Below, piece by piece: positions 1-64,000 of a stretch of DNA of 64,000 nucleotides. This DNA is from Rhizobium rosettiformans. GTDB taxonomy: Bacteria > Pseudomonadota > Alphaproteobacteria > Rhizobiales > Rhizobiaceae. The notes under the pieces are model-generated. The model saw only the letters and a list, made by a program, of their open reading frames with translations, was not told the origin of the DNA and ran no database searches. Each line of letters starts with the position of its first letter. Position 1 is the stretch's first letter. The stretch spans positions 1,392,001 to 1,456,000 of the forward strand of contig NZ_CP032405.1 of NCBI RefSeq assembly GCF_016806065.1, written 5' to 3'. The position numbers and the translations under genes are program-made.

Positions 1-117
1 CTGGCGCAAGGGGTGGCGCTGGGTGATGAAGGCGTAAAGCCCTAGACCCACCAGCACCGCGCCGGTCAGGGCATAAAGATGCCCGGCGGACAGGATGTCG
101 GACAGCGGCAAGTCCAT
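1..117 (-). CDS. mrpC: Cation/proton antiporter subunit C (MrpC/NuoK-like), N-terminal part
   Basis: Only the first 39 codons lie in the window; the gene runs off the left edge. The start at 117 reads MDLPLSDILSAGHLYALTGA, followed by a hydrophobic stretch, which fits the first membrane helix of the small NuoK/MrpC family. In Mrp complexes this subunit sits in the inner membrane next to the large proton-pumping subunits. It starts 1 bp after the stop of the upstream mrpB-like gene, so it belongs to the same operon. The identification rests on this short piece plus its position after mrpE-F-G-B. Confidence 0.7.
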   Translation of the reverse strand, partial: MDLPLSDILSAGHLYALTGAVLVGLGLYAFITQRHPLRQ

Positions 118-118
118 C

Positions 119-1081
119 TCAGCCCTTCCCTTCCGGGTTTGGGTCCGACGCGCCGGGGACCGGCGGGCCGGCCACCAGCAAGGCCAGCGTCACCCCGATC
201 GACAGGAAAAGGGCGTATTCGATTATCACGATCAGCGCCTTGGCCATCCCCTCGGGATAGACCAGCAGGCCGCCCGCCGCGATCCCGGCCAGCCCGATCG
301 CCAGGAACACCGCCGGCCCCAGCACCAGTGCCGCGCGCAGCAGCGGCCGGTCGCTGGACGGCAGGCCGATGGTGCCGCCCATCGCCGCCACCAGAAGGCC
401 GCCCGCCAGGACCGTCCCGGCCTGGAAGGCGCCGCCCGGCAGGTCCGATCCGGCCCAGACCAGATAGGCCGCCATCACCAGCGCCACCGGCAGGAGCAGC
501 TGGCCGAAGGTGCCCGCAACCCGGCGCATCGGCGCATCCGTCATGCCGGGATCGGCGGGGCGGCCGGGCCAGGCCCCCGCCGGGGCCAGCGACCAGACCG
601 CGACCAGCGCGCCCAGAAGGACGAAGCTTTCCAAGAGCGTGTCATAGGCGCGGAAGGCCAGCAGGACGCCCGTCACCCGGTTCTCGATGCCAAGCCCCGG
701 CATCAGCGGTGCCACCACCCGGTCCAGCCCGCTTTCGGGCGGGATCGAAAGCACCGCCGCCGCCAGCAGGACCACGAACCCCGCGCAGGCGGCAAGGGCC
801 CCCAGCCGCAGCAACAGGGGCGAGCCGGTGGATGTCGCGGCATCCCCCAAGGCCAGCAGCCGCGCCCGCGCCAGGATCAGAAGGACCCCGGTGACGCCCG
901 CGCCGATGGCGATCTCGGCCAGCGCCACGTTTACGGCATCTAGCCCCAGCCAGGCTAGGCCCATCAGGTTGCCGAAGGCGATGAAGAAGGCGATCGCGGC
1001 CAGTGCGTCGCGCACGAACAGCGCGATGGCCGCAGTGCCGAGGATCATCAGGCACAGGATGAGGTCGAAGGCGAAGGTCAT
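119..1081 (-). CDS. mrpB: MrpB-like antiporter subunit with N-terminal DUF4040-type domain
   Basis: A 320-residue inner-membrane protein of the multi-subunit Na+(K+)/H+ antiporter. Residues 1-75 form three hydrophobic segments resembling the DUF4040/MbhD domain (MTFAFDLILCLMILGTAAIA). The later part, from about 190, matches the MnhB domain: a conserved GxDLPGGAFQAG-like stretch (SDLPGGAFQAGTVLAGG) followed by further helices. The fused architecture is typical of Mrp clusters related to Mbh hydrogenases rather than the Bacillus-type split genes. The ATG at 1081 overlaps the mrpG stop by 4 bp. A longer frame upstream only runs through mrpG in another register and was not used. Codon use is very GC-rich compared with the genes from 6.5 kb onward. 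Confidence 0.85.
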   Translation of the reverse strand: MTFAFDLILCLMILGTAAIALFVRDALAAIAFFIAFGNLMGLAWLGLDAVNVALAEIAIGAGVTGVLLILARARLLALGDAATSTGSPLLLRLGALAACAGFVVLLAAAVLSIPPESGLDRVVAPLMPGLGIENRVTGVLLAFRAYDTLLESFVLLGALVAVWSLAPAGAWPGRPADPGMTDAPMRRVAGTFGQLLLPVALVMAAYLVWAGSDLPGGAFQAGTVLAGGLLVAAMGGTIGLPSSDRPLLRAALVLGPAVFLAIGLAGIAAGGLLVYPEGMAKALIVIIEYALFLSIGVTLALLVAGPPVPGASDPNPEGKG

Positions 1082-1404
1082 CGCAGGCCGCCGTCCGGCG
1101 CGCTGTCGGCATCGTCCAGGCGGGCCTCGTCCAGGCGGGCGCGCCGGGCCAGCAGCTGCGAGGTAGTGCCCGCCGCGATCACCGCGAAAAGCCAGACCAG
1201 CGCGATCTTGGCCGCCACCGCCAGCGACCCGCCGTAAATCGCCGCAGCCAGCGCCATCAGCGCAAGGCCAAGGTTGTCTGCCTTGGTCAGCGCGTGCAGC
1301 CGCGAGGCGGTGTCGGGAAAGCGCAAGAGCCCCAGCGAGCCCGCGGCGTAGAAGGCCAGCCCTGCGCCGAGGAGCGCCAGCACCGCCAGATCGATCCAGC
1401 TCAT
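1078..1404 (-). CDS. mrpG: Monovalent cation/proton antiporter subunit G
   Basis: A 108-residue protein with three hydrophobic helices and the family hallmark GLLRFPDTASRLHALTKADN near residues 24-43, characteristic of MnhG/MrpG/PhaG. It is a small inner-membrane subunit needed for assembly of the hetero-oligomeric antiporter. The start (1404) overlaps the stop of mrpF by 4 bp and its stop overlaps the start of mrpB by 4 bp, so translation is coupled. Length is normal for the family. The C-terminal 20 residues are polar and rich in Asp and Arg. Confidence 0.9.
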   Translation of the reverse strand: MSWIDLAVLALLGAGLAFYAAGSLGLLRFPDTASRLHALTKADNLGLALMALAAAIYGGSLAVAAKIALVWLFAVIAAGTTSQLLARRARLDEARLDDADSAPDGGLR

Positions 1405-1667
1405 TCCTTTGCCCCGGGTTTCGCGGTGCCACGCACGAAGGCGGTCACCGCAATGGCCGCCAGCAGCGTGCCGATCAGCGCCGCGTCGAGGAAGGCCGCA
1501 TCTCCACGCGCCGCGCCAAGGACGACGGCGACGCCGATCACCCCGGTGCCGGCAAGCTGGGCGGCCATGATCCGCTCGACCGGGCCGGGCCCGCGCCAGC
1601 AGCGCACCAGCGCCGCCGCGACGGTCAAGAGCAGGAAGATCGCGACAAGGGTGAACCAGTCAGCCAT
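1401..1667 (-). CDS. mrpF: Monovalent cation/proton antiporter subunit F
   Basis: An 88-residue membrane protein with three predicted helices and the typical MrpF segment RCWRGPGPVERIMAAQLAGT after helix 1. I chose the ATG at 1667 (MADWFTLVAIF), which overlaps the 3' end of mrpE by 8 bp; an in-frame ATG at 1679 would add four residues. It ends with a 4-bp overlap into mrpG. In the family, MrpF resembles a bile-acid or cation carrier-like small subunit and is required for Na+ efflux. Operon context E-F-G-B-C supports the assignment. Confidence 0.88.
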   Translation of the reverse strand: MADWFTLVAIFLLLTVAAALVRCWRGPGPVERIMAAQLAGTGVIGVAVVLGAARGDAAFLDAALIGTLLAAIAVTAFVRGTAKPGAKE

Positions 1668-2157
1668 GCGTCGCACCATATTCAGTGATGCGGCTGTCGA
1701 ACAGACCGTGGATACGGGTTTCGTCGGCTTGAACCTCGCCCGGCGTGAAATTCGGCAGATACAGGACGTGTATGTCCATTTCGCCGTCGCCCGGTCCGGC
1801 GGACAACGTGCCTGGCAGGATGCTGATCAGCCCCCCCAACAGAACATTGGCCGCGTCATGCCGGCTCGACAAGGGGATGTCGACCCAACCTGGCGAAATC
1901 GGCAGGCGTGGATCGAAAGCACGTCGCGCGACGTCCAGCCCACCCAACCCGCTGTGCACCAGAAACCGGGGCAGTATCGCCGCCGCGCGCCAAACGACAA
2001 CACCGGGCCGGTCAACCGGATAGATCAGCAGGCTGAGCACCGTTGCCACGGCGACTGCGGCCGCGCCATATGCTAGGGAATCGACCCCGCCGCCTGTCAG
2101 TACGACCCAGAGGGCTCCAAAGATGGCTAACCGATTCAGAACTGAGACAAGCTGCAT
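1660..2157 (-). CDS. mrpE: Monovalent cation/proton antiporter subunit E
   Basis: A 165-residue MnhE-family protein: two N-terminal helices (residues about 5-45) followed by a soluble domain containing ILPGTLSAGPGDGEMDIHVL, the family signature for the E subunit. It is the first gene of the minus-strand antiporter operon. The ATG at 2157 was preferred over an upstream TTG (2175) because a GAGGA Shine-Dalgarno sequence lies about 6 bases before it. The upstream 120 bp must hold the promoter, but no clear -35/-10 pair was picked out. The Mrp complex would use the proton gradient to expel Na+ or K+, giving salt or alkali tolerance. Confidence 0.88.
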   Translation of the reverse strand: MQLVSVLNRLAIFGALWVVLTGGGVDSLAYGAAAVAVATVLSLLIYPVDRPGVVVWRAAAILPRFLVHSGLGGLDVARRAFDPRLPISPGWVDIPLSSRHDAANVLLGGLISILPGTLSAGPGDGEMDIHVLYLPNFTPGEVQADETRIHGLFDSRITEYGATHG

Positions 2158-2276
2158 CGAATCCTCAGGGTGCAATTGGGCCCATTCAACAGTTAAACAC
2201 TATTCCGCAGACCACCACAACCGAAAACGGGCAGCAAACGTCCAAGGTGGACAATTGCTTTGCCATCTGGGTATAA

Positions 2277-2534
2277 ACGTCAGGCGCTTCCGGTGTCGAT
2301 CTGGAAGCTGGGCTCACCTATCCAAGCTTTGCTGATCTTCAGCTCAAGGAAGCTATGATCAAGGCGGCAGCCCATGTCCATCTGGTGGCCGATTCCACCA
2401 AGATCGGGCGCTCGTCGTTCACCCGCCTTGGATCACTTGATGTCGTCCAGTCTCTGATCACCGACGATGGAATTTCGGATCGGGTCGCAAAGGAGTTCGA
2501 GCGACGTGGTGTCGAAGTCTTGATCGCTTCTTAG
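2277..2534 (+). pseudogene. 3' fragment of a DeoR/GlpR-family transcriptional regulator
   Basis: This open stretch encodes about 85 residues ending at the TAG at 2532-2534. Reading GVDLEAGLTYPSFADLQLKE, then KAAAHVHLVADSTKIGRSSF, then VVQSLITDDGISDR, it matches the sugar-phosphate-binding C-terminal half (DeoRC) of DeoR-family repressors. The frame has a stop at 2274 and no DNA-binding N-terminal half, so this is a remnant and not a gene. It lies in the opposite direction to, and about 120 bp from, the mrp cluster. I take it as the scar of a deletion or recombination that joined the GC-rich mrp block to the rest of the window. What the original regulator controlled cannot be told. Confidence 0.8.
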
Positions 2535-2748
2535 TGGGCGGTGTTTTCCGAAAACATAATGCTGAGCGGGTATCTGGAACGTCAATCCTCGGAATGCTGT
2601 CAACGGCCTCGGAATCTGCTAATTGGCACAACGGGCCGAGATGAGTGTGCCGCCTTGCAGGCCCCTCATTTTTATAGGCTGTGGGTATCAAGCCGATGCG
2701 ACTGCGACATCTATCTGTCTCTGAGCCGTCATCTTGATCATGAGACAC

Positions 2749-3228
2749 TCATCCCGAATCCGATTGCTTTCGCAAAATGAGGGGTACGACGGCAAGAATG
2801 AGTAAAACGATTGCTGTCGACAACACCGCAGTTGCTTCCAGGCCAAGCCCAGCGATGATGCCGATCCCGGCTGTCGCCCAGATGCTTGCCGCTGTGGTCA
2901 GCCCTTCAATCTGATGCTGTGCGGATCGAACCATAATCGCGCCGGCCCCCAAAAAACCAATTCCCTGCACGACACCCTGTAGCACGCGTGACAGGTCTCC
3001 CACTTCAATGCCGCTTTGCAAGGGGCCGATAACGAAAAGTGCTGCACCGACGGCCACAAGCATGTGGGTACGCACGCCGGCGCTTCTCCCTTTACGTTCA
3101 CGTTCGTACCCAAGGATCCCGCCCAACATCGCCGCAACCACGAGACGGACTGTGATGAGGGTCAGCGTAGAAGCGTCGGGAATGTCGGAGAATTCCCTGA
3201 CGATGGCAGACCAGATTTCTTCAAGCAC
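2749..3228 (-). CDS. MgtC/SapB-family inner-membrane protein
   Basis: A 159-residue protein with four hydrophobic segments. The MgtC signature is visible: RLVVAAMLGGILGYERERKG (residues about 28-47), RTHMLVAVGAALF, and GIGFLGAGAIM around residues 90-100, followed by LTTAASIWATAGIGIIAGLG. Family members support growth at low Mg2+ or inside hosts, partly by modulating the F1Fo ATP synthase; short forms like this one lack the C-terminal ACT-like domain of virulence MgtC. The start at 3228 is GTG, with AAGGAAG about 13 bases upstream. It stands alone with unrelated neighbours in a lower-GC patch, so its biological role here is open. Confidence 0.88.
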   Translation of the reverse strand: MLEEIWSAIVREFSDIPDASTLTLITVRLVVAAMLGGILGYERERKGRSAGVRTHMLVAVGAALFVIGPLQSGIEVGDLSRVLQGVVQGIGFLGAGAIMVRSAQHQIEGLTTAASIWATAGIGIIAGLGLEATAVLSTAIVLLILAVVPLILRKQSDSG

Positions 3229-3397
3229 GCAGCATCTTCCTTATCCAGTTCATAAAGCAGTCGACGAAACGGAGCAGCACAGACCAACGACGGGCCAACA
3301 GAATTCGCAGGGTCGCAAGTTCAGATAGCAGCGACGGATGAGCGGATCCTCTTCCAGGACAGAGCAGGGTCTGCGCGTTGTCGAGGCAATGACATTA

Positions 3398-4072
3398 TCA
3401 ACGTGCAACATTACCTGCGACAGATGCAGCCCCGTAAATCAGAAAGACTGTCACACTCGCTGCTACAATGCTGAGCACAACGCCGACCAGCGTGATCAGG
3501 CCATCCTTCTCCATCAGGCCGATTGCCAGCACCACCAGCGATATGACTGGCAGAAAGTTACCGAGTGGGATCGGCAGCGCGATGGCGATTGCCATCATCA
3601 GGACCGGCAAACCGATGAGAATCTGGGCAGATGGTCCAGTCAGAAACTTCATGCGATCGACGCGGACTAGACGCTCTACTCGAGAAACGTGGGGCGCTGT
3701 GTGCTTTACGATAAGTTCCAGCACATTTGAGAATAGACGTCGATGCTTCAAAAAATCAGGAAGCCAGACTGATTTCCGACCAATGGCAATTTGCGCAGCG
3801 ACGACGGCGAGTGCAGACCCAAAGACGAGACCGATTGGACCAGGAACTGGTGTTAGAGCGGGGAGGGCCAGAATCAGGATCGCGAACGCCATTCCAGCGG
3901 TGCCCATCGTCGCGATTACTTCGCCTAGCGACAGACTTCCGCGTTCTCGTGCAAGTTCTGCAATGGAAAAAAGTGCTGAAGAGGCTACACCCTGAGACGC
4001 CAGCTTTTCGCCAGTGCGTTGATCTTCCAAAATGATCTCCTGAAGGTAAGCTGGAGCCAAAGCCCCTTGCAT
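3398..4072 (-). CDS. exoD: ExoD-family membrane protein (exopolysaccharide synthesis)
   Basis: Resembles ExoD: a short N-terminal soluble part (LASQGVASSALFSIAEL), then GEVIATMGTAGMAFAILILA and ALPALTPVPGPIGLVFGSAL, and four to five hydrophobic segments to the C-terminus. In Sinorhizobium meliloti, exoD mutants have altered exopolysaccharide and poor nodule invasion; the biochemical activity is unknown. I used the ATG at 4072 (224 residues); an in-frame GTG at 4111 gives 237. It points the same way as the MgtC-like gene but with about 170 bp between them, so a shared operon is uncertain. GC content is visibly lower than in the operons to the right. Confidence 0.85.
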   Translation of the reverse strand: MQGALAPAYLQEIILEDQRTGEKLASQGVASSALFSIAELARERGSLSLGEVIATMGTAGMAFAILILALPALTPVPGPIGLVFGSALAVVAAQIAIGRKSVWLPDFLKHRRLFSNVLELIVKHTAPHVSRVERLVRVDRMKFLTGPSAQILIGLPVLMMAIAIALPIPLGNFLPVISLVVLAIGLMEKDGLITLVGVVLSIVAASVTVFLIYGAASVAGNVAR

Positions 4073-4473
4073 TGGACAGAGCAGCAGGGGACTGAAGCTC
4101 AGGGTGAACACTCAACGGTATACGATCGCGTGTTACCCTATTACGTATCGATGGGGACTGCAACTACATCCCAGTAGATCATTGGCAAGTCTAGCGGCTG
4201 CTCGATGATGTTTCCAACGAACGAATACAGGATTGCTTTCGCCAAATCCTGCGCGCTATTCGTATGGCAAAGTCCAGGCGCTCTTCAAGGTTCTATCGTT
4301 CTCTTGGGCAAAGGAGTGAAAGAACGAGCATAGTCGCCGTAGGTGCCGTAGCGCATCTGTCCACGTGACGGATCTCATCGCTCAATCTTGATTCCAAGCT
4401 GCCGTCTCAATCATTAAACTCTCGAACATCAAACGGTTCCATAATTATGCTTACCCCACAAAGGGCTGTAGCG
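4073..4473. other. 400-bp AT-richer gap without a recognisable gene
   Basis: Between the ExoD-like gene and the insertion sequence there are about 400 bp of mixed composition. The short open frames found here read as low-complexity or antisense sequence and have no recognisable domain. The region presumably contains the exoD promoter and the left flank of the IS insertion; I could not identify a target-site duplication. Confidence 0.5.
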
Positions 4474-6185
4474 GCTATTTAGTAATGCGACAGTTGGGCC
4501 AGTTAGAGATGCGACAGTCTCGCCTCTTGATGCACTGGTCAACGCCAACGTCGGGAGCAAGGATGACGACTTCGAGCTTGGTCGAGACCATGAGCGGTCG
4601 GAGTCGTCATGTCCTTGTTGATCACCATGTCGCAGAGAGAGTTGCATCGCCTCGAAGTCATTCAGAAGATCCGTGACGACCGCCTTAGCGTCGTACAGGC
4701 AGCCGAGTTGCTCGATCTTAGTCGAAGTCAGGTCCATCGGCTGCTGCAGGCCTATGACCTTGATGGTGCAGCCGGTCTGGTGTCAAAGAAGCGATCTCGA
4801 CCAAGTAACCGGCGCCACAGCGAAGAGTTTCGCAATGCGGCGCTGGACCTGATCCGCGAACGCTATCTGGATTTTGGTCCGACGCTGGCACGCGAGAAGC
4901 TGATCGAGCTGCATCGGATCTCGGTATCCAAGGAGACGCTGCGGCAATGGATGACTGATGCCGGCATCTGGGTCTCTCGCCGGGAACGCAAGAGGCGTGT
5001 TTTTCAGCCTCGCGGCCGGCGGGATTGCTTTGGTGAACTGGTGCAGATCGACGGATCGCATCACTGGTGGTTCGAGAACCGCGGCCCCAAATGCGCCCTC
5101 CTCGTCTATATCGATGACGCTACAGGAAAGCTTCTACATCTACGATTTGCTGGGTCGGAGAACACGTTTGACTACCTGCATGCGACGAAGGCTTATCTGC
5201 AGCAATGGGGTAAGCCGCTTGCATTCTACAGCGACAAGCATGGTGTTTTCCGGTCGACCAATGCTTCGAAGACGGACAGGACGACCGGTCTGACACAATT
5301 CGGTCGCGCGCTTTATGAGCTGAACATCGACATCATCTGCGCCAACACGCCTCAGGCTAAAGGCCGGGTCGAGCGGGCCAATCAGACGCTGCAGGATCGC
5401 CTGGTGAAAGAGATGCGGCTGCGGGGCATCAGCACAATTGATGCGGCCAATTCCTATGCACCGGAGTTCATTGAAGACTTCAATATACGTTTTGGCAAGG
5501 TGCCGCGCAATCCGAAGGACATGCATCGGCCTCTCGCTGATCATGAGAACCTGGACGGTGCTATGTGCCGCAAGGAAGTCCGCACCCTGTCGCAGGCTTT
5601 GACGCTACGTTACGACAAGGTGCTGTTCATTCTCGATCCGACCGAGATCTCGCAGCCACTGGCTGGGCAGAAGGTCGTCGTCTGTGATTATCCGGACGGC
5701 AGGCTGGAGATCATGCATCAGAGCTTTTCCCTGCCCTACAGAACTTTCGACAAATTACGGTCTGTGCATCGAGCGCAGGTCGTCGACAACAAGCGGCTGG
5801 ATGACATGCTGTCGATCGTTGCTGAGATGCAGGCCGGGCGCCAACTTGAGCGCAGCAAGAGCGGCCCATCCCGGACGGGTCAGAAAGATCATATGTTTGG
5901 CATTCGGGACGGTAGCATTGGAAACGGTTATCAGAAGCGCGGCCGCAAGTCCGGCCCTCGGACGGATTTCATGAACGATCCGGAAGTCATCGCCAAAAGG
6001 AAGAAGGCTTTGGCGCGCATGGAAGCCGCGGAGTGACATTTCCCGTCTCAAAGCTAAAGCCGAAGAGGTGCGCCCCACCCGCCCCGATCTGATCTTGCAA
6101 GCGGGTCTGCCGCTCAGATCGGGGCTGATCGGCAGCGCAAGTGTCGCGTTTCTAACTGGCTAATGAGCACGCGTCTCTAACCAGC
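4474..6185 (+). mobile_element. Complete ISNCY-type insertion sequence (about 1.7 kb)
   Basis: One transposase gene is flanked by imperfect inverted repeats. The left end reads TTAGTAATGCG then CCAGTTAGAGATGCGACAGT (4479-4517); the right end, read on the minus strand, is TTAGAGACGCG then CCAGTTAGAAACGCGACACT (6180 back to about 6138). The outermost bases are uncertain by about 5 bp (TTAG at 4479 and CTAA ending at 6180 are certain; a GCT/AGC match may extend the ends to 4474 and 6185). The left end also contains a tandem pair of ATGCGACAG boxes. No convincing target-site duplication was seen, so the flanks may have been rearranged after insertion. Confidence 0.8.
4609..6036 (+). CDS. ISNCY-family DDE transposase
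   Basis: A 475-residue transposase. Residues 10-60 are a helix-turn-helix (VVQAAELLDLSRSQVHRLLQ), followed by a second HTH-like region around 90-125. The integrase-like core has an intact DDE triad: D148 in LVQIDGSHHWW, D209 in FYSDKHGVF and E255 in KGRVERANQT. The C-terminal basic tail ends MNDPEVIAKRKKALARMEAAE-like, as in this family. Length is normal for IS1202/ISDol1-type elements. An ATG 18 bp downstream (4627) is an alternative start. All features suggest a functional element; neighbours on both sides are unrelated, fitting a recent insertion. Confidence 0.92.
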   Translation: MSLLITMSQRELHRLEVIQKIRDDRLSVVQAAELLDLSRSQVHRLLQAYDLDGAAGLVSKKRSRPSNRRHSEEFRNAALDLIRERYLDFGPTLAREKLIELHRISVSKETLRQWMTDAGIWVSRRERKRRVFQPRGRRDCFGELVQIDGSHHWWFENRGPKCALLVYIDDATGKLLHLRFAGSENTFDYLHATKAYLQQWGKPLAFYSDKHGVFRSTNASKTDRTTGLTQFGRALYELNIDIICANTPQAKGRVERANQTLQDRLVKEMRLRGISTIDAANSYAPEFIEDFNIRFGKVPRNPKDMHRPLADHENLDGAMCRKEVRTLSQALTLRYDKVLFILDPTEISQPLAGQKVVVCDYPDGRLEIMHQSFSLPYRTFDKLRSVHRAQVVDNKRLDDMLSIVAEMQAGRQLERSKSGPSRTGQKDHMFGIRDGSIGNGYQKRGRKSGPRTDFMNDPEVIAKRKKALARMEAAE

Positions 6186-6516
6186 TTTGACAAGGGCTAA
6201 CTTTAGCCCTCTCAACGTGGAAATTATGCAAGTCTCAGTGCAATCAGGCCCCCGCAACCAAATCCCCCAAACACATCAATCCAAACAACATCAAAAGACC
6301 ATTCGTCCGATAGACGCTTCGCGTCTCAGTCAGCGAAAGTGGACAGGTATGACCGCGTTCGGCAACGAGCTGATCCACAGTCAGGGTAACAACGGCCCGA
6401 ATGCAATGGCTCACTCTGCTTGGCGCCGGAGCACTGTGTTCCAAGTCTGTCCTGCAGTTCGTTGGCCAACCGTGTCGGCGCCCCGGACACTCTCATCTAA
6501 CCTGCCAATAAAGAGA
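6186..6516. other. 330-bp non-coding gap right of the IS
   Basis: Immediately right of the IS comes a perfect hairpin (6193-6210) and the 33-bp dispersed repeat (6229-6261), described separately. The rest, 6262-6516, contains no recognisable gene. A minus-strand open frame at 6244-6444 has no family resemblance. The segment lies downstream of uxuB, which ends at 6517, so it may serve as the 3' end of the hexuronate operon; no clear terminator with a T-tract was seen close to uxuB. Confidence 0.5.
6193..6261 (-). repeat. Dispersed hairpin plus 33-bp repeat, copy 1
   Basis: A perfect inverted repeat (AGGGCTAA, CT, TTAGCCCT; 6193-6210) is followed after exactly 18 bases by the 33-bp sequence at 6229-6261. 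The latter matches 34137-34169 at 30 of 33 positions, and there too a palindrome lies exactly 18 bases away. Read on the minus strand the order is conserved box, spacer, hairpin. The last part of the box, CCCCCGCAACCA, resembles the acceptor end of an initiator tRNA, but no tRNA body is present. Function unknown. Confidence 0.7.
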
Positions 6517-7944
6517 CTAACGAGGGCTAGCAGCGCCGCTATCCCAGAACGACAGGATCGCAGCATTGACCCTGTCCCGCCAGTCGCGGGCCGCCCGTAG
6601 CCCAGGCGGAAAAAGACCGGGGATTGAAAAGAAGGATCCGGAAAGGTCCATGGCATCCATGCTGGCTGCCGCTGCAATGACCTCGCTGCGACGTGGGTCG
6701 TCACAATCGCCTCGCTTCTTAACCGACGCCATCCAGACCCCCACGGCATAGGCCGTCGCGACCGCCGTCTCACCTTTCGCCAGCACGTCGACGGCAGGCG
6801 CTAGAATTCGTTGCGGCAGTTTTTGCGTGGTGTCTTGCGCAATCTGGAGGTTGCGATGGTCGATGGTCGGATTGGAAAAGCGCGCCAGCAGATCATCGAT
6901 GTAGCCGCCAAGCTCGATGCCGGGCACCGGATCGAGCGTCGAGACGACCTCTTCCATATGCAGCCGCGCCTTTGCCGCCAGATCCGGCACGGCCATCACG
7001 TCGCGGATATAGTCAAGGTTGGCGAGGATCCCGAGATGGGCGAGCAGCGTATGCGTGCCGTTCAGCAAGCGCAGCTTCATCTTCTCGTAGGGCTCGACAT
7101 CGTCGGTGAAGATTGCACCGCCGGCCTCCCAGGCGGGGTGACCGGAGACAAAGTCATCCTCGATGACCCATTGTAAGAAGGGCTCGGTATCGATTGCCAG
7201 TGCGTCCTGGGCGCCGAGCAGTCTTCCGGCCCGCAGCCGGGTGGCGTCGGTCGCGGCGGGCACGATTCGGTCGACCATGGAGGAGGGAAACCGACCCTTC
7301 TCGGCGATCCAATCGGCCAGCGTCGGATCGCGCAGCTGTGCCATCTCCAGAACCAGGCGGCGCACGACCTTGCCGTTGGATGGTAGATTGTCGCAACAGA
7401 GAACCGTATAGGGGGGAAGCCCTGCAGCACGGCGTAAGGCAAGCGCCTCTACGAGGAAGCCGAGCACACCGACTGGCGCGTTCGGCGTCTTGAGGTCCGC
7501 GGCAACGGCTTGATGAGCGTGGTCCAACCCGCCCGTTACCGGATCAAGACCATAGGCTTTTTCCGACACGGTGAGCGTCACCACACGGATCGCCGGATCG
7601 GCCAGGGCCGAGAGCACATAGGCACGATCGTTGGCGGCGCAGATCCAGTCGACGGTGGCGCCGATGACTTCGGATTGATCGCCTGCCTCGCTGCGAGTGG
7701 TGGTGGAATAGAGGCCCTCCTGGGCGGCGAGTGCCTCGACCGGCTCGGGCGAACGCAGGTTTACGGCAATGATGCCCCAGGGTCCGAATTCGGCTTCCAG
7801 AGCACGCTGCGTGAACACCGCCTGATGCGCCCTGTGGAAGGCGCCGATCCCGATATGCACGATGCCGGGTTTCAATTTCGTCCGATCGAAACGCGGTTGC
7901 CGAACCGTATCTGGAAGACCTGTCGTGCTGGAGAGCCTTTGCAA
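6517..7944 (-). CDS. uxuB: Fructuronate reductase / mannitol dehydrogenase family
   Basis: A 475-residue long-chain mannitol-dehydrogenase-family enzyme. The N-terminal nucleotide-binding motif is IVHIGIGAFHRAHQA (residues 28-42). The catalytic set typical of the family is intact in KLRLLNGTHTLL: K290, N295 and H298. With uxuA next to it, the most likely reaction is NADH-dependent reduction of D-fructuronate to D-mannonate in D-glucuronate breakdown; mannitol or tagaturonate activity cannot be excluded from sequence alone. The start codon is TTG (7944), supported by GGGAGG 6 bases upstream and by a near-zero gap after uxuA. Likely controlled by the GntR regulator at 13355. Confidence 0.88.
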   Translation of the reverse strand: MQRLSSTTGLPDTVRQPRFDRTKLKPGIVHIGIGAFHRAHQAVFTQRALEAEFGPWGIIAVNLRSPEPVEALAAQEGLYSTTTRSEAGDQSEVIGATVDWICAANDRAYVLSALADPAIRVVTLTVSEKAYGLDPVTGGLDHAHQAVAADLKTPNAPVGVLGFLVEALALRRAAGLPPYTVLCCDNLPSNGKVVRRLVLEMAQLRDPTLADWIAEKGRFPSSMVDRIVPAATDATRLRAGRLLGAQDALAIDTEPFLQWVIEDDFVSGHPAWEAGGAIFTDDVEPYEKMKLRLLNGTHTLLAHLGILANLDYIRDVMAVPDLAAKARLHMEEVVSTLDPVPGIELGGYIDDLLARFSNPTIDHRNLQIAQDTTQKLPQRILAPAVDVLAKGETAVATAYAVGVWMASVKKRGDCDDPRRSEVIAAAASMDAMDLSGSFFSIPGLFPPGLRAARDWRDRVNAAILSFWDSGAASPR

Positions 7945-7946
7945 CG

Positions 7947-9146
7947 TCAGCCTCCCAGCCCGTATTGGGCATGCGACAGCGTGCGCTCGATGCCGCGAAG
8001 CTCTGCCAAACCCTTGAGCCTGCCGATGGCGGGATAGCCCGGCTGTGCACCCCGCGTGAGGTCATCGAGAATTTCCTGCCCGTGATCCGGACGCATGGGA
8101 ATCTGGTGATCGTCACGCCCCTCCTTGCGCCGTCTTGCCTCCTCTGCAAGCAGCGCAGCGATCACAGCCACCATGTCGGTCCCGCCTTCCAGATGCTCGT
8201 CCTCGAAGAAGGAGCAAGGGACTGTGTCGGTGTCACGGGTCACATTGCGGAGATGCACGAAGTGGATTCGCTCGGCAAAGCGCTTGGCAAGAAAAGGCAG
8301 ATCATTGTCAGGGCGCGCGCCGAGTGATCCGGTGCAGAGTGTGACGCCATTGGCGCGGACATCGACGGCATCCAGCATGTGCGCATAGTCGCCCTCTGTC
8401 GACAATATGCGCGGGAGACCCAGCAGTGGCCAGGGCGGATCATCGCCGTGTGCGCAGATATTGATGCCGACCTGTTGCGCCACTGGCGCGACTTCACTCA
8501 GGAAATCGACAAGGTTCTGCTGCAGCCGCTCGCGGTTGATGCCTTGGTAGGAGCGTAGCTTTTCGAGCAGCTGCTCAAGCGTGTAGCCATCGGCAGAGCC
8601 TGGCAGGCCGGCACCGATGTTCTTGCCAAGCGCCATGATCTTGGCTTCCGGCATGCCATGGAAACGGTGTGCTGCCTCCTCAGTGAGCCAGTCCGGATAA
8701 TCCGCGGTAGCCTCGGGTCGCTTCAGGATATGGATGTCGAAGGCTGCGAAATCCACGAGATCAAAGCGCATGGCTTTGGCGCCATGGCCCGTCTCCCACC
8801 GCAAATCCGTGCGTGTCCAGTCGAGAATCGGCATGAAATTATAGCAGACTGTTCGTATGCCCGAGGCCGACAGGCGTCTGAGCGTTTCCTGCCAGTTGGC
8901 GATGTGGCGCTTCCAGTCGCCGGTCTGCGTCTTGATGTCCTCGGACACCGGAATGCTCTCGACCACATCCCAAACCAGACCGCCGGCGCGGATCTCGTCA
9001 TGCCGTTTGGCAATCTCGTCTTCCGGCCAGACCTCACCGGTTGCGATGTGGTGCAGTGCGGACACGATGCCCTCGGCACCGGCTTGGGCCGCATCTCTCA
9101 CACTGACTTTGTCGATGGGGCCGAACCAGCGCCAGGTATGTCTCAT
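7947..9146 (-). CDS. uxuA: Mannonate dehydratase
   Basis: A 399-residue UxuA-family protein beginning MRHTWRWFGPIDKVSVRDAA, the characteristic UxuA start, with VCYNFMPILDWTRTDL around residue 105 and NICAHGDDPPWPLLGLPRI near 230. It dehydrates D-mannonate to 2-keto-3-deoxy-D-gluconate, the step after UxuB. The metal-binding His/Cys/Asp region is represented by CAHGDDP and FVHLRNVTRD. The start overlaps the idnD-like stop by 4 bp and the stop is 2 bp from uxuB, so the three enzymes are co-translated. No KDG kinase or KDPG aldolase gene lies in this window. Confidence 0.93.
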   Translation of the reverse strand: MRHTWRWFGPIDKVSVRDAAQAGAEGIVSALHHIATGEVWPEDEIAKRHDEIRAGGLVWDVVESIPVSEDIKTQTGDWKRHIANWQETLRRLSASGIRTVCYNFMPILDWTRTDLRWETGHGAKAMRFDLVDFAAFDIHILKRPEATADYPDWLTEEAAHRFHGMPEAKIMALGKNIGAGLPGSADGYTLEQLLEKLRSYQGINRERLQQNLVDFLSEVAPVAQQVGINICAHGDDPPWPLLGLPRILSTEGDYAHMLDAVDVRANGVTLCTGSLGARPDNDLPFLAKRFAERIHFVHLRNVTRDTDTVPCSFFEDEHLEGGTDMVAVIAALLAEEARRRKEGRDDHQIPMRPDHGQEILDDLTRGAQPGYPAIGRLKGLAELRGIERTLSHAQYGLGG

Positions 9147-10213
9147 CTCTCGTCCTTTGGGCTTTCATCCGTCTGTTTAAATGTGATCTGCACTTTGCAG
9201 GCCACCGACCGGTCACCGGCCTGTTCGAAGGCCTCGACCACCGCATCGAGTGGGAAACTGTGCGAGATGATCGGACGCACATCGATCTGGCGCGTCGAGA
9301 TCAAGGCGACGGCATCTGAGAACTCCTCATGGAAGCGCTGCGAGCCGCGCCAGACGATTTCCTTGCCGACCAGTGCGTTGAGAGGAATGGTAACGTCGCC
9401 AGTCACGCCGACCTGGACCAGGACGCCGCGCGGCTTGATAGTCGCAAAGGCCGAGCGCAGGGCAGGTCCAGCAGCCGAGCAATCGAAAACCATGTCGAAA
9501 TAGCCCTTGTGCTCGGTGAAGGGGAGAAGCCCGTCCGGCTCGCTTTTCACATTGATGGCTTGCGTGGCACCCATTGAGAGCGCCCGCGACAGGGCGGAGT
9601 CGGCCAGATCCGTGACCACGATCTGGCCTGCACCTGCATGACGGGCGGCGGCCACGGTCAATAGACCGATCGGACCTGCGCCGGTAACGAGAACCGCCTT
9701 GTCCTTGAGATCGCCCGCCTGGGCCGCTGCATGGAGGCAGACTGCCAGCGGCTCTGCGCAGGCCGCTTCTCCGGGGGTGACGCCGCCGCCGACCGGATGG
9801 CATTGAATGGCCGGCACGACCAGTTGTTCGCGAAACATGCCGTCTTCATGTGGCAGCCGCATGGCCGAGCCCATGAAGCGCATGTCAAGGCAGTGAATGG
9901 GGTGCCCGATCCGGCAATACTGGCACTGGCCGCAGGGTCGGGACGGATTGACCGCCACAAGTTGTCCGAGTTCAAGGCCTTTAACACCCTCGCCTATTTC
10001 CTCCACAAAGCCGGAGGCTTCGTGACCGGCGATGATCGGTTCACGGACGCGGACCGGGCCAAAGCCACCATCCTGGTAGTAGTGCAGGTCCGAACCGCAG
10101 ATGCCACCTGCGGCCATGGCAAGGCGAACCTCCCCGGCGCGACATGTCGGATAATCGAGATGCTCGACGCGCAGGTCGCGTTCGGCATGAAGGCGGGCAA
10201 CGCGGGTTTGCAT
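9143..10213 (-). CDS. idnD: Zinc-dependent L-idonate 5-dehydrogenase-like enzyme
   Basis: A 356-residue medium-chain zinc dehydrogenase. Catalytic-zinc region GGICGSDLHYYQDGGFGP (residues about 36-53) and GHEASGFV; structural-zinc loop with the C-x2-C-x2-C-x7-C pattern in CGQCQYCRIGHPIHC; nucleotide-binding VLVTGAGPIGLLTV near 175. The SDLHYYQDGGFG segment is typical of L-idonate 5-dehydrogenases, which oxidise L-idonate to 5-ketogluconate. Placement at the head of the uxuAB enzymes suggests that the operon handles aldonates as well as uronates. Sorbitol or threonine dehydrogenase activity is a less likely alternative. Confidence 0.82.
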   Translation of the reverse strand: MQTRVARLHAERDLRVEHLDYPTCRAGEVRLAMAAGGICGSDLHYYQDGGFGPVRVREPIIAGHEASGFVEEIGEGVKGLELGQLVAVNPSRPCGQCQYCRIGHPIHCLDMRFMGSAMRLPHEDGMFREQLVVPAIQCHPVGGGVTPGEAACAEPLAVCLHAAAQAGDLKDKAVLVTGAGPIGLLTVAAARHAGAGQIVVTDLADSALSRALSMGATQAINVKSEPDGLLPFTEHKGYFDMVFDCSAAGPALRSAFATIKPRGVLVQVGVTGDVTIPLNALVGKEIVWRGSQRFHEEFSDAVALISTRQIDVRPIISHSFPLDAVVEAFEQAGDRSVACKVQITFKQTDESPKDER

Positions 10214-10269
10214 CGCAAAGAGACCTTTCGTTCAAGTCCGCGACCGGCCCGCCCAAGCGGACCAGTCGA

Positions 10270-11676
10270 TCAACGGATCAGACCGAGTTGTGTCGGTAGC
10301 CACATGGTGATGGCCGGGATGAAGGTGATGAGGCCAAGCGCCAGGAAGAGCGGAATCATCCAGGGCAGGATGGCCAAAGTCGTCTTTTCGACCGACAGTT
10401 TGGAGATGCGTGAAAGCACGAACAGCACCATTCCGACGGGCGGGGTCAGAAGCCCGATCATCAGGTTGAGGGTGATGACGACGCCGAGATGCACCGGATC
10501 GATGCCATAGCGGACTGCAACCGGCATCAGGATGGGCACAAGGATGCTGATGGCTGCTATCGTATCGAGGAAGGCCCCGACGACCAGCAGCAGGATGTTG
10601 ACGATGATCAGGAAGGTCCACCAGTTGTCGGTGAGCCCGAACATGAAGTCCGAGAATAGCTGTGCTGCCTGGCTCACCGTCAACAACCAGGCGAAGATCG
10701 ACGCGGCGGTGACGATGAACAGCACCGAGGCCGTGGTTTCGATCGTGTCGAACGACGCCTTTGCCAGCGTTCTCACCGTCATCGTCCGGTAGCGAACGAG
10801 CCCGAGAAACAACGACCAGAGAACGGCAGCCACGGCCGCCTCTGTTGGTGTGAACCAGCCCATCGTCATGCCGCCGATCAGCAGCACGGGTGTCATCAAC
10901 GCCATGACCGCGGAAAAGTCGAAATACCAGTCGAGCGCCACGAGAACCGCAAGTCCGATCAGCACCGCGATATTGACCGACATTCCCGCCAGGATCATCA
11001 GATAGATGGCGACAGGGAAGGCGAGGACGATCACCACTTCCAGCGAGGCAGCCAGCAATTGCTTCAGCTCGAATGGCGTATCAGAGCCCCAGCCCTTGCG
11101 CTTGGCGAAGATGTAAACCGTCAGCATCATCAGGATCGCCATCACGACCCCGGGCACGATACCAGCCATGAACAGCGCCCCGATCGAGGCATTCGCCATC
11201 ATGCCGTATATGACGAAGGGCAGGGATGGCGGGAAGATGGGACCGAGCGTGGCAGAGGCCGCGGTGACCCCGACGGCCGCCTCCACCGGATAGCCATGGT
11301 CCTTCATGGCCTTGATTTCGATGGTGCCGATGCCGGCGGCATCGGCAAGCGCCGTACCCGACATGCCGGAAAAAACCACCGAGCCGATGATGTTGACCTG
11401 CGCCAAGCCACCCTTCATCCAGCCGACGAGTGACAGGGCGAACTTGTAAATGCGGCCTGTCACCCCGGCAATGTTCATGAGATTGCCGGCCAGAATGAAG
11501 AAGGGGACCGCAATCAGAGGAAAGCTCTCGACGCCGGCGATCATGCGTTGAGCGGCGATGATATCAGGAGCTACGCCATAGATCACGAGATAGGCGAGCG
11601 ACGCGACGGCCATGGAGACCGCGACCGGTGTGCCAAGGATCAAGAGAAGCAGAAAGGAACCGATGAGAAGCAGCAT
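10270..11676 (-). CDS. dctM: TRAP transporter large permease (DctM)
   Basis: A 468-residue membrane protein with about twelve to thirteen hydrophobic segments. Family motifs include FILAGNLMNIAGVTGRIYKF, SVVFSGMSGTALADAAGIGT (residues about 95-115) and GPIFPPSLPFVIYG. It is the channel subunit of a Na+-driven TRAP importer; with DctQ and DctP in the same operon it would import the uronate or aldonate used by UxuAB and IdnD. The start is 2 bp after the dctQ stop. Length is slightly above the usual 425-430, due to longer loops in the centre. Confidence 0.93.
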   Translation of the reverse strand: MLLLIGSFLLLLILGTPVAVSMAVASLAYLVIYGVAPDIIAAQRMIAGVESFPLIAVPFFILAGNLMNIAGVTGRIYKFALSLVGWMKGGLAQVNIIGSVVFSGMSGTALADAAGIGTIEIKAMKDHGYPVEAAVGVTAASATLGPIFPPSLPFVIYGMMANASIGALFMAGIVPGVVMAILMMLTVYIFAKRKGWGSDTPFELKQLLAASLEVVIVLAFPVAIYLMILAGMSVNIAVLIGLAVLVALDWYFDFSAVMALMTPVLLIGGMTMGWFTPTEAAVAAVLWSLFLGLVRYRTMTVRTLAKASFDTIETTASVLFIVTAASIFAWLLTVSQAAQLFSDFMFGLTDNWWTFLIIVNILLLVVGAFLDTIAAISILVPILMPVAVRYGIDPVHLGVVITLNLMIGLLTPPVGMVLFVLSRISKLSVEKTTLAILPWMIPLFLALGLITFIPAITMWLPTQLGLIR

Positions 11677-11678
11677 GG

Positions 11679-12254
11679 TCAGATCCCCCCTGCGTTGATG
11701 TCTTCCTGCGCCTTCTGGCGCGCGGTTTTCGTTCCGGTCAGATCCTTGACAAGGTTATGGACAGAGCGGGCAAACATGAGCGCAAAGGCTGCAAAGACGG
11801 TGTAGAAGACGATGCCGCGCGGCAGGTCCACGGTGACCATGCGCTCCTCGCCGACGATCTCCAGATAACGCCACATGAGCCAGGTCATGTAGGCGAAAAA
11901 GGCGATGCCGATGGCATCGACGACCGTTTCGAGCACCCTGACCGCCCGTGTTGGGAGAAACCGGTAGAGCAGGTCCACCTGGATATGCCGCATGGTGCGC
12001 ACGCACATGACGGACCCCATGAAGACGACGACAACGAGACAATTGGCGGCGATTTCCTCGGTCCAGGAAAAGCTGTTGTTCAGGACGTAGCGGGTAAAGA
12101 ATTGCAGAAACACGGCGAGGCCCATGCCCCAGAACACGGCCAGCGTCACCCAATCCTCGATGGCGTGATGGGATAGATCGACCGGTGCTGCCTCCTCCTC
12201 GAAGGCATGCGCCATCTCTTCCACACTGATCGGCGCGTGCGGGTGCTCCGTCAT
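11679..12254 (-). CDS. dctQ: TRAP transporter small permease (DctQ)
   Basis: A 191-residue protein with four hydrophobic helices, FSWTEEIAANCLVVVVFMGS in helix 2 and a conserved HIQVDLLYRF region, as in DctQ proteins. A longer frame from 12350 exists, but the ATG at 12254 has GGAG at the right distance and matches the family length, so I use it. The small subunit anchors the complex with DctM in the inner membrane. The roughly 35 extra residues at the N-terminus before helix 1 are acidic and probably cytoplasmic. Confidence 0.9.
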   Translation of the reverse strand: MTEHPHAPISVEEMAHAFEEEAAPVDLSHHAIEDWVTLAVFWGMGLAVFLQFFTRYVLNNSFSWTEEIAANCLVVVVFMGSVMCVRTMRHIQVDLLYRFLPTRAVRVLETVVDAIGIAFFAYMTWLMWRYLEIVGEERMVTVDLPRGIVFYTVFAAFALMFARSVHNLVKDLTGTKTARQKAQEDINAGGI

Positions 12255-12322
12255 GGGTCGGCTCCAATTCTCGATGATTTCAGAAGGAGTCCCGGCGCCT
12301 GACTGGCGCCGGGATGGCGCTA

Positions 12323-13297
12323 TTATTGGATGGCGCGGATGGCTTCCCAATCAGCCTTGTCGTAGCCGAAGTCCTCGAACTTCGCCTTGGCGAGGACATT
12401 CTCTTCGAAGTCAGCCTTGTCGACTTCGGTGACTGTGATGCCCTTTGCCTTGAACTCGTCGACCAGCGCCTTTTCACGGGCTTCGATCGTCTTCGTCGTG
12501 CGGGCCGCTGCTTCCAGCATCACCTCGGTGAAGATGGCCTTGTCTTCATCCGACAGACTTGCCCAACGGGTCTTGGAGACGACCGTGTTCAGGTGGTCAA
12601 CGATATGGCCGGTGAGCACGATGTTCTTCTGGACTTCGTAGAACTTCTTGGCCTCGATCGTTGTCAGCGGATTTTCCTGGGCTTCAACCGTGCCGTTCTG
12701 CAGGGCGAGATAGACTTCCGCAAAGGCGATCGGCGTTGTGTTGGCGCCGCAGGCCCGCGGCATCGCCAGATAGGCCGGAACGTCCGGTACGCGGATCTTC
12801 AAGCCCGCCATGTCTTCGCATTTGGCGATGGGTCGGTTTGAGGTGGTATGCCGCGTTCCATAGTAGCTGACGGCAACGATATGGTTGCCGGTCTTCTCTT
12901 CATAGCCGGCCGTCAGCTTCTTGAAGACGTCGCTCTTCGTGTAGGCCAGGAGATGGCTCGGGTCGCGGAAGATGTAGGGATAGTAGGTCACGCCGATCGG
13001 ATTGTGATCGCGTGCGGCAAAGCTCGAGCCTGAGATGATGATATCGACCGTTCCGAGCTTGAGGCCCTGGTTGATATCGGCTTCCTTGCCGAGCTGCGAG
13101 GCCGGGAAGACGTCGATCTTGTAGCGGCCATCGGTCCGTTTGTTGATCTCTTCTGCCGCCCAGACGGAATCCGTGTGGAAGGGCTCCGAAGTCTCGTAGA
13201 CATGGGCCCATTTCAGAACGGTCTCGGCATGGACCGAGACAGTGGACGCGACAATCACCGCCGCTGCTCCAAGAAGCGTCTTAAGTGTCAGTTTCAT
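12323..13297 (-). CDS. dctP: TRAP transporter solute-binding protein (DctP)
   Basis: A 324-residue periplasmic binding protein with a clear Sec signal peptide (residues 1-24, cleavage after VHA). Typical DctP stretches are FPASQLGKEADINQGLKLGT, GLKIRVPDVPAYLAM with the ligand-binding Arg, and FAEVYLALQNGTVEAQENPL. This family binds acidic sugars through that Arg; gene context suggests a hexuronate or hexonate ligand. It is the first structural gene of the minus-strand operon, preceded by a 57-bp gap from the GntR regulator. Confidence 0.93.
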   Translation of the reverse strand: MKLTLKTLLGAAAVIVASTVSVHAETVLKWAHVYETSEPFHTDSVWAAEEINKRTDGRYKIDVFPASQLGKEADINQGLKLGTVDIIISGSSFAARDHNPIGVTYYPYIFRDPSHLLAYTKSDVFKKLTAGYEEKTGNHIVAVSYYGTRHTTSNRPIAKCEDMAGLKIRVPDVPAYLAMPRACGANTTPIAFAEVYLALQNGTVEAQENPLTTIEAKKFYEVQKNIVLTGHIVDHLNTVVSKTRWASLSDEDKAIFTEVMLEAAARTTKTIEAREKALVDEFKAKGITVTEVDKADFEENVLAKAKFEDFGYDKADWEAIRAIQ

Positions 13298-13354
13298 GTT
13301 TTCCTCCCATTGAAACAGAACTCTTTGGAAACCGTAGGCACGAGGCCCGAACGG

Positions 13355-14068
13355 TCAGTCTTCTCTGGTCGGCTCCTCCTCAAAGCTTTCCGAGAATCTC
13401 TTTTGCGCCAGCGTCAGATGACGCCGCATGGCCTCTCGGGCACCGTCCGGGTCCCGAGCTGCGATGGCGTTGCGAATGATGCGGTGCTCCTCCAGCGCCA
13501 GCTTCCAGGTATGCGGTCCCTCGAAGTAGCTGGCCAGCTTCTTGAAATACGGCGACATGCGCGAATCGTAGATCAGACCGGTGAAGTGCTTGAGCGCCGA
13601 ATTTCCGATGATGTCGGCAATCGCCGTGTGGAAATCGCGGTCACAAGCCAGAGCCACGGCGCCATCGTCCAGTGCGCCCTCCATGCGCTCCAGAATGGCG
13701 TCGATCCGCATGAGACCTTCCGCGGTCGCAAGCCTTGCAGCCTCTTCCGCGATACCACTTTCGATCAGACAACGCGCCTGCAGGATTTCCAGCGGGCCTT
13801 CGCTGTCGTCATTGGCGGCACCCTCTTGGGCTGGCAGGGGCCGGCTGCTGATATACACACCAGAGCCCATACGGATCTGAATGTGTCCCTCCACCTCGAG
13901 CACGATCAGTGCCTCACGGACGGTGGGTCTCGAGACTGAAAAGCGGTCTGCGAGCTCGCGCTCGGGCGGAAGCCGCGAACCCGGCTTCAACTCACCCGTT
14001 TCGATAAGCGCACGGATCTGCTCCGCGACCTGGCGATAAAGCCGGCGCGGCTCCAAAGCCACGAACAT
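13355..14068 (-). CDS. GntR-family regulator, FadR/UxuR type (FCD)
   Basis: A 237-residue regulator. Residues 5-75 are the winged helix (ELADRFSVSRPTVREALIVL, then GSGVYI); residues 90-225 are the all-helical FCD ligand domain with the metal-binding pattern DRDFHTAIADI ... LEEHRIIRNAI ... MRRHL. Such proteins usually repress sugar-acid operons and release DNA when the uronate or aldonate binds. It is immediately upstream of and co-directional with the TRAP/uxu operon, and a perfect palindrome lies 40 bp before its start (14108-14124), so autoregulation and control of dctPQM-idnD-uxuAB are likely. Confidence 0.88.
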   Translation of the reverse strand: MFVALEPRRLYRQVAEQIRALIETGELKPGSRLPPERELADRFSVSRPTVREALIVLEVEGHIQIRMGSGVYISSRPLPAQEGAANDDSEGPLEILQARCLIESGIAEEAARLATAEGLMRIDAILERMEGALDDGAVALACDRDFHTAIADIIGNSALKHFTGLIYDSRMSPYFKKLASYFEGPHTWKLALEEHRIIRNAIAARDPDGAREAMRRHLTLAQKRFSESFEEEPTRED

Positions 14069-14383
14069 GGAATTCCTCCGAGCGCATCACTCCCCTGATG
14101 CGCAGGCGGTCAGATTGTCTGACCAATTTCGAGTATGAGTTTTTTAACGAAGCTGTCAAGCGGGTTGCCAGAGCCGAGCATAGTGGCGAGGACCATGATG
14201 GAAGGTTGCAACCCAACCAAGAGCTGCGCGCGATAGCAACGCGAAAAGGCAATCAAGCGCTGAAAAGCAGTCGCATATCTTCCGACTTGGTGTCCATGTC
14301 CAGTGATGATTTGTTACCATGGTGTTGCATCCTGCTGGAAATGCGATCATATTTCAATCGAGAAGATAACAACATGGAGCACG
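14069..14383. other. Divergent intergenic region, 315 bp
   Basis: This gap separates the minus-strand GntR/TRAP/uxu operon from the plus-strand DUF1537 kinase operon and must contain both promoters. Besides the palindrome at 14108-14124 I see no other strong repeat. The sequence is AT-richer around 14130-14160 and 14340-14370. A longer frame for the kinase beginning at 14303 lies within it but lacks homology and a ribosome binding site. Confidence 0.6.
14108..14124. promoter_or_regulatory. GntR/FCD-type operator palindrome
   Basis: A perfect inverted repeat GGTCAGA-TTG-TCTGACC (17 bp), flanked on the right by AA, 40 bp upstream of the GntR start. FadR/UxuR-like regulators bind short palindromes with a TGGTC...GACCA core. 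Its position fits a repressor site over the promoter of the regulator and the TRAP/uxu operon. That this particular protein binds it is inference. Confidence 0.65.
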
Positions 14384-15415
14384 ATGGTGCTTATCATCAT
14401 TGCCGATGATTTGACGGGAGCACTGGACTCCGCCGCTCCCTTTGCCGCGCGCGGGCTGCATACGGAAGTCGCCTTGACGCCGAATGCGGTGACGTCAGGC
14501 CTTTTGCAGGCGCCGGAGGTGCTGTCCGTCAATCTGGCCTCTCGGGAAAAGCCTGCAGAAGACGCGTTCCGAACCCTGCGTCAGGTGATGGAAGCGCTGC
14601 CATCCGATGTCATCCTGTTCAAGAAGGTCGACTCGCGCCTCAAGGGACATATCTCGACTGAACTCGATGCCATTCCATTCACAAGGGCACTCGTTGCACC
14701 CGCCATCCCTGCCTTTGGTCGCTTCGTCCGCGACGGGCATGTCCAGGGATTTGGAGTGCCCACGCCGATCTCCGTGGCCAACGCCTTGGAGCACCATGTA
14801 GCGCGATGCAGCATCGTCGATACAATAACGGATCAGGACCTGAGTAACGCTCTAACGCATGCACGCGCCGAAGGCATCGATCTCTTCATCGGGGCAAGGG
14901 GGCTTGCCGAGGCACTGGCCTTGGAAATGACCGGACAACCGCTGTCCGAACTGGTTGAGCCGCCCATCGGCCCTGCACTCTTTGTCATCGGATCGCATGA
15001 TCGCATTACCGTGGAGCAGGTCGATCGGTTGCGCGAGATGGAGGCTGTGAACCACCATCCGGCACCCAACGGCTTGCTGGAGTTTGTCGCCCAGCCAGAG
15101 ACGTTCCCAATGCTTGTGCAGGCGGTCTCCGGTGACACAGAGATAAGCTCGGAGGAGGTCGCTCGAAACCTTGCGTTCTCGGTACACCCCGGTTTGACTG
15201 CAGGTGCCCGAACTCTCCTCCTGTGCGGCGGCTCGACCGCCGAAGCCGTGATGGCTCGTATGGGGATCGAGTGTTTCCGGTTGCAAGGGGAATGCCTGCC
15301 AGGGCTCGGGCTAGCCTATGCCGATGGACATTGTATCATTGCCAAATCAGGCGGATTCGGAGTGCCGGAAACATTGGTGACGCTCGCCGAAAAACTGCAG
15401 GGGGGCAGGGGCTGA
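14384..15415 (+). CDS. Four-carbon acid sugar kinase (DUF1537 family, DtnK/OtnK-like)
   Basis: A 343-residue two-domain kinase. The N-terminal domain starts LIIIADDLTGALDSAAPFA (substrate-binding Asp pair) and has FKKVDSRLKGH around residues 82-92. The C-terminal nucleotide domain has LLLCGGSTAEAV and the hallmark AKSGGFG near residue 325. The family phosphorylates threonate or erythronate at C4. A PdxA2-type dehydrogenase at 17342 completes the described D-threonate route (threonate, threonate 4-phosphate, dihydroxyacetone phosphate). The protein is shorter than typical members (about 420), the middle being compact. I chose ATG 14384 (GGAG 7 bases before) over an upstream frame start at 14303. 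Confidence 0.85.
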   Translation: MVLIIIADDLTGALDSAAPFAARGLHTEVALTPNAVTSGLLQAPEVLSVNLASREKPAEDAFRTLRQVMEALPSDVILFKKVDSRLKGHISTELDAIPFTRALVAPAIPAFGRFVRDGHVQGFGVPTPISVANALEHHVARCSIVDTITDQDLSNALTHARAEGIDLFIGARGLAEALALEMTGQPLSELVEPPIGPALFVIGSHDRITVEQVDRLREMEAVNHHPAPNGLLEFVAQPETFPMLVQAVSGDTEISSEEVARNLAFSVHPGLTAGARTLLLCGGSTAEAVMARMGIECFRLQGECLPGLGLAYADGHCIIAKSGGFGVPETLVTLAEKLQGGRG

Positions 15416-15417
15416 TA

Positions 15418-16143
15418 ATGGGACTGCAAAACGGAACGCCACGGAAAAGTCTGGCCGACCTGGTTTTCGAGCGAATGCACAGGGCGATCAAATCGGGTGC
15501 CTACCAGTCGGACGAGCGCCTGCCGACCGAGCACGATCTTGCGATCGAGTTCGAGGTTTCGCGCCCCATTGTCCGGGAAGCCCTTCGCCGGCTACGCGAG
15601 CAGGGTTTTATTTATTCGCGGCGCGGTGCCGGCAGTTTCGTGCGATCCGTTGGCATGAAGCAGCCGCTCGGTTTCGGTCAGCTCGAGAATGTCGCGGATC
15701 TTTTGAACTGCTATGAATTTCGCCTGACGCTCGAGCCGGCTGCGGCTGAGGCAGCCGCCATGCGCCACACGCCGGCTGCGCTCGCGTCAATCCGAGAGGC
15801 GCTCGAATTGATGCGTGACGCGACCAACCGCCAGGCGCATCGCGAAGATGCCGATTTCCAGTTCCACCTTGCGATCGCGCGCGCCGCCAACAACACCTAC
15901 TTTTCGACGGCCATGGAAGCCTTGAAGGACCACATCGCCGTCGGCATGCGCTTCCACGGCGTCTCGGTCAAACGGGACGTAGCTGGGCTGTCGCGCGTGT
16001 TTGCCGAGCATGAAGCAATTGCAACGGCGATTGCGGCGGGTGAAGGGGGCCGGGCGAAAGAGCTCATGCATGCTCATCTGACAGGTTCGCGCGCCCGCCT
16101 CTTCCAGACGAGTGCATCATTGACGGCCCTGCCGGACGGCTGA
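15418..16143 (+). CDS. GntR-family regulator (FCD) of the four-carbon acid module
   Basis: A 241-residue regulator with winged helix at residues 10-75 (HDLAIEFEVSRPIVREALRR, RRGAGSFV) and an FCD domain (DADFQFHLAIARAANN, FAEHEAIATAIAAG, MHAHL). It starts 2 bp after the kinase stop, so the kinase and its regulator form a two-gene operon ended by an intrinsic terminator. It is distinct in sequence from the regulator at 13355, implying that the two modules respond to different ligands. Likely targets are the kinase and the minus-strand genes 16224-19490. Confidence 0.88.
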   Translation: MGLQNGTPRKSLADLVFERMHRAIKSGAYQSDERLPTEHDLAIEFEVSRPIVREALRRLREQGFIYSRRGAGSFVRSVGMKQPLGFGQLENVADLLNCYEFRLTLEPAAAEAAAMRHTPAALASIREALELMRDATNRQAHREDADFQFHLAIARAANNTYFSTAMEALKDHIAVGMRFHGVSVKRDVAGLSRVFAEHEAIATAIAAGEGGRAKELMHAHLTGSRARLFQTSASLTALPDG

Positions 16144-16177
16144 ACGGGTATCTGCGTAACGCTCGATCTGACAACTG

Positions 16178-16204
16178 AAAAGGGGCCGATGGCCCCTTTT
16201 GCTT
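16178..16204 (+). terminator. Intrinsic terminator after the kinase-gntR operon
   Basis: A perfect stem AAAAGGGGCC - GAT - GGCCCCTTTT followed by GCTTTT, 35 bp after the GntR stop. Because of its A- and T-runs on both sides it could also terminate the converging minus-strand operon that ends at 16224. Confidence 0.9.
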
Positions 16205-16223
16205 TTAGTCGAATGAGAAGCCT

Positions 16224-17341
16224 TCAATAGGCCGCCCTGTAGATCGCCAAGACATCTTCGACAGCCATGTCGGCCGGGTTGTTGTCCATCAGGCGACGAT
16301 TGGCATGGGCCTCGGCCGCATATCCCGCCAATGCGTCTTCCTTTGCGCCGTGCCGGGAAAGCTGCATCTCGATGTTGAGGTTCGTGCAGAAGCGGCAGGC
16401 GTTTTCCAGCAAGTCATCAGGCGAGTTGGCACTGAAGCCGAGCGCTTCCGCTACTTCCGCCGTCTTTTCTCTGACGACGGGCTGGTTGAAGGCCAGCACA
16501 TGCGGGAAGACGATGGCGTTTGCCAGCCCGTGTGGCAGGCCGAGACGCGTGCCGAGTGGATAGGCGATTGCGTGACCCGCTGCCGTGTTGACCGGGCCGA
16601 GGCAGATCCCGCCATAATAGGAGGCGAGCATCATGCCTTCGCGCGCTTCGGTGTCGGAACCATCCTTGACCGCGCGGGCCAGATACTTGCCGACAAGGCG
16701 GAAGCCCATGCGCGCAAAGCCGTCGATCATCGGATGGGCGCGCTTGTTGGTGAAGGCTTCGACGCAGTGCGCCATGGCATCGACGCCGGTTGCGGCAGTG
16801 ACTGCGGACGGGACGGTGAAGGTCAGCTGGGGATCGAGAACGGCTGCATCGGCGATCATGTGCGGACTTTCAACCGCGATCTTCGCACCCTTGACCGGGT
16901 CGGTGATCAGCGATCGTATGCCGGCTTCCGATCCGGTGCCCGCCGTCGTTGCGACCTGGATCAGCCGGGTTTTGCGACCGGCGACCTTGTTGGGGCCGGC
17001 GACGTCGGCCAGCGTCTGCTCGCTGTCCCAAAGCGCAGCCACGAGCTTTGCCACGTCGAGAACCGATCCGCCGCCGAGGCCGATAACGGCCTGAGGTCTG
17101 ACCCGGCGGGCGACGGCAAGTGCCGCGTCGAGTGTCGCTACATCGGGTTCACCCGGGATCGCATCGAAAATTTCGATCTTTCCCGGAAGCTTCAGACGAT
17201 CGACAAAACCTGCGGTGATCGGCGTCGCAATGACGAGTGTAGCCGTGGCATCCGCCACAAGGTTGCCGACCTCCCCGATCGTCCCGGCGCCGACGATGAG
17301 CCGACGCGGCTGGTGAAGGGTGATGGATGCTGTCATCGAAG

Positions 17342-17345
<4 letters not shown>
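16224..17345 (-). CDS. Iron-containing alcohol dehydrogenase family protein
   Basis: A 373-residue group III (iron-type) dehydrogenase. Nucleotide-binding [17 protein letters not shown] (residues about 93-110), [10 protein letters not shown] near 140, and metal ligands in [10 protein letters not shown] (D and H), [11 protein letters not shown] and [15 protein letters not shown]. The family includes maleylacetate reductases, 4-hydroxybutyrate dehydrogenases and lactaldehyde reductases; sequence alone does not fix the substrate. Its start overlaps the pdxA2 stop by 4 bp. In this module it might oxidise an alditol or hydroxy acid to feed the kinase, or reduce an aldehyde product. An in-frame ATG at 17336 is an alternative start. 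Confidence 0.83.
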
Positions 17346-18298
<953 letters not shown>

Positions 18299-18299
18299 G

Positions 18300-19490
18300 T
18301 CAGTCTCCGTTCTCGGGACGATCCCAGCCGGGGGCGAGCCGGACATATTTGATCGCGCGTCGGTGATAGGTGTAGGCGATATGGAGCGATCCATCCTGAT
18401 CGGCCAGCAGCCAGGGATAGGACATTTCCTTGTTTCGTCCATCGGTGGAATCGTTGGACAGGCAGGTTCCCGGGCCATCCTCGATCTGGATCCGCTGCGG
18501 GAATGTCAAACCGCCATCGCTAGAGATGCAAACCGTCACAGGAGCTCGCGGCACTCCCCAGATAGGGGCGCAGCCCCCGGTCGGGTCCGCCTCCGGCCTG
18601 TCGTCTTCCTCACCGAGTTCGTCGTAGAGGGAGATGCGACGGTCCGGGGAGGCCGCGGCGTTAACGGGATTGCAGATGATTGCAACACGCCCGTCGTCCA
18701 AGGCGATGGCCGCGATGGAGGAATTGTTGTTGGGCAGATCGGTCGGTGCAGGCGCGCACCAGGTCCGTCCAGCATCATGGCTCTCCGTCCGGTAGACGAA
18801 ATCCGCTTGGCGACGTCGGAAAAATGCGGCCATCGTCGTGTCGCCCAAATCGACGGGAGACATGTGCACGCAGCCGATCGATTGGCTCAGTTCTTCGAGC
18901 CGCCAGGTCGCGCCGCCGTCTTCGCTGATGCCGACGGCGGCGGTGTCATGGCTGCCGTTCCACTTCTGGCCGGGGCGCGGGATGCATCGGAATATCGGCA
19001 GGAGCCAGGTCCCGTCGGTGCGGATCGCGACCGGGGCGCGCACGAAGCTGCCGCGGGGCAGGTCGAGATAGCGGCCTTCGGTCGCCATCAAGCGCGTTGG
19101 GTCCGCCGCGTCGACGCTGATTTCGGTCATGCGGATCCGGCACTCGTCCTGATTGCCAGAGGGTTGCGACGTGTGGAACAGACGCAGCCGCCCGTCGGGT
19201 GCCTGAAACAGCACCGGGTTCTGCTCGGAATGATCAGGATCGGAACTTAGCCGCTGCGGCGCGCCCCAGGCGTTTGCACCGGCTACGAGCACCGACGCGT
19301 AGATCGAAATGTCCGACTTTCCTTCGAGTGATCCGCCAAACCACGCGCAGATCAGACTTCCGTCTGCCTGTCTGTGCAGGAAGGATGCGTGGTTCTGCAC
19401 CATCGGCGACGGAAGATAGGCCTCGGTCCGATCGGAATCCGACGTGGTGAGTATGCCGGTCATCTGCCGGGCAATGTCATCAGGTGTCAT
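18300..19490 (-). CDS. BNR/Asp-box repeat protein, sialidase-like fold, cytoplasmic
   Basis: A 396-residue protein with three clear Asp boxes ([16 protein letters not shown] and SSDGGLTF), indicating a six-bladed beta-propeller of the BNR_2/sialidase-like superfamily. The stretch [17 protein letters not shown] near residue 48 is conserved in sugar-module members of this family. No signal peptide and no classical FRIP motif are present, so it is not a typical secreted sialidase. It leads the operon BNR-pdxA2-FeADH; an intracellular hydrolase or lyase acting on a glycoside or glyconate is possible, but the reaction is unknown. Start ATG 19490 has AGGAG 8 bases upstream. Confidence 0.78.
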
Positions 19491-19722
19491 GGAATGCTCC
19501 TCTTGCCCTCCGAAGTCCGCCATTTTTCCAAAGTTGTCAAGTTTGTTTATGTCGTAAGGCGTTGGAATTTTACTGAGTAAATCAATGAACTATATGAAAT
19601 CATTGTATTAAATTAACGTCTTTTGGCGTCAGAGATTTTACATTGGGAAATCATTTGACAAAGATGTCCGGAAGTTGGATGTTTTGGCCGTGCCGACGTG
19701 GAGGTCGGTTCGGGAGGATGGC

Positions 19723-20598
19723 ATGCATGCAATAGGGAAAGGCGAGCGGATTCCCGCCGCAGTGCTCTTTGCAGTCGGAGCGGCAGCACTGGCTGCATCC
19801 GATGCCGTCATCGTACGTGCTCTGGATGGTGCCGTGCATCCCTTCGTGATCGCCTTCTTCCGCGCCTTGTTCGGTGCCATCGTGCTCTTGCCCCTCGTTG
19901 TTCTGCGGCCAAAGGTGCTGCGATCCACGCATACGCTTGGTCAGCACGGCATCCGGGCGCTGTTCAAGCTTTTCGCAATGGTGGCCTTCTTTGCGGCCTT
20001 CAGCATGGGCCCGCTTGCTGACGTCACGGCCATCGCCTTCATGTCGCCAATCTTTGTCGTGCTTGGCGCCGCAGTTCTTCTCGGGGAACGGCCTGGCCTT
20101 TCGATGCTGTTTGCCGTCGTGGCTGGCTTTTGCGGTGCCATGGTCATTGTCGGGCCATCGCCTTCTGGCTTCACGCTCGCGATCGGGCTCGCTTTCGCGG
20201 GGGCGCTTCTGCAAGCCGCGATCCAGTTGATCCTGAAGTCGATGTCGCGCGGCGATGCGACCTCGACTCTGGTGGTCTGGAACCTCCTTTTGACCGTGCC
20301 GATCTCGTTGGTGCTCGCCGTGCCCTTCTTCGCCATGCCGGGAAACCGGGAGCTGGCGCTGCTCGCGGTTCAAGGGGTGGTCGGCACAAGCTGTATGGGG
20401 CTGATGACGCATGCCATGTCGCTTGCCCCTGCAAGCATCGTCGCTCCGGTCGATTTTCTGCGGTTGCCACTCGTGGCGGTCGGCGGTTTTGCCCTGTTCA
20501 ATGAAACCATCGCTCTGACGACAATGGTCGGCGCTGTTCTGATCTGCCTTGCAGCGCTTATCGCTGCGCGCTCGCGAGGCGTGAAAGCTTCAAACTGA
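19723..20598 (+). CDS. EamA/DMT-family permease
   Basis: A 291-residue protein with about ten hydrophobic helices in two EamA halves (FRALFGAIVLLPLVVLRP in half 1; LRLPLVAVGGFALFNETI in half 2). Drug/metabolite transporters usually export small metabolites. A GGGAGG sequence 6 bases before the ATG at 19723 supports this start over an in-frame TTG at 19675. It is separated by only 23 bp from the solute-binding protein gene of the Dpp-type importer and is divergently oriented from the BNR-pdxA2 operon; the 232-bp gap between them is AT-rich and holds both promoters. Confidence 0.88.
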   Translation: MHAIGKGERIPAAVLFAVGAAALAASDAVIVRALDGAVHPFVIAFFRALFGAIVLLPLVVLRPKVLRSTHTLGQHGIRALFKLFAMVAFFAAFSMGPLADVTAIAFMSPIFVVLGAAVLLGERPGLSMLFAVVAGFCGAMVIVGPSPSGFTLAIGLAFAGALLQAAIQLILKSMSRGDATSTLVVWNLLLTVPISLVLAVPFFAMPGNRELALLAVQGVVGTSCMGLMTHAMSLAPASIVAPVDFLRLPLVAVGGFALFNETIALTTMVGAVLICLAALIAARSRGVKASN

Positions 20599-20621
20599 AT
20601 TCATCTGGGAGGAGAATGGAA

Positions 20622-22121
20622 ATGAGAAAGACTGCATTGTTGTGTGCCCTTGCCATGGGCACGTCCCTGTCGCCGGCCTATGCCGGGTCCGGCCCGATTA
20701 AGGTCGTGCTCGCCGAAGAGGCCGATCTGCTCGAGCCCTGCATGGCGACGCGCTCGAATATCGGCCGCATCATCATGGAAAATGTCAGCGAAACGCTGAC
20801 CGAACTGGATGTTCGCGGCGGCACCGGCGTGCAGCCCCGCCTCGCTGAAAAGTGGGAGCAGAATGCCGACGGCAGCTGGCGCTTCCATCTGCGCCAGGGG
20901 GTCACCTTCTCCGATGGCAGCGCCTTCGATGCGAAGGACGTCAAGCACAGCTTCGACCGCATGATGAGCGACGCGATCACCTGCGAGTCGCGTCGTTACT
21001 TCGGCGGTATGACGGTCACGCCGACCGTCGTCGATGACTTCACTGTCGACTTTAAGGCCGAGCCGGTCCAGCCGATCCTGCCGCTGCTACTGTCGCTCGT
21101 CACGATCGTGCCCGAGGAGACGCCTCTCGAATTCGTTCGCGAGCCGGTTGGAACAGGCCCATACAAGCTCACCAACTGGACGCCGGGACAGCAGATCGTT
21201 TTGACGGGTCGCGACGACTATTGGGGTGGCAAGCCTGAGGTGACGGAAGCCACATATCTGTTCCGCGCAGATCCTGCGGTCCGCGCGGCCATGGTGCAGG
21301 CGGGCGAAGCGGATCTGTCGCCGTCGATCTCGCAGGTGGAGGCCACCAATCCGGCGACCGACTTCTCCTATCTCGACAGCGAAACCGTCTATCTGCGTAT
21401 CGACCACAATATTGAGCCGTTGAACGACGTTCGCGTGCGTCGGGCGCTCAACCTCGCTGTCGATCGCGAAGCCTTCCTCGGCACCCTTCTCCCGGACAGT
21501 GCGCTGCTTGCCACGGCCATCGTGCCACCACCGACACTCGGCTGGAATCCGGATATTAAGGTTCCGGCCTATGATCCTGAAGCGGCCAAGAAGCTGATCG
21601 AGGAGGCCAAGGCCGATGGCGTGAAGGTCGATACACCGATCACGATCATCGCCCGTTCCGCCAACTTCCCGAACGTCACCGAGATCATGGAGGCGATCCA
21701 GCAGCAGCTGCAGGAAGTCGGCTTCAACATCGAGTTGAAGTTCGTCGAAGTGGCCGAGCACGAGCAGTATTATTCGAAGCCCTTCGCTGAAGGTCGTGGC
21801 CCCCAGATCGTCGCTGCGATGCACGACAATTCCAAGGGTGATCCTTCCTTCTCAATGTTCTTCAAATATGCGACCGAAGGCACCCAGTCGGGCTTCTCCG
21901 ACCCCAAGGTGGACGACCTGATCACACGCGCTTCGGCTGCCGTCGGCGATGAACGTGCCAAGCTCTGGTCGGAACTGATCGCCTATCTGCATGACGAAGT
22001 CGTCGCAGATGTGCTTCTCTTCCACATGGTCGGCTTCTCGCGTGTTTCCGAGCGACTGGATTTCAAGCCGACAATGGCGACGAACTCCATGCTCCAGCTC
22101 TCCGAGATCAAGATCAAGTAG
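20622..22121 (+). CDS. Dpp/Opp-type ABC solute-binding protein
   Basis: A 499-residue extracytoplasmic binding protein (SBP_bac_5 family) with signal peptide LLCALAMGTSLSPAYA. Family marks include LAEKWEQNADGSWRFHLRQG and VTFSDGSAFDAKDVKHSFDR (residues about 85-115) and VRRALNLAVDREAFL around 275. The family binds peptides, but rhizobial members also carry oligosaccharides, opines and glycosides. Next to an aldolase rather than peptidases, a sugar-acid-like ligand is more probable than a peptide. I chose ATG 20622 because the GGAGGAG sequence is too close to the ATG at 20616; the latter would add two residues. Confidence 0.9.
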   Translation: MRKTALLCALAMGTSLSPAYAGSGPIKVVLAEEADLLEPCMATRSNIGRIIMENVSETLTELDVRGGTGVQPRLAEKWEQNADGSWRFHLRQGVTFSDGSAFDAKDVKHSFDRMMSDAITCESRRYFGGMTVTPTVVDDFTVDFKAEPVQPILPLLLSLVTIVPEETPLEFVREPVGTGPYKLTNWTPGQQIVLTGRDDYWGGKPEVTEATYLFRADPAVRAAMVQAGEADLSPSISQVEATNPATDFSYLDSETVYLRIDHNIEPLNDVRVRRALNLAVDREAFLGTLLPDSALLATAIVPPPTLGWNPDIKVPAYDPEAAKKLIEEAKADGVKVDTPITIIARSANFPNVTEIMEAIQQQLQEVGFNIELKFVEVAEHEQYYSKPFAEGRGPQIVAAMHDNSKGDPSFSMFFKYATEGTQSGFSDPKVDDLITRASAAVGDERAKLWSELIAYLHDEVVADVLLFHMVGFSRVSERLDFKPTMATNSMLQLSEIKIK

Positions 22122-22203
22122 TCGCCGGGCGGCACGCGCCGTCCATTTCAAGGCAAGTCATGCGGCGGGATGATCCCGCCGCACCGTTTTCTCCGAGGAC
22201 GCC

Positions 22204-23118
22204 ATGCTGAGCTTCATCCGAAAACGCGCCGTGGCCAGTCTGATCTCCCTGATCGGGCTCGTGGTCATGGTCTTCTTCCTCTCCCGCTTGACCGGTGATC
22301 CGGCCGCCCTGTTCCTGCCGGTCGAAGCATCGGAAGAGATGAAGAACCAGTTTCGGGAACTGCATGGTCTGAACGATCCACTGCTGGTGCAGTTCGGCCG
22401 TTACGTCGGCGATGTTTTGACCGGAGACCTCGGCGAATCCCTGCGCAAGGCTCGGCCAGCGCTTGATGTGGTGCTCGAGGCCTTTGTCTGGACGCTGTGG
22501 CTTGCGGTCATCACCATGACCCTGGTAACCGCTGCCGCCATCATTGTCGGCTCGCTTGCCGCCTTCCGGGCCGGTGGCTTCTTTGATCGCTTTTCGTCGA
22601 TCGTCTCGCTTGTCGGGGCCTCCGTCCCTGACTTCTGGCTGGCCATCGTCGCCATCGTCATTTTTGCCGTGAACCTCACCTGGCTGCCGACCTCTGGCAC
22701 CGGCACGATCTGGCACTGGATCCTGCCGATATCGGTGCTTTTCGTCCGTCCCTTTGGCATCATCGTGCAGGTGGTGCGCGGCTCGATGATCACGGCGCTT
22801 TCATCGGCCTATGTGAAGACCGCGCGTGCCAAGGGTGTGAAGTCCACGCCGATCATATTCATTCATGCGCTGCGCAACGCTATGCTGCCGGTCATTACCG
22901 TGATCGGCGACCAGGCCGCGAGCCTCTTGAACGGTGCCGTGATCATCGAGACCATTTTCGGCTTTCCGGGTGTCGGCAAGCTGATGATCGATTCCATCCT
23001 GCAGCGCGATTTCAACGTCGTGCTGGCCGCGATCCTGGTCACGGCACTCGCCATCTTTCTCATGAACCTGTTGATCGATCTCGCCTATGCGCTTCTCGAT
23101 CCTCGCATCCGGAATTGA
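22204..23118 (+). CDS. Dpp/Opp-type ABC permease, first subunit
   Basis: A 304-residue DppB-like permease with six helices. N-terminal LSFIRKRAVASLISLIGLVV, the ERG-like LNDPLLVQFGRYV segment and the EAA loop (SAYVKTARAKGVKSTPIIFI) are all present. It forms the inner-membrane channel with the next gene. The 82-bp spacing from the binding protein gene contains a small inverted repeat (CGGCGGGATGATCCCGCCG near 22159-22177) that may stabilise the upstream message so the binding protein is made in excess. Confidence 0.92.
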   Translation: MLSFIRKRAVASLISLIGLVVMVFFLSRLTGDPAALFLPVEASEEMKNQFRELHGLNDPLLVQFGRYVGDVLTGDLGESLRKARPALDVVLEAFVWTLWLAVITMTLVTAAAIIVGSLAAFRAGGFFDRFSSIVSLVGASVPDFWLAIVAIVIFAVNLTWLPTSGTGTIWHWILPISVLFVRPFGIIVQVVRGSMITALSSAYVKTARAKGVKSTPIIFIHALRNAMLPVITVIGDQAASLLNGAVIIETIFGFPGVGKLMIDSILQRDFNVVLAAILVTALAIFLMNLLIDLAYALLDPRIRN

Positions 23119-23128
23119 GGAGAGGTCC

Positions 23129-24046
23129 ATGTCCATCGACGCCACCGTCATCATCGATGAGCCCCCCTTCCTCAAGCGCATGTTTCGCATGCTGCTGGCC
23201 GACAAGTTCGCGCTTTGCGCCGCGATCTTTCTCCTCATCGTCCTGGCGATGGCCATCCTTGGCCCAAGCTGGCTTGGGGACCTGGCGACCAAGCAAAACC
23301 TGCGCGGCCGAAATGCAGCACCCTTCGATTTCGAGAGGGCCTGGGTCTGGTGGATGGGCGCGGACGCGCTCGGCCGGCCGCTTCTGGCTCGCATCATTGT
23401 CGCTACCCAGAACACCGTGATGGTCGCGGCCGGTGCCGTGCTGATTTCGGCTGTCATCGGAACGGTTCTCGGCCTGATCGCCGGCTTTTCTTCGCCACGG
23501 GTCAGCCAGATCATCATGCGGCTCGCCGACGTGATCATGTCCTTTCCGTCGCTGCTGATCGCGGTCATCGTGCTTTACATCCTCGGCTCCTCGATCTTCA
23601 ATCTGATGATGGTGCTCGCGATTACCCGCATCCCGGTCTATCTGCGCACCACGCGGGCCGAAGTGCTTGAGATCCGCGAACGAATGTTCGTCCAGGCGGC
23701 GCGCGTCATGGGCGCTTCCAGCAAACGCATTGTCTTCCGGCATATCTTGCCGGTCGTTCTGCCGACTCTCACCACACTCGCCACCCTCGACTTCGCTTAT
23801 GTCATGCTGGCGGAAAGCGCCTTGTCATTCCTTGGTATCGGCATCCAGCCGCCGGAGATCACCTGGGGCCTGATGATCAGCCAGGGGCGGCAATATCTGA
23901 CCAACGCCTGGTGGCTCTCCTTCTGGCCGGGGCTCGCGATCATCCTCACAACGATGTCGCTCAACCTTCTGTCCAACTGGCTGCGGATTGCGCTCGATCC
24001 GGTTCAACGCTGGCGTCTGGAAATGAAAGGGGCCAAGAATGGCTGA
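23129..24046 (+). CDS. Dpp/Opp-type ABC permease, second subunit
   Basis: A 305-residue DppC-like permease: N-terminal helix after KRMFRMLLADKFALCAAIFL, the OppC N-terminal extension, periplasmic WWMGADALGRPLLARII and the EAA loop RMFVQAARVMGASSKRIVFR. Six helices are expected. The ATG at 23129 is preceded by GAGGAGAGG; an upstream in-frame start at 23087 lies inside the previous gene. The stop overlaps the ATPase gene by 8 bp, indicating tight coupling. Confidence 0.92.
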   Translation: MSIDATVIIDEPPFLKRMFRMLLADKFALCAAIFLLIVLAMAILGPSWLGDLATKQNLRGRNAAPFDFERAWVWWMGADALGRPLLARIIVATQNTVMVAAGAVLISAVIGTVLGLIAGFSSPRVSQIIMRLADVIMSFPSLLIAVIVLYILGSSIFNLMMVLAITRIPVYLRTTRAEVLEIRERMFVQAARVMGASSKRIVFRHILPVVLPTLTTLATLDFAYVMLAESALSFLGIGIQPPEITWGLMISQGRQYLTNAWWLSFWPGLAIILTTMSLNLLSNWLRIALDPVQRWRLEMKGAKNG

Positions 24047-25658
24047 CCATCTTCTCGAAGTCCGCAATCTCTCCGTGGAGTTTCATACGGCGGTCGGCGT
24101 GGTGAAGGCCGTGCGCAACATGTCCTATCATCTCGATCGGGGCGAGACGCTGGCAATCCTCGGCGAAAGCGGCTCGGGCAAGTCTGTTTCGTCTTCGGCA
24201 ATCATGAACCTGATCGACATGCCGCCGGGACGCATCTCCTCGGGCGAGATCCTGCTCGATGGTGTCGACCTGCTGACAATGCCGCTGTCGAAGCGACGTG
24301 AAATCAACGGTCGCAAGATCGCGATGATCTTCCAGGATCCGCTCAGCCATCTCAATCCGGTTTACACCGTCGGCTGGCAGATCCGCGAGGCGCTGACCAC
24401 GCACGGCACGGACAGCACGAAAGCCCAGACCGAGGCCCTTCGCCTTCTCGGGCGTGTCGGCATTCCCGACCCCGAGAACGCCCTCGACAAGTATCCGCAC
24501 GAGTTCTCCGGCGGGCAGCGCCAGCGCGTGATGATCGCAATGGCGCTCGCCCTTCGCCCCGATCTCCTGATCGCAGATGAGCCGACGACCGCGCTCGATG
24601 TCACCGTGCAGGCCGAGGTGCTGGCGCTTCTCAAGGAGTTGCAGCGCGAAACCGGTATGGCCATTCTCATCATCACGCATGATCTGGGCGTCGTTGCCGA
24701 GATCGCCGACCGCGTCGTGGTGATGGAAAAGGGCGTTTTGGTCGAGGCCGGAAGCGTGCGCGAGGTCTACAAGAACCCGCAGCATCCCTATACGAAGAAG
24801 CTGATTGCAGCAGCCCCCGGCAAGGGCGAGATGCACGAGCCCCTGAAGGGAGCCGAACCCGTTTTGAGCGTGCGCGACATGCGCAAGAACTACGGCGCAT
24901 TCGCAGCCTTGAAGGGCGTTTCCTTCGACCTCCTGGCCGGCGAAACGCTTGCCGTCGTCGGCGAAAGCGGTTCGGGAAAGTCGACTCTCGCTCGCATCCT
25001 GTTGAGGCTCGACGAGCCGGATTCCGGGTCGGCGCGGTGGAAGGGCAGGGACCTTTTCCAGCTGTCTCCGGCCGAGCTCTTCAAGCTCCGCCGCGATCTG
25101 CAGATGGTCTTTCAGGATCCGACCCAGTCGCTCAATCCGCGCATGACCGTTTACCAGCTGATCTCGGAGGCCTGGGTCATCCATCCCGATATCCTGCCGA
25201 AGTCCAAATGGCGGGAGCGTGTCGCCGAACTGCTGACCCAGGTGGGCTTGGGGCCTGAGCATATGGGGCGCTATCCGCACCAGTTCTCCGGCGGCCAGCG
25301 ACAGCGCGTCGCGATTGCCCGAGCGCTCGCGTTGGAGCCGCAGCTCATCATCTGCGACGAAGCCGTTTCTGCGCTCGATGTTTCGGTACAGGCCCAGGTC
25401 ATCGCGCTGCTTGACAAGCTGCGCCGCGAAATGGGCATCGCCTTTATCTTCATCGCGCATGACCTGCCGGTGGTGCGCGATTTCGCCGACCATGTCATGG
25501 TCATGCAGAAGGGCGAGGTGATCGAACTCGGCACAGTGCGCGAGATCTTCGAGACGCCGAAGCAGGCATACACCCAGGCACTGCTCGCAGCAGGGCTCGA
25601 TCCCGACCCGGATGTGCAGGCGCAAAACCGCGCCGCTCGCCTGAGCCGTGCCTCCTGA
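24039..25658 (+). CDS. Fused Dpp/Opp-type ABC ATPase (two nucleotide-binding domains)
   Basis: A 539-residue protein with two complete ATPase domains, equivalent to DppD and DppF in one chain. Domain 1: Walker A GESGSGKSV, signature FSGGQRQRVMIAMAL, Walker B LLIADEPTTALD. Domain 2 (from about residue 270): GESGSGKST, FSGGQRQRVAIARAL, LIICDEAVSALD. In domain 2 the Walker B region reads CDEAVSALD with the catalytic Glu kept. Fused ATPases of this type are common in rhizobial sugar or glycoside importers. It completes a full importer with the preceding three genes. Confidence 0.95.
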   Translation: MADHLLEVRNLSVEFHTAVGVVKAVRNMSYHLDRGETLAILGESGSGKSVSSSAIMNLIDMPPGRISSGEILLDGVDLLTMPLSKRREINGRKIAMIFQDPLSHLNPVYTVGWQIREALTTHGTDSTKAQTEALRLLGRVGIPDPENALDKYPHEFSGGQRQRVMIAMALALRPDLLIADEPTTALDVTVQAEVLALLKELQRETGMAILIITHDLGVVAEIADRVVVMEKGVLVEAGSVREVYKNPQHPYTKKLIAAAPGKGEMHEPLKGAEPVLSVRDMRKNYGAFAALKGVSFDLLAGETLAVVGESGSGKSTLARILLRLDEPDSGSARWKGRDLFQLSPAELFKLRRDLQMVFQDPTQSLNPRMTVYQLISEAWVIHPDILPKSKWRERVAELLTQVGLGPEHMGRYPHQFSGGQRQRVAIARALALEPQLIICDEAVSALDVSVQAQVIALLDKLRREMGIAFIFIAHDLPVVRDFADHVMVMQKGEVIELGTVREIFETPKQAYTQALLAAGLDPDPDVQAQNRAARLSRAS

Positions 25659-25683
25659 ACCTTCTAATTACCGGAGAATACTG

Positions 25684-26577
25684 ATGTCGAAAAAGGCCTT
25701 CGTCGCGCTCGTCACCTGCTTCAACGAGGACGAGACGATCAATTACGAAGCCACCCGTGCGCAGGTGCGCCGTCAGGTGGCGGCCGGCAACAACATCATG
25801 TGCGCCGGCACCAATGGCGACTTTACCGCGCTCACCTTCGAGGAAAAGGTGAAGCTTGCGGAAGCCGTGGTCGATGAAGTCGGCGGCAAGGTCGACGTGA
25901 TCGTCAATGCCGGCATGCCGGCGACCTTCGAGACGATCAAGCTCGCGAAGGAGTTCGACCGGATTGGCGTGAGTGCGATTGCCGTCATCACCCCCTTCTT
26001 CATCGCCTGCACCCAGGATGGCCTTGTCAGGCACTTTTCGACGGTGGCCGATGCGGTGAAGACGCCGATCTATCTCTACGACATTCCGGCCCGCACCCAG
26101 AACCACATCGAGCCAGAAACGGCGCGCAAACTCGCTTCCCATGGCAATGTTGCGGGTATCAAGGATTCGGGCGGCGCCAAGGAGACGTTGGAAGCCTATC
26201 TTGCGGTGTCTCGCGACATGCCTGGCTTCGAGGTCTATTCCGGTCCTGATCATCTCGTGCTCTGGGCGTTGCAGAATGGCGCTGCCGGCTGCATTTCCGG
26301 GCTTGGCAATGCGCTTCCCGATGTGCTCGCAGGGATCCTGAACGGCTACAATGGCGGTGACATCGCAGAGGCCGAGCGTCAGCAGGCCATCTTCACGGCC
26401 TTCCGGACCGATCTCTACGCCCTTGGCTTTGCGCCTGCCATGGTCAAGCGTGCACTCTTCCTCCAGGACAATTCAGTCGGCGCCAGCCGGCAACCGGCAC
26501 TCTTGCCGGATCCCGAGCAGGACGCAAAGATCGCAGATATTCTTCGGCGATTTGGCCTCTCGGTCCAGTCGCACTAG
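25684..26577 (+). CDS. DapA/NanA-family class I aldolase or lyase
   Basis: A 297-residue TIM-barrel enzyme of the dihydrodipicolinate synthase/N-acetylneuraminate lyase superfamily. The Schiff-base lysine is K160 (VAGIKDSGG), the catalytic Tyr is Y132 (IYLYDIPARTQ) and the pyruvate-binding loop is AGTNGDF (residues 41-47), where most DapA proteins have GTTGE. It is the last gene of the EamA-SBP-permeases-ATPase operon, 25 bp after the ATPase. The enzyme probably cleaves a 2-keto acid derived from the imported compound to pyruvate and an aldehyde, or hydrates a keto-deoxy sugar acid; biosynthetic DapA is unlikely in this setting. Confidence 0.85.
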   Translation: MSKKAFVALVTCFNEDETINYEATRAQVRRQVAAGNNIMCAGTNGDFTALTFEEKVKLAEAVVDEVGGKVDVIVNAGMPATFETIKLAKEFDRIGVSAIAVITPFFIACTQDGLVRHFSTVADAVKTPIYLYDIPARTQNHIEPETARKLASHGNVAGIKDSGGAKETLEAYLAVSRDMPGFEVYSGPDHLVLWALQNGAAGCISGLGNALPDVLAGILNGYNGGDIAEAERQQAIFTAFRTDLYALGFAPAMVKRALFLQDNSVGASRQPALLPDPEQDAKIADILRRFGLSVQSH

Positions 26578-26640
26578 AGCGGAACGGACCCTTGGCGACT
26601 GCGACCTTCCTGGTATCCGCAGTCGCCAAGGCGTTGATTC

Positions 26641-28074
26641 TTAGGCTGCGCTAGGCCTGTGCACGGTCTTGATCTCGAGAAAATCTTCAAGCCCGAACAT
26701 GCCGCCTTCACGGCCATTGCCCGACTGCTTGTAGCCGCCGAACGGGCTGCCATAGCGGTGAGGCGCGCCATTGATATGCACCATGCCGGCGCGTAGACGC
26801 GCAGCAACACGCTCGGCGCGGTCGAGATCACCGGACTGGATATAGGCAGCCAGGCCGTAATTGGTGTCGTTGGCGATCTCGATCGCTTCCTCCTCGGTAT
26901 CGAAGGGAATGATCGCCAGCACCGGACCGAAGACTTCCTCGCGGGCGATGCGCATCTGGTTGTTGACGCCAGCAAAGATGGTCGGCTTGACGAAGTAGCC
27001 GGTCTCGAAACCTTCAGGCTTGCCCGGGCCGCCGACGATCAAATCTGCGCCTTCGGCAATGCCAGCCTCGATCAGGGTCTGGACGCGGCCATACTGGATG
27101 TCGCTGACCAGCGGGCCGATATGTTCGCCGGCTTCTTCGGGGTTGCCTACCTTGACCTCGCTTCCGACGCGCTGGGCGATCTCCACGGCCTGGTCGTAGA
27201 CGGATCGCTGGACCAGCAGACGCGTTGGAGCATCGCAGGACTGGCCGGAATTGTTGAAGCATTCGAGCACGCTGCCGGCAATACGCTCTTCAAGATCAGC
27301 ATCCTCGAAGACGATGTTGGGCGACTTGCCGCCGAGTTCGAGGGTAACGCGCTTGACGGTGTCAGCCGCATCCTTGCTGACGGCGGTGCCGGCGCGGGTC
27401 GAACCGGTAAACGACATCATGTCCACGTCCCTGTGCTTCGAGAGCGCTGCACCGACATTGATGCCATCGCCATTCACAAGGTTGAACGTCCCGGCCGGGA
27501 AGCCCGCCTCGTGAACCATCTCGGCATAGAGAAGGGCATTCAAAGGCGTAAATTCGGATGGTTTCAACACGCAGGTCGAGCCGGTCGCCAGTGCGGGAAT
27601 GACCTTGAGGGCTATCTGATTGATCGGCCAGTTCCAGGGGGTGATGAGGCCGCAGACGCCAATCGGTTCTCTGAGCACGATGTCGCCGTTCGGCAGCTCT
27701 TCGCGCAGCTTGACGCGCTTCAGCGCCTCGATGAAGCCCTCGAGATGGCCGACACCGACATGCGCCTGCTGATCGGTGCTCATGGTGATCGGGGCGCCGA
27801 GTTCGAGCGTGATGGTGCGTGCCATCTCGTCATAACGGCGGGTGTAGATCTCCAGGAGCTTTTCGAGGAGTGCGATACGTTCGTCGAGGCTCGTGCGGCT
27901 GTAGCTTGCAAATGCCGTCTTGGCAGCGGCAACCGCACGATCGATATCGGCTGTCGTGCCCATCGAGATCAGGGCGATCGGCTGTTCGGTCGCGGGATTG
28001 ATGACCTCAAGGTCGTGAGGCGCGATCGGGTCGATCCACTCGCCGTTGATGTAGAACTTGCGCTTGTCGAGCAT
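26641..28074 (-). CDS. NAD(P)-dependent aldehyde dehydrogenase
   Basis: A 477-residue aldehyde dehydrogenase with catalytic E246 (TLELGGKSPNIV) and C280 (FNNSGQSCDAPTR), cofactor region FTGSTRAGTAV and PWNWPINQI near 146-154. The NNSGQSC sequence is common in enzymes acting on small amino- or hydroxy-aldehydes. It is the last gene of a minus-strand run starting with the Pot-type importer and lies 12 bp after the metallo-hydrolase gene. A polyamine-derived or other amino-aldehyde substrate is an inference from that context. It converges with the DapA-like gene; the 63-bp gap between them contains the inverted pair TTGGCGACTGCG / CGCAGTCGCCAA, a likely shared terminator. Confidence 0.9.
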   Translation of the reverse strand: MLDKRKFYINGEWIDPIAPHDLEVINPATEQPIALISMGTTADIDRAVAAAKTAFASYSRTSLDERIALLEKLLEIYTRRYDEMARTITLELGAPITMSTDQQAHVGVGHLEGFIEALKRVKLREELPNGDIVLREPIGVCGLITPWNWPINQIALKVIPALATGSTCVLKPSEFTPLNALLYAEMVHEAGFPAGTFNLVNGDGINVGAALSKHRDVDMMSFTGSTRAGTAVSKDAADTVKRVTLELGGKSPNIVFEDADLEERIAGSVLECFNNSGQSCDAPTRLLVQRSVYDQAVEIAQRVGSEVKVGNPEEAGEHIGPLVSDIQYGRVQTLIEAGIAEGADLIVGGPGKPEGFETGYFVKPTIFAGVNNQMRIAREEVFGPVLAIIPFDTEEEAIEIANDTNYGLAAYIQSGDLDRAERVAARLRAGMVHINGAPHRYGSPFGGYKQSGNGREGGMFGLEDFLEIKTVHRPSAA

Positions 28075-28086
28075 GCTTGCCTCCCG

Positions 28087-28824
28087 TCAGAGTGTCTTGT
28101 GTTTTGCGTCGAGCCAACCGGTGATCAGCTCCCGATATCGTTCGCCGCTGAAGCTTGGAAAATGGCCGCCATGCACCAGCCGCACCTTCAGCCGCAGCAG
28201 GCGCTCCATCGAAGCGTGATAGTCATTGGCGTTCGAGTGGTAGGTGTCCTCGATCAGCGGACCGTCGTAGAGAATGTCGCCGGAAAACAGGATTTCCGTC
28301 GCTTTCTCGTAGAGCGCGATGCCCCCGGGGGAATGGCCGGGAGTGTGAATGATCTCGAATTGCCGATCGCCGAGGTCGACCATGTCGCCGTCCTCCAGCA
28401 GGCGCGTCGCCGGCGCCCGCTTCACCGCATAACACTTCGAGCAATAGGGCTCGGGCGGCAGGGCGTCGAAAATGTCGTCGGTAACATAGGGGTCGGCCAG
28501 CGTGTTTTCGCGTGTCGGATCAGCGAGCAGATCCGCCTCTGCCGAATGGACCGCACGGCATTCGAACTCGTGGTGGCAGCCGATGTGATCGAAATGGGTG
28601 TGGCTTGCCACCGCGATCAGCTCACGCTCGGTGACAAGCGGGACCCATTCACGAAGCGAGACGACGCCCATGCCACTGTCAACAAGCATGTCGCGATCGC
28701 GCCCACGCACATGCCAGATGTTGCAGCGGTAAAATTCCTGGATATGCGGCTCGCAGATATAGGTCACGTCATCGTCGAGACGCCGGACACTGTACCAGTC
28801 CTCAGGGCGCATGCGCGGTTTCAT
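28087..28824 (-). CDS. Metallo-beta-lactamase-fold hydrolase
   Basis: A 245-residue MBL-fold protein with the full dinuclear metal set: HTHFDHIG (H75, H77, D79, H80), HTPGHSPGG (about residue 167), SGDILYDGP and VHGGH near the C-terminus. Such enzymes hydrolyse thioesters, lactones, amides or phosphodiesters. It lies between the ABC ATPase (10 bp) and the aldehyde dehydrogenase (12 bp) in one operon, so it probably acts on the imported compound before oxidation. ATG 28824 with AGGAG upstream is preferred to the GTG one codon earlier. A cysteine-containing PYCSKCYAV stretch (around residues 127-135) is unusual and might bind extra metal. Confidence 0.85.
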   Translation of the reverse strand: MKPRMRPEDWYSVRRLDDDVTYICEPHIQEFYRCNIWHVRGRDRDMLVDSGMGVVSLREWVPLVTERELIAVASHTHFDHIGCHHEFECRAVHSAEADLLADPTRENTLADPYVTDDIFDALPPEPYCSKCYAVKRAPATRLLEDGDMVDLGDRQFEIIHTPGHSPGGIALYEKATEILFSGDILYDGPLIEDTYHSNANDYHASMERLLRLKVRLVHGGHFPSFSGERYRELITGWLDAKHKTL

Positions 28825-28834
28825 CACGTGTCTC

Positions 28835-29920
28835 CTATGCTTCGACCAGAGCGACGATGGTGTCAGCCTTGACCGTCAACTCGAGCTCATCGCCAGGCTG
28901 CGGGTGCGCGGTTTGCGGCAGATGGGCGGTTATGACGATCTCGGAATTGCCTTGGGGCTGAAGGTGGCACCGGTGATGCGCTCCGAAGAAGGCACTGTCG
29001 GTGATCCGCGCATGGCCGAGCGCAACTGTTGCGCCCGCCTCGCCGGCGGACCGGAAATGTTCAGGGCGAATGCACAGAGTGATCTTTTGCTCTGGAGAAG
29101 GCGCGTCCCCGGTGAAAGCCGTGATGGGGATAGTGGCTGGACCGAGCGCCGTTTCTACCCGCGCTTCGCCCTCCGCAAGCGAGATCACCCTACCGGGCAG
29201 GAAGTTCGCCTCGCCCATGAAACCTGCGGCAAACAGCGAACGCGGCCGCATATAGATGTCCGAGGGTCTGCCGACATCCTCGATCCGGCCGTGGTTCATC
29301 ACGACGATCCGATCGGCGATCGCCATGGCCTCTTCCTGATCGTGGGTGACATGGATGAAGGTTGTGCCCACACGCTTCTGAATGGCCTTCAGCTCGTCCT
29401 GCATCTGGCGACGCAGCTTCAGATCCAGCGCGCCCAGCGGCTCGTCGAGTAGAAGAACATCTGGATCGACCGCGAGCGCACGTGCAAGCGCCACGCGCTG
29501 ACGCTGGCCGCCGGAAAGCTCGTGCGGCTTCTTCGCTGCCGAAGCCTTGAGCCCGACCAGGTCGAGCATGGCGAGCGCCTTTTGGTGGCGCTCGGCCTTT
29601 CCCATGCCGCGCATGCGCAGGCCGAAGCCCACATTATCAATGAGCTTCATATGGGGGAACAGCGCGTAGTCCTGGAACATGGTTGTCGTCGGCCGTTTTG
29701 CCGGCTCAACATGTGTCATGTCCCTACCGCCGATGGCGATCGCGCCAGCGCTCGGCTCGATAAAGCCACCCAGGATCGAGAGCAGGGTCGTCTTGCCGCA
29801 GCCAGAGGGGCCGAGAAGCACGATGAACTCGCCGGCGGCTATCTCCAGCGAGACATCATCGAGCGCGCGGAAGGCACCGAAGACTTTCGTGGCGTTTCGG
29901 ATCGAGACGTCTGCGGTCAT
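28835..29920 (-). CDS. potA: Pot-type ABC transporter ATPase
   Basis: A 361-residue PotA/FbpC-type ATPase: Walker A LLGPSGCGKTT (residues about 35-45), Q-loop TMFQDYALFPHM, signature LSGGQRQRVALARAL, Walker B VLLLDEPLGALD, and a C-terminal TOBE domain (residues 280-360, ITLCIRPEHF). The ATG at 29920 overlaps the stop of the permease gene by 4 bp. A longer frame to 30313 is out of register with the permease gene and was rejected. It energises the importer encoded by the three upstream genes. Confidence 0.92.
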   Translation of the reverse strand: MTADVSIRNATKVFGAFRALDDVSLEIAAGEFIVLLGPSGCGKTTLLSILGGFIEPSAGAIAIGGRDMTHVEPAKRPTTTMFQDYALFPHMKLIDNVGFGLRMRGMGKAERHQKALAMLDLVGLKASAAKKPHELSGGQRQRVALARALAVDPDVLLLDEPLGALDLKLRRQMQDELKAIQKRVGTTFIHVTHDQEEAMAIADRIVVMNHGRIEDVGRPSDIYMRPRSLFAAGFMGEANFLPGRVISLAEGEARVETALGPATIPITAFTGDAPSPEQKITLCIRPEHFRSAGEAGATVALGHARITDSAFFGAHHRCHLQPQGNSEIVITAHLPQTAHPQPGDELELTVKADTIVALVEA

Positions 29921-30705
29921 TGAGATTTCCCGGATTTTCTGAAGACGGCGAGTTCGAGAAGGATGATGAAGGCGACAGAGAGGAGGAAGACGACGCTGCC
30001 TATCGCGTTGGTCTTGGGGTCGAGGCCGGAGCGCAGCATGCTCCAGATCTCGACCGGCAGCGTCACGTCGAAGCGCGACAACAGGAAGGCTATGATGAAC
30101 TCGTCCCAGCTGAAGGTCACCGACAGGAAGAAGGCGGCGAGGATGGATGGCATCAGCATTGGTGCGGTGACGAGTGCCATGACCTGCCAGTCCTTCGCGC
30201 CAAGATCGCGGGCGGCGCGCTCGATATTGACCTGGTGACCGCCCATGGAGGCGTAGATGATCGCAAAGCAGAGCGGCAGGTTGATCACGACATGACCGAT
30301 GCCGACGGTCCATAGCGACAGCGAAACATTGAGCCTGGACAGCATCGACAGCAGGCCGAGCCCGATGATCAGCGTGCTGACCGTCATCGGCGCGACGATC
30401 AGGGCGCGCTGCAGGCCGGATGCGGGAAGCTTGTAGCGGGCAAAGGCATAGGCTGCGAGGAAACCGAGCAGGCAGGAGATTGCAGACGATACCATGGCAA
30501 CGACGAGCGAGTTAAAGAGCGCTGCCATCAGCTTTTTGTCGGCGAAGATCTCGCCATACCACTTCCAGGTCATGCCATGCAGGGGGGGCACGGGTAGCGT
30601 GCCGTCCTGGAAGGAGAAGAGCACAAGAACGGCGACCGGCAGGAAGATGAAGATATAGAGCCCACCGGCATAGAGGATCGCAAGGGCCGTATTGAGGTGC
30701 CGCAT
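29917..30705 (-). CDS. potC: Pot-type ABC permease, PotC-like
   Basis: A 262-residue permease with six helices and the EAA-type loop NIERAARDLGAKDWQVMALV (about residues 165-184). N-terminal LAILYAGGLYIFIFLPVAVL is helix 1. The ATG at 30705 lies 2 bp after the potB stop. Polyamine-type systems carry two different permeases, and this is the second. The substrate need not be putrescine or spermidine: rhizobia use the same architecture for opines, amino-acid derivatives and phosphonates. Confidence 0.9.
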   Translation of the reverse strand: MRHLNTALAILYAGGLYIFIFLPVAVLVLFSFQDGTLPVPPLHGMTWKWYGEIFADKKLMAALFNSLVVAMVSSAISCLLGFLAAYAFARYKLPASGLQRALIVAPMTVSTLIIGLGLLSMLSRLNVSLSLWTVGIGHVVINLPLCFAIIYASMGGHQVNIERAARDLGAKDWQVMALVTAPMLMPSILAAFFLSVTFSWDEFIIAFLLSRFDVTLPVEIWSMLRSGLDPKTNAIGSVVFLLSVAFIILLELAVFRKSGKSQ

Positions 30706-30707
30706 GG

Positions 30708-31571
30708 TCAGGTCCTCTCCATCTTCAGCCATCTGGCGCAAGCGAGATAGGCGATCGTCACCACCACCATCAGCACCAGCGACAGGGCTGCAGCCATGGG
30801 GAAATCAGCCCGACGGCCGAGCTGCAGCATGATGAGCTGCGGCAGGACGAGCTCGTTGTTGCCGCCGAGGATCTGCGGGGTGATGTAGTCGCCGATGCAC
30901 AGCACGAAGGTGAGAAAGGCGCCAACCATGATGCCTGGCAGGGTCAGCGGCAGGATCACATGCCAGAAGGTCTGGAAGCCGTTTGCACCAAGATCGGCGG
31001 CTGCACGGCGGTAGTTCGGCGAGAGCTGAACAAGATTGGCATAGATGGTCAGCGTCAGCAGCATGACGAAGAAATGCACAAAGCCGATCACCGTGCCGAT
31101 TCGGTTTGCAGACAGTTCGAGCGGCTCGGCGATCAGGCCCGTCCACATCAGGGCCTGGTTGACGACGCCGCCCTTGGACAGGACCAGCAACCAGGAATAG
31201 GAGCGAACCACATAGGAGGTCCAGAACGGCAAAATTGCCATGATCAGAGCAAAGCGTTGCCAGCGACGCGGCACGCGCTCGGCGATAATCCAGGCCAGCG
31301 GATAGGCAAGCAGGATCGAGATGATCGTGACGGTCAGTGTCACTTCAAGCGAATTGAAGAGTGCCTTGAGAAGATGTGGCTTGCCGAAGAATGCGGCGTA
31401 GTTGTCGAGGGACCAGGTCGCGATAATCTCGCGCCCCTGCCGCTTCCAGAAGCTGAGCGCCGCCATGTAGAGGAAGGGCACGAGGAAGAAGGCCACGGTC
31501 CACAGCATCGCGGGCAGCGCAAATCCTAAAGCCTTGCGGCGTTCTCTGCGCTCTTGCGCGGTGGCAGTCAT
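30708..31571 (-). CDS. potB: Pot-type ABC permease, PotB-like
   Basis: A 287-residue permease with six helices; helix 1 is ALPAMLWTVAFFLVPFLYMA, and the cytoplasmic EAA loop is NYRRAAADLGANGFQTFWHV (about residues 193-212). It follows the binding-protein gene after a 232-bp gap containing a strong hairpin (31759-31790), so transcription from the binding-protein promoter probably continues at a lower level into potB. The charged N-terminus (ERRERRK) is cytoplasmic. Confidence 0.9.
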   Translation of the reverse strand: MTATAQERRERRKALGFALPAMLWTVAFFLVPFLYMAALSFWKRQGREIIATWSLDNYAAFFGKPHLLKALFNSLEVTLTVTIISILLAYPLAWIIAERVPRRWQRFALIMAILPFWTSYVVRSYSWLLVLSKGGVVNQALMWTGLIAEPLELSANRIGTVIGFVHFFVMLLTLTIYANLVQLSPNYRRAAADLGANGFQTFWHVILPLTLPGIMVGAFLTFVLCIGDYITPQILGGNNELVLPQLIMLQLGRRADFPMAAALSLVLMVVVTIAYLACARWLKMERT

Positions 31572-31758
31572 TGACGGGTTGCTCCGTTCATCTGGCTAAA
31601 GCGGCTGGGCTGACAGGAATTTATGGTGCCCAATCTTCAAGGCGGCCACAGATCTTCAAGACCGCCTGTTCTGTTGAACGCGCGCAGTTGCTACCTGCAG
31701 CATATGACCCATCGGGGCCGCGATACGCGCGATGAAGCAATTGTTTGAGAGCAAGCTT

Positions 31759-31790
31759 GGGGCGCGGACTGACTGTGCCTGCCGCGCCCC
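31759..31790 (-). terminator. Hairpin between the binding protein and permease genes
   Basis: A 9-bp perfect stem GGGGCGCGG / CCGCGCCCC with a 14-base loop, 14 bp after the potD stop. There is no strong U-tract on the minus strand, so partial termination or protection of the potD message from 3' decay is more likely than full termination. Confidence 0.6.
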
Positions 31791-31803
31791 CTAAGGGCCG
31801 CGC

Positions 31804-32877
31804 TTATTGCTGCAGCATTTCCGTCCAGACATCCTGCATAGCCACATCGAGATCGGCATTGGCTACCGGATAGAGCTGGGTGTTCTTCAGGTATTCGGGC
31901 TGCTTGTCCCAGCGCAGCGCCGTCTTCTGCTCGCCGGTGAGCTGCTCACCGGCCTTGGAATTTGCCGGCATGCCCCAGTAGCAGGACGAGGTGGCAAGGC
32001 GAGCCTGGCCTTCTGGGCTCAGAATGTACTGCACAAACTTGACGGCCAGATCCTGCTTGGTGGAATCCTTGAACACGCCGATCGACTGTGCCCAGCGCAG
32101 GGCGCCCTGCTTCGGCACGGTCCAGTCGAGGTCCGGCTTTTCGGCCGTGAGACCTGCAGTCACCCATTCGCCGCCGCCGAGGATGATGTCGACTTCGCCG
32201 CTGACAAGTGCTGTCTGCGAGGCGACGACATCACTGACCTGGCGCGAGACCTTCTTCATCTCGAACAGTTTTTCCCTGATCGCGGGGAGATCGGCTTCGG
32301 TCAGATCTGCGGTGTTCTTGCCGATGGCAAGGCCGGTCAGACCGATCATCGGCAGGTAGTAGTCATAAAGCGCAATGCGGCCCTTGTATTTCTCAGACCA
32401 GAAGATCGACAGGTCTTCCATGTCCTTCGGATCGACCTTGCTCTTGTCGTAGGAAATCGTGTTGTAGCCGAACTTTTCCGTCACGGCGTAGATCTTGCCG
32501 TCCTTGGTGTTGTTGGCTTCCATGCGGACTTCCGGGAAGATGTCGGCCATCGGCAGCTTGTCGGCCGGAATTTCGGCGAGAAGATCCATTTCGACGGCGC
32601 GCGGCACGTCGACACCGTCGATGACGAAGATATCCCAATCACCCGGTCGCGACTGCTCGACGATCGAGAGACCAGCGCCGGTTCCCTCATATTCCTTGAG
32701 ATTGACCTTGACGTTGTTGGCCTTTTCGAAGGGTTCGATCAGCGCCGGGTCAGTGTGGTCGCACCAGACGAGGGCATTCAGCTCCTCCTGGGCATGAGCC
32801 CTTCCGGACAAGGCAGAGATGGCAACGGTCGCAAGAAGCAGGCGGCGGGAGAGCCCGCCGGTTACGGTCTTTTCCAT
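31804..32877 (-). CDS. potD: Pot-type ABC solute-binding protein
   Basis: A 357-residue periplasmic binding protein of the PotD/SBP_bac_8 group. The signal peptide has a twin-Arg-like pair (GLSRRLLLATVAISALSGRA, cleavage after AHA). The binding cleft includes LNALVWCDHTDPALIEPF (residues about 34-51), DIFVIDGVDVPRAVEM and GEWVTAGL. The C-terminus ends MQDVWTEMLQQ, as expected for the last helix. Ligand unknown; the operon's MBL hydrolase and aldehyde dehydrogenase argue for a compound that is hydrolysed and then oxidised after import. It is divergent from the TetR gene at 33020, which probably regulates it. Confidence 0.88.
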   Translation of the reverse strand: MEKTVTGGLSRRLLLATVAISALSGRAHAQEELNALVWCDHTDPALIEPFEKANNVKVNLKEYEGTGAGLSIVEQSRPGDWDIFVIDGVDVPRAVEMDLLAEIPADKLPMADIFPEVRMEANNTKDGKIYAVTEKFGYNTISYDKSKVDPKDMEDLSIFWSEKYKGRIALYDYYLPMIGLTGLAIGKNTADLTEADLPAIREKLFEMKKVSRQVSDVVASQTALVSGEVDIILGGGEWVTAGLTAEKPDLDWTVPKQGALRWAQSIGVFKDSTKQDLAVKFVQYILSPEGQARLATSSCYWGMPANSKAGEQLTGEQKTALRWDKQPEYLKNTQLYPVANADLDVAMQDVWTEMLQQ

Positions 32878-32986
32878 AAGTTCACCCTCTTGTCGAAGGC
32901 CCGGGGCGGACCCTCGCGTTGATCAGAATAGCGCTCGTTCCGGCGCCTTGAGAAAAAGATTGAGTGAATTCATTTTTTAAGTCAAT

Positions 32987-32998
32987 CTCAAATTTGAG
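32987..32998. promoter_or_regulatory. Operator-like palindrome between potD and tetR
   Basis: CTCAAATTTGAG is a perfect 12-bp palindrome 21 bp before the tetR start and 110 bp before potD. Together with the surrounding AGATTGA / TCAATCT inverted pair (about 32957-32988) it makes a dyad-rich AT segment suited to a TetR dimer. Binding by this TetR is inference. Confidence 0.5.
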
Positions 32999-33019
32999 GA
33001 GATTCCAACGGAGCTAGCC

Positions 33020-33646
33020 ATGACCGGATTGCGCGCCCGACAGAAGGCCGACAGGAACCGTCGCATCCTGGAATCGGCAACGACCCTGTTCCGGGAGCAG
33101 GGCTATGACAGCGCGCGCATCGAAGATATCGCCGAGATGGCAGAGGTCTCGGTCGGCACGCTCTACAACTACTATCAGAACAAGGGAGACATCCTCGTCG
33201 CGACCGTTTCGATGGAGGTGACCGAGGTGCTCGAGGCCGGTGAATTGATTGTCGCCAATCCGCCGCTCAACGTGAGCGATGCGCTCGGCGCGCTGATTAA
33301 CCAGTATTACGATCACTCGCTCGTCTATCTCAGCAAGGAGATGTGGCGCACGGCGATGGCGTCCTCGATCCACCAGCCAGAAACGCCGCTGTCCAAGCGT
33401 TACACTGAGCTAGATACGCGTCTCTGTGCCCAGGTCGTGCAGCTCATCGAGACCTTGCAGCGGCGCGGTGTGATTGTCGCCGGCGTCGATGCACGGGCGC
33501 TGGGTGAGGTGTTCTTCAACAACCTCAACATGATGTTCATCGAGTTCTGCAAGAAAGAAAGCATGCCGCTTGAAGAGCTCAAGGCCCGTGTCGCCGAGCA
33601 GAACCGCCCGATTGCCGAGTTGATCAGCAGCGTGAAGCGCCTCTGA
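33020..33646 (+). CDS. TetR-family regulator of the Pot-type operon
   Basis: A 208-residue TetR protein. Helix-turn-helix at residues 28-65: ARIEDIAEMAEVSVGTLYNY then YQNKGDIL. The C-terminal domain (residues 75-205) is all helical with no diagnostic ligand motif. It diverges from potD and is followed 21 bp later by an NTF2-like gene, so the pair probably forms an operon. Control of the transporter operon through the dyad at 32987-32998 is likely from position alone. Confidence 0.88.
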   Translation: MTGLRARQKADRNRRILESATTLFREQGYDSARIEDIAEMAEVSVGTLYNYYQNKGDILVATVSMEVTEVLEAGELIVANPPLNVSDALGALINQYYDHSLVYLSKEMWRTAMASSIHQPETPLSKRYTELDTRLCAQVVQLIETLQRRGVIVAGVDARALGEVFFNNLNMMFIEFCKKESMPLEELKARVAEQNRPIAELISSVKRL

Positions 33647-33667
33647 CGCCACCGAAATCCCGAAGAA

Positions 33668-34072
33668 ATGACAGAGATGACAGATCATACGACCGCAGTG
33701 CTTTCCGCAGCCGATGCCCTGGTGGCAGCCTTCGGCCGTCACGACACCAAGGCCTATTTCGATGCCTTCGCGCCGTCGGCGACTTTCATCTTCTACAATC
33801 TCGATCGCACCCTTGTCGATCGCGCGGCCTATGAGGCGGAATGGGCGCTGTGGGAAAGCCGCGACGGCTTTTTCGTGAAGGCCTGCCGCTCGACGGACCG
33901 CAGCCTATACATCGTCGGGGATGTCGCCATTTTCACCCATGCGGTGGAGACCGATCTCGTTATCGGCGGCAAATCGATAACCAACCATGAGCGTGAAACG
34001 ATCGTCTTTGTCCATCAGCCGGACGGTCGCTGGCTTGCCATTCATGAGCATCTTTCGCCGCTCCCGATGTAG
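33668..34072 (+). CDS. NTF2/SnoaL-like small protein
   Basis: A 134-residue protein with the cone-shaped NTF2-like fold pattern: helical N-terminus (LSAADALVAAFGRHDTKAYF), FAPSATFIFYN, a middle strand region and HERETIVFVHQPDGRWLAIH at the end. Such proteins act as small isomerases, hydrolases or binding modules; some members hold a catalytic Asp/His pair but none can be assigned with confidence here. Co-transcribed with the TetR gene and close to the MBL/aldehyde dehydrogenase operon, it may take part in the same degradative pathway. Start at 33668 gives MTEMTDH; an ATG four codons on is possible. Confidence 0.78.
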   Translation: MTEMTDHTTAVLSAADALVAAFGRHDTKAYFDAFAPSATFIFYNLDRTLVDRAAYEAEWALWESRDGFFVKACRSTDRSLYIVGDVAIFTHAVETDLVIGGKSITNHERETIVFVHQPDGRWLAIHEHLSPLPM

Positions 34073-34106
34073 TTGTTGCTTGTGACTGGGCTACCACAAA
34101 AAAAAG

Positions 34107-34169
34107 GCCTAGCTAGGCGTTCGGAGCGAACTCATACAAGTCTCTGTGCAATCAGCCCCTCGCAACCAA
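34107..34169 (-). repeat. Dispersed hairpin plus 33-bp repeat, copy 2, terminator-like
   Basis: On the minus strand the 33-bp box (34169-34137) is followed by 18 bases, a palindrome (GCCTAGCTAGGC, 34118-34107) and a run of eight or nine T, so it has the form of an intrinsic terminator for cysG. The 18-base spacer itself folds as GTTCG-CTC-CGAAC. The box encodes the last codons of the cysG frame. Copy 1 is at 6193-6261 with the same spacing between box and hairpin. Confidence 0.65.
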
Positions 34170-35259
34170 TATAACATAAATCTACCAACGATATTTCAGC
34201 AGAATGCCCAGCAATTCCCTGCACCAATTCGCATTGGATGCCGTGGCGCCGGTAGACACCGAAGTCCATCATGCCCTGTTCGGACTGACCGTCGTAGCCC
34301 GCACGAAGAAGCACAACACGTTTCCCGTTGCGCGCCATGCCGACGATGGTGTCGTGTAGGTTCACCGCACCAACTGTGTCATCCCGCGCGACGACGCTAC
34401 TGACCAGCATCCTTTTTGCTTCTCGACGGGCGAGTTCAAGAACATCCTGCGAGACGCTTTCGTCAAACAGGATGATGTCGGCAGCCTGCAGTGTCCGGAC
34501 AGCCTTGAGCGTCAGCATTTCGGCATCTCCCGGCCCTGAACCGACCAGCGCCACCGAACCGGATACTTCCATATGGCACAGCTGATCCATGTCCGTCACA
34601 ACCGCCTGCCGATCGGTCTCACCGGGCGGACGTGCCGACGAGAAGCAGCGATCGACGAAGCGCTCCCAGAAGGCCCGACGCCGCGGCCCGGGTGCGAGAT
34701 GCAGATTGACCGTGTCTCGCAGACCCTGTGCCAATGCAGCCCAGCCCTTGAGAGAGGGCGGCAGGAGCGTCTCCACGCGTCTGCGAATGGCCTGGGCGAG
34801 GATCGGAGCGGCACCGTCCGTGGAGATCGCCAGGATCACCGGTGAGCGATTGACGATCGATCCGAACTGAAACTGGCAAAAGGCCGGTTTGTCGATGACA
34901 TTGAAAGGCACGCCGGCTGCGCGCGCGGCACAGGCAAAGGCACGCGCCTCGTCATCGGTGTCGCAGTCCGCGATCGCCATGGAAGCCCCGGCGAAAACGC
35001 CGATATGCCATGGCGTATCGCGGATCGTGACCTTCTCCGCGCGTGCCAGTTCTGCCATGACGTCTCCGACTGTGCCGGCGGCTGCGAAGACTTCGACCCT
35101 TGCTCCGCAGGCAGCCAGAAGCTCCGCCTTCCAGGCCGCAGCGTCTGTTCCGCCAGCCACGAGCGCCCTCTTGCCCTGTAGGTCGAAGAACAGCGGCAGC
35201 TTGGCGAGCGGCTCGATCCGAGCGGCCGGATCACTCCGCTGCGAGGAGCGGTTGCGCAT
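34132..35259 (-). CDS. cysG: Siroheme synthase with degenerate, truncated methyltransferase domain
   Basis: Residues 1-215 are the precorrin-2 dehydrogenase/ferrochelatase part (LFFDLQGKRALVAGGTDAAA; later FQFGSIVNRSPVILAISTDG and an ALAQAIRRRVE-like helix). Residues from about 232 start a uroporphyrinogen-III methyltransferase domain (LVGSGPGDAEMLTLKAVRTL). The second SUMT motif, normally GGDPxxFGRGxEE, here reads AGYDGQSEQGMMD, and the protein stops at 375 instead of about 460-480, shortly after LVQGIAG. The final eleven residues come from the dispersed 33-bp repeat. The oxidase/chelatase half may work, but the methyltransferase half probably does not. It overlaps the nasA stop by 29 bp and is the last gene of the nitrate operon, where siroheme is needed for NirB. 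Confidence 0.8.
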   Translation of the reverse strand: MRNRSSQRSDPAARIEPLAKLPLFFDLQGKRALVAGGTDAAAWKAELLAACGARVEVFAAAGTVGDVMAELARAEKVTIRDTPWHIGVFAGASMAIADCDTDDEARAFACAARAAGVPFNVIDKPAFCQFQFGSIVNRSPVILAISTDGAAPILAQAIRRRVETLLPPSLKGWAALAQGLRDTVNLHLAPGPRRRAFWERFVDRCFSSARPPGETDRQAVVTDMDQLCHMEVSGSVALVGSGPGDAEMLTLKAVRTLQAADIILFDESVSQDVLELARREAKRMLVSSVVARDDTVGAVNLHDTIVGMARNGKRVVLLRAGYDGQSEQGMMDFGVYRRHGIQCELVQGIAGHSAEISLVDLCYIGCEGLIAQRLV

Positions 35260-37879
35260 CGAGGATCCTCCTGATTTCGGGGCGGCACGAGCCGCAATTG
35301 GTGCCGGCGGCTAGCGCGTCTCCGACAGCCTCGACGGATCGGCAGCCGTGATCAATGGCGCGGCGGATGTCATTGACGCCAACCGAGAAGCAAGCGCAGA
35401 CGATCGCGCCGCGATCGGGTCTGTTCGTTTCGGGGCGCCCCGCAACCAGCCTGCAGCGCGCGAGACGGTCACCATGATCGACATTCAACTGGTCGACAGC
35501 CCATTGCCGGGAAACCGCAACAGGCGCCCGGGAGACGAAAAGCGCGGCCAGCAGATCAGTGCCGTCAAAGGCAAGGATGCGGCTGTCACCCGACGTCGAG
35601 TCGACGTAGGCAACCATGTCGACATCTGCGCCAAGTTCGAGGCTTCTCGAAAGCCACGCCCCAAAGCCGCCATCCGGTTCGTCTCCGGCGAGCTCCAGTC
35701 GATAGCCGCCTTCAGTCTTTGCCATGGCCCAATAGGAAAACGGCAGGTTGGACGGCTTGTTGCGCGTCACCAGAAATGCGTGGAGGCGTGCCGAGTAGCG
35801 TTCAAGCAAAACACGCGCCTGTTTCAGGGCCGGCTGCCCGGAAATCGGATCGGTGAGCGACGGCACCAGGGTGTCGACGCGGGCTGCCGAGGCGGTCTCG
35901 TCGCTCCAATGCATTGGAACGAAGAGCGATCCGCGCGACTGCCGGTCGCTGAGCAAGGCCCGGACGATGACCTCTCGTCCGCCCTGGCCAGTGACACGAA
36001 CCAGGTCGGCATGCCCGACCCCATGGTCGGCGGCGTCGAATGGATGGATTTCGCAATAGGGTTCCGCCATGTGAGCGGAAAGCCGCGCACTTTTGCCGGT
36101 GCGGGTCATGGTGTGCCAATGGTCGCGCACCCGCCCGGTGTTCAGAATGAAACCGTCTTCCTGGGAGGCCACGGCCGCTTGCACGGGCGCGAACCGCGCC
36201 TTGCCATCTGGATGGTAGAAGCGACCATTGCCGAAGAAACGCTCCGGCGCCTCACCGGTTGCCGGCCGAGGCCATTGGAACGGACGAAGATCGTCATACT
36301 GATCCTCGTCGATCCCAGCGAAGGCACCGATGTCGAAATCTCTGGTGCCTTTGTTTTCAAAACTGGACAGAGCCGCGTGCTCCGCGAAGATATCGACCGG
36401 CGAAGCGAAATCGAAAGCGCGGGTAAATCCCATGCGCTTGGCGACTTCGGTAATATGCCACCAATCCGGCCTTGCCTCGCCGGGTGCGGACAGAAACGCT
36501 CGCTGGCGGGAAATGCGCCGCTCGGAATTGGTCACCGTGCCGGATTTCTCGCCCCATCCCGTCGCCGGGAGAAGGACATGCGCCAGACGCCCCGTGTCCG
36601 TATCTCCCTGCATGTCCGAGACGACGACAAAGGGACAGGCTTCGATGGCAGCCTTCACCTTGTCGGCGTCCGGCATGGAAACCACGGGATTGGTGGACAT
36701 GATCCAGAGCGCCTTGATCCGACCGTCTGCCACGGCATCGAACATGTCCACGGCCTTGAGCCCCGGGCGGTCGGCAATGCGTGGTGCCCCCCAGAAGCGC
36801 TGAACCCGATCACGGTGATCGGCATTCTCAATCGCCATGTGCGCTGCGAGCATATTGGCAAGGCCACCGACCTCCCGACCGCCCATGGCATTCGGCTGGC
36901 CGGTCAGCGAGAAAGGCCCCATCCCCGGTCGCCCGATACGCCCGGTCGCCAAATGACAGTTGATGATCGCATTGACCTTGTCGGTCCCGACCGAGGACTG
37001 ATTGACCCCCTGGCTGTAGCAGGTGACGACACGTTCCGTGTCCGCGAACAGCCAGAAGAACTGCCGGATTGACAGTCCGGAGAGGCCCGTCACCTCCGAA
37101 AGCGCAGCCATCGATTGAGGCGATGCCGCAATCAGCGCTTCGGCGAACCCTGAAGTATGTGCCCCGACAAAGGCTTCGTCGATCCGGTTGGTCTCGGCAA
37201 GATGCGCAAGCAGCCCATTGAACAGGGCGACATCTCCGTCCGGACGCACGGCAAGATGGAGATCGGCAATGTCGGAAGTCGCGGTCCGACGCGGATCGAT
37301 CACGACCACCTTCATCGTCGGCCGGGACGCCTTGGCAGCGGCGATGCGCTGGTAAAGCACCGGATGACACCAGGCGAGGTTCGACCCGACGAGAACCACC
37401 AGGTCGGCGAGCTCGAGATCCTCGTAGGTTCCGGGCACCGTATCCGATCCAAAGGCGCGGCGGTGTCCCGCAACCGAGGACGCCATGCACAGCCTGGAAT
37501 TCGTGTCGATGTTGCCGGAACCGATGAAACCCTTCATCAGCTTGTTGGCGACATAGTAGTCCTCTGTCAGCAACTGGCCGGAGACGTAAAAGGCCACCGA
37601 GTCCGGTCCATGGGAAGCGATCGTATCGCTGAAGCGCTCGACGACCAAGTCTAGTGCCGCATCCCAGCTCGACCGCTGCCCGTGTATTGTCGGGTAGAGT
37701 GCGCGTCCGTCCAGGTCCAGAGTCTCGGCCAGAGCCGATCCCTTGGAACACAATTTTCCGAAGTTCGCCGGATGCTCGGGGTCGCCCCTTACGGTAAAAA
37801 TACCCGCCTCGTCGACGCTTGCGATGACACCGCAGCCGACGCCGCAATAGGGGCACGTAGTGCGGGTTTCGCAGGCCAT
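35231..37879 (-). CDS. nasA: Assimilatory nitrate reductase, catalytic subunit
   Basis: An 882-residue molybdopterin oxidoreductase. The N-terminus carries the [4Fe-4S] site (CPYCGVGCGV, residues 9-18, and LCSKG near 46); the Mo-bis-MGD domains follow (SSVAGHRRAFGSDTVPGTYE, GVNQSSVGTDKVNAI, TGQPNAMGGREVGG). The C-terminus has an extra BFD-like [2Fe-2S] domain (IVCACFSVGVNDIRRAI, GTNCGSCRPEIRRIL), as in NasA-type enzymes that take electrons from NADH- or ferredoxin-linked partners. It reduces nitrate to nitrite in the cytoplasm. ATG 37879 (MACETRTT) is used; a frame extension to 37972 overlaps nirD. It starts 4 bp after the nirD stop. Confidence 0.96.
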   Translation of the reverse strand: MACETRTTCPYCGVGCGVIASVDEAGIFTVRGDPEHPANFGKLCSKGSALAETLDLDGRALYPTIHGQRSSWDAALDLVVERFSDTIASHGPDSVAFYVSGQLLTEDYYVANKLMKGFIGSGNIDTNSRLCMASSVAGHRRAFGSDTVPGTYEDLELADLVVLVGSNLAWCHPVLYQRIAAAKASRPTMKVVVIDPRRTATSDIADLHLAVRPDGDVALFNGLLAHLAETNRIDEAFVGAHTSGFAEALIAASPQSMAALSEVTGLSGLSIRQFFWLFADTERVVTCYSQGVNQSSVGTDKVNAIINCHLATGRIGRPGMGPFSLTGQPNAMGGREVGGLANMLAAHMAIENADHRDRVQRFWGAPRIADRPGLKAVDMFDAVADGRIKALWIMSTNPVVSMPDADKVKAAIEACPFVVVSDMQGDTDTGRLAHVLLPATGWGEKSGTVTNSERRISRQRAFLSAPGEARPDWWHITEVAKRMGFTRAFDFASPVDIFAEHAALSSFENKGTRDFDIGAFAGIDEDQYDDLRPFQWPRPATGEAPERFFGNGRFYHPDGKARFAPVQAAVASQEDGFILNTGRVRDHWHTMTRTGKSARLSAHMAEPYCEIHPFDAADHGVGHADLVRVTGQGGREVIVRALLSDRQSRGSLFVPMHWSDETASAARVDTLVPSLTDPISGQPALKQARVLLERYSARLHAFLVTRNKPSNLPFSYWAMAKTEGGYRLELAGDEPDGGFGAWLSRSLELGADVDMVAYVDSTSGDSRILAFDGTDLLAALFVSRAPVAVSRQWAVDQLNVDHGDRLARCRLVAGRPETNRPDRGAIVCACFSVGVNDIRRAIDHGCRSVEAVGDALAAGTNCGSCRPEIRRILDAQPLLAAE

Positions 37880-37883
37880 GGGT

Positions 37884-38213
37884 TCACTCCGCCGCCACAA
37901 GGACGCTCTCAAGCGCGATCGATAGCTGGCCATCGATATTGCGGATCGGAATGGTGCGCACTGCACCTTCATCGGCCCCGAGTGCCTTACCCGTCTCCAG
38001 CGAGATGACCCAGTTGTGCAAAGGGCAGGTGACGGAAGCGCCGTGCACGATTCCTTGCGTCAGGGGACCGCCCTTGTGGGGGCAATGGTCCTCGATCGCA
38101 TAAACCTCATTCTCGGCGGTACGAAACACGCCGATCTTGCCCTGCGGGGTCTTCACGCAACGGGCACCGCGCAGGGGGATATCATTGATCGTGCCGATGG
38201 CGATCCAGTTCAT
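37884..38213 (-). CDS. nirD: Nitrite reductase small subunit with Rieske ligands
   Basis: A 109-residue NirD protein. It keeps the four Rieske [2Fe-2S] ligands: C44 and H46 in DHCPHKGG, and C63 and H66 in TCPLHNW; enterobacterial NirD has lost these, so this subunit may carry electrons. It pairs with NirB in NADH-dependent nitrite reduction to ammonium. The start at 38213 follows a GGAGCATG-like ribosome binding site; the upstream 142-bp gap to nirB holds a RIME repeat. The stop is 4 bp before nasA. Confidence 0.93.
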   Translation of the reverse strand: MNWIAIGTINDIPLRGARCVKTPQGKIGVFRTAENEVYAIEDHCPHKGGPLTQGIVHGASVTCPLHNWVISLETGKALGADEGAVRTIPIRNIDGQLSIALESVLVAAE

Positions 38214-38240
38214 GGGGCATGCTCCTTGTTGTTCAACATT

Positions 38241-38355
38241 CACCCTCCCCTTGAGGGGGAGGGTCGGACCGAAGGTCCGGGGTGGGGTGATAAGCTGCAA
38301 TGATCGATCACCCCACCCGCGCGTTCCGCGCGACCTCCCCCTCAAGGGGAGGTGT
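38241..38355. repeat. RIME-type palindromic mosaic repeat between nirB and nirD
   Basis: About 115 bp composed of nested inverted repeats: ACCCTCCCC / GGGGAGGGT at the left, CGGACC-GAA-GGTCCG, GTGGGGTGAT / ATCACCCCAC spanning the middle, CGCGCG / CGCGCG, and ACCTCCCC / GGGGAGGT at the right. The ends also pair with each other. Composition and layout match the rhizobial intergenic mosaic elements (RIME). It abuts the nirB stop codon (38356) and lies inside the nas operon transcript, where it would form a stable RNA structure. Confidence 0.85.
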
Positions 38356-40809
38356 TCACTCCGCTGCCGCTGAAAATCCGACGGTAGCCATGGGCTTGAA
38401 CTCGTGTTTGTCCTTGCCGGAGACACGCTCCGACCACGGGTCGACCTGGGCGAACTTCTGAGAGAACACGAAGCGCTCGTAATAGGCGCGCCGCTTGTCA
38501 TGGTCCTCCATGATCTGGCGGCGGATCTCGTCATGGCCGATGCGTTTCGCCCATTTGTAGATCCGCTCGAGATAGCGGCCCTGCTCGCGATACATCTGGG
38601 TGAGCGCCACGATATGCTCCAGCGCCTCGTCCTCGGTCTTCACCTGACCCAGGACATCGGTGCCCTTGATGTCGAGGCCGGCGGCGCCCGCGAAGTGGAT
38701 CTCGAAACCAGAGTCGACGCAGATCACGCCGATATCCTTGCAGGTCGCCTCCGCGCAGTTGCGCGGACAGCCAGAGACGGCGAGCTTGAGTTTGGCGGGC
38801 GTCCAGGAGCCCCACATGAACTTCTCGAGACGAATGCCAAGCCCGGTCGAATCCTGCGTGCCGAAGCGACACCAGTCCGAGCCGACGCAGGTCTTCACGG
38901 TTCTGAGGCCCTTGGCATAGGCCTGGCCGGAGACAAAGCCGGCCTTGCCGAGATCGGCCCAGACGGCGGGCAGGTCTTCCTTCTCGATGCCGAGTAGATC
39001 GATGCGCTGGCCGCCGGTCACCTTCACCATCGGGATCTCGAACTTGTCGACGACATCGGCAATCGCGCGCAGTTCGGCAGAATTGGTCACGCCGCCCCAC
39101 ATGCGCGGCACAACGGAATAGGTGCCGTCCTTCTGGATGTTGGCGTGCACACGCTCATTGATGAACCGCGACTGGTAGTCATCGGCATATTCATCCGGCC
39201 AGTCTGAGACGAGATAATAATTGAGTGCTGGTCGGCATTTGGCGCAGCCGCAGGAGGTCTTCCATTCCAGTTCCTGCATCACGGCCGGGATCGTTTTTAA
39301 TCCCTTGGCCTTGATCAGACGACGGACATCGTCATGGCCAAGCTCGGTGCAACTGCACATGGGCGTGACAGCGGCTGGGTTGTAGGCATCCCCAAGGGTC
39401 AGGGACATCAGCTGCTCGACGAGACCCGTGCAGTTGCCGCAGGAGGCGGATGCCTTGGTATGCGCCCTGACGCCGTCCAGCGTCGTCAACCCCTTGCCCG
39501 TAATGGCGCCCGTGATCTTGCCCTTGCAGACGCCGTTGCAGCCGCAGATTTCCGCATCATCCGGCAAGGCTGCAACGGCCGCCATAGGGTCCAGCGGAGA
39601 CCCTCCCTGATAGGACTGGCCAAAAATCAGTGTCTCCCGCATGGCGGAGATATCGGTCTGCTTCTTCAGGAGATCGAAGAACCACGAGCCGTCGGCTGTT
39701 TCGCCGTAGAGAACCGCGCCGATGATCCGGTTGTCCTTCAGCACCAGACGCTTGTAGACGCCTGCACTTGCATCGCGCAGCACGATTTCCTCTCGATCGG
39801 GCGCCTCGGCGAAGTCGCCGGCCGAGAACAGGTTGATGCCGGTGACCTTGAGCTTCGTATTGACCACCGAACCCTGATACTCGGCATTCCCGCCGGTCAG
39901 GCGATCCGCGAGAACGCGGGCGCTTTCGTAAAGCGGCGCAACGAGGCCATAGCAGACCCCGCGATGTTCGGCGCATTCCCCGAGTGAGTAAATCGAGGCA
40001 TCCGAGGTCATCATGCCGTCATCGACCACAATGCCCCTGTTGACCGCGAGCCCCGCATCCTTGGCAAGCTGGGATGCCGGACGGATGCCGACTGCCATGA
40101 TCACCATGTCGCCGGAAATCACCCTGCCGTCTTCGAGTTCAACCCCTTCTACCCTGTCGCTGCCGAGGATCTGTTTCGTATTCGCCTTGGTGATGATCTC
40201 GATGCCGCGCTCCGCGAGCGCCTTTTCGAGGAGGTAGGCGGCAGCCGGATCGAGCTGGCGTTCCATGATCGTCGGCATCAGGTGGATGACGGTCACCTCC
40301 ATCCCCTGACGCTTCAGGCCATAGGCCGCTTCGAGCCCGAGAAGACCTCCGCCGATGACGATTGCCCGTCCCTTGGCCTTGGCGATTTCCAGCATCTTCT
40401 CGACATCGTCGAGATCGCGATAGGCAAGAACGCCGGGTAATTGATGGCCGGGTACCGGGATGATGAAAGGCAAAGATCCCGTCGCTATGACCAGCTTGTC
40501 ATAGGAGACCGTAATCCCGTTTGCCGATGTCACCGTCTTTGTCTGCCGGTCGATCTCGGTGACCTTGGCGCCCTTGTGCAGCGTCACGCCATGCGCCGCA
40601 TACCAGGCGTCATCGTGGATGACGATATCCTCATAGGCCTTCTCGCCCGAGAGCACCGGTGAGAGCATGATACGGTCGTAATTGACCCGTGGCTCGGCAT
40701 TGAAGATCGTCACGTCGTAGAGGCCGGGCGCTCTTTCGAACAGTTCTTCCAGCATGCGGCCGGGCGCCATGCCATTGCCGATAATGACCAGTTTCTCTGC
40801 CATTGACAT
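38356..40809 (-). CDS. nirB: NADH-dependent assimilatory nitrite reductase, large subunit
   Basis: An 817-residue NirB. N-terminal FAD/NAD(P) domains (KLVIIGNGMAPGRMLEEL; GRAIVIGGGLLGLEAAYGL near 145), then two BFD-like [2Fe-2S] regions (ICGCNGVCKGKI, ASCGNCTGLVE around residues 420-470; CSCTELGHDDVRRLI and CGCAKCRPALNYYL to 545), then the ferredoxin-like and siroheme/[4Fe-4S] domains with KTCVGSDWCRFGTQDS (about residue 640) and SGCPRNCAEA (about 680). It makes ammonium from nitrite by six-electron reduction. The ATG at 40809 overlaps the nrtD stop by one base (TGATG); a second ATG two codons later is also possible. Confidence 0.97.
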   Translation of the reverse strand: MSMAEKLVIIGNGMAPGRMLEELFERAPGLYDVTIFNAEPRVNYDRIMLSPVLSGEKAYEDIVIHDDAWYAAHGVTLHKGAKVTEIDRQTKTVTSANGITVSYDKLVIATGSLPFIIPVPGHQLPGVLAYRDLDDVEKMLEIAKAKGRAIVIGGGLLGLEAAYGLKRQGMEVTVIHLMPTIMERQLDPAAAYLLEKALAERGIEIITKANTKQILGSDRVEGVELEDGRVISGDMVIMAVGIRPASQLAKDAGLAVNRGIVVDDGMMTSDASIYSLGECAEHRGVCYGLVAPLYESARVLADRLTGGNAEYQGSVVNTKLKVTGINLFSAGDFAEAPDREEIVLRDASAGVYKRLVLKDNRIIGAVLYGETADGSWFFDLLKKQTDISAMRETLIFGQSYQGGSPLDPMAAVAALPDDAEICGCNGVCKGKITGAITGKGLTTLDGVRAHTKASASCGNCTGLVEQLMSLTLGDAYNPAAVTPMCSCTELGHDDVRRLIKAKGLKTIPAVMQELEWKTSCGCAKCRPALNYYLVSDWPDEYADDYQSRFINERVHANIQKDGTYSVVPRMWGGVTNSAELRAIADVVDKFEIPMVKVTGGQRIDLLGIEKEDLPAVWADLGKAGFVSGQAYAKGLRTVKTCVGSDWCRFGTQDSTGLGIRLEKFMWGSWTPAKLKLAVSGCPRNCAEATCKDIGVICVDSGFEIHFAGAAGLDIKGTDVLGQVKTEDEALEHIVALTQMYREQGRYLERIYKWAKRIGHDEIRRQIMEDHDKRRAYYERFVFSQKFAQVDPWSERVSGKDKHEFKPMATVGFSAAAE

Positions 40810-41606
40810 CACTCCGCAGCTTCCACGAAGCGATGGCGCTCGTAGAGGAATTTCAATACGGCCTCGCGGCACTTGAGATAGGTCCGGTCGGAGGCAAGCT
40901 CGATCCGATTCCGGGGACGTGCGATCGGCACCTCCAGGATCTCGCCGATCCGGGCAGCCGGTCCGTTGGTCATCATCACGATCCGGTCGGAGAGCAGCAC
41001 CGCCTCGTCGACATCATGCGTGATCATGATCATCGTATTGCCGAGCCGGCCATGGATCTCCATGACCGCATCCTGCAGATGCGCGCGCGTCAGGGCGTCG
41101 AGCGCACCGAAGGGCTCGTCGAGCAGCAGCACCTTGGGCTCCATCGACAGGGCACGGGCAATGCCGACACGTTGCTTCATGCCCCCGGAGATTTCGGCCG
41201 GCCGCTTGTCCTTGGCATGTGCCATCTGCACCAGGTCGAGATTGTGCATGACCCAGTCATGCTTTTCAGCCTTCGTCTTGCGTCCGGAGAACACCTTGGA
41301 AACAGCCAGATTGACGTTCTCGTAAACGGTGAGCCAGGGCAGCAGCGAATGGTTCTGGAAGACCACGGCACGGTCTGGCCCCGGGGCGTTGACCTCCAGG
41401 TTTTCAAGGAGAACTGCACCTGCGCTTACCCGCGTAAGCCCGGCAATGAGATTGAGCAGCGTCGACTTTCCGCAGCCGGAATGGCCGATGATCGAGACGA
41501 ATTCGCCCTTGTCGATAGTAAGCGTGATGTCCTTCAGAACCTCGGTGCGGACCCCGCCACGCTCGAAGCTTTTGTCGATGTGGTCGATCTTGAGATAGCT
41601 GGACAT
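40809..41606 (-). CDS. nrtD: Nitrate ABC transporter ATPase
   Basis: A 265-residue ATPase of the NrtD/SsuB/TauB type: Walker A GHSGCGKST, Q-loop VVFQNHSLLPWLTVYENV, signature ISGGMKQRVGIARAL, Walker B VLLLDEPFGALD, and MIMITHDVDEAVLLSDRI. Only one ATPase gene is present and it lacks the sensory C-terminal domain of cyanobacterial NrtC, so it presumably works as a homodimer. ATG 41606 is chosen; the frame extension to 41684 overlaps nrtB. Import of nitrate is unidirectional and ATP-dependent. Confidence 0.95.
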   Translation of the reverse strand: MSSYLKIDHIDKSFERGGVRTEVLKDITLTIDKGEFVSIIGHSGCGKSTLLNLIAGLTRVSAGAVLLENLEVNAPGPDRAVVFQNHSLLPWLTVYENVNLAVSKVFSGRKTKAEKHDWVMHNLDLVQMAHAKDKRPAEISGGMKQRVGIARALSMEPKVLLLDEPFGALDALTRAHLQDAVMEIHGRLGNTMIMITHDVDEAVLLSDRIVMMTNGPAARIGEILEVPIARPRNRIELASDRTYLKCREAVLKFLYERHRFVEAAE

Positions 41607-41619
41607 GATGGCGTCCCCC

Positions 41620-42516
41620 TCAGTTCTTGGCTGTGCCACGGGTGACGACGCTGCCGAGCAGGGCGACGAGCTTGTCGAGGACAAAGCCGGTCACGCCGAT
41701 ATAGACGAGCGCCACGATGATGTCGGAGAGGCGCGAGGAATTCCACGCATCCCAGATGAAGAAGCCGATACCGACGCCGCCGGTGAGCATTTCGGCTGCA
41801 ACGATGGCGAGCCAAGAGAGGCCGACGCCGATCCTGAGGCCGGTGAAGATGTATGGCGCTGCAGCCGGCACCATGATCCGCACGAAGAATTCCAGCGGAT
41901 TGAGGCGCAAGACGCGGGCGATGTTGCGATAGTCATCGGGAATGTTGCGCACGCCGACCGCGGTGTTGATGATGACAGGCCAGATCGACGTGATGAAGAT
42001 AACGAAAATCGCGGAGGGATTGCTGTCCTGAAAGGCCGCAAGCGAGAGCGGCAGCCAGGCGAGCGGTGGTACGGTGCGCAGGATCTGGAAGATCGGATCA
42101 AGGCCACGCATGGCCCAGATGGACTGCCCGACGACGGCACCGAGGAAGACGCCGACCACGGCGGCAAGGCCAAAGCCCATGGCGACACGTTCCAGCGATG
42201 TCAAAACCCGCCAGGCGAGCCCGATATCCTGCGAGCCGTATTCGAAGAATGGGTAGGCGATCAGATCGTAACTGTCGGCCCAGACCTGGGAAGGCGACGG
42301 CAATGTCGCGCCGGGCTGCGAACAGGCGATCTGCCAGATGGTGAGAAGCACCAGCGTGACCACGAGCGGGGGCAGTATATTGCGCAAGACATCGGCGCCG
42401 GCCCGCTTCAGATCGATTTTCGGCGTCGCGCGCCTGGCCAGGTGAACGACGGTTCCGGTCCGGTCCGGGGAGACGGCGATCGCCTCTGTCTCTGCTTTTC
42501 GGGCGGTTGCGGGCAT
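41620..42516 (-). CDS. nrtB: Nitrate ABC transporter permease
   Basis: A 298-residue permease with a 45-residue cytoplasmic N-terminus and six helices (ILPPLVVTLVLLTIWQIACS is helix 1). The EAA loop is IPDDYRNIARVLRLNPLEFF (around residues 185-204), followed by the family stretch PYIFTGLRIGVGLSWLAIVA. The start at 42516 follows nrtA by 88 bp; that gap contains the inverted repeat AAGGCCCTGCG / CGCAGGGCCTT (about 42564-42593), probably a processing or partial-termination hairpin that keeps the binding protein in excess. Confidence 0.94.
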   Translation of the reverse strand: MPATARKAETEAIAVSPDRTGTVVHLARRATPKIDLKRAGADVLRNILPPLVVTLVLLTIWQIACSQPGATLPSPSQVWADSYDLIAYPFFEYGSQDIGLAWRVLTSLERVAMGFGLAAVVGVFLGAVVGQSIWAMRGLDPIFQILRTVPPLAWLPLSLAAFQDSNPSAIFVIFITSIWPVIINTAVGVRNIPDDYRNIARVLRLNPLEFFVRIMVPAAAPYIFTGLRIGVGLSWLAIVAAEMLTGGVGIGFFIWDAWNSSRLSDIIVALVYIGVTGFVLDKLVALLGSVVTRGTAKN

Positions 42517-42604
42517 GTGTTTTTCCTCTGCGCGTGTCGAAAGGGAGTTGTTCTTGCCTCCGAAGGCCCTGCGAGTACCGCAGGGCCTTCGGAAATGGCG
42601 CGCG

Positions 42605-43903
42605 TCAGGCGCTCGCCTTGATGGCGAGGCTGTCGAGATAAGCCTGCGGATTGTCGGGGTCGAAGACCTTGCCGTCGAAGAAGGTTTCCGGACCACGCGA
42701 GGCGGAGGACGGAATGTCGGCAGCTGCGACGCCGAGTTCCTTGGCGGCCTCGCGCCAGATGTCCTCGCGGTTCACCTTGTCGATGAGCGCCTTGATGTCG
42801 GTGTCGGGCGCGAACTTGCCCCAGCGGACATTCTCGGTGAGGAACCAGGCGTCGTGGCTCTTGAACGGATAGGAGGCATGATCCTTCCAGAACTTCATCT
42901 CAAGCCCGGAGTTCTCGACCACGCGGCCGTTGCCGTAGTTGATCGTGCCTCTCAGGCGACCCACAACGTCCTTCGGCGGAACGTTGAACCATTGCCGCTT
43001 GCCGAGAATGTCGGACATCTCGTCCTTGTTATCCATGCTGTCGGCCCACATCTGGGCTTCCATCACGGCCATGAGAAGTGCCTTCGCGGCAATGGGGTTC
43101 TGTTCCACCCAGTCGGAGCGGAGGCCGAGCGCCTTTTCGGGATGCCCCTTCCAGAGTTCGCCGGTCGTACAGGCGGTGAAGCCGATATCCTGGTTGACCA
43201 GCTGCTCGTTCCAGGGCTCGCCCACACAGAAGGCATCCATGTTGCCGACCTTCATGTTGGCGACCATCTGCGGCGGGGGAACGACGATCGTCGACACGTC
43301 CTTGTCCGGGTCGATGCCGCCGGCGGCCAGCCAGTAGCGAATCCAGAGGTCGTGTGTGCCGCCCGGGAAGGTCATGGCCACCTTCACCTCGCCGCCGGCC
43401 GCCTTCTTGGCGGCAAAGACATCCCGCAGCTTGGATGCGTCGAGGCCGACGCCAGTCTCGGCATATTCCTTGGCGACCGAAATGCCCTGGCTGTCGAGGT
43501 TGAGGCGCGCGAGGATAGACATCGGCACCGGCACATTGTTCTGCGTCACCTTGCCGGCCGAGATCAGGTAGGGCATCGGGGTGAGAATATGCGCACCGTC
43601 GATCCCGTTCGAAGCGCCGCCGAGCACCAGATTGTCGCGGGTGGCACCCCAGGACGCCTGCTTCAGCACTTCGACCTCGGGCAGGCCGAACTTAGCGAAC
43701 AGCCCCTTTTCCTGGGCGATCACCAACGGTGCGGCATCGGTCAGCGCGATGAAGCCGAGCTTCGCCCCCTTCACCTCCGGCCCGGAGCCAGCCGCAAAGG
43801 CACCGAATGGAAAGGCCAGCTTCGCGGCACTGACGACGGCAGCTGCCGATGTAAGCTTCAGAAGCTGGCGGCGGGTGGTGCTCATTCCTGTAGTCTTCGT
43901 CAT
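42605..43903 (-). CDS. nrtA: Nitrate ABC transporter binding protein
   Basis: A 432-residue NrtA/CmpA-type periplasmic protein with a twin-arginine signal (STTRRQLLKLTSAAAVVSAA). Ligand-site stretches include LGFIALTDAAPLVIAQEKGL, VAMTFPGGTHDLWIRYWLAAGG (about residue 175) and DAFCVGEPWNEQLV. It is the first gene of the nas operon after the antitermination leader; the ATG at 43903 lies 40 bp beyond the end of the terminator's T-tract. It resembles NasS closely, except that NasS lacks a signal peptide. Confidence 0.95.
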   Translation of the reverse strand: MTKTTGMSTTRRQLLKLTSAAAVVSAAKLAFPFGAFAAGSGPEVKGAKLGFIALTDAAPLVIAQEKGLFAKFGLPEVEVLKQASWGATRDNLVLGGASNGIDGAHILTPMPYLISAGKVTQNNVPVPMSILARLNLDSQGISVAKEYAETGVGLDASKLRDVFAAKKAAGGEVKVAMTFPGGTHDLWIRYWLAAGGIDPDKDVSTIVVPPPQMVANMKVGNMDAFCVGEPWNEQLVNQDIGFTACTTGELWKGHPEKALGLRSDWVEQNPIAAKALLMAVMEAQMWADSMDNKDEMSDILGKRQWFNVPPKDVVGRLRGTINYGNGRVVENSGLEMKFWKDHASYPFKSHDAWFLTENVRWGKFAPDTDIKALIDKVNREDIWREAAKELGVAAADIPSSASRGPETFFDGKVFDPDNPQAYLDSLAIKASA

Positions 43904-43942
43904 TTTTTGTGCCCCTCTGGTGTGACGGAGATCCGGAAAAAC

Positions 43943-44007
43943 AAAAAAACGCCGCTCGGTGACTGCATCTGCGGGATCGAAGGATCCCGTGTGCAAACCA
44001 AGCGACG
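43943..44007 (-). terminator. Regulated intrinsic terminator in the nas leader
   Basis: On the minus strand the 11-base arms at 44007-43997 and 43960-43950 (CGTCGCTTGGT / ACCGAGCGGCG, two G-T pairs) enclose a TGCA/TGCA pair and an inner hairpin CGGGATC-CTTC-GATCCCG, and are followed at once by seven T. It lies upstream of nrtA and downstream of two small hairpins, so it would stop transcription unless antiterminated by NasT. Confidence 0.88.
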
Positions 44008-44021
44008 TCGGTGTCTCTGGT

Positions 44022-44064
44022 GAGCGCGCTTCAGGCGCTCTTTCGTCCGGTCGCCGTTGACCGG
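44022..44064 (-). promoter_or_regulatory. Two-hairpin ANTAR (NasT) recognition element
   Basis: Read on the minus strand, hairpin P1 is CCGGTC-AACGGC-GACCGG (44064-44047): a 6-bp stem with a hexaloop having A at position 1 and G at position 4, the hallmark of ANTAR-protein target RNAs. Hairpin P2 is GAGCGC-CTGAAGC-GCGCTC (44040-44022), a 6-bp stem with a seven-base loop. They are separated by six bases and followed 14 bases later by the intrinsic terminator. The inference is that free NasT binds here to allow read-through. Confidence 0.8.
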
Positions 44065-44079
44065 ATGTTTTTCAAGGAA

Positions 44080-44095
44080 GCAAAGGCCGTGCCAA
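44080..44095 (-). promoter_or_regulatory. Sigma-54 promoter of the nas operon
   Basis: The minus strand reads TTGGCACGGCCTTTGC, matching the sigma-54 consensus TGGCAC-N5-TTGC with GG and GC exactly 10 bases apart. Transcription would begin about 12 bases after the GC, near 44068, just in front of hairpin P1. This predicts a leader of about 165 bases before nrtA and control by an NtrC-like activator under nitrogen limitation. Confidence 0.85.
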
Positions 44096-44193
44096 TTTCA
44101 ATGGGAAGGCCCAAGTTGCTGAATTCAAATTGGAAAAATCTCTGCGGCCACGACTACGCCTGTACAAGACAATGGATGACCGGGGTTCAAAAT

Positions 44194-44209
44194 TTGTGCA
44201 ACTGCACAA
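44194..44209. promoter_or_regulatory. Palindrome upstream of the nas sigma-54 promoter
   Basis: TTGTGCA-AC-TGCACAA is a near-perfect 16-bp dyad about 100-115 bp upstream of the sigma-54 promoter, the usual distance for an enhancer site. It contains the TGCAC half-site seen in NtrC boxes, but the half-sites are closer than the typical NtrC arrangement, so the bound protein is uncertain. Confidence 0.45.
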
Positions 44210-44247
44210 GGGTGTCCAGAATTGAGGCCGCCCTTTCGTGCATTCGA

Positions 44248-45531
44248 TCAGTCGTCCGTGGCCATTGACGGCCGCTTCGCCCCGGAACGGACCTCGAAAC
44301 CAGAGACATAGTCGGTCATTCGATTGGGGTCGAAAATCCGTCCATCCATGAAACGGTCATCTTCCAAACTGCCTGGCAGAGGGGATGCATCGTCTGGCAT
44401 TTGGGCTCCGGATCCGAGTGCTGCGCGATAGAGGTCGGCGCGGTAGGCGCTCTTCGCCCGCTTCAGATTGTCGGCGCTGTGATCGACCTGCCCCCACCGG
44501 ATCATCTGGCTATAGATCCAGAGCGCCTGATTGACCTGCGGAAAGTTCGCCGCGTGGCGATGGAAAACGAAGTAATCGCGGATCAGTCGACGATTGCCTT
44601 GGGCATCCAGGCTGAACTCGCCGGCCAGGACGCGGCGAATGATGTCCCGTGATGCGGTGATGTAGCGAGGGGAGGCCAGCATCTCGGAAAGATGATCATG
44701 ATTGTCAGGCTGGTCACACCAGCGGGCGGCCTTGTCGAGCGCCACGATCAGCCGGCCGACCGTATCGGCGTTGGCTTCCGCCCAATCCGGCCGCATGCCG
44801 ACCACCTTCTCCGGCGCAGAGGGCCAGATATCCTGCTTGGCCGCGACGATCCGACCGACACCTCGTTCGGAAGCAACCATGTTCCAGGGCGCACCGACAC
44901 AAAAGCCGTCGATCGCTCCGGCAGCCAGCGCATCGGAGGTGAGGGGTGGCGGCACGACAACGAGCTTCACATCACGATCCGGATCGACGCCGCCAGCGGC
45001 CAGCCAGTAGCGGAACTCGTAATTGTGTGACGAGAAAGGATAGGTCATGCCGAGGGTCGGAGGCTGCTCGCCGTTCTGCCGCATGTCCTGCAGCACGCTC
45101 GCTAACGCTCTTGCCAGTTGAAGCGCGCTCGCATCCTCTGCCAGATCGGCGCGCACCTTCATCCGTTCGAAGAGGCGCAGTGACAACGTGATCGCATTGC
45201 CACCGCGGCCCAGAGAAAAAGGGGTGATCGTCGGGGAGGGATTGGAGCCGAGCTCCAGCATCGAGGCAACCGGCATGGGCGATAGCATATGGGCGATGTC
45301 GAACTGCCGGAAAGCCAGGCGATCACGGACATTGGCCCAGGAGACATCGCGCACGAGGTCGAGTGTCAGTCCTTCCTTGTCGGCAAATCCCATCTCCGCA
45401 GCCGCGACCAGGATCGAGGCATCCATCAGCGGAATGAAGCCGGCACGCAGGATACGCTGCTCCCGCCCGGACACATGAACCGCCGGAGCGCCTGGATCGA
45501 TGTTTCGCTGCCTGCTCATCATATCGCTCAC
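44248..45531 (-). CDS. nasS: Nitrate/nitrite sensor NasS (NrtA-like, cytoplasmic)
   Basis: A 427-residue protein homologous to NrtA (LRAGFIPLMDASILVAAAEM; LGMTYPFSSHNYEFRYWLAA; IDGFCVGAPWNMVASERGVG) but without a signal peptide, so it stays in the cytoplasm. NasS binds NasT and releases it when nitrate or nitrite binds, letting NasT antiterminate the nas leader. It is encoded 24 bp after nasT and directly before the leader. The start is GTG at 45531; ATG codons 3 and 4 codons downstream are alternatives. Confidence 0.93.
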   Translation of the reverse strand: MSDMMSRQRNIDPGAPAVHVSGREQRILRAGFIPLMDASILVAAAEMGFADKEGLTLDLVRDVSWANVRDRLAFRQFDIAHMLSPMPVASMLELGSNPSPTITPFSLGRGGNAITLSLRLFERMKVRADLAEDASALQLARALASVLQDMRQNGEQPPTLGMTYPFSSHNYEFRYWLAAGGVDPDRDVKLVVVPPPLTSDALAAGAIDGFCVGAPWNMVASERGVGRIVAAKQDIWPSAPEKVVGMRPDWAEANADTVGRLIVALDKAARWCDQPDNHDHLSEMLASPRYITASRDIIRRVLAGEFSLDAQGNRRLIRDYFVFHRHAANFPQVNQALWIYSQMIRWGQVDHSADNLKRAKSAYRADLYRAALGSGAQMPDDASPLPGSLEDDRFMDGRIFDPNRMTDYVSGFEVRSGAKRPSMATDD

Positions 45532-45555
45532 TTCACTGTCCCCGCGCGCCGGTCA

Positions 45556-46143
45556 TCACAGCAGCAATCCCGCAGCGGTCACTACGCTCTGGGCTATGTC
45601 GACCAGTTTCTTTTTCTCGTTCATGGCGGTTTGACGCATGAGCGCGAAGGCTTCCTCCTCGCTCATGCCGCGCATCTTCATCAGGATGCCCTTGGCGCGC
45701 TCAATGACCTTGCGCTCCTCGAGCGCGTTCTTCGCTTCGGCCAGTTCGCGTTGCAGACGGCTGAACGCGTTGAAGCGGCTGACCGCCATATCGAGGATCG
45801 GCTTCACCCGTTCCTTGCGCAACCCATCGACGATATAGGCCGAGACGCCGGCATCCACGGCGGCCTCGATGGAGGCGCTGTCTGAGCGATCGACGAACAT
45901 GGCGATCGGCCTGCTGACCGAGCGGGTGAGCTGGAAGAGATGCTCCATCATGTCACGGTTCGGGTTCTCGATATCGATGATGATGACGTCAGGCGCCAGC
46001 GTCTCCACCGTCTTGGCAATTCCCTGTACCCCGAGAGCGACGGTCACGTGCCGGTGACCTGCCTCGCGCAAACCGTCCTCGATGATCGCTGCGCGAACAG
46101 CGTTTTCATCGATCACAAGGATGGTGAGGTCGAGATGGTTCAT
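45556..46143 (-). CDS. nasT: Nitrate-responsive antiterminator NasT (ANTAR protein)
   Basis: A 195-residue response-regulator-like protein. Residues 1-120 form a receiver-type domain (LTILVIDENAVRAAIIEDGL; VIIIDIENPNRD) and residues 130-190 are the ANTAR RNA-binding domain (VIERAKGILMKMRGMSEEEA then FALMRQTAM). The start at 46143 is used; a frame extension to 46209 has no homology. It is first in the nasT-nasS pair. Its RNA target is almost certainly the two-hairpin element at 44022-44064, so this locus regulates itself in cis. Confidence 0.94.
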   Translation of the reverse strand: MNHLDLTILVIDENAVRAAIIEDGLREAGHRHVTVALGVQGIAKTVETLAPDVIIIDIENPNRDMMEHLFQLTRSVSRPIAMFVDRSDSASIEAAVDAGVSAYIVDGLRKERVKPILDMAVSRFNAFSRLQRELAEAKNALEERKVIERAKGILMKMRGMSEEEAFALMRQTAMNEKKKLVDIAQSVVTAAGLLL

Positions 46144-46268
46144 GTGCGATTGATGACGCAATGCAACAAAGTTGGCAAGCTTGGGGCCTAAATTTTGAGC
46201 TTGCTGCAATGGAAACTATTTTTTGAGCAGATTGGCCCGCCGTCCTCACCAGTGACGCAGAAAAACGA

Positions 46269-46297
46269 AGCCCCCGGAGTGGTCAACTCCGGGGGCT
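46269..46297 (-). terminator. Intrinsic terminator of the MFS gene
   Basis: A 12-bp perfect stem AGCCCCCGGAGT / ACTCCGGGGGCT with a 5-base loop; on the minus strand it is followed by TCGTTTTT. It lies 39 bp after the stop of the MFS gene and upstream of nasT, insulating the nas genes. Confidence 0.88.
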
Positions 46298-46335
46298 GTC
46301 GGAAAAGTGCGGGCTTCGTCTGTATTCGTTGGTGC

Positions 46336-47670
46336 TCAGTCCTGGCCCTTGGGCTGGAGCGATATCTGCCGTGCGAGCGCAAGCGCGATCAGCGTGCAGA
46401 CGGCACCCGATAGAAGGTAGAGGCCGGCTGCAAACAGACCGAACCAGGTGGACAGCAGCAGTGCCGCGAGCGGCGCAAACCCTGCCCCGAACATCCAGGA
46501 GAGTGCCGAGACAATCGCGGAGGCCGTGTAGCGGTTTCGGCGGTCGAACAGCGAAGCGATGGTTCCGGAGGACTGGGCGAAATTGAAGCCGAGAATGACG
46601 AAACCAACCATCATGTAGGCGACGACACCGGCCTGGCCGCCGTTGAGGAGCAGAGGCGCCGTCAGCGCGAAGGCGCCGATGGCCCAGGCCCCCCAGACGA
46701 GGATCCTGTCGCGGCCGATCCGGTCCGAAAGCCAGCCGGAGAACAGCATGGCAAGGATACCGACGGCAGCACCGGCCGCTTCGATCAGAAGGAAGGTGCC
46801 CGGTGCTTCATCCGTATAGAGGAAGATCCACGATAGCGGGAAAACCGTGACCATGTGGAACATGGCAAAGGTTGCAAGCGGCACGAAGACGCCGAGCAGA
46901 ACCGTGCGTCCGTCTTGTGAGAGGGTGGAGCGCAACCTCGTCGGTGTCAGTTCGTTCGTCTCGAAGAGCTCCTTGAACTCCGGCGTGTCGACGATGCGCA
47001 GACGCGCAAAGAGTGCCACGACATTGATCGCGAAGGCGACGAAGAACGGATAGCGCCAGCCCCAGTCGAGGAAGTCGGCGGCCGAAAGCGTCATGACGAG
47101 GTAGGCGAACAGCACGGCGGCGACGGCAAGGCCAACCACAGCGCCGAGCTGAGGGATCATGGCATAGAAACCACGCTTGTCCTTCGACGCAGTGATGGCC
47201 AGTAGCGGTGCAAGGCCATCCCAGGTGCCGCCAAGCGCCAGACCCTGGCCGATGCGCAGGAGCGCCAGCATGGCGATCGCCCACCACCCGGCGGTTTCAT
47301 AGGAGGGCACCAGACCCATGGCGACGGTCGAGGTTCCCAGCAGGAAAAGCGCCACCGTAAGCTTGGTCACGCGGCCATGCCGGCGGTCGAGGGCCGTGAA
47401 GATCACCGTGCCCAGCGGTCGTGCCACGAAAGCGAGAGCCACAAGCACGAAGGACCAGAGTGTCCCGGTCAGCGGATCGAGGAACGGAAAGATGCGCGCT
47501 GGAAAGACGATGACCGACGCGATCGCGAACACGAAGAAGTCGAAGAACTCCGACGTGCGCCCGATGATGACGCCGACAGCGATATCGGACGGGGAAACGT
47601 GATGGTCATCTTCTGAAGTTGTGCGGCCGTTCTGTGCGGCCGGAGGTGCAGAACCGGTCATGCTCGCCAT
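46336..47670 (-). CDS. MFS transporter, metabolite:H+ symporter-like
   Basis: A 444-residue transporter with twelve helices. N-terminal part VGVIIGRTSEFFDFFVFAIA and the loop motif RPLGTVIFTALDRRHGRVTK (residues about 83-102), plus LRIGQGLALGGTWDGLAPLL around 140, are typical of the MHS (ShiA/ProP/KgtP-like) subfamily that imports organic acids with protons. The second conserved loop FSGWLSDRIGRDRI lies in the middle. Substrate unknown. It has its own terminator and is separated from cyoA by a 238-bp divergent gap. No visible link with the nas genes downstream. Confidence 0.88.
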   Translation of the reverse strand: MASMTGSAPPAAQNGRTTSEDDHHVSPSDIAVGVIIGRTSEFFDFFVFAIASVIVFPARIFPFLDPLTGTLWSFVLVALAFVARPLGTVIFTALDRRHGRVTKLTVALFLLGTSTVAMGLVPSYETAGWWAIAMLALLRIGQGLALGGTWDGLAPLLAITASKDKRGFYAMIPQLGAVVGLAVAAVLFAYLVMTLSAADFLDWGWRYPFFVAFAINVVALFARLRIVDTPEFKELFETNELTPTRLRSTLSQDGRTVLLGVFVPLATFAMFHMVTVFPLSWIFLYTDEAPGTFLLIEAAGAAVGILAMLFSGWLSDRIGRDRILVWGAWAIGAFALTAPLLLNGGQAGVVAYMMVGFVILGFNFAQSSGTIASLFDRRNRYTASAIVSALSWMFGAGFAPLAALLLSTWFGLFAAGLYLLSGAVCTLIALALARQISLQPKGQD

Positions 47671-47908
47671 GTCGCGGGATCACTTTCTCGATTGTACTGG
47701 GCGGGCGCACATCGGGAGATACAGCCTTCGCCTTAGTCTAACATGCTGAAATGAAATGCCGCAGGTGCGGCCAAATTGACAGGTGACAAATTGTCGTATG
47801 TGCTGCACCGCAAAACCCAACTAACTACCTTGGCGAATGTCAATGGTCGTCGAGTGGTGTTCGGGGGGGATCCCTGCTCTGTGACCCGTCAGTGTATCAG
47901 GGTAAGAG

Positions 47909-49114
47909 ATGCAAGAGCTTCGCCTCCCGAAAATACTGGCCGCCGTGGTGGCGGTCCTTTTCCTGTCCGCCTGCAAGGCCGAAGTCCTTGCTCCGACCGG
48001 CGACGTCGCCGCCCAGCAGCGTGACCTGCTCGTCATCTCTACGCTTCTGATGCTGATCATAATCATTCCGGTGATGGCGCTCACCTGCTGGTTCGCTTGG
48101 CACTACCGTGCATCCAACAGTCAGGCGATCTACAGGCCGAACTGGTCCCACTCGACCAAGCTCGAGCTGATCATCTGGGCAATCCCCCTGATGATCATCA
48201 TCTGCCTCGGTGCGCTGACCTGGGTCGGCACCCACCTTCTCGATCCCTATCGGCCACTGGCGCGCGTGTCTGCAGAGCAGCCGCTTGATCCGCAGCAGGA
48301 GCCGCTCGACGTGCAAGTCGTGGCCCTCGATTGGAAATGGCTCTTCATCTACCCGCAATATGGCGTCGCGGCCGTCAATGAGCTCCCGGTTCCTACCGAT
48401 CGGCCGATCCGGTTCTCGCTGACCTCCTCTTCGGTCATGAATGCCTTCTACATCCCGCACATGGCCGGCATGATCTACGCAATGCCCGGCATGCAGACGA
48501 CGCTGCACGGCGTCTTCAATCAGGAGGGCACCTTCCAGGGCCTCGCCTCGCATTACTCGGGCGCCGGCTTCTCCGGCATGCGTTTCAAGGCGAGGGCAAC
48601 TGATGCCGCAGCCTTCGATGCTTGGGTTGAAGAGGCCCGTGCGGGCGCCGACAAGCTGGACCGGGCGAAGTATCTCGAGCTCGAACGCCCCAGTGAAAAC
48701 GTGAAGCCGGTGACCTTCGCCAGTGTCGATCCGCAGCTCTTTCCGCGCGTGGTCAACATGTGCGTCGAAGACGGTAAGATCTGCATGGCCGAAATGATGG
48801 CGCTCGATGCCCAGGGTGGAACGGGTCTCGCCGGAACGGTCAATATGAGCGCGCTGATCTACGACAAGCATGAACGTCGCGGCACGCGCGAGCCGGTCTT
48901 CGGCTGGGAACCCTTCAAGGTTCTAGGCTTCTGCTCGGCGGAAGAACTGGAGCAGATGCTGGCCGCTAAGCCCGCTTCCTACAACGACCAGCCCGTCGTT
49001 TCGGGTCCCCTGATGGGACACAACATGCCGCAGCCGGTATCGCCTTTCGGCGGTGAGGCCGAACGTTTTCTCACGCTCGTCCGGCAGGCATCCGGCAATG
49101 CGCCGCAACTCTGA
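47909..49114 (+). CDS. cyoA: Cytochrome bo ubiquinol oxidase subunit II
   Basis: A 401-residue lipoprotein: signal with lipobox LFLSAC (Cys22), two membrane helices (residues about 40-65 and 85-110) and a periplasmic cupredoxin domain. The CuA ligands of cytochrome c oxidases are absent, as expected for a quinol oxidase (LDWKWLFIYPQYGVAAVNEL, MQTTLHGVFNQEGTFQGLAS). It carries a C-terminal extension beyond about residue 280 containing two Cys pairs. First gene of cyoABCD; the 238-bp upstream gap shared with the MFS gene holds the promoter, which I could not pin down. Confidence 0.95.
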   Translation: MQELRLPKILAAVVAVLFLSACKAEVLAPTGDVAAQQRDLLVISTLLMLIIIIPVMALTCWFAWHYRASNSQAIYRPNWSHSTKLELIIWAIPLMIIICLGALTWVGTHLLDPYRPLARVSAEQPLDPQQEPLDVQVVALDWKWLFIYPQYGVAAVNELPVPTDRPIRFSLTSSSVMNAFYIPHMAGMIYAMPGMQTTLHGVFNQEGTFQGLASHYSGAGFSGMRFKARATDAAAFDAWVEEARAGADKLDRAKYLELERPSENVKPVTFASVDPQLFPRVVNMCVEDGKICMAEMMALDAQGGTGLAGTVNMSALIYDKHERRGTREPVFGWEPFKVLGFCSAEELEQMLAAKPASYNDQPVVSGPLMGHNMPQPVSPFGGEAERFLTLVRQASGNAPQL

Positions 49115-49126
49115 CAGGAATTTGGC

Positions 49127-51130
49127 ATGGCTACGATAGACCATTCCACCACGCTTCTTCTCGGTCGCCTCAACTGGAGTGCGATCCCGACGGACCCGAT
49201 CGTGCTCGCGACCTTCGTCGTCGTGGCCATCGGCGGCGCCGCAACGGTGGGCGCGTTGACCTATTACCGCCTATGGGGTTACCTCTGGCGGGAATGGCTG
49301 ACCTCTGTCGATCACAAGAAGATCGGCATCATGTACATAATACTGGCCTTGGTGATGCTGGTGCGCGGCTTCGCCGACGCCATCATGATGCGACTGCAGC
49401 AGGTACTCGCCTTCAACGGCTCTGAGGGCTACCTCAACGCCCATCACTACGACCAGATCTTCACCGCCCACGGCGTGATCATGATCTTCTTCGTGGCGAT
49501 GCCCTTCGTCACGGGTCTGATGAACTACGTCGTGCCGCTGCAGATCGGCGCGCGAGACGTCTCGTTCCCCTTCCTCAACAACTTCTCCTTCTGGATGACC
49601 GTCGGCGGTGCTGTGCTTGTCATGGCTTCGCTCTTCGTCGGTGAGTTCGCGCAGACCGGCTGGCTTGCCTTCCCGCCGCTGTCGGGCATCGGCTACAGTC
49701 CCTGGGTCGGGGTCGATTATTATATCTGGGGCCTGCAGATCGCCGGCGTCGGGACGACCCTCTCAGGCATCAACCTGCTCGTCACCATCGTCAAGATGCG
49801 CGCCCCGGGCATGACCCTGATGCGCATGCCTGTCTTCACCTGGACGGCACTCTGCACCAACATCCTCATCGTCGCCTCCTTCCCGGTGCTGACGATGACC
49901 CTGATCCTCCTGACGCTCGATCGCTACGTGGGAACGAACTTCTTCACGAATGATCTCGGCGGCAACCCGATGATGTATATCAACCTCATCTGGATCTGGG
50001 GTCACCCGGAAGTCTACATCCTCATCCTGCCGCTCTTCGGTGTCTTCTCGGAGATCACCTCAACCTTCTCGGGCAAGCGCCTCTTCGGCTACAGCTCGAT
50101 GGTCTATGCGACCGTCTGCATCACGATCCTGAGCTACATCGTCTGGCTGCACCACTTCTTCACAATGGGTTCCGGCGCCTCGGTGAACGCCTTCTTCGGC
50201 ATCACAACCATGATCATCTCGGTGCCCACGGGAGCCAAGATCTTCAACTGGCTCTTCACCATGTACAAGGGGAGGGTGCGCTTCGAATTGCCGATGATGT
50301 GGACGGTCGCCTTCATGCTGACCTTCACCATTGGTGGCATGACCGGCGTTCTCCTGGCCGTCCCGCCGGCAGACTTCGTCCTGCACAACTCGCTCTTCCT
50401 GGTGGCGCACTTCCACAACGTCATCATCGGTGGCGTGCTCTTCGGCTGCTTTGCCGCGATCGCCTACTGGTGGCCAAAGGCCTTTGGCTTCCAGCTCAAT
50501 GTCTTCTGGGGCAAGGTCTCCTTCTGGAGCTGGGTCAGCGGCTTCTGGCTCGCCTTCATGCCGCTCTATGTGCTCGGCCTGATGGGTGTCACCCGCCGCA
50601 TGCGCGTCTTCGATGATCCGGATCTCAGGATCTGGTTCATTCTGGCTGCCCTCGGCGCGCTCCTGATCGCCGTCGGCATCGCCGCCTTCTTCATCCAGAT
50701 TGCGGTGTCGATCTGGAACCGGAAGGACAACATGGACGTCACCGGCGACCCCTGGGATGGCCGCACGCTGGAATGGGCGACATCCTCCCCGCCGCCGGCC
50801 TACAACTTCGCCTTCACGCCTGTGGTCCACGATCTCGACGCCTGGCATGACATGAAGCAGGTCGGTCAGAAGCGTCCGAAAGCACCCTATCTGCCGATCC
50901 ACATGCCGCGTTACACCGGCACGGGTGTGATCATCTCAGGCCTCGCCACGGTCTGCGGCTTTGCGCTGGTCTGGTACATCTGGTGGCTGGCGGCCCTGGC
51001 CTTCCTCGCGATCATCGCCGTCTCGATCGCCCATACCTTCAACTACGACCGGGACTATTACGTCCCCGTCGACGAGGTCGAGCGCGTCGAAAAGGCGCGT
51101 GACCGCGAACTGGCAAGCGTAGGAGCGTAA
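49127..51130 (+). CDS. cyoB: Cytochrome bo ubiquinol oxidase subunit I
   Basis: A 667-residue heme-copper oxidase catalytic subunit with about fifteen helices. Heme and CuB sites are intact: [20 protein letters not shown] (low-spin heme His near residue 109), [15 protein letters not shown] with the His-Tyr crosslink pair, [10 protein letters not shown] and [11 protein letters not shown]. It reduces oxygen with ubiquinol electrons and pumps protons. Length and helix count match the family. Starts 12 bp after cyoA. Confidence 0.97.
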
Positions 51131-51135
51131 AGATC

Positions 51136-51756
51136 GTGAGTACCGTCACCCACACCGATACGCCCGCCGTCTATTGGGAAACCGAGCCGCATCACCATCC
51201 GGAAGGCGGGTCCACCCGGCTCGGCTTCTGGATCTACCTGATGAGCGACTGCCTGATGTTCGCAGTCCTCTTTGCGGTCTTTGCCGTGGTCGGCCAGAGC
51301 TATGCGGCCGGTCCCGGGCCCAAGGCGCTCTTCGATCTGAACCTGATTGCGATCAACACCGGCTTCCTGCTGGTCTCCTCGATCACCTTCGGCTTCGCCA
51401 TGCTCGCCATGTACGAGGGCAGGCAGGCTCGCATGCAGATCTGGCTTGCCGTCACCCTGCTGCTTGGCCTCGCCTTCCTGGCGCTCGAGATCTACGAGTT
51501 CCATCACCTGATCGAGCTCGGCGCCGGTCCCCAGCGTTCGGCCTTCCTCTCGGCCTTCTTCGCGCTGGTCGGCACCCACGGCCTGCACGTGCTGTTCGGC
51601 TGCATCTGGCTCGTCACGCTGATGGTGCAGATCAATCAAAAGGGCCTGATCCCGGCGAACACCCGACGCATGGAATGCTTGAGCATGTTCTGGCACTTCC
51701 TCGACGTCATCTGGATCGGCGTCTTCACCTTCGTTTATCTTTTGGGGATGATCTGA
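51136..51756 (+). CDS. cyoC: Cytochrome bo ubiquinol oxidase subunit III
   Basis: A 206-residue membrane protein with five helices; RLGFWIYLMSDCLMFAVLFA is helix 1 and GTHGLHVLFGCIWLVTLMVQ lies near residue 155. It begins with GTG (51136), 5 bp after the cyoB stop, and ends with a one-base overlap (TGATG) with cyoD. It stabilises the oxidase core and has no redox centre. Confidence 0.95.
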   Translation: MSTVTHTDTPAVYWETEPHHHPEGGSTRLGFWIYLMSDCLMFAVLFAVFAVVGQSYAAGPGPKALFDLNLIAINTGFLLVSSITFGFAMLAMYEGRQARMQIWLAVTLLLGLAFLALEIYEFHHLIELGAGPQRSAFLSAFFALVGTHGLHVLFGCIWLVTLMVQINQKGLIPANTRRMECLSMFWHFLDVIWIGVFTFVYLLGMI

Positions 51757-52154
51757 TGTCACAACACTCCATCAAGCCCCATGGCCACAATGAACAGAGC
51801 CACGACAGCACTGGCCATGACCATGGCAGCTATCGTTCCTACCTGACGGGCTTCGTTCTTGCCGCCATTCTGACGATCATACCCTTTGCGGTCGTGATGA
51901 GCGGCGGATTCGACAGCCGCGTTCTGACGGCGGTGACGGTAATCGGCTTCGCTGTCGTCCAGGTCCTCGTTCACATGGTCTACTTCCTGCACATGAACAC
52001 GCGTTCGGACGAGGGCTGGACCATGCTGTCGATGATTTTCACCATCATCGTGGTTGTGATCATGATCGCTGGCTCCGTCTGGGTCATGTTTAATCTGAAC
52101 ACCAACATGATGCCGTCAATGGACCACGAGAGCTTCCAGGGCTTCGGCTCCTGA
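51756..52154 (+). CDS. cyoD: Cytochrome bo ubiquinol oxidase subunit IV
   Basis: A 132-residue protein with a His-rich hydrophilic N-terminus (about 30 residues, HGHNEQSHDSTGHDHGSY) and three helices. The family segment VQVLVHMVYFLHMNTRSDEG is at residues 68-87. Its start overlaps the cyoC stop. The His-rich N-terminus is longer than in E. coli CyoD and might bind metal, but that is speculation. Confidence 0.94.
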   Translation: MSQHSIKPHGHNEQSHDSTGHDHGSYRSYLTGFVLAAILTIIPFAVVMSGGFDSRVLTAVTVIGFAVVQVLVHMVYFLHMNTRSDEGWTMLSMIFTIIVVVIMIAGSVWVMFNLNTNMMPSMDHESFQGFGS

Positions 52155-52168
52155 AACAGCGAGGCGAC

Positions 52169-52873
52169 ATGACGCGAGCGGGCCGACCATGGTGGATTAT
52201 CGGGCTCGGCACGCTCGCCGTCGCCCTGCTCCTCGGTCTGGGCGTCTGGCAATTGCAGCGTCTGCAGTGGAAGACGGCCCTCATCGAGCGCGTCGAGGCG
52301 GGGCTTCTTGCTCCACCGGTCGCTGCGCCCGGTCCGGTTGACTGGGCTGCCGTCTCCTTCGACACCGCGGAATATCGCCGCGTCGAGGTGCAAGGCCGCT
52401 ATCTTCCGGGCGACGATATCCTCGTCAAGGCCGTGACGGCCCGCGGGTCGGGCTTCTGGGTCATGTCGCCATTTGAAACGCGGGAAGGATGGCGGCTCTT
52501 CGTCAACAGAGGCTTCGTTCCTGATGATCGCCGGTCACCGGCGGACCGTCCGCAGCCGAACGGCGAGCAGGAAGTGACGGGGCTTTTGCGGCTCACCCAG
52601 CCCGGCGGCGCCTTCTTGCGGGACAATGATCCCGCCAATGGTCGCTGGTTCTCGCGCGACACTGTTGCGATGGGCGGTACGCTCGGCCTCGGTGACGTCG
52701 CGCCCTATTTCATCGATGCCGACGCACGCGTCGACGCCCTCCCGATCGGCGGACTGACCGTCGTCTCCTTCCCGAACAAACACTTCGGCTATGCGATGAC
52801 CTGGTTCGGTCTGGCTGCCGTCTTTGCCTACCTGCTTTACCGCGCCACGAGACCCGGCGCACCAGACCGCTAA
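52169..52873 (+). CDS. SURF1-family oxidase assembly protein
   Basis: A 234-residue protein with two end-located membrane helices (WWIIGLGTLAVALLLGLGVW near the N-terminus; YAMTWFGLAAVFAYLLYRAT at the C-terminus) flanking a periplasmic domain. SURF1 marks are GVWQLQRLQWKTALI, RLFVNRGFVPDDRR and PNKHFGYAMTWFGLA. It inserts heme a or o into terminal oxidases. It follows cyoD by 14 bp, so assembly factor and oxidase are co-expressed; no heme O synthase gene is in this operon. Confidence 0.92.
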   Translation: MTRAGRPWWIIGLGTLAVALLLGLGVWQLQRLQWKTALIERVEAGLLAPPVAAPGPVDWAAVSFDTAEYRRVEVQGRYLPGDDILVKAVTARGSGFWVMSPFETREGWRLFVNRGFVPDDRRSPADRPQPNGEQEVTGLLRLTQPGGAFLRDNDPANGRWFSRDTVAMGGTLGLGDVAPYFIDADARVDALPIGGLTVVSFPNKHFGYAMTWFGLAAVFAYLLYRATRPGAPDR

Positions 52874-52896
52874 TAGCGCGCTTTGCGACGGGTTGG

Positions 52897-53598
52897 TCAG
52901 GATCTTTTCGATCCGGCGGCCCGGGGCGTTGGCACCGCGGTGTCAGCGGGTGCGGTCCACATGCTCTTGATGAGCTGTTTCACCTGGTTTTGCAGAATAT
53001 CGTCCTGTCTTGCCACTTCCACGAAGCGGCCGGTGAACTCGCGCGTGGAGCTCAAGAGACCTGCAAGCGCGATCGACGCCATCATGCCCAGCTTGGTGTC
53101 GAACGGGCGCTGCTGCCCCGATGCATCGAGGCTTGACTGCACGAAAGGATAGAGGACTTCGAGAAATGGCTTCGCCAGAGCCTCTTCGATGAAGTCCTTT
53201 CGTTCCTCGTCGCGGCTGTGAATGATTTCCGAAAACAGAATTCTCGAAAAATGCGTGCGCCGCCAAATCACTTCGACGACTTCGGAACTGATGAAATCGA
53301 CACGCTCTGCCTGCGGGCGTTCACGGGCCCGATCAATCGCGGACTCGAGCAACTCGACGGTTTCGCGCGCCACTTCGGTCACGATCGCCTGCCAAAGGCC
53401 CATCTTCGATCCGTAGCGATAGGAGATCAGCGCAACGTCCACGCCTGCGGTCGTTGCGATCGCACGCAGTGATGTCTGCTCGAAACCATTTGCCGCAAAG
53501 GTCTCCATGGCAGCATCCAGAAGGCCTTCGGCATTCTGTTCTGCGCCCCGGCGAGGCCTCCCTCGTTTCCGTTCGGTCACGTTCTTAATCTGTTTCAC
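52897..53598 (-). CDS. TetR-family repressor of the RND efflux operon
   Basis: A 233-residue TetR protein: basic N-terminus (ERKRGRPRRGAEQNAEGLLD), helix-turn-helix at about residues 38-60 (LRAIATTAGVDVALISYRYG) and a helical ligand domain. I use the GTG at 53598 with GAGGGTG before it, because an alternative ATG at 53637 would overlap the -35 box of the divergent efflux promoter. Divergence from an efflux operon is the classical AcrR/TtgR arrangement, so it likely represses that operon and itself. It converges with the SURF1 gene (23 bp apart). Confidence 0.87.
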   Translation of the reverse strand: MKQIKNVTERKRGRPRRGAEQNAEGLLDAAMETFAANGFEQTSLRAIATTAGVDVALISYRYGSKMGLWQAIVTEVARETVELLESAIDRARERPQAERVDFISSEVVEVIWRRTHFSRILFSEIIHSRDEERKDFIEEALAKPFLEVLYPFVQSSLDASGQQRPFDTKLGMMASIALAGLLSSTREFTGRFVEVARQDDILQNQVKQLIKSMWTAPADTAVPTPRAAGSKRS

Positions 53599-53618
53599 AC
53601 CACCCTCAATTCGTTCGC

Positions 53619-53666
53619 TTGACAAGCCTAGCCGCATTCCGGCATATATTCAACAGACGATGAATA
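53619..53666 (+). promoter_or_regulatory. Efflux promoter with TetR operator
   Basis: A consensus -35 box TTGACA (53619-53624) is followed after 18 bp by CATATA (53643-53648), and just downstream by the dyad TATTCA-N8-TGAATA (53647-53666), a fitting site for a TetR dimer blocking the promoter. The adaptor gene starts at 53695 after a CAGGAG ribosome binding site. Confidence 0.65.
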
Positions 53667-53694
53667 ATTCTTCCCTCGTTTTCAGGAGCTTGCG

Positions 53695-54822
53695 ATGCCC
53701 ACCCCGTTGGTAACGCGCCAGATGGGTCGGTTGCCCCCGACGTCAACAAAATTTCCCTTGCTGGTCGCGGCAGTTTTGCCCCTCCTGCTCGCCTCTTGCA
53801 GCGACGATGTGTCGGAGAAGGCCGGCTATGTGCCGACGGTGAGGGTCGCAACCGCGGCCGCCGTGTCCGATGTTGTTACCGTTTCCGGTACCGGAGAGGT
53901 GAAGCCCCGGGTGGAAAGTGTCCTGTCCTTCAAGGTCAGCGGTCGCGTCATTGCCCGTGATGTCGAAGTCGGTGATCGGGTAAAGGTTGGCCAGGTGCTT
54001 GCCAGCCTTGATCCGACGGAACAGAAGGCGGATCTGACGGCGGCAGAAGCGGCCATACGGGCCCGCCAAGCCACTTTGCGCACCGCCGAATCCTATCTCA
54101 ACCGCCGCCGTACCCTGACCCAGACAGGTGCTCTGCCGCAGCAGCAGCTGGACGAGGCGATCCAGCAATATGATTCGGCCGTCAATGATCTCGATGCGGC
54201 TCAGGCCAATCTCGCAAGCGTTCAGGAGAGCCTGGCTCAGACGGAGCTGAAAGCCGATGCCGATGGTCTTATCACGGCCGTGAGCATCGAACCGGGCGAA
54301 GTCGTGCAGCCTTCCTCGGCCGCATTCGAGCTCGCCCATGATGGTGAACTCGATGCGGTCTTCAACGTGGATGAAAGTGCCTTGACCAGGGATGCCCAGC
54401 CTGAATCGGTGGAAGTGGCTCTTGTCGATCGGCCGGATATTCGCGCAGTCGCGCGCATTCAGGAGATCAGCCCCTCGGTGGATCGCAAGCTCGGCACCGT
54501 GCGCCTGAAGCTGTCGATCACCGATCCGCCGCCGGAGATCACGCTGGGTTCGGCAATTGTGGCCTATGCGAAGCTCTCCGAAGTGGGGCGGATATCCATT
54601 CCGTCGCAGTCGTTGACCAGTGACAATGGAAAGCCCGCAGTCTTCGTCGTCGATCCGGCGACAGAAACCGTCGAGACCCGTCAAATCGAGGTGCTGCGCT
54701 ACGACGCCGACCGGATCATCGTCGCCAACGGGCTTGAACCCGGTGATCAGCTCGTCGTCGATGGAACGCAGTTTCTCTACCCGAAACAAAAGGTGCGTGC
54801 GGTTCCGGGAGACGCGCAATGA
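53695..54822 (+). CDS. RND efflux periplasmic adaptor, lipoprotein 1
   Basis: A 375-residue HlyD/AcrA-type membrane fusion protein with lipobox LLLASC (Cys35). The biotinyl-lipoyl domain halves are visible (SFKVSGRVIARDVEVGDRVK near residues 80-99; TELKADADGLITAVSIEPGE around 185) separated by a coiled-coil hairpin (residues about 105-175), then beta-barrel and membrane-proximal parts. It links the inner-membrane pump to an outer-membrane channel. Stop overlaps the next adaptor gene by 4 bp. Confidence 0.9.
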   Translation: MPTPLVTRQMGRLPPTSTKFPLLVAAVLPLLLASCSDDVSEKAGYVPTVRVATAAAVSDVVTVSGTGEVKPRVESVLSFKVSGRVIARDVEVGDRVKVGQVLASLDPTEQKADLTAAEAAIRARQATLRTAESYLNRRRTLTQTGALPQQQLDEAIQQYDSAVNDLDAAQANLASVQESLAQTELKADADGLITAVSIEPGEVVQPSSAAFELAHDGELDAVFNVDESALTRDAQPESVEVALVDRPDIRAVARIQEISPSVDRKLGTVRLKLSITDPPPEITLGSAIVAYAKLSEVGRISIPSQSLTSDNGKPAVFVVDPATETVETRQIEVLRYDADRIIVANGLEPGDQLVVDGTQFLYPKQKVRAVPGDAQ

Positions 54823-55904
54823 AGCAATTGAAAGCATTTGCATTTCTGTGCCTTGCCGTCGTCGCGTTGAGTGCCTGCAGCGAGGCCGAAGAACCGGCCG
54901 CGCCCCAGGTGCGCCCGGCTCTCTCGATCATCGCAGGTCCGCGCGAGAGCGAGCCCGGATCGACCTTCACCGGGACTGTCGAGGCCAAGCTGAATGTCGA
55001 CATCGGCTTTCGTCTGCTCGGTCGGGTCACTGCGCGCATGGTGGATGTCGGCGATGTCGTTCGTGCCGGCGATGTTCTGATGACGCTCGACACGACAAGC
55101 CTTCAACTCGCAGTCCGTCAGGCCGAGGCAGATCTCGCATCCGCAAAGGCCAAATTCGATCTGGCGCAGGTGAATGCCAGCCGCCAGGCGACGCTTCTGA
55201 GAACCCAGGCGACCACGCGGGAGCGACTGGAAGAGGCCGAGCAGACGGCGGAAGCCGCTGAGGCAACGGTCAAACAAAAGGAAGCCGATCTGACCAAGGC
55301 GCGCGAGCAGACAACCTATGCCACTGTCGTCGCGCAAACCGACGGTGTCGTTTCGGCCGTGAGCGCGGAAGTCGGACAGGTCGTTGCAGCCGGTCAATCG
55401 GCCGTAACGATCGCCCGGCTGGAGGCCCTCGATGCGGTCATCGATGTGCCCGACACGCTGAAGGCGCTTCAACTGCCCGATACGGAATACGAGGTCACCC
55501 TCCTGTCGAATCCGCAGATCAAGGCACAAGGTCGCGTGCGGGAAGTCGCACCCGAGGCTGATGGCGCAACCCGGACGCGGCGAACCAAGCTTGCTCTGTC
55601 CGCCCCGGACAAGGCCTTTCGCTTGGGCAGCACCGTGGTCGCGAGACCAATCGCAGCCGTCGCCACCGCCATCTGGCTGCCTGAAACGGCTATAGGTGCC
55701 GATCAGTCAGGCGGCGCATTTGTCTGGGTCATCGACCCCGCCAGCGGTGCCGTGGAGCGTCGGCCTGTCGAAGCCGAAAAGGCCCAGGGCGGCGGCTATG
55801 ACATTGTTTCGGGATTGCAGGCCGGAGAGCGCGTGGTCAGCGCCGGCGTGAACTCCCTCACCGAAAACCAGATCGTTTCCTTCACCGACGAGATCGCCCG
55901 ATGA
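54819..55904 (+). CDS. RND efflux periplasmic adaptor, lipoprotein 2
   Basis: A 361-residue second adaptor with lipobox VALSAC (Cys20), lipoyl halves (DIGFRLLGRVTARMVDVGDV; YATVVAQTDGVVSAVSAEVG), an alpha-hairpin rich in Ala, Glu and Lys between about residues 90 and 150, and a C-terminal barrel. It is similar in design to, but clearly different in sequence from, adaptor 1. It overlaps both neighbours by 4 bp, so the three genes are translated together. Tandem adaptors point to a heteromeric adaptor ring as in MdtABC-like or TriABC systems. Confidence 0.9.
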   Translation: MKQLKAFAFLCLAVVALSACSEAEEPAAPQVRPALSIIAGPRESEPGSTFTGTVEAKLNVDIGFRLLGRVTARMVDVGDVVRAGDVLMTLDTTSLQLAVRQAEADLASAKAKFDLAQVNASRQATLLRTQATTRERLEEAEQTAEAAEATVKQKEADLTKAREQTTYATVVAQTDGVVSAVSAEVGQVVAAGQSAVTIARLEALDAVIDVPDTLKALQLPDTEYEVTLLSNPQIKAQGRVREVAPEADGATRTRRTKLALSAPDKAFRLGSTVVARPIAAVATAIWLPETAIGADQSGGAFVWVIDPASGAVERRPVEAEKAQGGGYDIVSGLQAGERVVSAGVNSLTENQIVSFTDEIAR

Positions 55905-58900
55905 ACAGCAAATTCAATCTTTCCGAATGGGCACTGCGTCACAAGTCGCTCGTCTGGTACTTCATGATCCTTGCCACTGTCGCGGGGGTCATGGCCTATT
56001 TCAATCTCGGACGGGAAGAAGATCCGGAATTCACGATCAAGACGATGCTGATCCAGGCCCAATGGCCGGGGGCATCGGTCGATGAAATGACCAGCCAGGT
56101 CACCGATCGGATCGAGAAGAAACTGCAGGAACTCGAATCCCTCGACTACACCAAGAGTATCAATGCCCCGGGACAGGCGACGATCTACGTCAACCTTCTC
56201 GAGAACACGAAGGCAGCCGACGTCAACCCGACCTGGGTCAAGGTCCGGAACATGATCAACGACATCGTTCCAAACCTTCCTCAGGGTGTGGTCGGTCCCT
56301 TCTTCATCGACAGCTTCGGGGATGTCTATGGCAATATCTATGCCTTCACGGCAGACGGACTGACACAGCGACAGCTACGGGACTATCTGGAAGCGGCACG
56401 AACCGAGATCCTTGCCGTTCCCAATGTCGGGAAGGTCGATCTCATCGGCGCTCAGGACGAGGTGATCTATCTGGAGTTCTCCACCCGGCGTATGGCCGCG
56501 CTTGGCATCACCCAGCAACAGATCGTCGAGACACTGCAGAACCAGAACGCCGTCGTCGCATCAGGCACTCTGCGCACCGCGTCCGAGAGCATCAGCATGC
56601 GCGTCTCAGGTCAGTTCTCCACGGAAGACGACCTTAGAAAGGTCAACCTTCGCGTCAACGACCGCTTCTTCCGACTGAGCGATGTCGCGACCATCACGCG
56701 CGGCTATGTCGACCCGCAGCAGGCGCTGTTCCGGGTCAATGGCGAGCCGGCGATCGGTCTTGCGATCGGCATGAAGCCGGGCTCCAACCTGCTCGAATTC
56801 GGCGAAGCCTTGTCCGAGAAGATGGAAAAGGTGACCGCCAGCCTGCCCATCGGTATTGGCATTCATCATGTGGCTGATCAGGCCGTTGTCGTCGACGAGG
56901 CCGTCGGCGGTTTCACCAAGGCCCTCTTCGAGGCAATCGCCATCGTTCTCGTCGTTAGCTTCATAAGTCTCGGCGCCAGAGCCGGGCTCGTGGTCGCTCT
57001 GTCGATCCCGCTGGTCCTCGCCATCACCTTCGTCGCCATGGAGTATCTGGGCATCTCCCTCCAGCGCATTTCGCTCGGTGCATTGATCATCGCGCTCGGC
57101 TTGCTGGTCGACGATGCCATGATCGCCATCGAGATGATGGTGTCCAAGCTCGAACAGGGCGAACCCCTGTCCAAGGCAGCGATAGCGGTTTGGACCTCGA
57201 CGGCATTTCCGATGCTGACCGGCACCCTGGTCACCGTCGCGAGTTTCATTCCCGTCGGTCTGAACGACAGCGCCGCGGGCGAGTTCACCTTCTCGCTCTT
57301 CGTCGTCATTGCCGTTGCCCTCATCGTTTCCTGGATCGTCGCCGTTCTCTTCGCGCCGGTTCTCGGGGTGCTGATCCTTCCGGCAAAGATGGAGCGGCAT
57401 CATGAGCAGAAGGGCAGGGTCGCCCAGATGTTCTCGCGCATTCTGGCGGCTTGCATGCATTGGCCGAAGATGACAGTCGCCGCCACATTCGGCGTCTTCC
57501 TCCTCTCCGTCTATGGCATGGGCTTCGTCCAGCAGCAGTTCTTCCCGGCATCGGACCGTCCAGAATTGATCGTCGACTGGACCGGGCGGCAGAACTCCAC
57601 GCTGGCCCAGACCAAGGCCGACATGGATGAGTTTGAGGCCGCCTACCTCGCCAATGACGACAGCATCGAACACTGGACATCCTATGTCGGGCAAGGCGCC
57701 AAGCGCTTCGTTCTCTCATTCGACGTGCAGCCGTCGGCCCCCTACTTCGGCCAGATGGTCATCGTCACCAAGAGCATCGAAGCCCGGGAGGCTCTCAAGG
57801 AAAAACTGATGGCGGTTGCCGCGGATGGCTATCCGGGCACGGACATTCTGGTCAAGGAAATGGAGCTCGGACCGCCGGTCGGCCGGCCGATCCAGTACCG
57901 CGTCAGCGGCCCGGATCCGGAAAAGGTGCGTGAATACGCAACCGGATTGGCAGCCGTCATCGGCACGGAGCCGCGTCTCGGTCGCATCGTCTTCGACTGG
58001 ATGGAGCCGGCTCGCACCGTCAAGGTCGATGTGCTTCAGGACAAGGCCCGGCTTCTCGGCGTGAGCTCGAGCGATATAGCAACAGCACTCAACAATATGG
58101 CCGGCGGATCGACCATGACGCAGCTGCGCGACAGCATCTATCTGATCAATGTTGTTGGCCGTGCGCCGGGCGACGAACGCCAGTCCGTCGAAACACTTCG
58201 CAATCTGCAGCTGCCCGGCGGTGACGGCCAGTCCGTACCGCTCGCCTCCATCGCCAGCTTCTCCTATGGCATGGAGCAGCCCGTAATCTGGCGTCGTGAT
58301 CGCAGTCCGACGATCACGCTGAAAGCTGCCATCACCGATGCCACGCAGCCGGCCACTATCGATGCTGCCTTGAAGGACAAGGTCGAAACCTATGCCGCCG
58401 ATCTTCCCGCAGGTTATCATGTTGCGGTCGGCGGTTCGGTCGAAAGCAGTGCCAAGAGCCAGGCACCGATTGCGGCCGTCGTTCCGCTGATGCTTCTGAC
58501 CATGACCACGATCCTGATGTTCCAGCTGCAAAGCTTCCAGCGGCTGTTCATGGTTGTGATCGTGGCTCCGCTTGGACTGATCGGTGTTGTCGCAGCCCTT
58601 CTGCCCAGCGGGGCGCCTCTCGGCTTCGTTGCCATTCTCGGCGTCTTGGCCCTGATCGGTATCCTCATCCGAAACTCGGTCATCCTCGTGGTCGAGATCG
58701 ATACGCTGCAACGGAACGGCCGCCATGCCTGGGATGCGGTCCGCGAGGCCACCGAGCACCGCATGCGGCCAATCATGCTGACGGCGGCCGCAGCCAGTCT
58801 CGCGCTCATCCCCATCGCCTCTGAGATCTTCTGGGGGCCAATGGCTTTCGCGATGATGGGCGGCATCATCGTCGGTACGGTGCTGACGCTGCTTTTCCTG

Positions 58901-58954
58901 CCGGCGCTCTATCTGATCTGGTTCCGGATCAAGGAGCCTTCTGTCACGGCCTGA
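55901..58954 (+). CDS. RND efflux pump, inner-membrane subunit
   Basis: A 1017-residue AcrB/MexB superfamily permease: twelve helices in two repeats with large periplasmic loops. The proton-relay Asp pair is D403-D404 (ALGLLVDDAMIAIEMM), and the second half has GVLALIGILIRNSVILVVEI (about residue 920). It uses the proton gradient to expel hydrophobic compounds. No outer-membrane channel gene follows; a terminator lies 19 bp after the stop, so a TolC encoded elsewhere must be used. The sequence resembles the TriC/MexK-type branch with paired adaptors more than AcrB. Confidence 0.93.
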   Translation: MNSKFNLSEWALRHKSLVWYFMILATVAGVMAYFNLGREEDPEFTIKTMLIQAQWPGASVDEMTSQVTDRIEKKLQELESLDYTKSINAPGQATIYVNLLENTKAADVNPTWVKVRNMINDIVPNLPQGVVGPFFIDSFGDVYGNIYAFTADGLTQRQLRDYLEAARTEILAVPNVGKVDLIGAQDEVIYLEFSTRRMAALGITQQQIVETLQNQNAVVASGTLRTASESISMRVSGQFSTEDDLRKVNLRVNDRFFRLSDVATITRGYVDPQQALFRVNGEPAIGLAIGMKPGSNLLEFGEALSEKMEKVTASLPIGIGIHHVADQAVVVDEAVGGFTKALFEAIAIVLVVSFISLGARAGLVVALSIPLVLAITFVAMEYLGISLQRISLGALIIALGLLVDDAMIAIEMMVSKLEQGEPLSKAAIAVWTSTAFPMLTGTLVTVASFIPVGLNDSAAGEFTFSLFVVIAVALIVSWIVAVLFAPVLGVLILPAKMERHHEQKGRVAQMFSRILAACMHWPKMTVAATFGVFLLSVYGMGFVQQQFFPASDRPELIVDWTGRQNSTLAQTKADMDEFEAAYLANDDSIEHWTSYVGQGAKRFVLSFDVQPSAPYFGQMVIVTKSIEAREALKEKLMAVAADGYPGTDILVKEMELGPPVGRPIQYRVSGPDPEKVREYATGLAAVIGTEPRLGRIVFDWMEPARTVKVDVLQDKARLLGVSSSDIATALNNMAGGSTMTQLRDSIYLINVVGRAPGDERQSVETLRNLQLPGGDGQSVPLASIASFSYGMEQPVIWRRDRSPTITLKAAITDATQPATIDAALKDKVETYAADLPAGYHVAVGGSVESSAKSQAPIAAVVPLMLLTMTTILMFQLQSFQRLFMVVIVAPLGLIGVVAALLPSGAPLGFVAILGVLALIGILIRNSVILVVEIDTLQRNGRHAWDAVREATEHRMRPIMLTAAAASLALIPIASEIFWGPMAFAMMGGIIVGTVLTLLFLPALYLIWFRIKEPSVTA

Positions 58955-58972
58955 CCGACTGGACGAACTTGA

Positions 58973-59007
58973 CCGGCCGCGACAAAGCTTGCGGCCGGTT
59001 TTCTTCT
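58973..59007 (+). terminator. Intrinsic terminator of the RND operon
   Basis: An 8-bp perfect stem CCGGCCGC / GCGGCCGG with a 10-base loop (containing AAGCTT) followed by TTTTCTTCTT, 19 bp after the pump stop. No matching T-run on the other strand, so it does not serve hutC. Confidence 0.9.
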
Positions 59008-59011
59008 TGGC

Positions 59012-59749
59012 TCAATAAGAACTTTCGAGACTGTAGCGGCTGCCTGGGTAAAGAAGCCGAACGGATGTCACCAGCCGGTCGCCGGACCAGGTCCGACGCC
59101 GCACGAGTAGACAGGGTTCGGACCGTGCGATGGCCAGCAGCCGGCATTCCCACGGCAGCGGCAAGACCGCCTCGACGAACTGCTCGGCGCGCGAGATCGG
59201 CGCGATACCGCTCAGATAGGCGTTCGGCGTGATCGTCCGGAAATCCTGGTCGAGATAGGCGGGCGCAAGCTCCGCATGGACGAAGCGATCCTCGAGCTGG
59301 ATCGGCAGGTCGTCTTCCTTGTGCACGATGACCGAATGAAAGGCTGATGTGCCGGCGGCCACTTCCAGCCTGTCCGCCAGATCGTGATCGCAGACTTCCG
59401 CCTGCATCAGCACGATCTCGACCGAATGCTGGCCGCCGCGCTCTGCAATTTCCTCGGCGATATTGCGCACATCGCTGACATTGGCCCGGCGCTTCTTCGG
59501 TGCAACGAAGGAGCCTCGCCCCTGGACCCGCACGATGACGCCTTCGCTGGCGAGTTCGCGAAGCGCCCGATGCGCGGTCATCCGGCTGACCCCCAGCATC
59601 TCGACCAACTCGTTTTCAGAGGGAATGCGAAAATTGATCGGCCATTCGCCGCGCTCGATCCGCGCCTTGATCTCGGCCTTCATCTGCTCGTAGAGCGGCG
59701 TATCCTGACCTTCCTCGGGAAGCGCAAAGCCTGGTTGATCATCGGACAT
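59012..59749 (-). CDS. hutC: Histidine utilisation repressor (GntR/UTRA)
   Basis: A 245-residue HutC: winged helix at residues 15-85 (PSENELVEMLGVSRMTAHRA; VRVQGRGSFVAP) and a UTRA domain from about 95 (PIQLEDRFVHAELAPAYLDQ). It binds urocanate and represses the hut genes. It is the last gene of the minus-strand hut run, 66 bp after hutD. No classical Hut operator palindrome was found in the short gaps here; the main one is probably upstream of hutH, outside the window. Confidence 0.92.
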   Translation of the reverse strand: MSDDQPGFALPEEGQDTPLYEQMKAEIKARIERGEWPINFRIPSENELVEMLGVSRMTAHRALRELASEGVIVRVQGRGSFVAPKKRRANVSDVRNIAEEIAERGGQHSVEIVLMQAEVCDHDLADRLEVAAGTSAFHSVIVHKEDDLPIQLEDRFVHAELAPAYLDQDFRTITPNAYLSGIAPISRAEQFVEAVLPLPWECRLLAIARSEPCLLVRRRTWSGDRLVTSVRLLYPGSRYSLESSY

Positions 59750-59815
59750 GCTGGTCGATCCTGCTGGTGGCGATGCGAATGTAATGTCGCGGCGCGGCGT
59801 TCAATCCCTTATCGG

Positions 59816-60445
59816 CTAAGGCCTTGTCGAGGCAACTGGTTCGCAACTCGATCCCTCATCGGCCACAGCAGACACCTCGATGACGTAAAGGCAACAATCA
59901 GCCCCAAGAGGCTCGACGGCGAGCTCCAGCGGCATCTGTCCGCATATCAGCACATCACCGAGCCTGACATCCGATCGTAGGCTATCGATCTTAACCACAG
60001 CATCGCCGCGAAACACGATCGCGAGAGTGTCATCGGACATCGAGAGCGTTTGTACGGCTGACACGGCGATCTTCGTCATGTGATGGACGAAGATCCCGCG
60101 ACGGCTCATGACATTGAGATCGAGCGTTTCACCGCCAAGACAATCCGCCTGAACCTCTGCATCGCCGGAAAAGGCAAAGGGAGGCGAGGCCACTAAAAGC
60201 GGCGGCTCCCGCCTCCCATCGACCGTCAACTGCATGCCGTCGCCTTGCAGAACAGCTATCGTCCTGTCGATTCCAGCAAAGACCGAGAACGGACCGGAGG
60301 TCCCGACGGTTGCCAGGCTGATTCGCCAGTCGAACCCGCCGGATCCATCCGAAGCCGGCCGGGAGATCACCTCGCGGGTGATCCCCAGCCCGTTTTTCCA
60401 GGGCATCTTCAGGTGCTCGTCAAAGCGCTGGATGCGGATGGACAT
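59816..60445 (-). CDS. hutD: HutD-family protein
   Basis: A 209-residue cupin-type HutD: IQRFDEHLKMPWKNGLGITR at the N-terminus and FDWRISLATVGTSGPFSVFA (residues about 40-60) are family marks. HutD is conserved in hut operons and has been proposed to act as a metabolic governor binding formylglutamate or urocanate; its reaction is not established. ATG 60445 is chosen over a frame extension to 60511 that overlaps hutU. It follows hutU by 17 bp. Confidence 0.9.
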   Translation of the reverse strand: MSIRIQRFDEHLKMPWKNGLGITREVISRPASDGSGGFDWRISLATVGTSGPFSVFAGIDRTIAVLQGDGMQLTVDGRREPPLLVASPPFAFSGDAEVQADCLGGETLDLNVMSRRGIFVHHMTKIAVSAVQTLSMSDDTLAIVFRGDAVVKIDSLRSDVRLGDVLICGQMPLELAVEPLGADCCLYVIEVSAVADEGSSCEPVASTRP

Positions 60446-60462
60446 GGGCGTGTCGTGTCCCC

Positions 60463-62136
60463 TCAGTTGCCGAGGATGCCGGGCAGACGAAGGCCCTTTT
60501 CCTTGGCGCAATCGAGCGCGATGTCATAGCCCGCATCGGCGTGGCGCATGACGCCGGTCGCCGGATCGTTCCACAGAACCCGCTCCAGTCGGCGTGCAGC
60601 ATCGTCGGTTCCGTCGGCGCAGATGACCATGCCGGAATGCTGGGAAAAGCCCATGCCCACGCCACCGCCGTGATGCAGCGAGACCCAGGTCGCACCCGAG
60701 GCGCAGTTGAGCAGCGCGTTCAGAAGCGGCCAGTCGGACACGGCGTCGGAACCGTCCTTCATCGCTTCCGTCTCGCGGTTCGGCGAAGAGACCGAACCCG
60801 AATCGAGATGATCGCGACCGATGACGACGGGAGCCTTGAGCTCGCCACTGCGCACCATCTCGTTGAAGGCAAGGCCCAGCTTGTGGCGATCGCCGAGACC
60901 GACCCAGCAGATGCGCGCCGGCAGGCCCTGGAAGGAGATGCGTTCACGCGCCATGTCCAGCCAGTTGTGCAGATGTTTGTTGTCGGGCAGCAGCTCCTTC
61001 ACCTTGGCATCGGTCTTGTAGATATCCTCCGGATCACCCGAAAGGGCTGCCCAGCGGAACGGGCCGATGCCACGGCAGAACAGTGGACGGATATAGGCCG
61101 GCACGAAGCCCGGGAAGGCGAAGGCATTCTCGAAGCCTTCCTCCTTGGCGACCTGGCGGATGTTGTTGCCATAGTCGAGCGTCGGAATACCCCTGTTCCA
61201 GAAGTCGACCATCGCCTGCACATGGGTCTTCATCGAGGCCCGGGCAGCGACTTCTACCGCCTTCGGATCGCTCTCCTGTTTCGCCCGCCATTCGGCAACC
61301 GTCCAGCCGAGTGGCAGATAGCCGTGGATGGGATCATGGGCCGAGGTCTGGTCGGTGACGATGTCGGGGCGTACGCCACGACGCACCAGTTCCGGGAAGA
61401 TCTCGGCGGCATTGCCGACGAGGCCGACGGATTTCGCTTCACCTGCCTTGGTCCACTGGTCGATCAGCGCGAGCGCCTCGTCCAGCCTATGCGCCTTGGC
61501 ATCGACGTAACGGGTGCGCAGGCGGAAATCGATGCGGGTCTCATCGCATTCGACAGCAAGGCAGCAGGCGCCGGCCATGACGGCCGCCAGCGGCTGGGCG
61601 CCACCCATGCCGCCGAGGCCACCGGTCAGGATCCACTTGCCCTTGAGATTGCCGTTATAGTGCTGGCGCCCGGCTTCCACGAAGGTCTCATAGGTGCCCT
61701 GCACGATGCCCTGGGTGCCGATATAGATCCACGAACCGGCGGTCATCTGGCCGTACATGGCCAGCCCCTTCTTATCCAGCTCGTTGAAATGGTCCCAGGT
61801 CGCCCAGTGCGGCACGAGGTTGGAATTGGCGATCAGCACACGCGGCGCATCCTTGTGGGTGCGGAACACGCCGACGGGCTTGCCCGACTGTACGATCAGC
61901 GTCTCCTCCTCGGTGAGCGTCTTCAACGTCTCGACGATCCGATCGAAATCGTCCCAAGTGCGCGCCGCCCGGCCGATGCCGCCATAAACGACCAGCTCGT
62001 GCGGTCGCTCGGCGACATCAGGGTCGAGATTGTTCATCAACATGCGCAGCGGCGCTTCCGTCATCCAGCTCTTGGCCGATAGTTCGGTTCCGATGGCGGC
62101 GCGGACGTCGCGGATATTGTGTCTAGGATTGCTCAT
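60463..62136 (-). CDS. hutU: Urocanate hydratase
   Basis: A 557-residue urocanase. Visible family stretches: [20 protein letters not shown] (about residues 33-52), [20 protein letters not shown] (NAD-binding region around 168), and [20 protein letters not shown] with the active-site Cys near residue 408. It converts urocanate to imidazolonepropionate. Length is normal. The 35-bp gap before it ends inside the hutG coding tail that contains a RIME repeat. Confidence 0.96.
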
Positions 62137-62171
62137 GGTCCTGTTTCCTTGTGGAACGTCTCATCGATTTT

Positions 62172-63092
62172 TCAGAATGGCCCCTCACCTGACCCTCTCC
62201 CCGCAGGCGGGGAGAGGGAAAAGCGAGGCTGCGGCGCGCTGCCTTCTCCCCGTTTACGGGGAGAAGGTGCCGGCAGGCGGATGAGGGGTTGCATGTTTGG
62301 CAACTCGAGCGCGATGGCTTCGATTGATGTCAGAATGATCTTGAGATGATGTCTCAGCGCCTCGGCCTTCCCGACGTCATAGGCGAAGGGTGGTGCTTCG
62401 GTGGCCAGATGCGTGATCTGCGCCAGTTCCATCTGAATGGCGTGCACGCCGGTATCCGGCTGCCCGTAATGCCGCGTCGTCCAGCCGCCCTTGAAGCGGC
62501 CATTGACCACAGACCTGTAGCCCTCGGCCAGACCGGCGATCTCGGCGGCGGTTCTCTCGATCCGGGCATCGCAGGTGCGGCCCATGTCGGTGCCGATGTT
62601 GAAATCCGGAAGAGGTCCTTCGAACAGGTAGGGGATGCGTGAACGTATCGAATGGCAGTCATAGAGCACCGCCACGCCATGCATCGCCTTCACGCGTTCG
62701 ATCTCGACCTTGAGCGCCGCATGATAGGGCTGATGGAAGCCTGCCAGCCGCTCGGCGATATCGTCGTCGGTCGGCTCCTCGCCGCTCTTCCAGATGGCGA
62801 CACCGTCGAAATCCGTTTCCGGAACGAGGCCGGTGGTGTTCTGCCCCGGATAGAGGCTCACGCCATCAGGATCGCGGTTCGCATCGATCACGTAGCGATG
62901 GAAGGTCGCCCTGACCGTCGTCGCATCCGGCAACAACCCGGCATAGAGCTCATGGATATGCCAGTCGGTATCGGCCAGCAGCTTGCCATTGTCGTTGAGC
63001 CGATCCCGGATCGCAGGCGGCACGTCCGTGCCCGTATGTGGGAAGGCAAGGATGACGGGCGATGTGCCTTGCTTGACTTCGAAGACGGCCAT
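62172..63092 (-). CDS. hutG: N-formylglutamate deformylase with RIME-derived C-terminus
   Basis: A 306-residue HutG (FGase family): AFPHTGTDVPPAIRDRLNDN, DTDWHIHELY, VIDANRDPDGVSLYPGQNTT, and LYDCHSIRSRIPYLFEG with metal-binding residues. It hydrolyses N-formylglutamate to glutamate and formate. The normal protein should end around residue 267 (IALELPNMQ). From there the frame runs through a RIME repeat, adding about 38 Pro-, Arg- and Gly-rich residues (LPAPSPRKRGEGSAPQPRF). The active-site part is intact, so function is probably kept. ATG 63092 is chosen; the stop of hutH is 2 bp upstream of it. Confidence 0.92.
   Translation of the reverse strand: MAVFEVKQGTSPVILAFPHTGTDVPPAIRDRLNDNGKLLADTDWHIHELYAGLLPDATTVRATFHRYVIDANRDPDGVSLYPGQNTTGLVPETDFDGVAIWKSGEEPTDDDIAERLAGFHQPYHAALKVEIERVKAMHGVAVLYDCHSIRSRIPYLFEGPLPDFNIGTDMGRTCDARIERTAAEIAGLAEGYRSVVNGRFKGGWTTRHYGQPDTGVHAIQMELAQITHLATEAPPFAYDVGKAEALRHHLKIILTSIEAIALELPNMQPLIRLPAPSPRKRGEGSAPQPRFSLSPPAGRGSGEGPF
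62181..62288. repeat. RIME-type mosaic repeat inside the 3' end of hutG
   Basis: About 108 bp of nested palindromes: CCCCTCA / TGAGGGG at the ends, CCCTCTCCCCGC / GCGGGGAGAGGG, and CCTTCTCCCCGT / ACGGGGAGAAGG. Same type as the repeat at 38241-38355 but of a different sub-sequence, matching the 108-bp size known for RIME1. It is open in the hutG frame and supplies its C-terminal residues and is followed by the hutG stop (62172-62174). Confidence 0.88.
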
Positions 63093-63093
63093 C

Positions 63094-64000
63094 TCACCCC
63101 TCCAGACCCGGCAACAACCCGGCAGACACGGCCGAAACCAGCGTCCCATCCGCCACCAGGCGACCGGCAGCCTCGAGATCTGGCGCCATGTAGCGGTCCT
63201 CTTCCAGTGTGGCGACATGGGCACGCAAGGTGGAGATCACTCGTCGCAGTTCCGGGCTCGTCGTCAGCGGACTGCGGAATTCGACGCCCTGGGCGGCCGT
63301 CAGCGCCTCGATGCCGATGATCGAGAAGAGGTTATCGGTCATCTGCAGCAGGCGCCGTGCGCCATGGCAGGCCATGGAAACATGGTCTTCCTGATTGGCT
63401 GAGGTAGGTGTGGAATCGACCGAGGCCGGATGCGCCATCTGCTTGTTTTCGCTCATCAAGGCAGCAGAGGTCACCTCGGCAATCATCAGGCCGGAGTTGA
63501 GGCCGGGCTTCTTGGCGAGGAAGGCCGGCAGCCCGTAGGACAGGGCCGGATCGACCAAGAGCGCGATCCGCCGTTGTGCGATCGCGCCGATCTCGCAGAC
63601 AGCGATCGCGATCTGGTCGGCGGCGAAAGCGACGGGCTCTGCATGGAAGTTGCCGCCCGAGACGACGCTCATGTCGGAAAGCACGAGCGGATTATCGGTA
63701 ACAGCATTCGCCTCGATTTCGAGTGTGCGGCCGGTCATGCGCAGGAGATCGAGACAGGCGCCATCGACCTGCGGCTGGCAGCGGATGCAATAGGGGTCCT
63801 GCACCCGCTCGTCGCCTTCCAGATGGCTTTCCCGGATGACGGAGCCGGAAAGCAGGCCACGCAGGGCCGCTGCCGTATCGATCTGCCCCTTGTGGCCACG
63901 CAGTGTATGAATGTCAGCGGTGAAGGGCGCCGACGAGCCCATCGCAGCGTCAGTCGAGAGCGCGCCGGTAATCAGCGCGGCCTGTGCGGCCCGATGGGCG
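63094..64000 (-). CDS. hutH: Histidine ammonia-lyase, C-terminal part
   Basis: The last 301 residues or so of HutH; the gene continues beyond the right edge. Visible: [40 protein letters not shown] (contains the conserved QDxYxxRC pattern), [20 protein letters not shown] and [20 protein letters not shown]. The MIO-forming Ala-Ser-Gly is in the missing N-terminal part. The enzyme deaminates histidine to urocanate, the first step of the pathway. It is 1 bp apart from the hutG start, so the two are coupled. Confidence 0.95.

Follow-up and report, generated by a model that had tools for sequence, protein, structure and literature searches.

A three-hairpin leader, very probably under NasT antitermination control, precedes the nitrate assimilation operon of Rhizobium rosettiformans

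Introduction

Which hairpins of its leader RNA would a NasT protein read before transcription can pass into the nitrate assimilation operon of Rhizobium rosettiformans? The question is raised by a 64,000-nt stretch of contig NZ_CP032405.1 (hereafter the window; all positions below are counted within it unless another contig or locus is named), where the 122 nt at 43943–44064, between nasS and nrtA, had been read in an original prediction as a complete NasT-type antitermination switch. That prediction drew the two RNA sites as a hairpin with an A1/G4 hexaloop and a second small hairpin whose loop had seven bases instead of six, followed by a long terminator.

Antitermination of the NasT type is already known. 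In the presence of nitrate, the NasS-NasT complex of Paracoccus denitrificans dissociates and NasT binds to the leader RNA of nasA (PMC3795266); hairpin HI of this leader is needed in vivo, and mutation of HII altered little (PMC5424462). Other NasT-controlled nas leaders are named in the literature for Azotobacter, Pseudomonas, and Bradyrhizobium, and the narK and bjgb leaders of Bradyrhizobium carry predicted NasT hairpins (PMC6759348). For ANTAR-protein targets, Ramesh et al. locate the second hairpin at the terminator's 5' base and give its six-base loop A1 and G4 (PMC3369931), and a linker of 2–25 nt between the two hairpins has been used as a criterion (PMC8164766). The loop G4 is the base that is flipped out and read by EutV (PMC8934654).

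Results

On the minus strand, the gene order is nasT, nasS, leader, nrtA, nrtB, nrtC, nirB, nirD, nitrate reductase, and a siroheme-synthase-like gene; nasT and nasS thus adjoin the leader on one side and nitrate-assimilation genes lie downstream. The nasT gene (45556–46209) encodes a response-regulator-like protein with an ANTAR domain (PF03861, 77.2 bits; PF00072, 36.3 bits), presumed to be an RNA-binding antiterminator, while nasS (44248–45531) encodes a nitrate/nitrite-sensor-like binding protein of the periplasmic type (PF13379 NMT1_2, 235.5 bits). The first controlled gene would be nrtA (42605–43903; PF13379, 346.7 bits, scored on the longer reading 42605–43996), for which an ATG start at 43903 is preferred over the TTG at 43996 given in the mechanical list of open reading frames, because GAGGGG lies just 5' of the ATG. 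The rest of the operon spans 34132–42696, where nrtB and nrtC were named by Pfam and NCBIfam, nirB by Pfam, the assimilatory (molybdenum) nitrate reductase by NCBIfam from best matches under their cut-offs, and nirD and the siroheme-synthase-like gene by eye from their translations.

Comparative material came from a single-protein search, from which we took the best 80 of 549 confirmed NasT loci, mostly from Rhizobium or near genera, and from 100 further NasT regions. Of these, 20 represent the same family, where 72 genomes had a strong NasT match; 60 represent other families of the order, in which 134 of 297 genomes had a match (the 134 include some same-family genomes); and 20 represent the class, with matches in 37 of 289 genomes. 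A nasS match directly 3' of nasT was present in all 181 loci (80, 100, and the window), which had been selected for NasT. Together with the ANTAR domain match, this bears out the earlier claim that NasT and its sensor NasS are encoded immediately upstream of the leader.

The window's NasT aligns with EutV (6wsh/6ww6) at E = 2e-19. Of EutV, residues R168, M172, N173, R175, and R177 are given as RNA contacts in PMC8934654; they correspond, by eye, to R192, M196, N197, K199, and K201 of NasT, so that all are kept, two as K for R. In the receiver domain (residues ~30–132), an Asp occupies the position of EutV's conserved Lys (AYIVDG vs. YLVKPL), which fits control by release from NasS rather than by phosphorylation. 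The nasT reading frame opens with TTG (5' end at 46209–46140) and many relatives align only from residue ~12–29; the ATG at residue 23 may therefore be the true start. The only other ANTAR match of the genome is a 203-residue AmiR-like protein (L002; G000 contig C2, 1441–3125), which adjoins an AmiC-like binding protein and a permease; the names were assigned by eye.

Upstream of the leader, TGGCACGGCCTTTGC (44080–44094, minus strand) matches the sigma54 −24/−12 pattern TGGCACN5TTGC exactly and is the sole match without mismatch within the 64-kb window; this promoter had been missed in the original prediction. The usual geometry of sigma54 promoters sets the distance to the start site, which here predicts a transcript start at ~44068, three bases 5' of the first hairpin, and would thus place that hairpin at the extreme 5' end of the RNA. 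A looser −24/−12 pattern was matched upstream of all 79 aligned leaders, compared with 5 of 1580 mononucleotide-shuffled upstream stretches, and the first G of its GG lies 35 nt (69 leaders), 34 nt (7), or 36 nt (3) from the loop of hairpin 1. With a promoter upstream at a near-fixed distance, a transcript start 3' of the hairpins, the objection raised alongside the original prediction, is unlikely.

Between nasS and the promoter lies a palindrome, TTGTGCAGTTGCACAA (44194–44209, minus strand). Its form TTGTGC-N-GCACAA was considered as an activator site and set aside because no more than 8 of the 181 loci, that of the window among them, have it, and no activator site is claimed. GCAC-N5-8-GTGC occurred upstream of the leaders in 22 of 181 loci and the Paracoccus NtrC consensus in none of the 181.

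The leader RNA, likewise read from the minus strand, can be drawn with three hairpins and a terminator. Hairpin 1 (P1; 44046–44065) has a 7-bp stem and the hexaloop AACGGC with A1 and G4, just as predicted, and is the putative first ANTAR site. Hairpin 2, in the linker (44022–44040), has the 6-bp stem GAGCGC/GCGCUC and the seven-base loop CUGAAGC. Hairpin 3 (44004–44015), GAC-ACCGAC-GUC, had been overlooked; its hexaloop again has A1 and G4, and we consider it the true P2, the putative second ANTAR site and antiterminator. The intrinsic terminator hairpin found by folding (43950–44009) has the 11-bp outer stem originally described, plus two further pairs into the U tract, and the seven U at 43943–43949 can be read directly. 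Hairpins 1 and 3 therefore form a pair of hairpins of at least 3 bp with six-base A1/G4 loops, as described for ANTAR targets, whereas hairpins 1 and 2, the pair first proposed, do not. The description of the locus as a complete NasT-type switch is well supported as a whole, with its second ANTAR site misplaced: the small second hairpin exists where it was drawn, outside the terminator, and the puzzle of a seven-base loop disappears because the real second hexaloop, with six bases, is that of hairpin 3. Counted plainly, the linker between hairpins 1 and 3 is 30 nt, beyond the 2–25 nt criterion; with hairpin 2 folded, ~11 nt are left unpaired.

Folding of the 122-nt stretch gives −58.1 kcal/mol (z = −5.26), an energy below that of any of 200 dinucleotide shuffles. 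G4 of the hairpin 3 loop is the first base of the terminator's 5' arm, which also takes up the 3' strand of hairpin 3, and the two structures are mutually exclusive by fold prediction, as described for the second hairpin of ANTAR targets. On its own, hairpin 3 reaches only −0.7 kcal/mol and is therefore weak without protein. In stepwise folding over 16 lengths, it was part of the minimum-energy structure at 12; it was missing at length 96 and at the final three lengths (124, 128, and 132), where its loss coincided with the presence of the terminator's 3' arm. Forcing hairpin 3 into the fold costs 5 kcal/mol (−54.5 vs. −59.5).

To follow the element among relatives, we used two covariance models, R1, built from 31 leaders including that of the window, and R2, built from 21 leaders excluding the window and its closest relatives (L033–L038). 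R1 scored 70 bits in the window and R2 63.2 bits at 44067–44002 (E = 3.8e-11 against its entire 5.1-Mb genome, where the second-best site reached 20.3 bits). R1 found the element downstream of nasT-nasS in 78 of the best 80 of 549 loci, in addition to the window; in the two that it missed (L101 and L103), a hairpin-1-like A1/G4 hexaloop is visible behind the promoter. A search of the whole 64-kb window against Rfam at gathering cut-offs gave no match.

The 79 leaders were aligned to R1 (alignment A2; 74 distinct rows), and a second alignment was made without structure (A1); both lean towards the structure, since R1 itself requires hairpin 2. In A2, the loop of hairpin 1 carries A1 and G4 in 79 of 79 leaders, and at the position of hairpin 3, 74 of the 79 show a six-base loop, which carries G4 in all 74 and A1 in 71; every exception belongs to the Rhizobium leguminosarum-like group. 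In hairpin 2, the loop has seven bases in 59 of the 79 and is, as aligned, an A1/G4 hexaloop in none of them, for which reason, and because it stands outside the terminator, we rejected hairpin 2 as the ANTAR P2. As a reservation, an alternative 3-bp hairpin with an A1/G4 hexaloop can be drawn within the linkers of L070 and L097.

Among the 74 distinct rows of A2, 88.7% of cells pair, compared with 16%–40% when slid. Changes on both sides of a pair were seen at 4 of 7 pairs in hairpin 1, 6 of 7 in hairpin 2, and 1 of 3 in hairpin 3 (11 of 17 in total), and in A1 at 5 of 7 pairs in each of hairpins 1 and 2. The covariation score of A2 was 0.244, compared with 0.140 ± 0.007 in shuffles (none of 500 reached it) and no more than 0.071 after sliding, and that of A1 was 0.277 compared with 0.149, bearing in mind that such shuffle controls can be inflated by kinship among sequences. 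Counts in A1 and in alignment A4 are lower because MAFFT displaced hairpin 2 of the window in A1, by a column or two, and hairpin 1 in some rows of A4. Hairpin 3 yields little covariation within a class since its stem pairs are near-invariant there, differing between classes as GAC/GUC and GGC/GCC. The compensatory changes that had been proposed as a check were thus found, with both controls passed and the support coming from hairpins 1 and 2; in A1 and A2 alike, the stems of these two hairpins are conserved and covary, so that the refuting outcome named with the original prediction, unconserved stems or a lack of covariation, did not occur. The linkers themselves also fold: 67 distinct ones had a mean energy of −10.60 kcal/mol compared with −6.33 (sd 0.27) in dinucleotide-shuffled sets, 0 of 200 of which were as low, and 42 of the 67 reached p ≤ 0.05 individually. 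These linkers stem from R1 matches, and R1 requires hairpin 2, although the set is little selected because R1 took in 78 of 80 loci.

Several loci stand apart. In R. leguminosarum-like genomes, hairpins 1 and 2 are kept and hairpin 3 has decayed, and a tandem arrangement occurs in which a second, compact hexaloop pair lies downstream, before narK (L066, L088, L099, L100, L103, L111, L112, and others, at ~8.1–8.35 kb). L094 and L170, from Pleomorphomonas in another family of the order, encode a NasT 82%–84% identical to that of the window and have a window-type leader, which looks like a transfer of the nas cluster. A contig labeled as an Arenimonas MAG (L093) carries a Rhizobiaceae-type nasT locus, perhaps through a binning error.

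Below its gathering score (43.2 bits), the independently built Rfam family narK RNA (RF03032) matches the leader site of the window at 33.6 bits (E = 2.8e-4 genome-wide), yet this is the best match of its genome, the next reaching 19.2 bits. Owing to the score, we did not file the window's leader as a member. The two are alike in a sigma54-like 5' part and a hairpin with an AACGGC hexaloop, followed in narK RNA by the A1/G4 hexaloop hairpin CGAC-AAAGAC-GUCG; in contrast, RF03032 pairs hairpin 1 only, leaves P2 unpaired, and has no hairpin 2. In a phylum-wide sample, RF03032 was matched in 22 of 398 genomes, 16 of them over the cut-off. Among 29 narK loci (the window's own excluded), hairpin 1 has A1/G4 in 25, the hairpin 3 hexaloop is present in 24, and both are present in 20. 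Hairpin 3 overlaps a terminator in 23 of the 29 and was not found in five (L117 and L137–L140), and the linker is 3–22 nt long, with at most 13 nt in 18 of 20 loci. We infer from these features that narK RNA is a two-hairpin NasT leader. On one stretch of DNA (L131:1488–1605), narK RNA (36.5 bits) coincides with P11 (RF00625; 36.3 bits), both under gathering, and P11 also matches the window weakly at 44106–44023 (15.1 bits). P11, familiar from worm-behavior work, may be the terminated leader of a NasT switch.

Across the wider set of NasT loci, a detector requiring a hexaloop hairpin, hairpin 3, and an overlapping terminator found a leader within 700 nt after nasS in 132 of 181 loci, compared with 1 of 543 Markov-shuffled regions. 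By this detector, no leader right after nasS was found in 49 of 181 loci, or in 44 once R1 hits were added. R1 itself finds 7 of the 100 further NasT regions; many of the others have a compact layout. Among 55 compact loci, including the tandem group, a promoter match lay 48–66 nt upstream of the hexaloop in 21, and the pattern used gave no match in 27. The 18 distinct leaders among the 21 have a first hairpin behind the promoter, its loop 31–35 nt from the GG in 15 of the 18, close to the place of hairpin 1 in the window type. In these leaders, the hexaloop hairpin comes next, typically GCGUCC-AAnGnn-GGGCGC, followed after 0–6 nt by hairpin 3, GGC-AAnGnn-GCC, in the terminator. With all three helices drawn, 91.0% of cells pair in these 18 leaders compared with 30%–51% when slid, and all 5 pairs of the first hairpin show changes on both sides. 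This hairpin can also be drawn as an A1/G4 hexaloop in L163, L168, L179, L180, L183, L189, L229, and L243.

Anchoring the leaders on the promoter gave a table of 104 of the 181 loci, in which at least 14 rows are misplaced: the hexaloop stood on hairpin 1 only in 59, on both hairpins in 11 (three of them tandem), on hairpin 2 only in 11, on hairpin 1 with no hairpin 2 called in 10, and on neither in 9 and 4. By eye, the errors arose where a hairpin overlapping hairpin 1 had been chosen (L087, L052, L058, L060, and L067), where a mismatch follows the third pair of hairpin 1 (L152 and L155), where hairpin 2 had been mistaken for hairpin 3 (L160 and L162), and where a bulged or mismatched hairpin 2 had been overlooked (L092, L095, L074, L077, and L083); the layout is ambiguous in L193, L209, L230, and L245. 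Hairpin 3 lies 70–89 nt from the GG in nearly all three-hairpin forms, 118 nt in the tandem ones, and 57–60 nt in four two-hairpin forms (L202, L203, L222, and L223). Many NasT leaders share a three-hairpin scaffold, with the promoter-proximal hexaloop on hairpin 1, on hairpin 2, or on both.

Five layouts, under our own labels, were placed on a NasT tree of 62 loci, in which the window-type and tandem loci of the best-80 set were thinned to a third; the layouts required 14 changes, compared with 25.9 when shuffled and a least possible number of 4. Near relatives can differ in layout, as do L162 and L183 (support 98/87), and layouts thus appear to be partly inherited and to have changed several times. 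Taken by themselves, the triple and tandem labels do not cluster on this tree, which has several long branches and parts that are unsure.

Discussion

Taken together, these results make it very probable that the leader of the window is a NasT-controlled antitermination leader driven by a sigma54 promoter. RNA polymerase would start near 44068, leaving hairpin 1 at the very front of the RNA. Without nitrate, NasS would hold NasT, the three-pair hairpin 3 would lose to the strong terminator, and transcription would end at 43943–43949. With nitrate, freed NasT would bind the A1/G4 hexaloops of hairpins 1 and 3, and hairpin 3, held in this way, would keep the terminator from forming, allowing nrtABC-nirBD-nitrate reductase to be made.

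In this scheme, hairpin 2 would fold the 30-nt linker down to ~11 unpaired nucleotides and so bring the ANTAR sites to the spacing of leaders that lack it. We lean slightly towards such a folded spacer, because the unpaired remainder with hairpin 2 folded (4–8 nt plus mostly 4–5 nt) agrees with the mostly 3–13 nt of leaders without hairpin 2. Counter to this role, one leader (L236) has a linker of 28–31 nt with only a weak hairpin. Against the NasT reading as a whole stand the plain linker count of 30 nt, longer than the 2–25 nt criterion (PMC8164766), and the finding that 20 extra nucleotides abolish antitermination by EutV (PMC8934654), together with the little covariation in the stem of hairpin 3 within the class and the 49 of 181 loci in which the detector gave no leader right after nasS. 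On a broader claim, we put the chances at about even: that NasT leaders of Alphaproteobacteria have in common a scaffold of three hairpins, standing at near-fixed places behind sigma54 promoters, with an ANTAR hexaloop on hairpin 3 in the terminator, that the partner hexaloop has moved repeatedly between hairpin 1 (window type), hairpin 2 (compact type), and both (triple type), and that whichever hairpin lacks it serves as spacer; as part of the same joint claim, the linker hairpin of the window would be the counterpart of an ANTAR site elsewhere.

The pairing first proposed, in which NasT reads hairpin 1 and the seven-base loop of hairpin 2 with hairpin 3 irrelevant, draws some strength from other lineages, where an A1/G4 hexaloop is indeed found on the second hairpin, which partners hairpin 3 across a short gap, so that this position can in itself be an ANTAR site, and from the alternative hexaloops of L070 and L097. 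Among the aligned relatives of the window, however, the loop of hairpin 2 varies freely and never takes that form, while hairpin 3 retains its A1/G4 loop; moreover, binding at hairpin 2 would block nothing by itself because this hairpin lies outside the terminator. We regard this pairing as highly unlikely. An equally slight chance is left to a constitutive attenuator, in which a sigma54 promoter and terminator are joined to hairpins 1 and 2 as protection for the RNA and nitrate control lies elsewhere. The terminator is indeed strong, and it would also separate the nasTS transcript from the operon, but near-invariant A1/G4 loops on two hairpins, together with covariation, are unexpected for a plain terminator, and NasT is encoded next door in the loci examined (which were selected for NasT).

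Somewhat less improbable, though still unlikely, is a main role of the terminated leader as a small RNA in its own right, as a NasT sponge or in trans, instead of as a switch in cis. P11 has been described as a regulator of a nitrogen assimilation operon in Pseudomonas aeruginosa (PMC12080996), and its match to the same DNA as narK RNA at L131, with the weak one in the window, points in this direction. Against it, the element precedes nrtA or narK in 83 of 86 R1 loci, which fits control in cis; the two roles could also coexist. The cis-acting NasT switch, with its sites on hairpins 1 and 3, is the reading that we carry forward.

Among the closest known systems are the NasT-dependent nas leaders such as that of P. 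denitrificans nasA, in which nasT-nasS are likewise followed by a hairpin-bearing leader and nitrate-assimilation genes. The P. denitrificans leader is described with two hairpins, HI and HII (PMC5424462), compared with three here. In the leader of the window, the two putative ANTAR sites are separated by a hairpin that is not of the ANTAR type, and the sigma54 promoter lies upstream at a distance that hardly varies among relatives. Similarly, the eut RNAs of Enterococcus faecalis read by EutV carry a pair of A1/G4 hexaloops; their second hairpin lies within the terminator's 5' base, and it and the terminator exclude each other (PMC3369931, PMC8934654); their linker is short, whereas that of the window has 30 nt and holds a hairpin, and release from NasS is assumed here in place of phosphorylation. 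Klebsiella NasR also binds, on nitrate, a two-hairpin A1/G4 RNA, that of nasF (PMC7496416). NasR, however, is a one-component NIT-ANTAR sensor, while in the window NasS is a separate sensor protein.

In the literature accessible to us, we found neither a NasT leader with three hairpins described nor a hexaloop that changes its place among them. The corrected position of the second site allows mutants to be placed correctly, and the element offers a direct hypothesis for Rhizobiaceae. The natural series of leaders, with two hairpins or with three and the site on the first, the second, or both, could show how the two sites serve an ANTAR dimer and what distance between them is tolerated, the EutV dimer being unable to hold both sites at once according to structural work (PMC8934654). 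Our results also suggest a function for the narK RNA family, and perhaps for P11.

R1 was also matched elsewhere in the order. Hits of at most 33.4 bits were taken as chance, as the seven examined (L267, L269–L272, L274, and L282) had no sigma54 match and several lay inside open reading frames. Four others, away from nasT (L258, L262, L263, and L264, near position 1500), scored 41.8–73 bits, all with a sigma54 promoter, and three of them precede NrtA-like genes, judged by eye; on these features, the four are likely NasT targets in trans. One genome (G399) has such a distant match beside a narK-type leader next to nasT.
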